Part shown: piece by piece, positions 1-36,303 of the stretch | Layout of the letters: each line of letters begins with the position of its first letter | How positions within the stretch are numbered: the first letter of the stretch is position 1 | Source: Kangiellaceae bacterium | GTDB lineage: Bacteria; Pseudomonadota; Gammaproteobacteria; Enterobacterales; Kangiellaceae | Direction: 5' to 3' | NCBI GenBank assembly: GCA_016743995.1 | Contig: JADGFG010000023.1 | Span: forward strand, 1-36,303 | DNA: 36,303 nucleotides | The notes under the pieces: generated by a model | Seen by the model: the letters and a program-made list of their open reading frames with translations, nothing else | Databases searched by the model: none | What the model was told of the DNA's origin: nothing | Translations under genes and position numbers: made by a program

Positions 1-8
1 GGATAGTA

Positions 9-14
9 TATAAT
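9..14 (+). promoter_or_regulatory. Candidate -10 box upstream of rsgA
   Basis: A perfect TATAAT hexamer lies about 125 bases upstream of the rsgA start. Any -35 element would fall before the window, so only half the promoter can be judged. If used, transcription would start near position 20 and give a leader of about 120 bases. Confidence 0.35.
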
Positions 15-139
15 GCCTCAAGACATTAAACCTGAAATAAACCGCCTGAACAATAAAATTAGACTGAATGACCCTCGATAAAAGGTAATTCAGGAGAAAA
101 CAACAGGTATTAAATTTTAATCAAGACAGAGTAAATTCA

Positions 140-1135
140 TTGGCAAAACGAGATAAACTGACCCAACGCCAGAAAAGACAGGTTGCCCGACAGCGAAAAC
201 AACGCCTGGAAAGTGATAACCTGCTTCAATCAGACACATTGTCCTCAGCACTAACAGGCCTTCTGGTCAGTCGTTATGGAGAACAGGCTGATGTGATCAA
301 TCTCGCTAGCAATGAAAAGCACCGCTGCTACCTGCGACAAAACCTCGGCAGCCCTATTACCGGGGATAATGTTCAGTTCAGACTGGCAAATGATGGAAAA
401 GGTATTGTTGAAGCAATTTTACCAAGAACAAGCTTGCTGCAAAGGCCAGCACAACACCAGGGGATCAAACCCGTAGTCGCTAATATTGATCATATATTTA
501 TTGTTGTCGCCCCTATTCCAGATTTTTCATCGATTCTGCTGGACCGATACCTGATAGCCATTCACGATGCAAACATACCCACTACAATTGTCGCCAATAA
601 ATGGGAACTGACAAAAGAAGTTGAGCAGCAAGAAATAAAACAACAGCTCGATATTTATCAACAACTGGGCTACCCGGTTATACTTCTGAGCACAAAAAAT
701 GGACTGGGGCTTGATGTTCTGAAAGCTTCAGCAAAAAATAAAAAAAGTATTCTGGTCGGGCAGTCAGGTGTAGGTAAATCTTCTATTATTAACCAACTTT
801 TTCCTGAGCAAGTTAGTCAGGTCAATATTGTTTCCGAAAACTCTCGGCTCGGCCAACATACAACAACCGCTTCGTCACTCTTTCAGTTTGACAATAACGA
901 AGGGTTTATTATCGATTCTCCCGGAATTAGAGAGTTTGGCTTATGGCATTTAAATAATCAAAAAATTGCGACAGGCTATACTGAATTCGAACAATATATA
1001 GGAACCTGTAAATTCAGAGATTGTAAACATATGAATGAGCCTGGCTGCGAGATTATCAAAGCCGTCAAATCAGGAAAAATAAATCATAACCGATGGAAAA
1101 ATTACTGTAAAATAATCACATCGCCTTCGCCATAA
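140..1135 (+). CDS. rsgA: Ribosome small subunit-dependent GTPase RsgA
   Basis: A circularly permuted GTPase that helps late maturation of the 30S ribosomal subunit. The 331 residues have the family order: a basic N-terminal tail, an OB-fold, then GTPase motifs in permuted order with G4 (NKWEL) before the P-loop GQSGVGKSS (about 207-215) and the G3 motif DSPGI. The C-terminal zinc finger is visible as C-x4-C-x-H-x5-C (CKFRDCKHMNEPGC). Length is normal for RsgA. The start is a TTG; no ATG is available in frame upstream, and the resulting MAKRDKLTQRQ tail resembles other RsgA N-termini. Its last 20 bases overlap the 3' end of the opposing GGDEF-EAL gene. In Escherichia coli rsgA sits beside psd; here the motAB unit separates them. 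Confidence 0.97.
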   Translation: MAKRDKLTQRQKRQVARQRKQRLESDNLLQSDTLSSALTGLLVSRYGEQADVINLASNEKHRCYLRQNLGSPITGDNVQFRLANDGKGIVEAILPRTSLLQRPAQHQGIKPVVANIDHIFIVVAPIPDFSSILLDRYLIAIHDANIPTTIVANKWELTKEVEQQEIKQQLDIYQQLGYPVILLSTKNGLGLDVLKASAKNKKSILVGQSGVGKSSIINQLFPEQVSQVNIVSENSRLGQHTTTASSLFQFDNNEGFIIDSPGIREFGLWHLNNQKIATGYTEFEQYIGTCKFRDCKHMNEPGCEIIKAVKSGKINHNRWKNYCKIITSPSP

Positions 1136-3761
1136 CAAACGAATGAACAAAGCTTTCTATTTTTTTCTCCGGTAAAGGCCGAGCGAACAAGTACCCTTGT
1201 GCAACCTCGTAATGCATTTTTCGAATGACATCTAACTGCTTTTCAGTTTCAACCCCTTCAGCGACAATTTGAATATTCAAATTTTTTGCCAGTTGCCCAA
1301 TCGACTCAACAATAGCTTCATTGTGCCGAGAGCCATCTAGTGCACTAATAAAGGTTCGATCAAGCTTGATAACATCAAATGGAAACTTATGCAGATAACT
1401 CAGCGAGGAATATCCAGTACCAAAGTCATCCAGATAAACTTTAATTCCCATGGCCTTCAGCTCTCGAACAAACATTAATGCAGCTTTATAATCTTCAATT
1501 AAAATACTTTCTGTAATTTCCACATTCAGATAACAAGGCTCAATACTGTATTTTAACAATTGCTTCCGAATGTATTCATCCAGTGTTCTTGCTAATATTT
1601 GAACAGAAGACACATTAACATTAATATACAAAGACGCCAGAGCTGGTACTGTTTTAAACTGCTGCAATCTCTCACAGGCCATTCGGATGACTTCTTCACC
1701 AATATCAAGAATGAGTCCTGTTTCTTCTGCCACTGGAATAAATTCAACTGGATTAATAACGCCAGATTCAGGGTGTCGCCATCTGAGCAAAGCTTCAAAA
1801 CCTTCAATCTTTTCCTTAACAAAGTTAATCACCGGTTGATAATCCAGATAAAGCTGACCCGCAGACACGGCGTCTCTTAACCCACGCTCCATTTTCATCC
1901 GGTTTGTTACCATGCTCTTTATGGTAGAATCAAAAAAACAGTACTGATTTTTGCCTTGTTGTTTTGCCTGATACATTGCCGAATCGGCGTCACTCATAAT
2001 TTCTTCGGCAGATTCTTCCATGGAGTTAGCAAACCTGACACCGATACTGGCACTGGCTATTAATGAATTGCTCTCAATTTCGATTGGTTTTTTTAAAGAC
2101 GCCAGAATTCTTGCACATAAACCAAGCGCCATTCTTTCATCAGGAATATAAGGCATAAGAACACAAAACTCATCACCACCAAGACGAGCGACCAGGTCAT
2201 TAACTCGTAAACACTGACTTAAGCGTTTACCGACTTCAATTAAGAATAAATCTCCAATATGATGACCCAGGCTGTCATTAATGATCTTAAAACGATCCAT
2301 ATCAAGAAATAAAAGTGCAAAAGAAGTTTTATGCTCATTAAAGCCTTCACTAAGAATATATTTTAAAGTATCTAGTAAATGTACCCGGTTTGGCAGCCCC
2401 GTTAACGAATCATGTAAAGCATCATATTCCAGTTTTTTTTCAATTAATCTTCTACGCTCAATCGTTCTTTCTAGTTCACTAGTTCTTTCCCTGACCCTTC
2501 GTTCAAGCTGTTCATGTGCTAACACGATAGAATGCATATCTCTTTTGCGTAAGGCTGCAATTGATACCTGATGGGCAACAGTTAATAGTACTCGCTGATT
2601 ATCAAAACAATAAGCGATGTCATCCTCATAACTCTGAATAGCCAACACGCCAAACACACTATTTCCGTCTTTCAACGGCACACCTAACCAACTAACGGTT
2701 TCTTTCATGCATTCCAGTCCACGAACATCAGAACGCTGCTTTGTTTGAGTGTCGTTACCAGGCGTTGTTTCTTCAGGACTAGCAGGCTGAACATCCCCAC
2801 AATTGGAACAACGGTTATGTAAGTACGCACAGCCACTATTAATTACTTTTTCGGTCAGACATTTCGTTCCTTGTTTAAACTGTATCATTCTTGATTCTGG
2901 AATTTCACAGTAAGGGTCGACAAAACAGGGAAATTCAAGGCACAATCCATCTTGACTGAGTAACGCAACATATCCATTTTCTACAGGCATTAACTGGCTG
3001 ACGATCGGAAAAATCTGACAATAAAAGTCTTCTGCACTTTCAGCGGTGCTGACCAGTTCGGTAATTTGAAAGAGAGCCGACTGAATTCTCTCACTTTTTT
3101 TTCGCTCTTCCACTTCAATCAGTAAAGCCGCATTCATTCTATTCAAATCTTGCGTTCTTTCTTCAACTCTTTTCTCTAATGCAACATTTTCCTCAATCAA
3201 TAACGTTTCCGATTGTTTGCTTTTAATGACCAATGCAATTTGTAACGCGATAAACTGAAGAACACTGATATCTTTTTCAGTATAAAAAATATCTTGCTGG
3301 TAACTCTGAATAACAATTCCACCAAAAATGTCATCATTATGTTTTAACGGGGCCCCTAACCAGTTAAAGGGATGGTGAGCAATATCATCGACAACATTAC
3401 TGTTAAGCAAATCAGTAATATCGGTACTGGATAAGTGTTGAATATTCCCGGAAGCTAACATATATCCGGTTAACGTTCTTCGCAGCTTTACCTCAGGTAA
3501 TTGACGTAACGGCTGAACAACTCCCTGCTCTTCATACTCATCAGCAATATAGATGAACTCTATATAAGCACCTCCCTGACGATAAAGTACAATAAAAAAA
3601 TTTTCCGCATACATCAGCTGCTTAACGATCTGATGCAACTGACCGGCATAACGCTCCATTGATGAGCTTTTAGCTGCACATTCGGTAATTTGAAAAAGTG
3701 CTGATTCAAGCGGGGTTCTCTTGAAGTTAAATTCAGCATTATCAATCACTGACTCAATCAC
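1116..3761 (-). CDS. GAF-GAF-GGDEF-EAL c-di-GMP enzyme, downstream of motAB
   Basis: A cytoplasmic 881-residue protein that probably makes and/or degrades cyclic di-GMP. Domains: GAF1 (about 20-178), a coiled coil (185-228), GAF2 (228-402), a second coiled coil (405-445), GGDEF (445-610) and EAL (620-875). The two GAF blocks begin with the same ESALFQIT/QSALFQIT phrase, so they look like an internal duplication. GGDEF is intact at 528-532, with an RxxD inhibitory site (R519-D522) five residues before it. The EAL domain keeps EALLR (656-660), the N-x-E-I-T-E segment, DDFGTGYSSL and the late E-G-V-E-T, so both activities are possible. GAF2 has an insertion with C318-x2-C321 and C351. The start is GTG with GGAG seven bases upstream. 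It begins 15 bases after motB, so it is probably co-transcribed with the stator genes. Confidence 0.9.
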   Translation of the reverse strand: MIESVIDNAEFNFKRTPLESALFQITECAAKSSSMERYAGQLHQIVKQLMYAENFFIVLYRQGGAYIEFIYIADEYEEQGVVQPLRQLPEVKLRRTLTGYMLASGNIQHLSSTDITDLLNSNVVDDIAHHPFNWLGAPLKHNDDIFGGIVIQSYQQDIFYTEKDISVLQFIALQIALVIKSKQSETLLIEENVALEKRVEERTQDLNRMNAALLIEVEERKKSERIQSALFQITELVSTAESAEDFYCQIFPIVSQLMPVENGYVALLSQDGLCLEFPCFVDPYCEIPESRMIQFKQGTKCLTEKVINSGCAYLHNRCSNCGDVQPASPEETTPGNDTQTKQRSDVRGLECMKETVSWLGVPLKDGNSVFGVLAIQSYEDDIAYCFDNQRVLLTVAHQVSIAALRKRDMHSIVLAHEQLERRVRERTSELERTIERRRLIEKKLEYDALHDSLTGLPNRVHLLDTLKYILSEGFNEHKTSFALLFLDMDRFKIINDSLGHHIGDLFLIEVGKRLSQCLRVNDLVARLGGDEFCVLMPYIPDERMALGLCARILASLKKPIEIESNSLIASASIGVRFANSMEESAEEIMSDADSAMYQAKQQGKNQYCFFDSTIKSMVTNRMKMERGLRDAVSAGQLYLDYQPVINFVKEKIEGFEALLRWRHPESGVINPVEFIPVAEETGLILDIGEEVIRMACERLQQFKTVPALASLYINVNVSSVQILARTLDEYIRKQLLKYSIEPCYLNVEITESILIEDYKAALMFVRELKAMGIKVYLDDFGTGYSSLSYLHKFPFDVIKLDRTFISALDGSRHNEAIVESIGQLAKNLNIQIVAEGVETEKQLDVIRKMHYEVAQGYLFARPLPEKKIESFVHSFVMAKAM

Positions 3762-3776
3762 TTTTACTCTCCAGGT

Positions 3777-4646
3777 TTACTCGATTCCTAACACCTGCTT
3801 CTCTATCTGTTCTGCAACACTTCTTTTTAATACAATAATTGCTATCCGCCTGTTGACCGGATTATGAGGTTTGTTTTTGTCAAACAAAATGGAAGACGCA
3901 AACCCTTCAATTCGCGCAACTTGCGTTTCTTTAATACCGCCGAGTGAAAGCTCCCTGCGGGCCGAATTAGCTCGGTCAGCGGAAAGCTCCCAGTTACCAT
4001 AATTATCTCGTTCCAGGTAAGGCGTTGCATCAGTATGACCAGTAATACTTAATTTATTAGGTACAGTCTTAAGCACGCTAGCCAGTTTTCTCAATATTGT
4101 TTTTGAATAATGTTTAGGCTCTGCACTACCGCTATCAAACATAGGACGTTTATCTTTATCAACAATTTGAATACGTAATCCTGCCGGCGTAATATCGATT
4201 ATTACCTGGTCTTTTAACTGATTGAAAGCCTGATTATTTTCTACCATTGATTCAAGAGTGTCTTTTAGCGCTTTTAATCTGGCTGCTTCCTGTTCTTCTG
4301 CCAGCTTTTGAATCTCATCTTCCGAAAGCTCTTTTTCCTCTTCGTCAACCTCTGGCTTTATCGCTTCCATCTCAATAACCGCAGTATTTGCTCCGCCATC
4401 TCCAATAACCGATGGTGAGGCACCCGTTTTGTCCATCATTCCCTGAGGATCATTAAAATAGCCAGAAATTGCCTGTTTCTCTTCTTCAGAGGTACTACCG
4501 ATCAACCATAAAAGCAAAAAGAAAGCCATCATCGCAGTGGCAAAGTCGGCAAAAGCGACCTTCCAGCTTCCGCCATGGAAATCATGCCCTTTTTTCTTTA
4601 CCCTTTTAATGATCAGGGGTTTAGATTTTTCAATCTCTTCAGCCAT
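3777..4646 (-). CDS. motB: Flagellar stator protein MotB
   Basis: The peptidoglycan-anchored half of the flagellar stator. A basic cytoplasmic tail (1-25) precedes one membrane helix with the motif VAFADFATAMMAFFLLLW. D34 matches the proton-carrying Asp32 of Escherichia coli MotB, and this helix is of the MotB rather than the PomB type, so a proton-driven motor is likely. An acidic, charged linker follows (about 95-145). The C-terminal OmpA-like peptidoglycan-binding domain contains ITGHTDATPY and the LSADRANSARREL helix. At 289 residues it is of normal length. It lies 90 bases after motA, and the GGDEF-EAL gene follows after 15 bases. Confidence 0.96.
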   Translation of the reverse strand: MAEEIEKSKPLIIKRVKKKGHDFHGGSWKVAFADFATAMMAFFLLLWLIGSTSEEEKQAISGYFNDPQGMMDKTGASPSVIGDGGANTAVIEMEAIKPEVDEEEKELSEDEIQKLAEEQEAARLKALKDTLESMVENNQAFNQLKDQVIIDITPAGLRIQIVDKDKRPMFDSGSAEPKHYSKTILRKLASVLKTVPNKLSITGHTDATPYLERDNYGNWELSADRANSARRELSLGGIKETQVARIEGFASSILFDKNKPHNPVNRRIAIIVLKRSVAEQIEKQVLGIE

Positions 4647-4683
4647 CTGTTTTAAAATCCTGAATTGATAGTCATTAACATCA

Positions 4684-4718
4684 ATCTGACTGGGAGTTAC
4701 TGACCATGGCAGTCAGAT
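4684..4718 (-). other. Perfect inverted repeat between motA and motB
   Basis: Exact 9-base arms, ATCTGACTG and CAGTCAGAT, enclose 17 bases that contain CCATGG. In the minus-strand transcript the T run comes before the hairpin, not after it, so it is not a normal terminator of motA. A role in mRNA processing or in setting the MotA:MotB ratio is inference. Confidence 0.6.
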
Positions 4719-4736
4719 AAAAAAACTCGGTTCTCA

Positions 4737-5591
4737 TTAACGAACACCTTTAACACAGGCTTCCAGTTCATAAAAATCAGGTCGAACATCTGAAAATAAG
4801 GTTTTTCGTCCAAACTCAACGGCAATTTGTGGTGGCATCCCATTCACAGTAGCCAGGATGCAGGTTTTCATACATTCGTAAAATTTTGCCTCTTCTACCA
4901 CCTGGTGCTCCAACGCATTGGCCATTGGTGAAACAAATCCATAAGCCAGTAATATGCCCAGAAAAGTCCCCACCAATGCAGCAGCAACATGCACCCCTAT
5001 GACTTCTGGAGGCCCTCCAAGTGACTGCATGGTGATAACGATGCCAAGCACTGCAGCAACAATACCAAAACCTGGCAACGCATCCGCAACTTTGGCCAAT
5101 GCATGAGAAGGGGCCATTTTTTCATGGTGATGAGTTTCCAGCTCTACATCCATCAGGTTTTCCAGTTCATAGGAGGTCATATCGCCAATCACCATCAGTC
5201 GAAGATAATCGCAGATAAAATCCAGTGCATGTGAGTTCGATGCAATGAGCGGAAACCGGGTAAAAATATCACTATCCTGGGGATCATCAACGTGACGCTC
5301 CACAGCGATTAGCCCTTCTCTGCGAATGACATTAAATATCTGATAGAGCAACGACAAAAGCTCAAGATAAAGTACTTTTGTGTAAATCTGTTTCCCCATC
5401 AGTCGAGGTAACTGACGAAGCGTATTAATCGAAACTTTAAGGGGGTTAGCCGTAATAAAAGCCCCTGCTGCTGCTCCGCCAATTATCAATAGTTCAAACG
5501 GCTGCCATAAAGCAGCAATTTCTCCGTGTGATAATACGTAACCCCCAAGAACAGCAGATAGTACGACGATAGCGCCTATTAAAACGGTCAT
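4737..5591 (-). CDS. motA: Flagellar stator protein MotA
   Basis: The four-helix inner-membrane subunit that surrounds MotB and pushes on the rotor protein FliG. The 284 residues open with the typical first helix (MTVLIGAIVVLSAVLGGY), followed by helix two with GGAAAGAFITANP. A large cytoplasmic loop carries the conserved charged stretch around AVERHVDDPQDSDIF. Helices three and four contain LPGFGIVAAVLGIVIT and ALVGTFLGILLAYGFVSPMAN, with the prolines conserved in this family. The start is an ATG with an AGAGAA tract upstream. This is the first gene of the motA-motB-GGDEF/EAL unit. I saw no clear sigma-28 promoter upstream. Confidence 0.96.
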   Translation of the reverse strand: MTVLIGAIVVLSAVLGGYVLSHGEIAALWQPFELLIIGGAAAGAFITANPLKVSINTLRQLPRLMGKQIYTKVLYLELLSLLYQIFNVIRREGLIAVERHVDDPQDSDIFTRFPLIASNSHALDFICDYLRLMVIGDMTSYELENLMDVELETHHHEKMAPSHALAKVADALPGFGIVAAVLGIVITMQSLGGPPEVIGVHVAAALVGTFLGILLAYGFVSPMANALEHQVVEEAKFYECMKTCILATVNGMPPQIAVEFGRKTLFSDVRPDFYELEACVKGVR

Positions 5592-5794
5592 TTATTTTCT
5601 CTTTTCTATGCCGACTTAATAACTATAGCCAAAGATAAGGTATTACGCAGAAAACCTGGTACAAACTAAACTGATACTATAGATGCTCTCTTTAAATTCT
5701 GTCATGCCTGAAAAGCACCAGTATAAATACCGCTGGAAGACGGGCTGATTTCTCTGTAAAATTCACCGATTCGAATGTAGGTGTAACTTTAATA

Positions 5795-6652
5795 ATGTCA
5801 TTTTCTGAACAACTAAAAATATTATCTCAGTATCTTATTCCGCAGCATGGACTCTCACTTGCAGCAGGAAAATTAGCTGATATTGAAACGACCTGGTTTA
5901 AGGATTTATTTATCCAGAAATTTGCCAAAGCCTATAACATTGATATGTCAATCGCTGTAGAGCCAGACCTTAAACAATATGACTGCTTTAATGACTTTTT
6001 CACCCGCGCCATTCGCCCGGAAACACGTCCCATTGATGAAACCCCCGACAGCCTTTGCTCTCCGGTGGATGGTGCCATGAGCCAGTTTGGCCCGATAAAG
6101 CAGGGAAAAATTATTCAGGCTAAGAACCATCATTATTCTGCGCTGGAAATTCTCGGAGGAGACTCCGAAAGAGCCAGCCCTTTTAAAAATGGCGAATTTT
6201 GTACTATTTATCTGGCCCCCAAAGACTACCACCGAATTCATATGCCTTGCGCAGGCCGGTTAACGGCAATGAGCCATATCCCAGGCAAATTATTTTCTGT
6301 CAATCCACTGACGGCAAACAATGTTCCCGGATTATTTGCTCGAAATGAACGAGTGGTCAGCTATTTTGATACCGAATTTGGCAAATTTGCCTTAGTCGCT
6401 GTAGGAGCGACAATTGTCGGTAGCATAGAAACGGTATGGGCAGGCACAGTGACTCCTCCAAGCAGTAAACAGGTTCGGACCTGGGAGTACGAAGAGCAGG
6501 CTATTGATTTTGCCAAGGGAGATGAAATGGGACGATTTAAACTCGGCTCTACCGTCGTTTTATTAATGGAAAAGTCCAGTTGGCAATGGGCCGATACCCT
6601 GGCTAACGAAAAATCAATGACTCTGGGTGAGTTATTGATTTCCAGAACATAA
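5795..6652 (+). CDS. psd: Phosphatidylserine decarboxylase proenzyme
   Basis: Converts phosphatidylserine to phosphatidylethanolamine at the inner membrane. The 285-residue proenzyme is expected to cut itself within the LGST motif (residues 250-253), between G251 and S252. The serine then becomes the pyruvoyl cofactor on the short alpha chain. The length and the late position of LGST match Escherichia coli Psd. Other family segments are visible: CSPVDGAMSQFG, YHRIHMPCAG, and VGATIVGSIETVW. The gene stands alone on the plus strand and converges on epmA. The 200 bases between it and motA contain no gene that I can see. Confidence 0.97.
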   Translation: MSFSEQLKILSQYLIPQHGLSLAAGKLADIETTWFKDLFIQKFAKAYNIDMSIAVEPDLKQYDCFNDFFTRAIRPETRPIDETPDSLCSPVDGAMSQFGPIKQGKIIQAKNHHYSALEILGGDSERASPFKNGEFCTIYLAPKDYHRIHMPCAGRLTAMSHIPGKLFSVNPLTANNVPGLFARNERVVSYFDTEFGKFALVAVGATIVGSIETVWAGTVTPPSSKQVRTWEYEEQAIDFAKGDEMGRFKLGSTVVLLMEKSSWQWADTLANEKSMTLGELLISRT

Positions 6653-6712
6653 AAATAATCTTTTCAGTATTCTTTTTATTGTGTTCATATATATCCAAAG
6701 CACATTTTAACT

Positions 6713-7672
6713 TTACAAAGTAAAAGCCATTGGCAATACATTGTTAATCTGTGCTTCATTCTGCAGTACCATCATTAACCGGTCAAACCCAAGAGCAACC
6801 CCCGCACATTCGGGTAAACCTTTATTAAGTGCGGCAATCAGACCGGTATCAATTTCAACAAGCGGATAACCAAGTTCTTTTCTTATTTCGTTATCTTTTT
6901 CAAAACGAGATAACTGTTCTTTTGCATCGGTCAGCTCCCAGAAGCCATTAGCCATTTCCAGCCCCTGAAGATAGACTTCAAAACGACAAGCTATATGCAT
7001 AGAATCCACTATTTCAGTTTTTGCCAGTGAAGCCTGTTCTACGGGAAAGGAATGAACAAAAGTGATTTTTTTCTTTTCAAATTCCGGCTCAATTAACTGA
7101 GAAAAAAGTAAAGTAAGATAATTATCAAACAATAGCTTTTCAGGTAATTCCCCCAGCTTATCAATGGTAAATAACTTTAACTCTTCAAGTGAAATCGAAA
7201 ATGGGTCGACTCCCAGATAATCAACAAATGCCTGTTGATAGGAAAGATTCACTCTTTGCAACGGACCACAGAGCAACACCATTAACTCGTAAATTTCCTG
7301 CATTAACTGGTGATGATCAAATCCCAGACGATACCACTCCAGCAGGGTAAACTCTTCACTATGGTGAGGCCCGCTTTCCTCAGAACGAAAGACTTTTCCC
7401 AGTTGGTAGATATCTCCACTGCCAGACGCCAATAACTCTTTCATCGCGTACTCTGGCGACGTCTGCAAATACCCCGAATGGGTCCCGATAGAAGAAGAAA
7501 TCTGCATTGCCCGCATATAAGGGTCAGTGACAGAAAAGGTGCGTAATAATGGTGTATCAACTTCAAGCATTTTTCTTGCATTAAAAAAATGTCTTATTTT
7601 AACGAAGGTATTGTGTCGTTGTCGTAGAATAGTTGATTGTTGCATGATTATTGATTCAGGTTTTCCAGGCAA
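6713..7672 (-). CDS. epmA: EF-P-(R)-beta-lysine ligase EpmA
   Basis: A lysyl-tRNA synthetase paralogue without an anticodon-binding domain. It activates (R)-beta-lysine and attaches it to a lysine of EF-P. Class II motif 2 is visible as GKVFRSEESGPHHSEEFTLL and motif 3 as GVALGFDRLMMVL. At 319 residues it has the short length that separates EpmA from true LysRS (about 500). The start is uncertain. The TTG used here gives an N-terminus as long as in Escherichia coli EpmA, while an ATG nine codons later (position 7645) would give 310 residues. Neither has a strong ribosome-binding site. It lies downstream of its substrate gene efp on the same strand, 45 bases away. Confidence 0.94.
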   Translation of the reverse strand: MPGKPESIIMQQSTILRQRHNTFVKIRHFFNARKMLEVDTPLLRTFSVTDPYMRAMQISSSIGTHSGYLQTSPEYAMKELLASGSGDIYQLGKVFRSEESGPHHSEEFTLLEWYRLGFDHHQLMQEIYELMVLLCGPLQRVNLSYQQAFVDYLGVDPFSISLEELKLFTIDKLGELPEKLLFDNYLTLLFSQLIEPEFEKKKITFVHSFPVEQASLAKTEIVDSMHIACRFEVYLQGLEMANGFWELTDAKEQLSRFEKDNEIRKELGYPLVEIDTGLIAALNKGLPECAGVALGFDRLMMVLQNEAQINNVLPMAFTL

Positions 7673-7717
7673 CTTATCATTACGATAATAAAAGCTGCAC
7701 AGAATGGATGGCCATGT

Positions 7718-8284
7718 TTATGATGCGCGAGAAACATACTCATTGGTTCGTGTATCAACTTTTATTTTTTCACCAATCTGAACAAACAAAGGTACTCTGA
7801 CCACAGCACCAGACTCCAGGGTCGCAGGCTTACCACCACTACCAGAGGTATCTCCTTTTAAGCCCGGATCCGTTTCAACCACTTCCTGGACAACAAAATT
7901 TGGAGGGGTCACTGAAATGGGCGTATTATTATAAAGCGTCACCATGCAGGACTCCTGCTCTTTAAGCCACTTAGCGTTATCTCCTACCGCTTTACTATCT
8001 GCTGCAAACTGCTCAAAAGATGAAGGATCCATAAAATGCCAGAACTCACCATCGGTATAAAGATATTCCATATCGGTTTCCATAACATCAGCCACCTCAT
8101 AGCTCTCTCCCGATCGAAATGTTCTTTCTACAATTCGCCCGGTTAATAGAAAATGAACCTTGGTTTTTGCAAAGGCCTGACCTTTACCCGGTCTGACAAA
8201 ATTATTTTCAACGATTGCGACAGGTTCTCCATCAATCAGAAATTTTAACCCGGGACGAAAATCATTAGTAGAATAAGTAGCCAT
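7718..8284 (-). CDS. efp: Elongation factor P
   Basis: EF-P binds between the P and E sites of stalled ribosomes and promotes peptide bonds at polyproline stretches. The 188-residue protein has the usual three beta-barrel domains. The modification loop reads RPGKGQ with the acceptor lysine at position 34, as in Escherichia coli, so it should be beta-lysylated rather than rhamnosylated (rhamnosylated EF-Ps have Arg there). Nearby epmA and epmB agree with this. The C-terminus ([26 protein letters not shown]) is the conserved EF-P ending. The gene is divergent from epmB, with 46 bases between them. Confidence 0.98.
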
Positions 8285-8330
8285 GTAAAAATCTCTCTAA
8301 GTTTGAATTCTAATGCGGTAAAATACTACG

Positions 8331-9353
8331 ATGAATAAAATACCCGCAATAATACCCGTTTCTTCGCCTGATTGTCAGGTGAATTCGTGGAAATATCTAT
8401 TAAAAACAGCAATATCTGATCCATGGCAATTATTATCCCTGCTTAATCTTCATCCAGATGCACTGCCTTATAACATTGACCCTTCAAATCAGTTTACACT
8501 GCGAGTTCCCAGGCCTTATATAGATAAAATGCAGCCAGGTAACCCTGAAGATCCCTTACTCTTACAAGTGATATCTCAACAGGCAGAAAACATTCAGGTA
8601 GCAGGATATTCACAAGATCCCCTGTCCGAAGTCAATAATACCTGCCCCGGTATTCTCCACAAATACCATGGCAGGCTGTTGATGATACTCTCTTCAGCCT
8701 GTGCGATTAATTGTCGCTATTGTTTCAGACGTCATTTTCCTTATCAGGAACAACAAGCCAGTGGAACCAGGTTGAATCAATCTCTCAACTATATTCGTAA
8801 TCACTCCACAATCAAAGAAGTCATATTAAGCGGCGGGGACCCATTAATTATCAGTGATGAGAAACTCGAAAAAATAATCGAACAACTGGAAGCCATTCCG
8901 CATGTTATTCGCCTGAGGTTCCATACTCGACTACCCGTTGTTATTCCCCAGAGAGTTACGACAAAACTTTGCCAACGGTTAAAAAACAGTCGCCTGCAGG
9001 TTTCAATGGTTCTGCATATCAACCACCCGAATGAAATAGATACGAGTTTACACAACGCTGTTGCCAGGCTGGCTGATTCTGGCATTCAATTACTCAACCA
9101 GAGTGTACTATTGAAGGGCATCAATGATAATGCAGAAACACTGATCCTGTTAAGTGAAACATTATTTGCGAGCCGAATTATGCCTTATTACATTCATATG
9201 CTGGATAAAGTAGCTGGTGCCGCACATTTTGATACTGATAAAGAAGAAGCGATTAAACTGCTAAAAGAGGTAAGAAATCACTTACCCGGTTACCTCTGCC
9301 CTGCACTAGCCGTAGAAAAACCGGATGAACCAGCCAAACGACTCATTAGCTAA
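8331..9353 (+). CDS. epmB: EF-P-linked lysine 2,3-aminomutase EpmB
   Basis: A radical-SAM, PLP-dependent enzyme that converts (S)-alpha-lysine to (R)-beta-lysine, the substrate of EpmA. The iron-sulfur ligands are visible as C124-x3-C128-x2-C131 (CAINCRYC). LSGGDPLI and the VIRLRFHTRLPVV segment are typical of the KamA family. The C-terminal EPAK contains K336, which fits the PLP-binding lysine. The 340-residue length fits EpmB and is shorter than clostridial KamA. Expressed divergently from efp. The third modification enzyme, the hydroxylase EpmC, is not in this window. Confidence 0.96.
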   Translation: MNKIPAIIPVSSPDCQVNSWKYLLKTAISDPWQLLSLLNLHPDALPYNIDPSNQFTLRVPRPYIDKMQPGNPEDPLLLQVISQQAENIQVAGYSQDPLSEVNNTCPGILHKYHGRLLMILSSACAINCRYCFRRHFPYQEQQASGTRLNQSLNYIRNHSTIKEVILSGGDPLIISDEKLEKIIEQLEAIPHVIRLRFHTRLPVVIPQRVTTKLCQRLKNSRLQVSMVLHINHPNEIDTSLHNAVARLADSGIQLLNQSVLLKGINDNAETLILLSETLFASRIMPYYIHMLDKVAGAAHFDTDKEEAIKLLKEVRNHLPGYLCPALAVEKPDEPAKRLIS

Positions 9354-9671
9354 TAACGACCTGAGGTAAAAGCTATAAAAAAGTAATTAAAAAACAATAA
9401 GTTACCTTTAAAAATGGTAGCTAAATCGAGTTAACAGCAAAAATATCTTCTCTATACTAAACTTAAGATGTGTACTGAAAAACTTTTACTCAAAGAGTTA
9501 AAGAGGTCAAACTTCAGACAACTGGGTTGTATTCATTATCAATTCTAATGAAATACTGATTAAGATTACGTTTTAGAGTGCTTTTTATAAAGAAATATTG
9601 TAGATTCCCAGTTTATTTATATCTCAAAAAACAGATAAGCCAGTTATTTAGCATTGGTATGGAACCGAAAA
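9354..9671. other. Gene-free leader between epmB and the PilZ-like gene
   Basis: A 318-base stretch without a convincing gene. It is AT-rich and contains the promoter candidate listed separately. After epmB, the hexamers AGGTAA and TTACCT form a weak imperfect inverted repeat, but no T tract follows, so I do not call a terminator. Nothing else is recognised. Confidence 0.6.
9431..9458 (+). promoter_or_regulatory. Candidate sigma-70 promoter for the PilZ-like/fimX region
   Basis: A -35 box TTAACA (9431-9436) and a -10 box TATACT (9453-9458) are separated by 16 bases; each differs from consensus at one base. Transcription would start near 9465, leaving a leader of about 205 bases before the PilZ-like gene. 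Confidence 0.5.
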
Positions 9672-11504
9672 ATGAAACAAGGGACTTCAGGATTAACCCT
9701 GAGAGAAACCAAAACTTATTTTGAACCTGTCATTGAACTGACACCAAAAAATGTCAAGGCATGGGCAAAAAACCTGCCAATTGCCAATTTAGGAGAAAGC
9801 TCCAGGAGTACTTACCGGCTTTTGGTCGATGTTAACCAAAGCGTTATAGAGCCAGAAAAAAGGTTTACTCTTTTAAACAATATCCTGCCTGTCGCAGATA
9901 AACTGGTTTCCTTATTGGAAAAGCAGTTTATTAACAACCGCATCAATTTAACAGACAAACAAAAAAAAATTGCAGCTCTTGTCCAGGCCATTCAAACAGA
10001 GGTTTCCATCTGTTTACACGCAATTATTGAATCAATTACAAGTAACAAACATAAACGAATCAACAAAAAGCTCATTGCATCTGCTACAGGGTTGGCTATC
10101 CGGTATAAGAGTTGTGTTATTTTACGTTGCTACCAGCTTTACACTTCTATTCCAGACAGAATCTGGCGCGAGCTATATTGTTTATATAAAATTGCACAGA
10201 AATATGAAATTGAAGAAACGCCCGTCTGCGTTGAATATTCTCGGGAAACTTTAACCTGCCATGGTTATTTCCTTCAGATATTATTACTCAGCATTGCCAA
10301 TCCTTATCAACTTAGACAGAGTGAAATTGGACTTTTATGGAAAATATTACCTGAAATCCAGCAACACGCTTCTCTTAATTCTCATGCTTATAACAAACAG
10401 CATTACATTGTTCCGCTAAACTCCTGCCTGCCGCCAGTACACAAATCACTTTACAACGCAGCAGATAATCAGAATAACTTAAAATTAACAGCGTTATCGA
10501 CACTTGATTATTTAAACCAGAAACTAACATCATTCACAACATCTGGTGCGGACACAACTAGAAATATCATGGTATTACGACACTTAATTCAGGCCTGGAA
10601 CCATGGCACTCACCGAGCTTTTGCTCGAACCGCTTGTGACGCAGAGCTAGATGTTAGCATTGGTCTGGGATCCACTCACTTTTTACTCATAGAGTCAGAA
10701 AACCAGAATGATGTTTCCAACAATAACAACACTGCCAGCACACTGGATACAATGGAAGGCAGTTTAAAGCATGCTACATTATTAGACGTTACTCAAGATA
10801 AGGAAGCACATATTCAGCATGATCTTAATTATATGGCTTCAGATACACAAGCCGCTGATGTCTGGGAAAAGCTATACCAACAACATAAGTCAACAAACTA
10901 TATTGACCCCAGCCGAAGTAAAGACAGTATTGTGCGAGATAGTTACAAAATTCAGTCCGTTAATATATTAAACATCAGTCCAAACGGATACTGTGTACAA
11001 ATTGACGCAGAAAACCTGCCAAAATACGCCCAGACAGGAGAGATTCTGGGCTTTCTTGAAATAGATAATTATGACCAGAAACACTGGAGTGTGGGTATCG
11101 TCAGGTGGGTCAGACGTAAACCCAAAGTCAGTCAGGTATTAATGGGAGTACAATTGCTGGCCCCGGATGCTTCTCCAATTGACATGCAACTACGCAATAG
11201 CCGTGGAGATAAAAACGAATATCAAAAAGCCCTGTTACTCCCCGCGCTTACTGGAATTGGCCAACCAGAAACAGTAATCACCAACCCTCTTTCATTTTCC
11301 ATGAACAGCAAAGTCAGAATAATGAACCATGGTGAAATCTATGATGCACGCCTGTCCAGAGAAGTTTCTGCATCTGGCAGCTACCGGCAGTTCTGTTTTG
11401 ACAAGCTCAATCCTGAAAAAACAATTAAACCGAAACTTAATAATATTAACCCCGGAAACAGTAGCGATCCCGACGAACTCGATGGCGTATGGGACCTGAT
11501 ATAA
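9672..11504 (+). CDS. PilZ-like domain protein upstream of fimX
   Basis: A 610-residue cytoplasmic protein with no signal peptide or membrane helix. Roughly the first 400 residues are alpha-helical with no motif I recognise. The C-terminal part (about 425-530) reads like a PilZ beta-barrel: NISPNGYCV fits the [D/N]-x-S-x2-G motif, followed by GEILGFLEI, WSVGIVRWVR and LMGVQLLAP. A clear RxxxR c-di-GMP motif before NISPNG is not visible, so ligand binding is uncertain. I chose ATG 9672, which has GGAA about ten bases upstream; a TTG at 9654 would add six residues. The gene precedes fimX by 121 bases, as a conserved hypothetical does in Pseudomonas (recalled). A role with FimX in type IV pilus or surface signalling is inference from position. 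Confidence 0.75.
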   Translation: MKQGTSGLTLRETKTYFEPVIELTPKNVKAWAKNLPIANLGESSRSTYRLLVDVNQSVIEPEKRFTLLNNILPVADKLVSLLEKQFINNRINLTDKQKKIAALVQAIQTEVSICLHAIIESITSNKHKRINKKLIASATGLAIRYKSCVILRCYQLYTSIPDRIWRELYCLYKIAQKYEIEETPVCVEYSRETLTCHGYFLQILLLSIANPYQLRQSEIGLLWKILPEIQQHASLNSHAYNKQHYIVPLNSCLPPVHKSLYNAADNQNNLKLTALSTLDYLNQKLTSFTTSGADTTRNIMVLRHLIQAWNHGTHRAFARTACDAELDVSIGLGSTHFLLIESENQNDVSNNNNTASTLDTMEGSLKHATLLDVTQDKEAHIQHDLNYMASDTQAADVWEKLYQQHKSTNYIDPSRSKDSIVRDSYKIQSVNILNISPNGYCVQIDAENLPKYAQTGEILGFLEIDNYDQKHWSVGIVRWVRRKPKVSQVLMGVQLLAPDASPIDMQLRNSRGDKNEYQKALLLPALTGIGQPETVITNPLSFSMNSKVRIMNHGEIYDARLSREVSASGSYRQFCFDKLNPEKTIKPKLNNINPGNSSDPDELDGVWDLI

Positions 11505-11625
11505 ATCAACTTAAACGAATATTCGTAGCAGACTAAAGCACTTATTTTAGCAATGCCTCTTTTGCAAGGACGGGTTCTCAGCTACAATCAATTGATAGCT
11601 GATAGTAATAATGTAATAAAAAACA

Positions 11626-13698
11626 ATGACAACTGAGATAAAAACAATACATTTACTCTTGCTCGAGCCTTCTTCAAATCAGGCGGAAGTTATCATTAAC
11701 GCACTCAGAAACCGCGGTTTCGCAGTTCGGGCCACTCAGGTGTTAACTCCAGAAGAGCTCTCCAGAGCCTTGGAAAAAGGCATTTCGGATCTCCTGCTGG
11801 CCAATCTGAACCACACCGATCTAACCCCCAGGCAAGCGATAGAACAAATTGCCAGCTTTGGCAGAGATATTCCGGCTATCTTATTAATGGAACGACATGA
11901 TGATGAACTACTGATTGATGCCATGAATTATGGTGCGCGGGACGGTGTCATTAAAGATAATCAGGAGCTCCTCTGTTTAAAAATAGAAAGAGAATTAATT
12001 GCACTGGAAAATAGAAGAAAAAAAATACAGGCTGAGCTTAATTTAAAGGCTACAGAAAAACGTTGTACGTTATTGCTGGATAACTCCCAAGATGCCATCG
12101 CCTATGTTCATGATGGTATGCACGTTTATGCTAACAATGCTTACCTGGAGCTTTTTGAGTATTCCGATATTGATGAATTACTCTGCATGCCAGCCTTAGA
12201 TATGATTGCTAAAGACAGTCAGGATGAATTCAGGCAACATTTAAAAAGCTCTGCTGGTACCAGTGATCAACAAAACTTCAGTTTTACTGGCACCAAATCG
12301 GATATGGGTCAATTTGAAGCCATTATGACACTTTCCGCCGCCAACTATGACGAGGAAGTCTGTACTCAGTTAATTATTCGTTCTGCAGCAGATAACGCAG
12401 AACTGGAAGACAAACTTCGTGAACTCAGTGCACAAGATACGTTGACCGACTTGTATAATAAAAACTATTTTCTTGAACAACTGCAAGTTGCCATCGAATC
12501 TGCAACAGAGAAAAGCAATACATTTAACGTGCTATATATTGAATATGATCAATATAGCAAGATTCTCAGTGAATATGGTATTGCCGGTGTAGATCTATTT
12601 ACTGTCGACTGCGCCAGATGGCTTTCTCAACACGTCCCCGAAGAACACAATCTTGCTCGTATGGCCGATCATTCATTTGCACTATTATTACCTGATAACT
12701 CAGCCAGTAAAGCAAGAAACCTTGCGGAAGAGTTATGCAAGAATATTACAGAGCATCTTTTTGATGTCGAAGGCCATACACTAAAAATTAGCCTCAGCAT
12801 TGGCATATGTCCGGTTGGTGACAGTAGTGAGGACGCCAATCAGGTAATTACTGATGCTCATAGTACTGCTAAACGGGTCGAAAATGGTAATGGTTACAAA
12901 GTCTTTAATAAAGCGATAAAAGATGCAGGAAATAAACAAGACGCAGATATGCTGGAAAAAGTACAGGACGCGATAGAATCTGGCCGAATTCAACTCATGT
13001 TTCAACCCATAGTTAAGTTGCATGGTGAAGAAAAATCACTTTATCAGGTGTTATTAAGACTCAGTGATAAACAGGGTAATATGCTGGATACTTCAAAAGT
13101 ATTTCCAATAGCCAAAGCAGCAGGACTTGGTGAAAAACTGGATCGCTGGATAATTAAACAGACATTAAAATCAATGCTGACACAAAAAGTTCCTGCGTCG
13201 ACACAACTTTTTGTTTCTCTCAGCAGCACTTCATTAATTGATGAGACCCTGGTTTCGTTTATTAGCAAAACCTTTAGTGCCGCCAAGCTGAATAAGCAAT
13301 CGATAGTATTCCAGGTTGAAGAAGTCGATGCGGTAAATCACCTTAAAAGAGTGATTACACTTTGTGCAGATCTCAAAGAAAAAGGTTATTCCGTGTGCTT
13401 ATCAAGCTACGGTGACGACCCAGAACAGAAAATGTTAATCGATCAACTCGATCCCGACTTTGTAAAACTGGCAGACTCTCTCACCCAGAAAATTCACGAA
13501 GACGAAAATGCATCAGAACAAGTGGTACAACTACTTGACGAAGTTCACAACAGAGATAAACTCAGTATAATTCCAAGAGTCGAAGAAGCAGCCATGCTGG
13601 CCGCTTTATGGCCAATGAATGTTCGTTACATTCAAGGTTATTATTTACAACGACCCGGCTTAAAAATGGATTATGATTTTTCTTCCAGCGGGTTCTAG
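11626..13698 (+). CDS. fimX: FimX-type degenerate REC-PAS-GGDEF-EAL protein
   Basis: A probable c-di-GMP receptor controlling type IV pilus assembly. Its 690 residues match the domain order and length of Pseudomonas FimX: a receiver-like domain (7-120), PAS (145-255), GGDEF-like (265-430) and EAL-like (440-685). All catalytic signatures are lost. The receiver has N60 where the phosphorylated Asp should be (DLLLAN), GGDEF is replaced by ADHSF (347-351), EAL by QVL (474-476), and the DDFG loop by SSYGDD. That pattern fits a protein that binds c-di-GMP in the EAL fold without hydrolysing it, as established for FimX. Upstream is a PilZ-like gene and serB follows convergently, which matches the P. 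aeruginosa neighbourhood. The gene symbol rests on architecture plus synteny. Confidence 0.88.
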   Translation: MTTEIKTIHLLLLEPSSNQAEVIINALRNRGFAVRATQVLTPEELSRALEKGISDLLLANLNHTDLTPRQAIEQIASFGRDIPAILLMERHDDELLIDAMNYGARDGVIKDNQELLCLKIERELIALENRRKKIQAELNLKATEKRCTLLLDNSQDAIAYVHDGMHVYANNAYLELFEYSDIDELLCMPALDMIAKDSQDEFRQHLKSSAGTSDQQNFSFTGTKSDMGQFEAIMTLSAANYDEEVCTQLIIRSAADNAELEDKLRELSAQDTLTDLYNKNYFLEQLQVAIESATEKSNTFNVLYIEYDQYSKILSEYGIAGVDLFTVDCARWLSQHVPEEHNLARMADHSFALLLPDNSASKARNLAEELCKNITEHLFDVEGHTLKISLSIGICPVGDSSEDANQVITDAHSTAKRVENGNGYKVFNKAIKDAGNKQDADMLEKVQDAIESGRIQLMFQPIVKLHGEEKSLYQVLLRLSDKQGNMLDTSKVFPIAKAAGLGEKLDRWIIKQTLKSMLTQKVPASTQLFVSLSSTSLIDETLVSFISKTFSAAKLNKQSIVFQVEEVDAVNHLKRVITLCADLKEKGYSVCLSSYGDDPEQKMLIDQLDPDFVKLADSLTQKIHEDENASEQVVQLLDEVHNRDKLSIIPRVEEAAMLAALWPMNVRYIQGYYLQRPGLKMDYDFSSSGF

Positions 13699-13737
13699 TA
13701 AACAGCTCGAATAAACAGTTCTGGTAAACAGTTTTTA
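13699..13737. repeat. 13-base tandem repeat, three copies, after fimX
   Basis: TAAACAG followed by C/T-T recurs at 13699, 13712 and 13725, an exact 13-base period, starting directly after the fimX stop codon. The first nine bases of each unit are nearly identical and the last four diverge. Confidence 0.7.
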
Positions 13738-13742
13738 ATACA

Positions 13743-13772
13743 CTGGCTCGGACAATCCTGGCTCGGACAATC
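13743..13772. repeat. 15-base direct tandem repeat, two exact copies
   Basis: CTGGCTCGGACAATC occurs twice back to back at 13743-13757 and 13758-13772, in the convergent gap between fimX and serB. It contains no start codon, T tract or hairpin, so it looks like a replication-slippage duplication. Confidence 0.85.
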
Positions 13773-13799
13773 GGAACACAAGGGTACGATTACCAGAGA

Positions 13800-14747
13800 T
13801 TACCAATTAAAAATACTGACGAGCTGTTCAAAATTAATATGATTCATTCGACCCATTGCTTCAGCCTGAACTTTGGGTTTCGCTCTATACGCCAGATTAA
13901 AACCTGCCGCTTTCATCATTTTCAAGTCATTCGCTCCGTCACCAATCGCCATTGCCTGCTTTGGACTTATCTTCAGTTCGTTACATAGTTCATATAGAAA
14001 ATCTTCTTTAGCCTGCGCATCCACAATAGCGCCTTTAACTCTGCCAGTTAATTTCTTCTGGTCAACCTCCAGTTTATTTGCACAAACCCTGAACAACCCC
14101 AACTGCTCCTGCAAGTGTTCTACAAACGGCTCAAACCCTCCAGAAACAATAGCGATCTGGCACCCCTTTGACATGGCAGAGTTCACTAACTGTTTGACAC
14201 CCGTAGATAAAGGTAGTTGATGAGCTATTCGCTCAATAACATTTTCACTTAAGCCTTTAAGGCAACTCACTCTTGAAACCAGACTCTCGGAAAAATCAAG
14301 CTCTCCCCGCATGGCAGCTTCAGTAACCTGAGAAACTTGCTCACCAACTCCGTGCTGTCTGGCCAGTTCATCAATCACCTCTATTTCAATAAAAGTAGAG
14401 TCCATATCAAACAGTAACAATTGCGGCGCATCATGTGTCAATTCAGGCCACAATAAATAATCGTGGTTATAATTATCATGACAATGCCGCGTGATATTTT
14501 TCAGGGTTTCATACTCAGCAAAAACTTCCCAGTACCCCAGAGACTCTCGTTCACAATGTTGAAAACAAGCACCAGAAATTAAATCAGGAATAGCACTTAA
14601 GAGCTGTGGAATTAACGCTGATAACTCAGTAACATCAAACAAGCTCAATTTACTGAGATTACTCGGTAAACTATCAATCTTTTGCCAACGATTACCACAA
14701 AACTGGTATAAACAATTCAATTCAATCGGATAAGCCACTAATTCCAC
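13800..14747 (-). CDS. serB: Phosphoserine phosphatase SerB
   Basis: Catalyses the last step of serine synthesis, O-phosphoserine to serine. A HAD-family enzyme of 315 residues, close to Escherichia coli SerB. The N-terminal 100 residues form the less conserved extension. The catalytic core has motif I FDMDST with nucleophile D114 and acid/base D116, then motif II IVSGGF, the lysine-containing motif III region, and motif IV GDGANDLKMM. Substrate-loop residues around EVIDELA and MRGELDFSESL are also conserved. It converges on fimX and is divergent from the YtjB/AhpA-like gene; a serB/ytjB pairing is also found in enterobacteria. Confidence 0.97.
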   Translation of the reverse strand: MELVAYPIELNCLYQFCGNRWQKIDSLPSNLSKLSLFDVTELSALIPQLLSAIPDLISGACFQHCERESLGYWEVFAEYETLKNITRHCHDNYNHDYLLWPELTHDAPQLLLFDMDSTFIEIEVIDELARQHGVGEQVSQVTEAAMRGELDFSESLVSRVSCLKGLSENVIERIAHQLPLSTGVKQLVNSAMSKGCQIAIVSGGFEPFVEHLQEQLGLFRVCANKLEVDQKKLTGRVKGAIVDAQAKEDFLYELCNELKISPKQAMAIGDGANDLKMMKAAGFNLAYRAKPKVQAEAMGRMNHINFEQLVSIFNW

Positions 14748-14766
14748 ACCTCTTCATCGAGCAATG

Positions 14767-14815
14767 ATATACCCAAACTCTCTGGAAATGCAGAGTTCAT
14801 GGATTTTGGGTATAT
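14767..14815. repeat. Large inverted repeat between serB and ytjB-like gene
   Basis: Exact 11-base outer arms ATATACCCAAA (14767-14777) and TTTGGGTATAT (14805-14815) surround a second short stem, CTCTG/CAGAG (14780-14784 and 14791-14795). The two parts can fold as one long hairpin with an unpaired right flank. It lies between divergent genes, so it is not at a position where a terminator is needed. An operator or a dispersed intergenic repeat are both possible; a similar left half occurs near 26340. Confidence 0.8.
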
Positions 14816-15006
14816 TTTAACCTGAACTGAACTGCAAGCACACGTAAATACAGAGGCGCACTTAATGCCATTAGCTATAAGTCATAAAATTAAATCGTCT
14901 CAATAATCAATAAATTTAAGTTCAGCTGCTCACTCTCTGTTCATTTTGTGAAAAAATCATCACTTTATCTGTTACGCAGCCTTTTTGTCCTTGCTACAAT
15001 GTGGTC

Positions 15007-16428
15007 ATGAATGACAAAAAAAATAAAAGAGCCATCAAGCCTCCAAATCTGTTACGCGGGCTATTCAGTCTCATCACATTACTGATATGCTCAATTCTCA
15101 TTATCAGCTGGGCAATCATCAATTTTCAAATTGAAAAGCTAGTCAGCAAACGCACTTCAGAATACGCGCATAGTATTGCTCGCGTAGCGGCAGACTCTTC
15201 CGCCGATGCGTTATTATCTGAAGATAAAATTCAACTTAAAATGTTAGTTGAAAATGTCGCCAGAGATCCCTATATTCGTAGTGCAACAATATTCGCAGAA
15301 GACGGACAAGTTGTTGTACAACACCCAAAACCACTGGATAGCGTATTATCTTCGGAACAACCAGCTGAAAAAATAAATGTTTTAAATAAAAATACTTCAG
15401 ATCTGCCTGATAATCACTCAAGCAATGCGATTAATTTAGAAACAAAAACCAGAAACTACATACAGTCTGAAAACGATATTCCATTTATCGAAAAAATCAC
15501 CTATCAAAATGTCACTGCTGGCTGGTTAAAAATAGCACTCAACCGACAATTACTCGAAAGCAGCTTCAGGAGCTCGCTTAAAACCTCGCTCAATATTATC
15601 CTTTTTATCGCCACCTTTTTAACCTGTATCATTTTATACATCACCTTCAGGTATGAAAAACAGGTAAAAAAAATTATTGCCAGTTGTCACCATTTGATAA
15701 CGGTTAAAGCCGATAAACTCCCCAAAAACAGAGAAGAATGGATTAATAGCTTCACCTCTATAGCGAAACAACCTGTTCAAACTATTGATAGCCAGTCACC
15801 ACAACCACTGAAAGCACTAAACTGGCACCAGAGTAGAAGAGCTGAAGAAACCATATTCTGCTATTTTAAATTTTCAATGTCAGATCAGGACAACGAACAA
15901 ACTCCCTACGTACTGTCAATGGCAGAAAACTACCTGTTATCTGCAGTTCGAACTTACGGCTTACAACCACAGGGCAATATTCTTTCTGGTTCTTTAATTC
16001 CATTTCTAAACACAACCAGCAGCAAAGAAGCGGTTCAGGAAGCAATCAATTTAACCCAGCTACTTAAAGAACTGCTTGCCAGCCTGCCTTTGCCAATCGC
16101 AATGAGAGCATTTATAGGCAAAGGAACAGTGCTTATATTAGAAAATGAGCGCTCAATGATTACAGGAATTTCTTTATCAAACAGACTATTACATAAAATA
16201 CATCTTCTGGAGGCCGTGGTAGCCGAAGACGATATCACCTGTATTGGGATTGAAAGTGATGAGCTGAACGATACAGGCACTCTGGAAGCTGTCACCGAAC
16301 ATAATATAAAAGTTAGTTTGCCACTTTTTAAAATTACTGCGATTAACGAAATGATCAAACAACAGGTTAATAGAAAGGTCAGTTATTTGCATAATGAATT
16401 GAAAATAACAGGGGAAAATCCCCAATAA
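15007..16428 (+). CDS. YtjB/AhpA-like membrane sensor protein
   Basis: A 473-residue inner-membrane protein, divergent from serB as ytjB (smp) is in Escherichia coli. It has a basic cytoplasmic start, a first membrane helix (about 18-38), a periplasmic domain of about 155 residues, a second helix (about 194-213), and a cytoplasmic region of about 260 residues. The periplasmic part (S56 on) aligns without gaps with the sensor of the Ser/Thr kinase at 32345-34108. YtjB proteins are about half this length, so the C-terminal region is an extension that I do not recognise; it has no kinase, GGDEF or EAL motif. I prefer ATG 15007 to the GTG two codons earlier; neither has a strong ribosome-binding site. 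Function is not known; 'AhpA, haemolysin regulator' is a weak inherited name. Confidence 0.75.
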   Translation: MNDKKNKRAIKPPNLLRGLFSLITLLICSILIISWAIINFQIEKLVSKRTSEYAHSIARVAADSSADALLSEDKIQLKMLVENVARDPYIRSATIFAEDGQVVVQHPKPLDSVLSSEQPAEKINVLNKNTSDLPDNHSSNAINLETKTRNYIQSENDIPFIEKITYQNVTAGWLKIALNRQLLESSFRSSLKTSLNIILFIATFLTCIILYITFRYEKQVKKIIASCHHLITVKADKLPKNREEWINSFTSIAKQPVQTIDSQSPQPLKALNWHQSRRAEETIFCYFKFSMSDQDNEQTPYVLSMAENYLLSAVRTYGLQPQGNILSGSLIPFLNTTSSKEAVQEAINLTQLLKELLASLPLPIAMRAFIGKGTVLILENERSMITGISLSNRLLHKIHLLEAVVAEDDITCIGIESDELNDTGTLEAVTEHNIKVSLPLFKITAINEMIKQQVNRKVSYLHNELKITGENPQ

Positions 16429-16604
16429 ACTCAATAACTAAGCTTATAACTGAATTTTCCAGTCGTTAACTGGATTTATTACAAATAATTGCTATGTTTT
16501 AAAGTAGATAAACAATATTTTTCATACTCAGTTTCAAAGGTGTTAAGCCACCAGAAACCAATTAAAACGATGCTCTTGACCATCCAGGAACAAAACCAGA
16601 ATAA

Positions 16605-17621
16605 ATGACGGCCTCAATTATCATATGCGATGACTCACGAATGGCGCGTAATCAGCTAGCCCGATGTTTACCACCTGACTGGGATGTAGAAGTTCATTTT
16701 GCAGAAGATGGTCAGCATTGTCTGGAAGTTCTTCAAACTATATCACCCGTTTTAATCTTTCTGGATCTTAATATGCCAGAACTTGATGGATATGAAACCC
16801 TGGAAGAATTTAAGTTACAAGAGCTTGATTATGATGTTATTGTCGTATCCGGCGACATTCAACCAACGGCACAGGCGAGAGTACTTGGGCTTGGCGCTAT
16901 CGATTTTATTAAAAAGCCTATCAGTAAAGAAAAAATGCTCGACACCCTGTTGGAGCATGAAATTTATGTACCTGATACGACAGACTCAGTACCCTCACAA
17001 CCCGGCCTGAATGATCAAAAATCTGATCTGAACGATAGAAACACATTCATTGATGCCTGCCAGGAAATTGCAAATATTGCAATGGGGCGTGCCGGGGACT
17101 CTCTAGCTCGTTTTCTGGATGTGTTCGTCGAATTACCAGTGCCAAAAGTCAACCTGATTGAGCTAGAAGAGCTGGTCATGGCGCTTCAATTTGCTGAAAA
17201 AGAATCGACTGTCTCTGCAGTGTGCCAGGGATTTATTGGACCTGGACTTTCAGGAGAAGCCTTACTGATTTTTAACGACTCCTGTTTTAATAACATCGCA
17301 GAATTGATGAAATTTCGCGGAGAGATAGATGAACTGGTAGAACTGGAATTACTCATGGATATCGCCAATATCATTGTAGGTGCCTGTTTACAGGGAATAT
17401 CAGACCAACTGGATGTCAATCTCAGTCAGGGACACCCCGTCGTTCTTGGGCAACACGTTATGATCCCGGATCTCATTAACAATAATAAACAATGGCAAAA
17501 AACACTCAGTATCGAAATAACCTACAGTATTGAAAATAAAGGCATTGATTGTGACTTGTTATTGTTATTTACCGAAGACTGCATCGACACTTTAAAACAG
17601 AGAATCAGCTATATAATATAA
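16605..17621 (+). CDS. Response regulator: receiver fused to CheC-like phosphatase domain
   Basis: A 338-residue cytoplasmic protein. The receiver domain (1-122) has the acidic pair D9-D10, phospho-acceptor D54 in FLDLNMP, S82 and K104 in KKP, so it should be phosphorylatable. After a polar linker (123-145) comes a CheC/CheX-type domain (146-335). The first phosphatase helix fits D/S-x3-E-x2-N exactly (D150, E154, N157, then a glycine-rich turn MGRAGDSL). The second half has a related but altered helix (E248-x3-D252-x2-N255). CheC-family proteins dephosphorylate CheY-P, so the output may be removal of phosphate from another receiver. The gene is followed after three bases by a PAS-GGDEF gene, which indicates one operon and probably one pathway. 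No partner kinase is seen nearby. Confidence 0.88.
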   Translation: MTASIIICDDSRMARNQLARCLPPDWDVEVHFAEDGQHCLEVLQTISPVLIFLDLNMPELDGYETLEEFKLQELDYDVIVVSGDIQPTAQARVLGLGAIDFIKKPISKEKMLDTLLEHEIYVPDTTDSVPSQPGLNDQKSDLNDRNTFIDACQEIANIAMGRAGDSLARFLDVFVELPVPKVNLIELEELVMALQFAEKESTVSAVCQGFIGPGLSGEALLIFNDSCFNNIAELMKFRGEIDELVELELLMDIANIIVGACLQGISDQLDVNLSQGHPVVLGQHVMIPDLINNNKQWQKTLSIEITYSIENKGIDCDLLLLFTEDCIDTLKQRISYII

Positions 17622-17624
17622 ACT

Positions 17625-18593
17625 ATGCCAGCTAACAATATTGAACAATTAAAAGAATTTCACTGGATGCTCGATATGCTTCAAAATATCGACGTTGGCC
17701 TGATTGTTCTTAATCGAGAGAATGAAGTCCAGGTCTGGAACTCATTCATGGAAAACCACAGTGGGATCAATACCAATAAGGCTAAAGATATCAATTTATT
17801 CAAGTTGTTTCCTGATATTCCCGCAGACTGGTTTCAACATAAAGTAGAATCGGTATTTCAACTAAAAACTCGAGCATTCAGTATCTGGGAACAGCGTCCC
17901 TATATTTTCAGGTTTAAAAATTATCGTCCCATCACTGGCACTGCCGAATACATGTATCAAAATATCTCGGTTTTTCCTATTACCTCAACAAAAGGTGAAG
18001 TCGACAATATCTGTATTATCGTTTATGACGTTACCGATATTGCAACCGGTAGTAAAGCTCTTGAAGCTGCTAACCAACAACTTGAATACCTGAGTAGAAC
18101 AGACCGGTTAACAGGTCTTAATAACAGAGGGTACTGGCAAGAAAGACAGGAACAGGAGTTTGCCCGTTTCCAACGTTATAAACGACCTTCTACACTATTA
18201 ATATTTGATATCGACCACTTTAAAAAAGTCAACGATACTTATGGCCATCAGGCAGGTGACGAAGTTATTAGAAAATGCGCATCAACATTACTCGGCAACG
18301 CTCGAGATATTGATGTTTGTGGCAGATATGGAGGCGAAGAATTTGTTGTGTTACTAGAAAACACAAACTCTGATGGTGCGCTTATATTTGCTGAAAGATT
18401 ACGCCAGTCAATCGAAGCATTAGTAGTACCTCATACTCAGCATCGAATCAAGTTCACAGTGAGCCTTGGATTATGTCAACTTGATGAAAACGTAAAGTCT
18501 CCACAACACTGGTTAGAATTAGCCGACCAGGGACTATACCAATCAAAAGAAAATGGAAGAAATCAGACTAACCTGATCGTCGCTTCGAAATAA
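17625..18593 (+). CDS. PAS-GGDEF diguanylate cyclase
   Basis: Predicted to make c-di-GMP from two GTP. The 322 residues hold an N-terminal PAS domain (about 13-140), a short coiled linker (142-155) and a GGDEF domain (156-320). The active site is GGEEF (236-240), with the metal-binding LLIFDIDHFKKVND stretch upstream. An RxxD inhibitory site (R227-D230) lies five residues before GGEEF, so product inhibition is likely. No membrane segment or signal peptide is present. Its ATG lies three bases after the stop codon of the receiver-CheC gene, so translation is probably coupled. The PAS ligand cannot be told from sequence. Confidence 0.93.
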   Translation: MPANNIEQLKEFHWMLDMLQNIDVGLIVLNRENEVQVWNSFMENHSGINTNKAKDINLFKLFPDIPADWFQHKVESVFQLKTRAFSIWEQRPYIFRFKNYRPITGTAEYMYQNISVFPITSTKGEVDNICIIVYDVTDIATGSKALEAANQQLEYLSRTDRLTGLNNRGYWQERQEQEFARFQRYKRPSTLLIFDIDHFKKVNDTYGHQAGDEVIRKCASTLLGNARDIDVCGRYGGEEFVVLLENTNSDGALIFAERLRQSIEALVVPHTQHRIKFTVSLGLCQLDENVKSPQHWLELADQGLYQSKENGRNQTNLIVASK

Positions 18594-18619
18594 CTGTGCA
18601 TGATGACTATGCAAATCGA

Positions 18620-19537
18620 CTAAATATCATCACCTAAAGTGTATTTAACGGCATCTTCCAGATCTTCAAAATCGTATTCGGACAAACCTGAAAATTCCAG
18701 AATTTTGGGCCCATGTTTTACCCATTCAAAATCAATATCTGACTGCGCCAGTTTTTCTGGCAGGTTAACCATATGTTCCGCCATTTTTAACACACATAAC
18801 AATGTTTTAAGCGTTGGGTTTTCTATCGAAGAATCATCCAGAACTCGGGCAACTGAATGATGATTTTTAACGGCCAGACAAATTACTTTAGGTAAATTCC
18901 ACACTCGAGAAATTCGATAACCTGCAGCCGCATGGTGAACTCCAAAACAGGAAAATTCTTCACTGGTAACTCTTCCATCCTCTCTGGAGTAAGAAAATTC
19001 CATTACTTTTTCATAATTTTTATATTTCGCAGCCATCACGGGTATGCCACAATTATGAAAAAGTCCCAACGTATAAGCTTCATCTGGCATGGCCAGATTC
19101 AACTGACGGCATATGGTTGATGCTACCGATGCCACTGAAACAGAACTCTTCCAGAATAAATTCATATCCATCCGAGAGTCAACATTGGCCATCGACTTTT
19201 TGAGTAAAAGCGTTTTCAATATGCTGATAATTCTATCAACACCCAACATGACAACAGCCTGAGGAATAGACACAATTTTATTCGCAATCCCAAAAGCGGG
19301 AGAATTAACAATTTTGATAACTGCGGCACTGACCCCCGGATCAACAGAAATAATTTCACCGATACGCTCTAAATCAGCACCACATTCTTTAATCGTATCA
19401 AAAATACCTGGTTTAGGTGGAATATATATGCCACCTAAAACATCTTGATCAGTATTTAGTTCTTTAGGACTCAACTGGAACCCCCTGCTTTCTACAATGC
19501 CTGAATTCAACCGGCTAGAAACAATAAACCTGAGCAA
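18620..19537 (-). CDS. HDOD domain signalling protein
   Basis: A cytoplasmic protein of up to 305 residues, almost all one HDOD domain (about 38-240), a non-catalytic relative of HD phosphohydrolases often found in bacterial signalling. Recognisable blocks are VDPGVSAAVIKIVNSPAFG, PQAVVMLGVDRI, the LGLFHNCG segment where HD enzymes have metal ligands, and VHHAAAGYRISRVWNLP. The start is unclear because the N-terminal region has no ATG. TTG 19537 gives 305 residues; TTG 19474 has a good AGGGGG ribosome-binding site six bases upstream and would give 284 residues starting at MSPKELN. It faces the diguanylate cyclase gene tail-to-tail. Its output is unknown. Confidence 0.85.
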   Translation of the reverse strand: MLRFIVSSRLNSGIVESRGFQLSPKELNTDQDVLGGIYIPPKPGIFDTIKECGADLERIGEIISVDPGVSAAVIKIVNSPAFGIANKIVSIPQAVVMLGVDRIISILKTLLLKKSMANVDSRMDMNLFWKSSVSVASVASTICRQLNLAMPDEAYTLGLFHNCGIPVMAAKYKNYEKVMEFSYSREDGRVTSEEFSCFGVHHAAAGYRISRVWNLPKVICLAVKNHHSVARVLDDSSIENPTLKTLLCVLKMAEHMVNLPEKLAQSDIDFEWVKHGPKILEFSGLSEYDFEDLEDAVKYTLGDDI

Positions 19538-19676
19538 CAGATAAAATAATAATAATGAAAGAATTTGATGATGTACTTTTTAATATTTGCATATTATCGG
19601 AACACTCACAAAGAAACATTCATCACGATTGACCAGGGTGACAACACTTCTAATAACTATAGTCCAATATTATGGG

Positions 19677-21917
19677 TTATTCAGCACCCATTGAGTCTAC
19701 TTTTTGAAATCCACGAGGCAACTTATTTCCTCGCCGGCCACGTTCACCTTTATAATGCTCCAGATCACTGGGTTTAAGTCGTATATGACGCTTTCCAGAG
19801 TATAATATTAGTGATTGTTCTACAGAAACAACCGCAATTGCCACAACAAATTCTTCTCTTAACTGAAGTTTTGCTGAAGGAATACCAATGATTTTATTAC
19901 CCTTCCCTTTGGCCAGCTGGGGTAACTCTGAAATAGGAAAAACCAACATTCTCCCTTCATTAGAAACCGCAACACAAAGATCATTATCATAATTACCAAC
20001 CAGGCAAGGCTCCAGCACTTGACCACCTTTGGGTAATGACAAAAGAGCCTTCCCGTTTTTATTTCTGGAAACCGTATCAGAGAAACGAGCAACAAAACCA
20101 TAGCCTGCGTCACTGGCAAATAAAAATGTCTGTTTTTCATCCCCCATAATGGTCGTTATAAATGTTGCACCCGCAACCGGATTTAACCGACCCGTTAAAG
20201 GTTCACCCTGACCTCGAGCCGAAGGTAAAGAATGTGCAGCCAGCGCAAAACTTCGCCCGGTTGAATCAAGAAAAACAGCCGACTGATTACTTTTACCGAT
20301 AGCCGAAGAACAGTAACTGTCACCGGACTTATAATTTAATGTGGTTGCATCGACATCATGTCCTTTGGCGCAACGCACCCACCCCATAGTCGAAAGCACA
20401 ACCGTTACTGCTTCACTGGGTAGTAAGTCTGACTCAGTAAGCGCTCTCGACTCTTCGCGAGCGACTATTTGTGATTTGCGCTCATCACCAAACTCTTTTG
20501 CAGCCTGTTTAATCTCCTTTTTAACCAGTGTTTTCAAGCGTGTTTTTGAACCAAGCGTCAATTCCAGTGAATCCCTTTCTTTTGCTAACTCGTCCTGTTC
20601 GCCCTTAATTTTCATTTCTTCAAGCCGAGCCAGATGACGTAGCTTTAGATCCAGAATTGCTTCAGCCTGAATATCACTAATGGCAAAACGTTTCATTAAC
20701 ACCGGTTTAGGTTTATCTTCTTTCCTGATTATTTTTATCACTTCATCGATGTTCAGAAAAGCAATCATCAAACCTTCAAGAATATGTAAGCGCTCATTCA
20801 CTTTCTGCAGTCTGTATTCCAGACGTTTTATTGTGGTCTGCGTTCTAAATTCCAGCCACTCATGAATAAACGTTACCAGGCCTTTAACTTGTGGTCGCCC
20901 ATTAATGCCTATTACGTTCATATTAATTCGATAGTTTTTCTCAAGATCCGTTGTCGCAAATAAATGCCCCATCAGACTATCAGTATCAACACGATTTGAG
21001 CGTGGGATAATAACAAGTCGAGTAGGATTTTCGTGATCAGACTCATCTCTTAAATCCGCCACCATCGGTAATTTCTTTGCTTGCATTTGAGAAGCAATCT
21101 GCTCAAGAACTTTTGCCCCTGAAACCTGGTGCGGTAATGCATGAACAACGATTTCTCCTTCTTCAATCAGATAAGTCGCCCGCATTTTGACACTGCCTCG
21201 ACCGGTTTCATAGTTTTTCCGAAGGTCCGCTTTTGAACTGATAATTTCCGCCTGAGTTGGAAAGTCCGGGCCTGGTACAATTTGATGAATATCGTCAAGT
21301 GATGCCTTAGGATTATCCAGCAAGTGAATACAGGCATCTGCTATCTCCTGAATATTGTGAGGAGGTATATCAGTTGCCATACCAACCGCAATACCCGTCG
21401 TACCATTTAGCAATAAGTTAGGTAAACGCGCAGGTAAAACTTTTGGTTCCTTTAAAGTCCCATCAAAATTGGGTAACCAGTCTACAGTCCCCAGGCCTAG
21501 TTCAGATAATAAGACCCCTGCGTATTTTGATAAACGAGATTCCGTATAACGCATCGCTGCAAATGATTTGGGATCATCAGGAGCTCCCCAGTTTCCCTGA
21601 CCGTCAACCAATGGATAACGATAAGAAAATGGCTGCGCCATCAATACCATCGCTTCGTAACAAGCGCTATCACCATGCGGATGAAACTTACCCAGCACAT
21701 CACCCACAGTACGGGCAGATTTTTTGTACTTAGCCGTCGATTTTAAGCCCAACTCACTCATTGCATAAACAATTCGTCGTTGAACAGGTTTCAATCCATC
21801 GCCAATATGTGGCAATGCTCTATCCATGATGACATACATGGAGTAATTCAAATAGGCTTTCTCAGTAAATTCAGCTAATGTCTGCTGCTCTACGCCGTCA
21901 AAATTTAATTCCATCAT
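19677..21917 (-). CDS. parC: DNA topoisomerase IV subunit A
   Basis: The cleavage and rejoining subunit of topoisomerase IV, which separates linked daughter chromosomes. At 746 residues it has the ParC length, shorter than GyrA. The winged-helix core holds the active-site tyrosine Y124 in [11 protein letters not shown]. In the quinolone-resistance region [12 protein letters not shown], the residues matching Escherichia coli Ser80 and Glu84 are still Ser and Glu (84 and 88), so no classic resistance change is present. The C-terminal beta-pinwheel (about 500-740) lacks the GyrA box, as expected for ParC. parE lies 54 bases upstream on the same strand, so the two are probably co-transcribed. Confidence 0.98.
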
Positions 21918-21971
21918 TCGTTTTAATTTTTCTCAATAATTTTCTGTTAAGTAAAATGCTAATGGTTACTT

Positions 21972-23861
21972 TTAATCAATGTCGACCAGGTTACCATTTT
22001 TTTCTAACCATGATTTTCTATCGGCAGAACGTTTTTTGGCCAGTAGCATATCCATGATTTCATGGGTTTGCTCATGAGACTCAATAGTCAACTGTACCAG
22101 ACGCCGGGTTTCTGTCGCCATCGTCGTTTCTCGCAACTGTTTCGGATTCATTTCCCCTAGTCCTTTAAACCGCTGCACATTAATATTACCTCTTTTTTTC
22201 TCCGCTTTTATTCGATCAAGCACACCCTGTTTTTCATCTTCATCCAGCGCATAATACACGTCTTTACCAACATCTATCCGATATAACGGCGGCATTGCAA
22301 CATAAACATGACCAGCCTCAACCAGTGCTTTAAAATGCTTTAAAAATAAAGCGCACAATAACGTTGCGATATGCAATCCATCAGAATCTGCATCTGCAAG
22401 AATACAAATTTTTCCGTAACGCAAGTTTGATAAATTATCAGAATCAGGATCAAGCCCTAGCGCCACAGAAATATCATGAACTTCCTGTGAGGCTAATATT
22501 TCCGTTGAATCCACTTCCCAGGTATTTAATATTTTACCTCTGAGCGGCATAATCGCCTGAAACTCTTTGTCTCTTGCCTGCTTGGCAGAGCCCCCCGCAG
22601 AATCACCTTCCACCAGAAATAATTCACTGGCCATGGTGTCCTGTCCAGCACAATCAGCCAGTTTTCCCGGCAATGCAGGACCAGCGGTTACTTTTTTACG
22701 AGCGACTTTTTTTCGCGAGCGCATTCTTTTGTGCGCATTTTCTATTGCCAGCTCTGCTAACCTGTCACCATAAGTTGAATTCTGATTTAACCATAAAGAA
22801 AAAGCATCTTTAACCACACCTGATACAAAAGCGGCTGATTGCCGAGATGAAAGCCTCTCTTTAGTTTGCCCTGAAAACTGAGGGTCCTGCATTTTAACGG
22901 ACAAAACAAAAGATAAACCACTCCACATATCATCAGCCGTTAGTTTAACGCCTCTCGGCAGACAATTACGAAATTCACAAAACTCTTTCATGGCATCCAG
23001 AAGCCCTGTTCGCAATCCATTAACATGGGTTCCGCCCAATGGCGTGGGAATCAGGTTAACATAACTTTCATTGAGTAATTCGCCCCCATCAGGTAACCAG
23101 AATAGTGCCCAGTCAACCGCCTCAGTTTCCGCAGTAAATGAGCCACAAAACGGCTCTTCAGGTAATTTTTCTGTGTCGAGAGCTGTTATTTTTAAGTAAT
23201 CTTCCAGCCCGTCTTTATATAACCACTCAATCTTTTCACCTGAGCTTTCTTCAATTAATGTCACGCTAAGTCCGGGACATAAAACCGCTTTTGCTCGCAA
23301 CAAATATTTTAGTTTACTTATTGAGTATTTTGGCGTATCAAAATACCCGGGAGCTGGCCAGAACTTCACCGTAGTTCCCGTATTCCGTTTACCCACTTCA
23401 GCAACAATTTCTAATGCTGAACTAACTTCTCCATCAGCAAAACTAATGGCGTGTTTTTTACCATCTCGTTTAACAAAAATATCTACTCTGGTCGAAAGCG
23501 CGTTAACCACAGAAATACCAACACCATGCAAGCCCCCAGAGAACTGATAGTTATCATTTGAAAATTTGCCACCCGCATGCAACCTGGTTAAAATTAACTC
23601 TACCCCACTAACACCTTCTTCTGGATGTATATCAACGGGCATTCCTCGTCCGTCATCCTGCACTTCCAGCGCACCATCTTTATATACGGTTACAATGAGG
23701 TTTTTACAATGACCCGCCAAAGCTTCATCAACACTATTATCGATAACTTCCTGCGCTAAATGGTTGGGTCTGGTCGTATCGGTATACATGCCTGGTCGCT
23801 TTTTGACCGGGTCTAACCCACTAAGCACTTCTATTGAATCAGAATTATAAGAACTGGACAT
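21972..23861 (-). CDS. parE: DNA topoisomerase IV subunit B
   Basis: The ATPase subunit of topoisomerase IV. The 629 residues include the GHKL ATP-binding domain with VIDNSVDEALAG (E46 as the catalytic base, N42 for magnesium) and the G-rich lid SGGLHGVGISVVN. The TOPRIM domain has LVEGDSAGGSAKQARD (about 413) and the acidic cluster DADSDG (about 487), followed by the QRFKGLGEMNPKQL motif. The length and the absence of the long GyrB insertion support ParE rather than GyrB. It is upstream of parC, in the same operon order as expected for co-expression. Confidence 0.98.
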   Translation of the reverse strand: MSSSYNSDSIEVLSGLDPVKKRPGMYTDTTRPNHLAQEVIDNSVDEALAGHCKNLIVTVYKDGALEVQDDGRGMPVDIHPEEGVSGVELILTRLHAGGKFSNDNYQFSGGLHGVGISVVNALSTRVDIFVKRDGKKHAISFADGEVSSALEIVAEVGKRNTGTTVKFWPAPGYFDTPKYSISKLKYLLRAKAVLCPGLSVTLIEESSGEKIEWLYKDGLEDYLKITALDTEKLPEEPFCGSFTAETEAVDWALFWLPDGGELLNESYVNLIPTPLGGTHVNGLRTGLLDAMKEFCEFRNCLPRGVKLTADDMWSGLSFVLSVKMQDPQFSGQTKERLSSRQSAAFVSGVVKDAFSLWLNQNSTYGDRLAELAIENAHKRMRSRKKVARKKVTAGPALPGKLADCAGQDTMASELFLVEGDSAGGSAKQARDKEFQAIMPLRGKILNTWEVDSTEILASQEVHDISVALGLDPDSDNLSNLRYGKICILADADSDGLHIATLLCALFLKHFKALVEAGHVYVAMPPLYRIDVGKDVYYALDEDEKQGVLDRIKAEKKRGNINVQRFKGLGEMNPKQLRETTMATETRRLVQLTIESHEQTHEIMDMLLAKKRSADRKSWLEKNGNLVDID

Positions 23862-23948
23862 CGAATCCCTTGTTTTATCAATAATTAAACGATAATGGCA
23901 CTATTCAAAACTCGTGTTATTCAAATTTTATAGTCACTGCCATTAAAA

Positions 23949-23976
23949 TTACATAAATACATAAGCCTGATATAAT
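23949..23976 (+). promoter_or_regulatory. Candidate plus-strand promoter between parE and cpdA
   Basis: TTACAT (23949-23954) and a perfect TATAAT (23971-23976) are spaced by 16 bases. Neighbouring genes are on the minus strand, so this promoter would serve only a short plus-strand transcript ending at the terminator at 24048-24076. Confidence 0.45.
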
Positions 23977-23982
23977 CGCGTC

Positions 23983-24076
23983 AAAGCAACAATTAAGCAA
24001 GTACAAATTAATTAGCTTTACCAATCAAATAAATGCAATTAATAACCGGTATCGTTCTGAAATCCGATACCTTTTT
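23983..24076 (+). ncRNA. Candidate small RNA between parE and cpdA
   Basis: Inferred from a sigma-70-like promoter followed about 70 bases later by a hairpin with a T5 tail, both on the plus strand in a 231-base gap flanked by minus-strand genes. The predicted RNA is about 94 bases, A/U-rich and mostly unstructured before the terminator. No open reading frame of note lies inside. It matches no RNA family that I recognise. Chance occurrence of an AT-rich promoter is the main alternative. Confidence 0.35.
24048..24076 (+). terminator. Rho-independent terminator, plus strand
   Basis: A 7-base stem GGTATCG/CGATACC with a 10-base loop is followed by TTTTT (24072-24076). The T run is on the plus strand; in the minus orientation the sequence after the stem is GGTTATT, so it is poor for ending cpdA transcripts. 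Confidence 0.6.
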
Positions 24077-24092
24077 GAAATACAGTGGTTGG

Positions 24093-24932
24093 TTAATAAC
24101 CTTTAATAGAATAGTCTACGGTAAACTTAATATTGTCTATTCGATGTACCACCGTTTCAATACGGCCATCGGCATGTAGATTTAGATATCGATATCCTGG
24201 TGACTCTACTCCGGCGCAAAAATCCTTTGAACCTGGTTTAAACTGGACACAACTGGAAGGTGATGCCAGCCAACGAACGCCATTAATTTCTCGACTAAAT
24301 TCCTGATGGACATGCCCCCATAGAACACCTTTCACATTGACATGACTATCAACGATATTCCTTAGCTTAACTTCATTAGCAAGACCAATTCTATCAAGCC
24401 ATTCACTTTTAACATCAATCGGTTGATGATGTAAACAAACCAGGCAGTGCTTATCCGAATATTGCTTTAAACTCGCTTCTAAAAACGCCAGCTGACTATC
24501 AGAAATTTCCCCATGTACTTTCCCCTTTACCGAAGAGTCCAGCATAATCACCAGCCAGCCGCCAAGCAAAATCAGTTTATCAGACAACACAATCTGGTTA
24601 TTCAGGTACAAATCCATTAATTCGGGATTATCATGATTGCCAGGCAACCAGAATGTAGGAATTGACATAGACTTAAAATAGTCAGCCAGATACTGGTAAG
24701 ACTCTGGTGAAGCATCCTGAGACAAATCTCCAGTCGTTAGTAACGCATCCGGACGCCACTCTTCTTTAAGCAGACGTTCACACACAACAGAAAAGCTATT
24801 TCGTGTATTCAGCCCCAAAAGACTACCAGCGGGATCGCCAAAAATATGGCTATCGGTTACCTGGGCCAGACGAACTACATCTAACCGGTCAGGCTGTATT
24901 TCATAAGGCAACTGACTCATACTATCATCCAT
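24093..24932 (-). CDS. cpdA: 3',5'-cyclic AMP phosphodiesterase CpdA
   Basis: A cytoplasmic metallophosphoesterase that hydrolyses cAMP and so lowers CRP/Vfr activity. The 279 residues carry the binuclear metal motifs in order: D27-x-H29 (VTDSHIFGD), GDLSQD (about 68), GNHDNPE (about 97), HHQPID (about 165) and GHVHQE (about 206). Length and motifs match Escherichia coli CpdA (Icc). It starts 8 bases after yqiB, so the two are co-transcribed. In P. aeruginosa the homologue acts on the cAMP-Vfr system that drives type IV pili, which ties it loosely to fimX here; that link is from other organisms. Confidence 0.96.
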   Translation of the reverse strand: MDDSMSQLPYEIQPDRLDVVRLAQVTDSHIFGDPAGSLLGLNTRNSFSVVCERLLKEEWRPDALLTTGDLSQDASPESYQYLADYFKSMSIPTFWLPGNHDNPELMDLYLNNQIVLSDKLILLGGWLVIMLDSSVKGKVHGEISDSQLAFLEASLKQYSDKHCLVCLHHQPIDVKSEWLDRIGLANEVKLRNIVDSHVNVKGVLWGHVHQEFSREINGVRWLASPSSCVQFKPGSKDFCAGVESPGYRYLNLHADGRIETVVHRIDNIKFTVDYSIKGY

Positions 24933-24940
24933 AATCTCTT

Positions 24941-25456
24941 TTACAATTCCTTATACTCAGCGTTATTAGTCTTTTTCATTTCAAAACAAGCTCTTAGACA
25001 CTCACCAACAAACCGGTTTACCTGCCGCTTTTCATCGGCAGCCTTACTTACATGCTTACTCTCGTATATAGCCTGCATCGCTGACGGACCACTACCTTCC
25101 ATAACTTCCAGCATTTGTGCGTCATGATATAACCTGACAATCAGGTTAACATTACGTGCCACTTCCACGTGCCTCATTTTAATCTCCAGGTTAAATGTCG
25201 TTGTATATTTTGCGACATCCTGTAAGTTAAAAGTTAAAGTTACACTTTCTGCGCCATATATCCAACTTGTCATTTTAGAGCCCACAGCCGATTCTTCATG
25301 CGCTTTTAGACAAAAATAATCACTCAGCTGGTCTGCCCGAGGTAATAATTGCACCAACAACCAATAGTTTAGCTCACATTGAGATAACAAATCATCCAAA
25401 TCAGGCTGATACTGATAATTTTGTTTCGATTTATTGTCAATTAATGAAAAACTCAT
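24941..25456 (-). CDS. yqiB: DUF1249 family protein YqiB
   Basis: A 171-residue cytoplasmic protein of the YqiB/DUF1249 family, found in many gammaproteobacteria between nudF and cpdA. It contains the family phrases ELNYWLLVQLLP, VTLTFNLQDVAKYTTTFNLE and IVRLYHDAQMLEVMEGSG, and a C-terminal NRFVGECLRACF helix. No catalytic residues or membrane segments are evident and its molecular role is not known. It overlaps neither neighbour: cpdA starts 8 bases downstream, and nudF ends 227 bases upstream. The yqiB-cpdA pairing suggests co-expression. Confidence 0.9.
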   Translation of the reverse strand: MSFSLIDNKSKQNYQYQPDLDDLLSQCELNYWLLVQLLPRADQLSDYFCLKAHEESAVGSKMTSWIYGAESVTLTFNLQDVAKYTTTFNLEIKMRHVEVARNVNLIVRLYHDAQMLEVMEGSGPSAMQAIYESKHVSKAADEKRQVNRFVGECLRACFEMKKTNNAEYKEL

Positions 25457-25683
25457 TGATTTGTCCAGATTAATTTATTTATCTATGTTGATACAAAATA
25501 CTTTACTAAACCCTGATAAAAGAAGATTTGTTACTCATTTAACAAATTCACCTCTCAATAACTAAAATATATCAATAAATGACTCATCTGTTAATTTTAG
25601 CTTATTTCGATGAAATTCTAGCGGTATATAACTGGTGATGATAATTTGTTCACATAATTCATGCAATTATATGAAAAGAAACA

Positions 25684-26295
25684 TCACTTCGACCAGAAAT
25701 TAAAACGATTGCTCCAATGAATCTTCAACCATTGAATCGCAATTAATGACATGGCATTGTTAACTTTGCCATCATCCAGCAACTGAAATATCGCACTTAC
25801 TGGTAATTGATGAATCCTGATATCTTCATTCTCATCTTCTAACCCACCTAGCTCAGGCAACTGTGAACTATCAACTTCCCCCAGAAAAAGCCAGACTCTT
25901 TCAGAAGTACCGCCGGGACTAACCAGATAATCACAAATTCTCATCAACCGACCAATTTTACAACTCGCTTCTTCAATAGACTCCCTGTAAACGACTTGTT
26001 CAGGCTCTTCACCAGCCTCAATCATTCCAGCAACCAATTCCAGAAGCCAGGGGTTTTCCTGAGTATCCATAGCACCCGGACGAAACTGCTCTACCATGAC
26101 CACCGTTTCTTTAACGCGATCCAATAATAACACAGCTGCAGCATTTCCGCGCTCAAAAATTTCTCTATGAAATAAATTACTCCAGCCTCCAGCAAAAAGC
26201 TGATGACGGATAGTGTAGCGTTTTAATGAAAAAAAACCCTGATATAGCGCTGTTTTCTCTGTGACTTCAAATTCAAGTGTTTTTACTTCGGACAT
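25684..26295 (-). CDS. nudF: ADP-ribose pyrophosphatase (Nudix)
   Basis: Hydrolyses ADP-ribose, and possibly ADP-glucose, to AMP and a sugar phosphate. The 203-residue protein has the Nudix box from G-x5-E through REsieEA (GMIEAGEEPEQVVYRESIEE), with Ser where the box usually ends in Gly-x-U (EEAS in place of EEAG). The upstream phrase VVMVEQFRPGAM and the downstream SPGGTSERVWLFLGEVD are typical of the NudF/AspP subgroup. A full AGGAGG ribosome-binding site stands ten bases before the ATG. It heads the nudF, yqiB, cpdA row, though the 227-base gap to yqiB may include another promoter. Confidence 0.94.
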   Translation of the reverse strand: MSEVKTLEFEVTEKTALYQGFFSLKRYTIRHQLFAGGWSNLFHREIFERGNAAAVLLLDRVKETVVMVEQFRPGAMDTQENPWLLELVAGMIEAGEEPEQVVYRESIEEASCKIGRLMRICDYLVSPGGTSERVWLFLGEVDSSQLPELGGLEDENEDIRIHQLPVSAIFQLLDDGKVNNAMSLIAIQWLKIHWSNRFNFWSK

Positions 26296-26339
26296 ATTTC
26301 TATTTCCTCCTGATATTCAGTACCTTTTGCAAAGCTGCT

Positions 26340-26357
26340 ATATACCTAAACTCCCTG
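26340..26357. repeat. Half-copy of the serB/ytjB intergenic repeat
   Basis: ATATACCTAAACTCCCTG matches ATATACCCAAACTCTCTG at 14767-14784 at 16 of 18 positions. Here no TTTGGGTATAT right arm follows. It lies in the divergent gap between nudF and the Pcm-like gene. Confidence 0.5.
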
Positions 26358-26538
26358 AGCCCCCAAAAACTCAAAACACAAGGTCACAGATGCGAGATAT
26401 AACTCCCCGTTTCACACCGCTTTAAATGACTTAAAACAACGCCATGAGAGTAATCTAAAAAATTTAGTCCAGATTAATAGCAATATTAAACGTGCTGAGG
26501 CAAAATAACATCATAAATAATGCGCCGGATAAACAATA

Positions 26539-27192
26539 ATGAATATCGAAAAAGCACGCTTCAATATGGTTGAACAGCAGGTAAAACCCTGGAATGTCAA
26601 TGATGAGCGCTTGCTCGGAGCGATGGCCTCGCTACCTCGCGAACAATTTGTTCCAGAAGCACACCGAAACCTGGCTTATGCCGATACAGCCATTCCACTA
26701 TGCCATAACCAGGCAATGCTAGCTCCCAGAGAACTGGCCAGAATGATCCAGGCACTGGAATTAAAGGGTGACGAAAGAGTGCTTGAAATTGGCTGTGGTA
26801 CCGGTTATGCCAGCGTTTTACTATCGAAACTTGCTAAGAAAGTCTACAGCGTAGATATCATTGCAGAGCTCGTTAGCCAGGCTCGCGAACAAGTTACCCG
26901 GCTTGCTCTCAATAATGTATCAATCGAAGAAGTCGATGCGGCTGATGGCTGGGTGACCCAGGCTCCCTATGATGCAATACTCATTACCTCCGTTATCCCC
27001 AGACTAACTGACTCAATGAAAAACAGCTTATCTGCGAGTGGACGAATTGTTACAATTCTGGGTTCACCTGAAGAGCAATATGTTAACCTTTGCAAACCAG
27101 ATAAAAACGGTAACTGGGAATACGAACAATTATTCCCTGTTCAGGCCAAACCTATGATTAATGCTGAACAACCGAATCAATTCGTTTTTTAA
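26539..27192 (+). CDS. Pcm-like SAM-dependent methyltransferase
   Basis: Belongs to the protein-L-isoaspartate O-methyltransferase family. Its 217 residues carry SAM motif I, VLEIGCGTGYA (81-91), motif post-I VYSVDI, and the family N-terminus NMVEQQVKPW. However, the segment that in true Pcm enzymes reads like G-x-T-I-S-x-P is here NQAMLAP (57-63), without the conserved serine that contacts the isoaspartyl substrate. Its target may therefore differ, and repair activity should not be assumed. It lies upstream of tolC, as in several gammaproteobacteria, with a 281-base gap that contains its own tolC promoter. No clear terminator follows it. Confidence 0.82.
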   Translation: MNIEKARFNMVEQQVKPWNVNDERLLGAMASLPREQFVPEAHRNLAYADTAIPLCHNQAMLAPRELARMIQALELKGDERVLEIGCGTGYASVLLSKLAKKVYSVDIIAELVSQAREQVTRLALNNVSIEEVDAADGWVTQAPYDAILITSVIPRLTDSMKNSLSASGRIVTILGSPEEQYVNLCKPDKNGNWEYEQLFPVQAKPMINAEQPNQFVF

Positions 27193-27260
27193 CCCGGAGT
27201 GAATTCCTGATATTCAGTATTTACTTCAAAAATAGTAGGTTCAGAGTGAATTTTAATCAC

Positions 27261-27281
27261 TTTGTAAAATTCATTTACAAA
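27261..27281. promoter_or_regulatory. Operator-like inverted repeat upstream of tolC
   Basis: TTTGTAAA (27261-27268), five bases, TTTACAAA (27274-27281): a perfect 8-base inverted repeat with operator-like size. Its right arm covers the -35 box of the candidate tolC promoter, a position expected for a repressor. The binding protein is not recognised. Confidence 0.5.
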
Positions 27282-27301
27282 TTCAGGGATTTACTCATAA
27301 T
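27274..27301 (+). promoter_or_regulatory. Candidate sigma-70 promoter of tolC
   Basis: TTTACA (27274-27279) and CATAAT (27296-27301), spaced by 16 bases, each one base from consensus. Start would be near 27308, giving a leader of about 165 bases. Confidence 0.55.
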
Positions 27302-27367
27302 TTAGTACTCAAAATTAACGACTCCAATGGGTTACAATGTAAACACTGCAGATTACTGACTATCACG

Positions 27368-27398
27368 GCTGGAGGCAAAGCAATATTGACCTCTCAGC
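27368..27398 (+). other. Hairpin in the tolC leader
   Basis: GCTGGAGG pairs with CCTC-T-CAGC (27390-27398) in an 8-base stem with one bulged base and a 14-base loop. No T tract follows, so this is not a terminator. Its role is unknown. Confidence 0.35.
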
Positions 27399-27473
27399 AA
27401 ATAAATTCAGGGACAAGCCCGGAATATCGGTGTGACCAGGCTTCATAATAAAAGACGACTTACAGGTAATAAA

Positions 27474-28889
27474 ATGAAGAAAACGATTACAACAGCAATC
27501 AGTACTTTTCTGATTATCTCATCGATAAGTGCGCAAGCGGACAATTTACTCGATGTTTATAACATTGCGAAAGACAATGACCCCATCATTTTAGCCAGTG
27601 AAGCAGGACGAATGGCAGCTAATGAAAGAGTCAACCAGACAATGGCCTCATTACTGCCTCAACTTAATGCGTCAGCAAAATACGCGGTCGCTAACAGTGA
27701 GTCAAATAGCACAACAACAGGTACCTTTACACCCGCCTCCTCAGGCACACCACCTGTAGCAATTGTTGACAACGGCTGGGATGATAATGACCAGACAACT
27801 ACTGGTTATAGCGTTGTTTTACAACAGGAAATTTATAATCATGCTTCCTGGCTGAATTTGAGGCTTTCTGAAAAACGAGCGTTACAATCAAACATTACCC
27901 ATGAAGGCGCTAAACTTGACCTGATTGTTCGAGTCGCAGAATCTTATTTTAATGTGCTCGCAGCCAAAGATAGTGTTGCGTTTGCTAAATCAGAAACCGA
28001 AGCCGTTTCTAAAGAACTAGCTCAGACCAAACAGCGTCATGAAGTAGGTCTTATCGCAATGACCGATGTACATGAAGCACAATCTCGTCACGATCGCGCC
28101 GTAGCGAATCAGATAGCAACTCAGAATTCACTTGATAATTCACATGAGGTATTGCACCAGTTAACGGGTCAGTATCACTATAATTTACTGGCTCTCAAGG
28201 AGAAAATATCACTGAGAAAACCACAACCTGAAAATATTGATCAATGGGTTAAGGCTTCAGAAACCAGTAACATCGATCTAAAAGCTTCAAAAGTGGCAAT
28301 GGAAATCGCCAAAAAATCCATATCTGCAGCGCAAGCAGGACATTACCCAACGCTAAACCTGGAAGCCAGTTACTCAGACATGGATACTGACACTGACACA
28401 TTGGGCTCTCAACGGTTCAATAATACTCAAGGGATAGCTGACTCAAATGTTGACGGTAGCGGCCAGGATAGTGGTATAGCAATAAAATTTAATGTACCCA
28501 TTTATTCAGGTGGCAGAACACATTCTCAATCAGAAGAAGCGCACCAGCTCTATATACAGGCGGCTCACAATATGGAAGGTCAGCATCGCCGAGCGGTCAG
28601 TTTAACAAGAAGTTCCTATTTAGGCGTTGTTGCCGCAGTAAGCTCTGTGAAAGCATTAAATCAGGCGGTTATTTCTGCTGACAGCGCTCTGGAAGCAACT
28701 CAGGCGGGATTTGAAGTGGGTACTAGAACTATCGTCGACGTATTACTACAAACTCAACAGCTTTATGACGCCAAAAGACAATATGCTCGTTCTCGCTATG
28801 ACTATATTTTAAATACTTTAAAACTCAAGCAGGCGGCAGGTACGCTTACAGAAGCTGACTTATCTCAAATAAATAATATGTTACGTTAG
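27474..28889 (+). CDS. tolC: TolC family outer-membrane channel
   Basis: The trimeric outer-membrane channel used by type I secretion and tripartite efflux pumps. The chosen start gives 471 residues with a clear signal peptide (KKTITTAISTFLIISS, cleavage after AQA before DNLLDVY). Two repeated OEP halves are visible: NLLDVYNIAKDNDPIILASE..., and the second around LKASKVAMEIAKKSISAAQAG with YPTLNLEASY. The periplasmic-helix signatures LRLSEKRALQSNIT and VGTRTIVDVLLQTQQLYDAK are typical of TolC. I chose ATG 27474 because AGGT stands six bases upstream and it opens the signal peptide directly; a GTG at 27432 would add 14 hydrophilic residues. A strong terminator follows at 28919. Confidence 0.96.
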   Translation: MKKTITTAISTFLIISSISAQADNLLDVYNIAKDNDPIILASEAGRMAANERVNQTMASLLPQLNASAKYAVANSESNSTTTGTFTPASSGTPPVAIVDNGWDDNDQTTTGYSVVLQQEIYNHASWLNLRLSEKRALQSNITHEGAKLDLIVRVAESYFNVLAAKDSVAFAKSETEAVSKELAQTKQRHEVGLIAMTDVHEAQSRHDRAVANQIATQNSLDNSHEVLHQLTGQYHYNLLALKEKISLRKPQPENIDQWVKASETSNIDLKASKVAMEIAKKSISAAQAGHYPTLNLEASYSDMDTDTDTLGSQRFNNTQGIADSNVDGSGQDSGIAIKFNVPIYSGGRTHSQSEEAHQLYIQAAHNMEGQHRRAVSLTRSSYLGVVAAVSSVKALNQAVISADSALEATQAGFEVGTRTIVDVLLQTQQLYDAKRQYARSRYDYILNTLKLKQAAGTLTEADLSQINNMLR

Positions 28890-28918
28890 TTTATATTCCA
28901 ACTTAACATTTACTCGGT

Positions 28919-28960
28919 AAAAATGAGCGGCGTAGTATAAAATGTGCCACTCATTTTTCT
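28919..28960 (+). terminator. Rho-independent terminator after tolC
   Basis: AAAAATGAG (28919-28927) pairs with CTCATTTTT (28950-28958), and GGC (28929-28931) with GCC (28946-28948). The 3' arm ends in a T-rich run. It separates tolC from smpB. Confidence 0.8.
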
Positions 28961-28968
28961 TTTGACTG

Positions 28969-28997
28969 AAGACAAAGGCAACGCTTTCCCCTATAAT
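28969..28997 (+). promoter_or_regulatory. Candidate promoter of the smpB operon
   Basis: A perfect TATAAT (28992-28997) lies 32 bases before the smpB start, with AAGACA (28969-28974) at a 17-base spacing as the -35 box. Transcription would start near 29004. Confidence 0.55.
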
Positions 28998-29029
28998 CCC
29001 ACTCAATTAATAATCAACAGATTGAATTA

Positions 29030-29509
29030 ATGGCTGGAAAAAAGAAAAAAACGCCTGAAAATACAATTGCTCAAAACCGCAAAGCTCGGCACGACTACTT
29101 TATTGAAGATACCTTTGAAGCAGGACTGTCTCTCGAAGGCTGGGAAGTGAAAGCTATGCGAGACAAAAAAGCAAACCTGACAGACTCTTATGTCATTATT
29201 CACAACAGTGAAGTTTACCTTCATGGTTGCCACATTTCGCCATTGATTACCACTTCAACGCATATAAAAGCGGTGCCAACAAGAAACCGCAAGTTGCTTC
29301 TGCATAATGCTGAAATTGGTAAGTTGATAGATGCTCAACAAAAAGATGGCTATACTATCGTTCCTTTGTCACTTTACTGGGTCAGAAACCGAGTCAAGCT
29401 GAAAATTGGAACTGCCAAAGGTAAAAAATTACACGATAAGCGCGCCACAGAAAAAGCAAAAGAGTGGAATAGAGATAAACAGCGCATCATGAAAAATAAC
29501 TTTGATTAA
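29030..29509 (+). CDS. smpB: SsrA-binding protein SmpB
   Basis: Binds the tRNA-like part of tmRNA and delivers it to stalled ribosomes. The 159 residues begin with the family's basic segment and continue with NTIAQNRKARHDYFIEDTFEAG-like OB-fold sequence, including GWEVKAMRDKKANLTDSYV. The C-terminal tail (KLHDKRATEKAKEWNRDKQR) is the helix that enters the decoding site. It has a weak ribosome-binding site. It is followed after 12 bases by the LysM lipoprotein gene, and its RNA partner ssrA is 6 kb downstream rather than adjacent. Confidence 0.97.
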   Translation: MAGKKKKTPENTIAQNRKARHDYFIEDTFEAGLSLEGWEVKAMRDKKANLTDSYVIIHNSEVYLHGCHISPLITTSTHIKAVPTRNRKLLLHNAEIGKLIDAQQKDGYTIVPLSLYWVRNRVKLKIGTAKGKKLHDKRATEKAKEWNRDKQRIMKNNFD

Positions 29510-29521
29510 TTGACAGATTAA

Positions 29522-30631
29522 ATGCTTAATTCTTATTGTAAATTTCTTCTGTTTGCCAGCAGTCTGCTATTGACTGCTTGCGGGTTATTACCAAAAAATA
29601 TGGGAAGCCAGCCGACTCATCCGCCCGAACAGTCATCGTTAAAATCTCTTATAGGTCAAAATACGCAAACAAACTCAGCAATCCATCTACTGGAAAAAGG
29701 CAAAAAACAGGAAGCTGCGCAACTCATCAAAGAAGTACTGAAGATCAATCCACACCACGTCACAGCAACGCTACTCAATAAACAACTGCTCCAACCAGCT
29801 TCAGCTATCTTTAAAACTCAGAGAATCACTCGCTATCGAGTTAATTCAGGAGACACATTAGGTAAAATAGCTGAAGAATGGCTCGGTAACTCATTATATT
29901 TTGTCAGCCTTGCAAAACTCAATCAAATCAAAGTACCACTCAATTTACAACCAGGAACGTTGCTGAAAATTCCAGTAACAGAATTGAGTCCATTAGCTAT
30001 TCAGGAAAGTCGTCGCTCTAACGCTAACATTCAGCTTTTAATCAAATATCGAAAACGACAAGCTTATTTTGAAGGTCTCAGTAAAAGTAACTCACTTTTT
30101 GTTGTAAAAAGCGATCTGAACAAACTGCTTCATCAACATCAGCTATTGTTAAATTCACTGGCTCGTTCAACCGTTTCTTTGAGCAAACGAGCAGATATGA
30201 TCATTCAAATTAACGAGCTGAAGAATTTTGGCCGAAATAAACAACAAAAAAGACAATACACTCACTTTATTAACACACAAAACAGATTATTGCTACTCGA
30301 CGAAGCCTCACTATTATTTAATGATAAAAGCTATATTGACGCTGCAAAGAAAATGATTAGCGCTAAAAAATTTGAACAGTCTGGCGATCTTTTGAATAAT
30401 AACCAGACAAATAATAATCAGCATTATCATGGACCAGTCTCCTTACCAGAGATTGAAAAAAGATTGATTGAAAAACTTCATGAACAGGCTGTTGTTCTCT
30501 ATAGAAAACATGAATTAAAGCAAGCGCTTCAACGTTGGACATTAGTTTTGCAGTTAGAACCTCATAATGAGCTCGCTCAAAAATATACGGAAAGAACCCA
30601 GAAATTACTGACCAAGCTCAACCAGATTTAA
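29522..30631 (+). CDS. LysM and TPR-like outer-envelope lipoprotein
   Basis: A 369-residue predicted lipoprotein: hydrophobic signal with lipobox LTAC (modified C20). A TPR-like helix pair follows (about 53-90: ...LLEKGKKQEAAQLIKEVL). A single LysM domain (about 105-152, YRVNSGDTLGKIAEEWLGNS) should bind peptidoglycan. The middle region (155-310) is helical and rich in Lys and Gln. A second TPR-like repeat ends the protein (317-366, ALQRWTLVLQLEPHNELA). No catalytic domain is visible, so a scaffold or sensing role in the periplasm is inference. The gene sits between smpB and ratA, a place usually without a lipoprotein in the relatives I recall. The 12-base spacing from smpB suggests co-transcription. 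Confidence 0.82.
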   Translation: MLNSYCKFLLFASSLLLTACGLLPKNMGSQPTHPPEQSSLKSLIGQNTQTNSAIHLLEKGKKQEAAQLIKEVLKINPHHVTATLLNKQLLQPASAIFKTQRITRYRVNSGDTLGKIAEEWLGNSLYFVSLAKLNQIKVPLNLQPGTLLKIPVTELSPLAIQESRRSNANIQLLIKYRKRQAYFEGLSKSNSLFVVKSDLNKLLHQHQLLLNSLARSTVSLSKRADMIIQINELKNFGRNKQQKRQYTHFINTQNRLLLLDEASLLFNDKSYIDAAKKMISAKKFEQSGDLLNNNQTNNNQHYHGPVSLPEIEKRLIEKLHEQAVVLYRKHELKQALQRWTLVLQLEPHNELAQKYTERTQKLLTKLNQI

Positions 30632-30705
30632 GGTTCGGACTTATATCAAACTGTTTGACTCTCTTTTTTCAATAATATAAGCGAAATAAACTGGAAGTTG
30701 CCACT

Positions 30706-31137
30706 GTGGAACAAATAAATCGAAGTGCGCTAGTTAGCTTTTCCGCACAACAAATGTATCAGCTGGTCGATGATATTACTCACTATCCTGAATTTGTTCC
30801 CCATTGTAAAAACGCAATAGTTATTCAAAGAAACCAGAAAGAAGTGACTGCACAGCTGGAAATATCTAAGGGTGGTATTGCCAAATCCTTCTCCACCATC
30901 AACAGGCTTACACCGGGTAGCCGCATACATATGCAACTGATAGATGGACCCTTTAAATACCTCAGTGGAGACTGGGAATTTACACCATTGAGTGATGACG
31001 CCTGCAAAATCGAACTCAACCTGGAGTTTGAGTTTTCAAACAAATTGACTTCAATCGCTTTTGCCGGGATTTTCAAGCACCTGGTTCAGTCGATGGTCAA
31101 AGCGTTTACAGACAGAGCCGAAAAAATTTATGGCTGA
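30706..31137 (+). CDS. ratA: RatA, START/COQ10-like protein
   Basis: A 143-residue START-like domain protein of the RatA/Coq10 family. Recognisable segments are SALVSFSAQQMYQLVDDITHYPEF, HCKNA, and DGPFKYLSGDWEFTPL. E. coli RatA was described as a toxin that blocks ribosome subunit joining, and homologues act as lipid or quinone chaperones. The GTG start has GGAAG nearby. The stop codon overlaps the start of ratB by 8 bases, so the two are translationally coupled. A toxin-antitoxin reading is not supported by the sequence; RatB is not an antitoxin. Confidence 0.93.
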   Translation: MEQINRSALVSFSAQQMYQLVDDITHYPEFVPHCKNAIVIQRNQKEVTAQLEISKGGIAKSFSTINRLTPGSRIHMQLIDGPFKYLSGDWEFTPLSDDACKIELNLEFEFSNKLTSIAFAGIFKHLVQSMVKAFTDRAEKIYG

Positions 31138-31414
31138 TCAGATTAACATAGAGCTTATTTATGCCTTGCCAGAAAAGCAGGATCTTCTCACTATTAGCAT
31201 TACTCCAGGAACCACTATAGAACAGGCGATTCAGCTTTCCGGCATTTTAAAACAATATCCTGAAATAGACCTTCAACAAACCAAAGTTGGAATTTTCAGT
31301 AAAGTGACACCGTTAGATACTGAATTAAGAGAAGGAGATAGAATTGAAATCTATCGGCCACTGCTCATCGACCCTAAACAGGCCAGAATAAAAAAGGTCG
31401 CAAAAAAGAAGTAA
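31130..31414 (+). CDS. ratB: RnfH/RatB ubiquitin-like protein
   Basis: A 94-residue beta-grasp, ubiquitin-like protein of the RnfH family. It has INIELIYALPEKQDLLTIS, the central TIEQAIQLSGIL helix and LREGDRIEIYRPL, which are the family's markers. The start is ATG 31130, inside the last codons of ratA; a longer upstream frame would include ratA coding sequence and is rejected. The C-terminal lysine-rich tail is short. Function is unknown, but the ratA-ratB pair is conserved downstream of smpB in many gammaproteobacteria. Confidence 0.92.
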   Translation: MADQINIELIYALPEKQDLLTISITPGTTIEQAIQLSGILKQYPEIDLQQTKVGIFSKVTPLDTELREGDRIEIYRPLLIDPKQARIKKVAKKK

Positions 31415-31445
31415 TGACCAAATCTGGTCTGAACTAATTCACCTG

Positions 31446-32096
31446 CTAAGTACTGGAATCTTCATCGGGCCTGATTAATAGTCCATCGGTGGTAATCATC
31501 AACTGATAAGATTTTTTTTCATCCGCATTTACAAAACTCGCCGAACCGTGCTCCACATCCAGTAAAAATGACAAGACTTTAAAATCCTCGCGCCACTGAG
31601 CAACACCTTCGCCGGTTTTATTGCTAATAGCAAAAACCGTTCGTTCCTTACTCGACTCATCTTCAATAGAACGATAACGCCCCACCACTCGCTCCAACCG
31701 ATATGCGGTATGTAATCCCAGAATATTCGTCCAGGGTTTCCACTTTAACACATAGGCATCAACCAGTAATTCATCACCTTTTAACGCGAATACCTGCTGA
31801 CTTCCATCGGGAAATAACAAACGGGCATTAAATCTCTGTTCTGCCAGCGGTGAAACAACAATTCGAGCAACCGATTCCTCACGTACCAACGCCTGATAAC
31901 CAATCGTACCAATGACAATGACAGATATAGTTGAGGTAATCATAAAGAAAAGCAGGAAACTGCCAAGCCTTCGAATACTTGCAAATACCCTCACCCGTTT
32001 TACCTGGCTTAACAGAGAAACCAGGTAATACAAAGATATTAATCCAGTAAAGGCAGCAATGATTAACAACGGATTAATATTTTCTACAACAGGCAT
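31446..32096 (-). CDS. Two-helix membrane protein of unknown function
   Basis: A 216-residue protein with two N-terminal membrane helices (about 8-28 and 45-70) and a soluble C-terminal domain of about 140 residues, probably outside the cytoplasm. The domain contains FNARLLFPDGSQQVFALKGDELLVDAYVLKWKPWTNILGLHTAYRLERVVGRY and ends with SYQLMITTDGLLIRP. I do not recognise the family; homologues near ratB in marine relatives carry loose efflux-pump names. It starts 33 bases after the terminator-like hairpin at 32129, on the minus strand, downstream of the kinase operon. Confidence 0.7.
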   Translation of the reverse strand: MPVVENINPLLIIAAFTGLISLYYLVSLLSQVKRVRVFASIRRLGSFLLFFMITSTISVIVIGTIGYQALVREESVARIVVSPLAEQRFNARLLFPDGSQQVFALKGDELLVDAYVLKWKPWTNILGLHTAYRLERVVGRYRSIEDESSKERTVFAISNKTGEGVAQWREDFKVLSFLLDVEHGSASFVNADEKKSYQLMITTDGLLIRPDEDSST

Positions 32097-32128
32097 AATG
32101 GCTTCCCGAATACCTGGTTACAATGAGT

Positions 32129-32152
32129 AAAAATGCGAGATAAAAATCTCAC
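32129..32152 (-). terminator. Terminator or attenuator before the two-helix protein
   Basis: Reading the minus strand, a 7-base stem with one G-T pair and a TTTT loop (32135-32152) is followed by ATTTTT (to 32129). It lies 193 bases after the kinase stop codon and only 33 bases before the next start codon, so it could end the kinase operon or act as an attenuator for the small gene. Confidence 0.5.
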
Positions 32153-32234
32153 TTTATGGAGCTGACCAGGTTTATTCTTAGCGGTTTACTTCTTACAGTA
32201 TTATTTCAAAGAAAACACTTAATGCTTAGCCAGT

Positions 32235-32279
32235 CATGTTAACGTAAATCATCTTAACGTCAATTATGTTAACGTCAAT
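32235..32279. repeat. 15-base tandem repeat, three copies
   Basis: Units CATGTTAACGTAAAT, CATCTTAACGTCAAT and TATGTTAACGTCAAT run head to tail (32235, 32250, 32265), each with a TTAACGT core. They lie just after the 3' end of the kinase gene. Confidence 0.85.
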
Positions 32280-32344
32280 CGAAATATCAACCCACCAGGA
32301 TTAAAATCAACCCAGCTTACAGCATCAAGAGAATAAAGTTTATA

Positions 32345-34108
32345 TCAATAGGATTCATCTTTATGTGAAACAATATCCAGTTCTACTGTTTCAGCTATCT
32401 GATTATCAGGTTTAATCTGACGGCGTATCTTCGCCTGTTTAATAGTGCGCGTTCTTTGAACATCGGAGTTTTCAAAACGATGCTCCAGATAATTAGCCAG
32501 GCGGTTAAATGCTGAGAATAATAACCCCGCCTCGTCATTTCTTTCTGTAACCAGCCGTGCGTCAATTCTGCCCAACGCCATTTTATTCAAAGCCTGAGTC
32601 ACCCGCTGATAATCATTCGAAGTACGTTTAGCCAGTGATAACGTAATAATAAATACAACAATTAATGTCAGCATCATCACTACCAGCATAGTAACCAGCG
32701 TCATTCTGGATGCCGAATACATCAAATCGGCACTAAAGGAAATATATAGAAAACCCAGCTTTTTCTCCGCATAAACAATCGGCATAGCTATATCAAACAG
32801 AACCGTTTCATCATCAAGCTGTCGCTGAAAAATATCGGTTTTATCCAGGGTTCTCATCAATTCTCGGTCCGGCGGTGGCGTAAAGTTTTTACCCACCAGA
32901 TCATGATTAGTCGCGGCCAGAATACTGTTATCATTATCCATCAGAATCACACTTTTGAGCTGTTCGTTATGGCTGGCATCATTAACCAGAGCGTTAAGAC
33001 CAACCGTGTCATCTAGTAACAATGATTCAGAGCTTTTGTAAGCCACTGACTGCGCAATTGAACGCCCGTAATCAAAAGTAATTCCAGACAAAGCTTTAAA
33101 CTGCATAAAATAGACAACAACCAGGCCGATGCACATTGAAGTAAACACCACGCCGGCCATAACGGCGCTCCACTTCAATTTCAAAGACACATACTCTTTA
33201 GAATGAGGCTGTGTCTTGTCCGCTATTTTTCCCTGAATGCTGCGTAATTCAGCCGTTAAACTCAAAGCATTCATAAAACGCTTTTCCGGATTTTTCTGCA
33301 ATAGCTTACGAATCAAATCTTGTAAATCATCCTGAACCTTATCTTCAGAGATATGCAGTTCTGGAGGTTTGTTCTTTACAATCTGTTTAAACAAATCACT
33401 CAGATCATCGGCAACAAAAGGTGGTAATCCCATTAACATCCGATAAATAAGGACACCCAGAGAATATAAATCGGAACGGTCATCCATTGTTTCGCCAAGT
33501 ACCTGTTCAGGCGACATATACTCGGGAGTGCCCATCACTTTATTGGCACTTTGTCCTTTATTGGTTAAGTTATCATCTAGCTGAGCAATACCAAAATCAG
33601 TCAGTTTAATCGTTTTTTTATCCTTTAATACAACAATATTACCGGGCTTGATATCCCGGTGAACCACACCACGCTTATGCGCATAACTCAGTGCTTTTGA
33701 TAACTGAAATGTCATTGCAAGCACGGTTTTCAGGTTAAGCTTGCCCTGGTTAGCTAAAATTTGCTCAAGCGTTGCGCCTTCCAGTAGCTCCATACCAATG
33801 TAAGGCTTATTATCAGCAATACCAACGTCAAAAATGGTAACAATTCCAGGGTGGGTCAATTGTGCTGCCAGACGCGCCTCTCTGATAAAGGCATCTCTAT
33901 ATTCTTCATCAAGCGCCAGCTGGGGTCTTAGAACTTTAATCGCCAGAAACCGATCAAGCTGAGGATCATAGGCCTTGTAAACAAAAGCAGTCGCGCCGCG
34001 CCCTACCTCATTTAAAATACGATAACGTCCCAACGACTGGGACAATGACTGGCTATTTTCAAGAGTATCACTAACAGGTTCTGCTTCAGAAATATCGTTT
34101 TTTGACAT
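32345..34108 (-). CDS. Transmembrane Ser/Thr protein kinase with periplasmic sensor and HAMP
   Basis: A 587-residue Hanks-type kinase. The N-terminal catalytic domain (28-290) is complete: glycine loop GRGATAFVYKA, K58 in AIKVL, HRDIKPGN (150-157), DFG (171-173) and GTPEYMSPEQ activation segment with threonine. A membrane helix (313-336), a 130-residue periplasmic domain (337-466), a second helix (469-492) and a HAMP-like region (495-545) follow. Thus the sensor is inside the C-terminal half, between two helices, unlike the PASTA kinases of Gram-positives. The periplasmic domain resembles that of the YtjB/AhpA-like protein. It is the last gene of the PP2C, FHA, kinase operon, 6 bases after the FHA gene. 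I see no type VI secretion genes nearby. Confidence 0.94.
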   Translation of the reverse strand: MSKNDISEAEPVSDTLENSQSLSQSLGRYRILNEVGRGATAFVYKAYDPQLDRFLAIKVLRPQLALDEEYRDAFIREARLAAQLTHPGIVTIFDVGIADNKPYIGMELLEGATLEQILANQGKLNLKTVLAMTFQLSKALSYAHKRGVVHRDIKPGNIVVLKDKKTIKLTDFGIAQLDDNLTNKGQSANKVMGTPEYMSPEQVLGETMDDRSDLYSLGVLIYRMLMGLPPFVADDLSDLFKQIVKNKPPELHISEDKVQDDLQDLIRKLLQKNPEKRFMNALSLTAELRSIQGKIADKTQPHSKEYVSLKLKWSAVMAGVVFTSMCIGLVVVYFMQFKALSGITFDYGRSIAQSVAYKSSESLLLDDTVGLNALVNDASHNEQLKSVILMDNDNSILAATNHDLVGKNFTPPPDRELMRTLDKTDIFQRQLDDETVLFDIAMPIVYAEKKLGFLYISFSADLMYSASRMTLVTMLVVMMLTLIVVFIITLSLAKRTSNDYQRVTQALNKMALGRIDARLVTERNDEAGLLFSAFNRLANYLEHRFENSDVQRTRTIKQAKIRRQIKPDNQIAETVELDIVSHKDESY

Positions 34109-34114
34109 ATTAAA

Positions 34115-34627
34115 TTAGAGGATTAAATAAATTAAACCGGCAAATCCCAGTAATAAAACCAACCCCACAGACATTAACATGAGATGTTTAAACGGTTTTC
34201 GTTGAGGTACAGGCTCATCAATCAGCATAAAAAGAAATTCAGCCCCGGCAAAAGAAACTCTGTCTCCGGGTACAATAACACTTTCAGCAACTTTTTTCCC
34301 ATTAACATACGTTCCATTAGACGATAACAGGTTAAAAACTTTCCAGGAACTTCCATTTTGAATAATGTGTGCATGAATAGAAGAAACACTGGAATCTTTT
34401 AGCACAATATCACTATTCGGCCTGCGTCCAACCTCCAGTTTATGCTGATTTAGCACAAACTTTTGACCATTAACACTTTTGCTCACACCAACCAGTGCAG
34501 GCATTCTTGCATCATCCGAAGACGAATGCAGCAGCTCCCCGGCAATCATTCTATTAACATCATCGGCATTAAATACCTGGGTGCCCTGCGGACCAGTTAC
34601 TGAGTCTTTTTTTTGTACTTTAGCCAC
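34115..34627 (-). CDS. Membrane-anchored FHA domain protein
   Basis: A 170-residue protein with an FHA domain (about 55-135), which binds phosphothreonine peptides. Key residues are G67-R68, S83, H85 and N104-G105...N109 in SSNGTYVNGKK. A single C-terminal helix (149-170) anchors it in the inner membrane, so the FHA domain should face the cytoplasm. The N-terminal tail has G-T16-Q-V-F-N-A-D, close to the phosphorylated T-x-V-F-x-A-D of mycobacterial GarA. It lies between a PP2C phosphatase (26 bases upstream) and a kinase (6 bases downstream). The start is GTG with GGAG eight bases upstream. It is the likely substrate and/or anchor of the kinase; this is inference. Confidence 0.92.
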   Translation of the reverse strand: MAKVQKKDSVTGPQGTQVFNADDVNRMIAGELLHSSSDDARMPALVGVSKSVNGQKFVLNQHKLEVGRRPNSDIVLKDSSVSSIHAHIIQNGSSWKVFNLLSSNGTYVNGKKVAESVIVPGDRVSFAGAEFLFMLIDEPVPQRKPFKHLMLMSVGLVLLLGFAGLIYLIL

Positions 34628-34653
34628 TCTCTACGCTCCTTTTACCCGTTCCA

Positions 34654-35445
34654 TTAATTGTTTCTATTAAATAGTGCACAAAAACCAGACTTTAAACGCT
34701 CAATAACCGTTGGTTCCGATTTTATCGGCGAATCTACCAGAATAATACTGATGTTATCCTTACCACCCACAGCCTTCGCTTCGTCTACCAGTGTGGCAAG
34801 TTTTTCCTGGTTATCCAAATCCTGCTTTAAAACCGCTGCAATTTTTTCATCAGTCAGTTCATCAGTCAACCCATCACTACAGAGTAGTAACTGCTGACCC
34901 GCCAGCCAGCGACCTTTAACGGTATCTACACTGACAGTTTCGATTTCAAGTGAGCCTAAACATTGTGTAATCATATGTCTTTGTGGGTGCTTCAGTGCAT
35001 CTGTTGCGGAAATAAGCCCAGACTTCATCAACCTGACCACTAACGAATGATCTTCAGAAACCTGTGACAACCGGCGTTTATTCTCATCCCATAAATAAGC
35101 TCGGCTATCACCCACCCAGGCAACCTCATAATCGAGAATATCACTGGTGACCGCAACAATCGTCGTTCCCATACCATATTGATCACTGCCCTTGCTGCCA
35201 GCCTCCATAATACGGTGATGTGCCAGCTCTATGGCCTCGGTAAGCTTACCGGTCCGACTAAATTCTTCAGCAATCGTATCAGACGCCAGCTGACTGGCAA
35301 CTTCACCACAGGCATGTCCGCCCATGCCATCGGCCACCAACCACAGGTTGCCGCTACAATAAAGCGAATCTTCGTTAAGCTCGCGTACACTGCCTACATC
35401 AGTGATTTGAGCAAAACTGCTGATATTCTGGACATTAGTATCCAT
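34654..35445 (-). CDS. PP2C-family Ser/Thr protein phosphatase
   Basis: A soluble 263-residue phosphatase of the PP2C (PPM) family, expected to reverse the neighbouring kinase. Metal-binding residues are present: NED (24-26), DGMGGH (39-44), SDGLTDEL (about 190) and GGKDNISIILV near the end. The fold is complete at the usual bacterial length, with no added domains or membrane segment. It is the first gene of a three-gene operon with the FHA protein and the kinase, and the ATG follows a weak purine-rich ribosome-binding site. The divergent 125-base gap to ssrA should hold its promoter. Confidence 0.95.
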   Translation of the reverse strand: MDTNVQNISSFAQITDVGSVRELNEDSLYCSGNLWLVADGMGGHACGEVASQLASDTIAEEFSRTGKLTEAIELAHHRIMEAGSKGSDQYGMGTTIVAVTSDILDYEVAWVGDSRAYLWDENKRRLSQVSEDHSLVVRLMKSGLISATDALKHPQRHMITQCLGSLEIETVSVDTVKGRWLAGQQLLLCSDGLTDELTDEKIAAVLKQDLDNQEKLATLVDEAKAVGGKDNISIILVDSPIKSEPTVIERLKSGFCALFNRNN

Positions 35446-35570
35446 AGTTTTTTTCTACTTTCAGCAATAATTTCAAATATTTATGCTACAAATATTTTAT
35501 CTATGACATTAAGTGTGGCATAATTTAGTTAACCTTTCGAGTACTAAATCGATGCATAACCCACACTTTT

Positions 35571-35918
35571 GGGGGCGACATGGCTTCGACGAGGATTACA
35601 AAACTTGAGGTGCATGCCGAGGTGTCAGCGAACCTCGTACCCACTAGCTGAACTTGTATAGTTGCAAACGACAATAACTACGCTTTAGCCGCTTAAGGCT
35701 AACTGTTGCTTCTGAGCGTCACTGGTAGGAAGTTTAACAGTCATTTACAGAGACTCGCGTGTAAGGGCGTTTGCCCCCCAAGCGTTAAAACTAAGCAAAC
35801 TCGCTCGGAACCTCCTGTTAGTCGGATCAGTTCTGAGTTAATTTAAAGACTAACTAAGCATGTAGTGCCAAGAGCAGAGGATTTTCGGACGCGGGTTCGA
35901 TCCCCGCCGCCTCCACCA
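35571..35918 (+). ncRNA. ssrA: Transfer-messenger RNA (tmRNA, SsrA)
   Basis: One-piece tmRNA of 348 bases. The tRNA-like ends pair fully: GGGGGCG (35571-35577) with CGCCTCC (35908-35914), which includes the G3-U70 pair that marks alanine charging, then discriminator A and an encoded CCA (35916-35918). The conserved GGTGCATGCCGAGG (35610 region), the tag region, GACTAACTAAGCATGTAGT and TTCGGACGCGGGTTCGA are all recognisable against Escherichia coli tmRNA. It acts with SmpB to rescue stalled ribosomes and tag the peptide for ClpXP. SmpB is in the window but 6 kb away. A terminator follows immediately. Confidence 0.98.
35664..35696 (+). other. tmRNA proteolysis-tag reading frame
   Basis: The resume codon GCA starts ten codons, A-N-D-N-N-Y-A-L-A-A, ending in TAA at 35694-35696. 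With the alanine carried on tmRNA, the tag is AANDNNYALAA. It differs from the E. coli tag (AANDENYALAA) by Asn for Glu at the fourth encoded residue. The terminal ALAA recognised by ClpX is intact. Confidence 0.95.
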
Positions 35919-35922
35919 ATTT

Positions 35923-35955
35923 AAAAAGGCCAACCCTTCTCGGTTGGCCTTTTTT
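35923..35955 (+). terminator. Rho-independent terminator of ssrA
   Basis: AAGGCCAACC and GGTTGGCCTT form a strong stem with a 6-base loop, extended by A:T pairs and ending in a run of Ts to 35955. It starts five bases after the CCA end. Confidence 0.95.
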
Positions 35956-36303
35956 ATTACTACTCCCCCACTCTACACGCCATACAGCACAAGCCCTTAC
36001 GGACTTTAACCCATTTTAGTTTCAGACTTTCAAACATCAAATACTCTCTACTGCCGAATGCTCTCTACGGGTTAACAGCTGTTTGCGCTACAAAGTCCGA
36101 AAATCAGAAAAAACAACTTACAAATCAACAAGTAACGGCAGCAATCAAATAAGGGGTTTGATACTGGCATTGGACAGGCTGAGGGGAATAAACACTATAA
36201 AATCCGTAAGTTCTCAAAAAGCTGTGGCAGCGTAAGATATTGTCTATAAAGCTATACGTCAATAGATCACAGGTACTTCAGCAATAGATCAATGTAAATA
36301 AAT
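35956..36303. other. Gene-free sequence downstream of ssrA
   Basis: In these 348 bases I find no ribosome-binding site with a convincing frame, no RNA gene and no terminator. tmRNA 3' ends are common phage and island integration sites, but neither an integrase gene nor a second copy of the ssrA 3' end is visible before the window ends. The only structure is a 10-base direct repeat, CAATAGATCA, at 36260-36269 and 36282-36291, 22 bases apart. Confidence 0.6.

Follow-up and report, generated by a model that had tools for sequence, protein, structure and literature searches.

A candidate self-ligand switch in a membrane-anchored FHA protein encoded beside a Cache/HAMP receptor kinase in Gammaproteobacteria

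The operon and its surroundings

The window analyzed here, that is the whole stretch of 36,303 nucleotides (positions 1 to 36,303 of contig JADGFG010000023.1 from a Kangiellaceae bacterium), carries on its minus strand a small group of genes for a PP2C-type phosphatase, a protein with an FHA domain, and a Ser/Thr protein kinase (Table 1). An earlier sequence-only reading had placed a kinase and a phosphatase on each side of the FHA gene, and this is indeed the arrangement: the PP2C gene ends 26 nt upstream of it and the kinase gene begins 6 nt downstream, giving the order PP2C-FHA-kinase. The three genes evidently form one operon. Pfam recognizes the FHA domain (E = 3.6e-15), the PP2C domain (1.2e-12), and, in the third protein, a kinase domain (7.7e-53) followed by a single Cache (3e-7) and a HAMP domain (1.4e-5). 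Both catalytic signatures of this kinase, HRDIKPGN and DFG, are intact.

Table 1. Features of the FHA gene and its operon neighbors (positions in the window)
Feature	Position	Strand	Basis
FHA protein gene, 170 aa: N-terminal tail, FHA domain, C-terminal membrane helix	34115-34627	-	ORF, Pfam, orthologues
FHA domain (~residues 44-137), with pocket R68/S82/N104	34217-34498	-	Pfam, alignments, modeled fold nearest GarA/OdhI/EmbR
C-terminal transmembrane helix (~residues 148-169), predicted	34121-34186	-	AlphaFold model helix; hydrophobic C-terminus in orthologues
Motif G12-P-Q-G-T16-Q-V-F19, putative phospho-acceptor block of the tail	34571-34594	-	Orthologue conservation
T16 codon, predicted phospho-threonine	34580-34582	-	Sole Ser/Thr tail column kept in all orthologues
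T16-D22, stretch earlier likened to GarA	34562-34582	-	Present; N20-A21-D22 not conserved
Ser/Thr protein kinase, 587 aa: kinase domain, sCache_3_2, HAMP; predicted T16 kinase	32345-34108	-	Pfam; HRDIKPGN and DFG
PP2C-type phosphatase, 263 aa; predicted eraser of the T16 mark	34654-35445	-	Pfam PP2C; adjoins FHA gene in close relatives

The FHA gene starts with GTG, and a Shine-Dalgarno sequence AAGGAG (read directly as the complement of 34636-34641) lies 8 nt 5' of it, so the tail in front of the domain belongs to the FHA protein. The translation begins MAKVQKKDSVTGPQGTQVFNADDVNRM... and contains T16-Q17-V18-F19-N20-A21-D22, exactly the residues 16-22 given in the sequence-only reading and inside an open reading frame with its own Shine-Dalgarno sequence. 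The membrane anchoring suggested there is likewise backed by a helix at residues 148-169 in both AlphaFold models (see below) and by the C-termini of 43 orthologues, which are hydrophobic with a single exception.

As for the surroundings, the operon sits between smpB (29030-29509), accompanied by ratA, and the tmRNA gene ssrA (35571-35918, tag ANDNNYALAA); smpB and its RNA partner thus lie on either side of it. Many relatives also have the SmpB and RatA genes near the FHA module. Downstream of the kinase a 216-aa membrane protein without a Pfam match is encoded (31446-32096), which adjoins the module in close relatives only; in genome G011 (locus L109) it is found near ratA, away from the kinase. 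The same genome as the window also encodes a second FHA membrane protein, with two FHA domains (L002, 1-1044), on whose contig there is a kinase-like match (C152:2018-2737).

Conservation of the tail motif and the FHA pocket

A search of relatives yielded 35 orthologues, which were aligned with the window protein to give 36 close sequences. G12, P13, Q14, G15, T16, and F19 are invariant in all 36, position 18 holds V in 34 and I in two, and position 17 varies among L, Q, M, and E. N20, A21, and D22 vary freely, so only part of the proposed seven-residue match to GarA counts, namely T-x-V-F; the N-A-D portion falls away, and GPQG stands where GarA has its ETT context. These alignments give GPQGTx[VI]F as the motif of the family, which lacks the actinobacterial ETT. 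Conservation of T16 was the check that the sequence-only reading had itself named, and T-x-[VI]-F is found in 36/36, with the T in nine more orthologues described below.

The block stands out from its context. Tail columns outside residues 12-19 have a mean entropy of 1.86 bits vs 1.21 bits for the FHA core (36 sequences), and all six invariant tail columns fall within one 8-residue block (permutation P ~2e-4). All four codons are in use for the Gly, Pro, and Thr of the motif, and since synonymous positions vary freely, selection acts on the peptide and not on the DNA. A degenerate DNA pattern of the motif has one match in the 4.7 Mb genome.

Orthologues from within the genus of small genomes resemble each other, and hence the 36 sequences are not 36 independent observations. 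Profile searches over a wider sample, comprising 369 genomes from the class and 398 from the phylum, returned nine more orthologues at E <=1.8e-35, separated by a clear gap from the next FHA proteins (5e-25 or worse), and it is these nine that carry most of the conservation weight. Their motifs are GPQGTMLF (three times), GPQGTQLF, GPQGTRLF, GPQGTVII, GPQGTVFV, GSQGTVLV, and GPMGTRFI: not one of the 45 sequences lacks the T, and position +3 is occupied by F, I, or V throughout, though the rest of the linker is unrecognizable in the nine. T16 is the only tail Ser/Thr conserved across all orthologues. A single-protein scan of genome contigs gave only a distant Myxococcaceae FHA protein resembling a transcription factor, without the tail.

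In an alignment of 41 sequences the invariant tail residues are reduced to G12, Q14, G15, and T16, and those of the FHA domain include G67, R68, S82, H85, N99, N104, G105, and T106. T16 and the predicted phosphate pocket R68/S82/N104 are thus co-invariant in this alignment. T and the pocket Arg are 52 residues apart in 35 of the 36 close orthologues (53 in the remaining one) and 50-53 in the distant ones (52 by hand count in L042). The two-FHA protein L048 of genome G423 was left out of this count. It carries its GPMGTRFI directly before the second, orthologous FHA domain, which has a Lys in place of the pocket Arg (VGKK); a PP2C gene lies nearby and a kinase gene is absent nearby.

AlphaFold models of the unphosphorylated protein were built with 26 and 41 sequences. 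The modeled FHA domain is nearest to GarA, OdhI, and EmbR (Z ~17, with an rmsd of 1.1-2.8 over 94-104 residues; the X-ray/EM chains of GarA/OdhI score 16.6-17.8), with DgcB next at Z ~16. A tail docked in the FHA pocket was not seen in either model, which, as the protein is unphosphorylated there, speaks neither for nor against binding. Confidence in the tail is ~66-69; short strands of two residues recur at 10-11 and 17-18, and the structural alignment to phospho-OdhI starts only at residue 20. These low-confidence strands on either side of GPQGT, together with the fact that the invariance of T16 is shared by G12, Q14, and G15, would suit an explanation in which GPQGTx[VI]F is a structural element or a recognition site for a kinase or protease and T16 is never phosphorylated. 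We consider this highly improbable: self-ligand FHA tails are marked by just such a Thr at position 0 with hydrophobic residues at +2/+3, and a kinase gene is adjacent in nearly all loci.

Kinases and phosphatases in related loci

In 24 of the 29 orthologue loci, the next gene downstream, in the same orientation, encodes a kinase with the same Cache/HAMP sensor. Distant families are included in these 24, and in them PP2C is not adjacent; in 19 loci, most of them from close relatives, PP2C is encoded next to the FHA gene and on its strand. The remaining cases are diverse. In two loci (L115 and L116) the neighbors of the FHA gene are PP2C and a different, Cache-less kinase on the opposite strand; at L119 the contig stops within the FHA gene, and a two-FHA locus (L125) has PP2C and lacks the kinase. 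In genome G015 (L118), finally, the FHA gene and that of the 216-aa membrane protein have no kinase gene between them (52 nt separate the frames), nor was an orthologous kinase found elsewhere in that assembly; the protein keeps GPQGTEVF despite the missing neighbor. Both this genome and the Cache-less kinases of L115 and L116 count against a switch operated by the adjacent receptor kinase.

Twenty-five kinases, chosen by the presence of HxD and DFG, were aligned (the kinase frame of L104 has HxD and lacks the DFG string). Their catalytic loop is kept; the threonines of the activation loop vary. A PknB-style docking of the FHA protein on an activation-loop phospho-threonine of the adjacent kinase is accordingly unsupported, there being no conserved Thr at that place in the aligned kinases.

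The last point also touches the idea that the phospho-tail serves another FHA protein or the kinase complex as ligand, with the protein's own FHA domain reading some other phosphoprotein. The genomes do encode other FHA proteins and several further kinases. We nonetheless hold it to be quite improbable, because the motif co-occurs with its own FHA domain at a nearly fixed distance and, in the two-FHA protein L048, directly precedes the orthologous domain, and because docking on the adjacent kinase lacks a conserved threonine.

Likeness to known FHA systems and the proposed switch

Searched with phmmer against solved structures, the FHA protein is nearest to GarA/OdhI (2e-12), and the top eight sequences are all GarA/OdhI. 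The family profile matches GarA at 6e-19, but over the FHA domain alone, and does not bear out a common origin of the tails; a single-sequence phmmer search reaches into the tail with little gain (50 bits for a chain with the tail vs 49 for one lacking it). As regulators, GarA/OdhI act on 2-oxoglutarate dehydrogenase and glutamate enzymes. When phosphorylated, their tail Thr docks on the FHA domain of the same protein, which is thereby closed to partners (PMC6733907). Both those proteins and the one described here have an N-terminal T-x-V-F tail before a closely similar FHA domain, with (predicted) control by a Ser/Thr kinase, and the spacing from T to Arg is of the same order (59 in GarA, T22-R81 as counted on the alignment, vs 50-53 here). 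On the other hand, GPQGT replaces their ETTS, the FHA protein is C-terminally anchored in the membrane instead of soluble, and a sensor kinase and a PP2C phosphatase share its operon. Given the absent ETTS and the membrane anchor, the FHA protein is no GarA, though its mode of action is probably GarA-like. According to the literature, GarA with its ETTS motif occurs only in Actinobacteria and is linked to the ODH rearrangement of that group (PMC12321487); our findings do not contradict this claim, but the switch principle appears to reach further.

A second precedent is DgcB of Bdellovibrio bacteriovorus (FHA-GGDEF; PDB 6HBZ, 6HC0, and 6HC1), whose N-terminal phospho-T14 tail, with Val at +3, binds its own FHA domain (PMC6733907). 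It shares with our protein a non-actinobacterial origin and an N-terminal Thr tail (here predicted) as ligand of the own FHA domain, and R68/S82/N104 correspond by position, in our reading, to the DgcB residues R61/S75/N97 (PMC6733907). The spacing from T to Arg is slightly shorter in DgcB (47, T14-R61 in the paper's numbering, vs 50-53). Unlike DgcB, the 170-aa FHA protein has no GGDEF domain in a Pfam scan and is membrane-anchored, and a candidate kinase is encoded next to it, whereas DgcB is without an assigned kinase.

The third system that comes to mind is PpkA-Fha1-PppA of type VI secretion, where kinase, FHA protein, and PP2C likewise form a triad and Fha1 is phosphorylated at T362 (PMC3953482). 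Our genes, too, encode a kinase, an FHA protein, and a PP2C phosphatase, but in contrast to Fha1 the protein is short, with an N-terminal Thr and a C-terminal membrane helix. TssC (PF05943) is missing in 23 of the 34 genomes that carry the FHA gene, which rules out a type VI secretion module. The genome of the window itself has TssC genes, on contigs other than that of the FHA operon.

Recognition of FHA ligands depends heavily on the residue at +3, and in GarA, OdhI, and DgcB both +2 and +3 are hydrophobic (PMC6733907). It is on the combination of a Thr at position 0, hydrophobic residues at +2/+3, an intact pocket, a near-constant tether, and an adjacent kinase that we propose a self-ligand switch. 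The FHA protein would be tail-anchored in the inner membrane, with its N-terminal tail as its own ligand. On a periplasmic signal, the adjacent Cache/HAMP receptor kinase would phosphorylate T16, and phospho-T16 (pT-x-[V/I]-F) would enter the protein's own pocket R68/S82/N104, most likely in cis, thereby closing the binding face to other partners until the PP2C phosphatase reopens the protein. We regard this course of events, with a cis geometry likelier than trans, as reasonably probable.

Alternatively, the phospho-tail could bind the FHA domain of a neighboring copy, and the kinase would then cluster or dimerize the protein in the membrane rather than close it. Membrane anchoring may well raise the local concentration in favor of such contacts, and the DgcB precedent, which we count against our proposal in this respect, points the same way, as its authors judged from gel data that tail binding is mainly intermolecular (PMC6733907). 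The conservation data fit equally. A spacing of 50-53 residues between T and pocket despite a divergent linker, however, is more easily explained by docking in cis, and we consider the trans arrangement rather unlikely, if deserving of attention.

A literature search found no paper combining FHA domain, threonine kinase, Gammaproteobacteria, and GarA, and the one Kangiella/FHA paper that it returned is unrelated, going by its title and abstract. With some reserve, we lean toward seeing here a widespread and apparently undescribed module of this proteobacterial class, in which a Cache/HAMP receptor kinase is paired with a tail-anchored FHA protein bearing its own invariant phospho-threonine ligand. 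With T16 as the site and R68 as the pocket residue, two point mutants would allow a test of the mechanism, and the gene neighborhood supplies a kinase-substrate pairing of the kind that is usually missing for bacterial Ser/Thr kinases. If the proposal is true, self-ligand FHA switches would have a third lineage in addition to GarA/OdhI and DgcB, one with the sensor kinase (and, in close relatives, the phosphatase too) in the switch's own operon. The GarA-type self-locking FHA switch would then not be tied to actinobacterial central metabolism, but would also exist as a self-contained operon of sensor kinase, switch, and eraser, with its input in the periplasm and its switch in the membrane.
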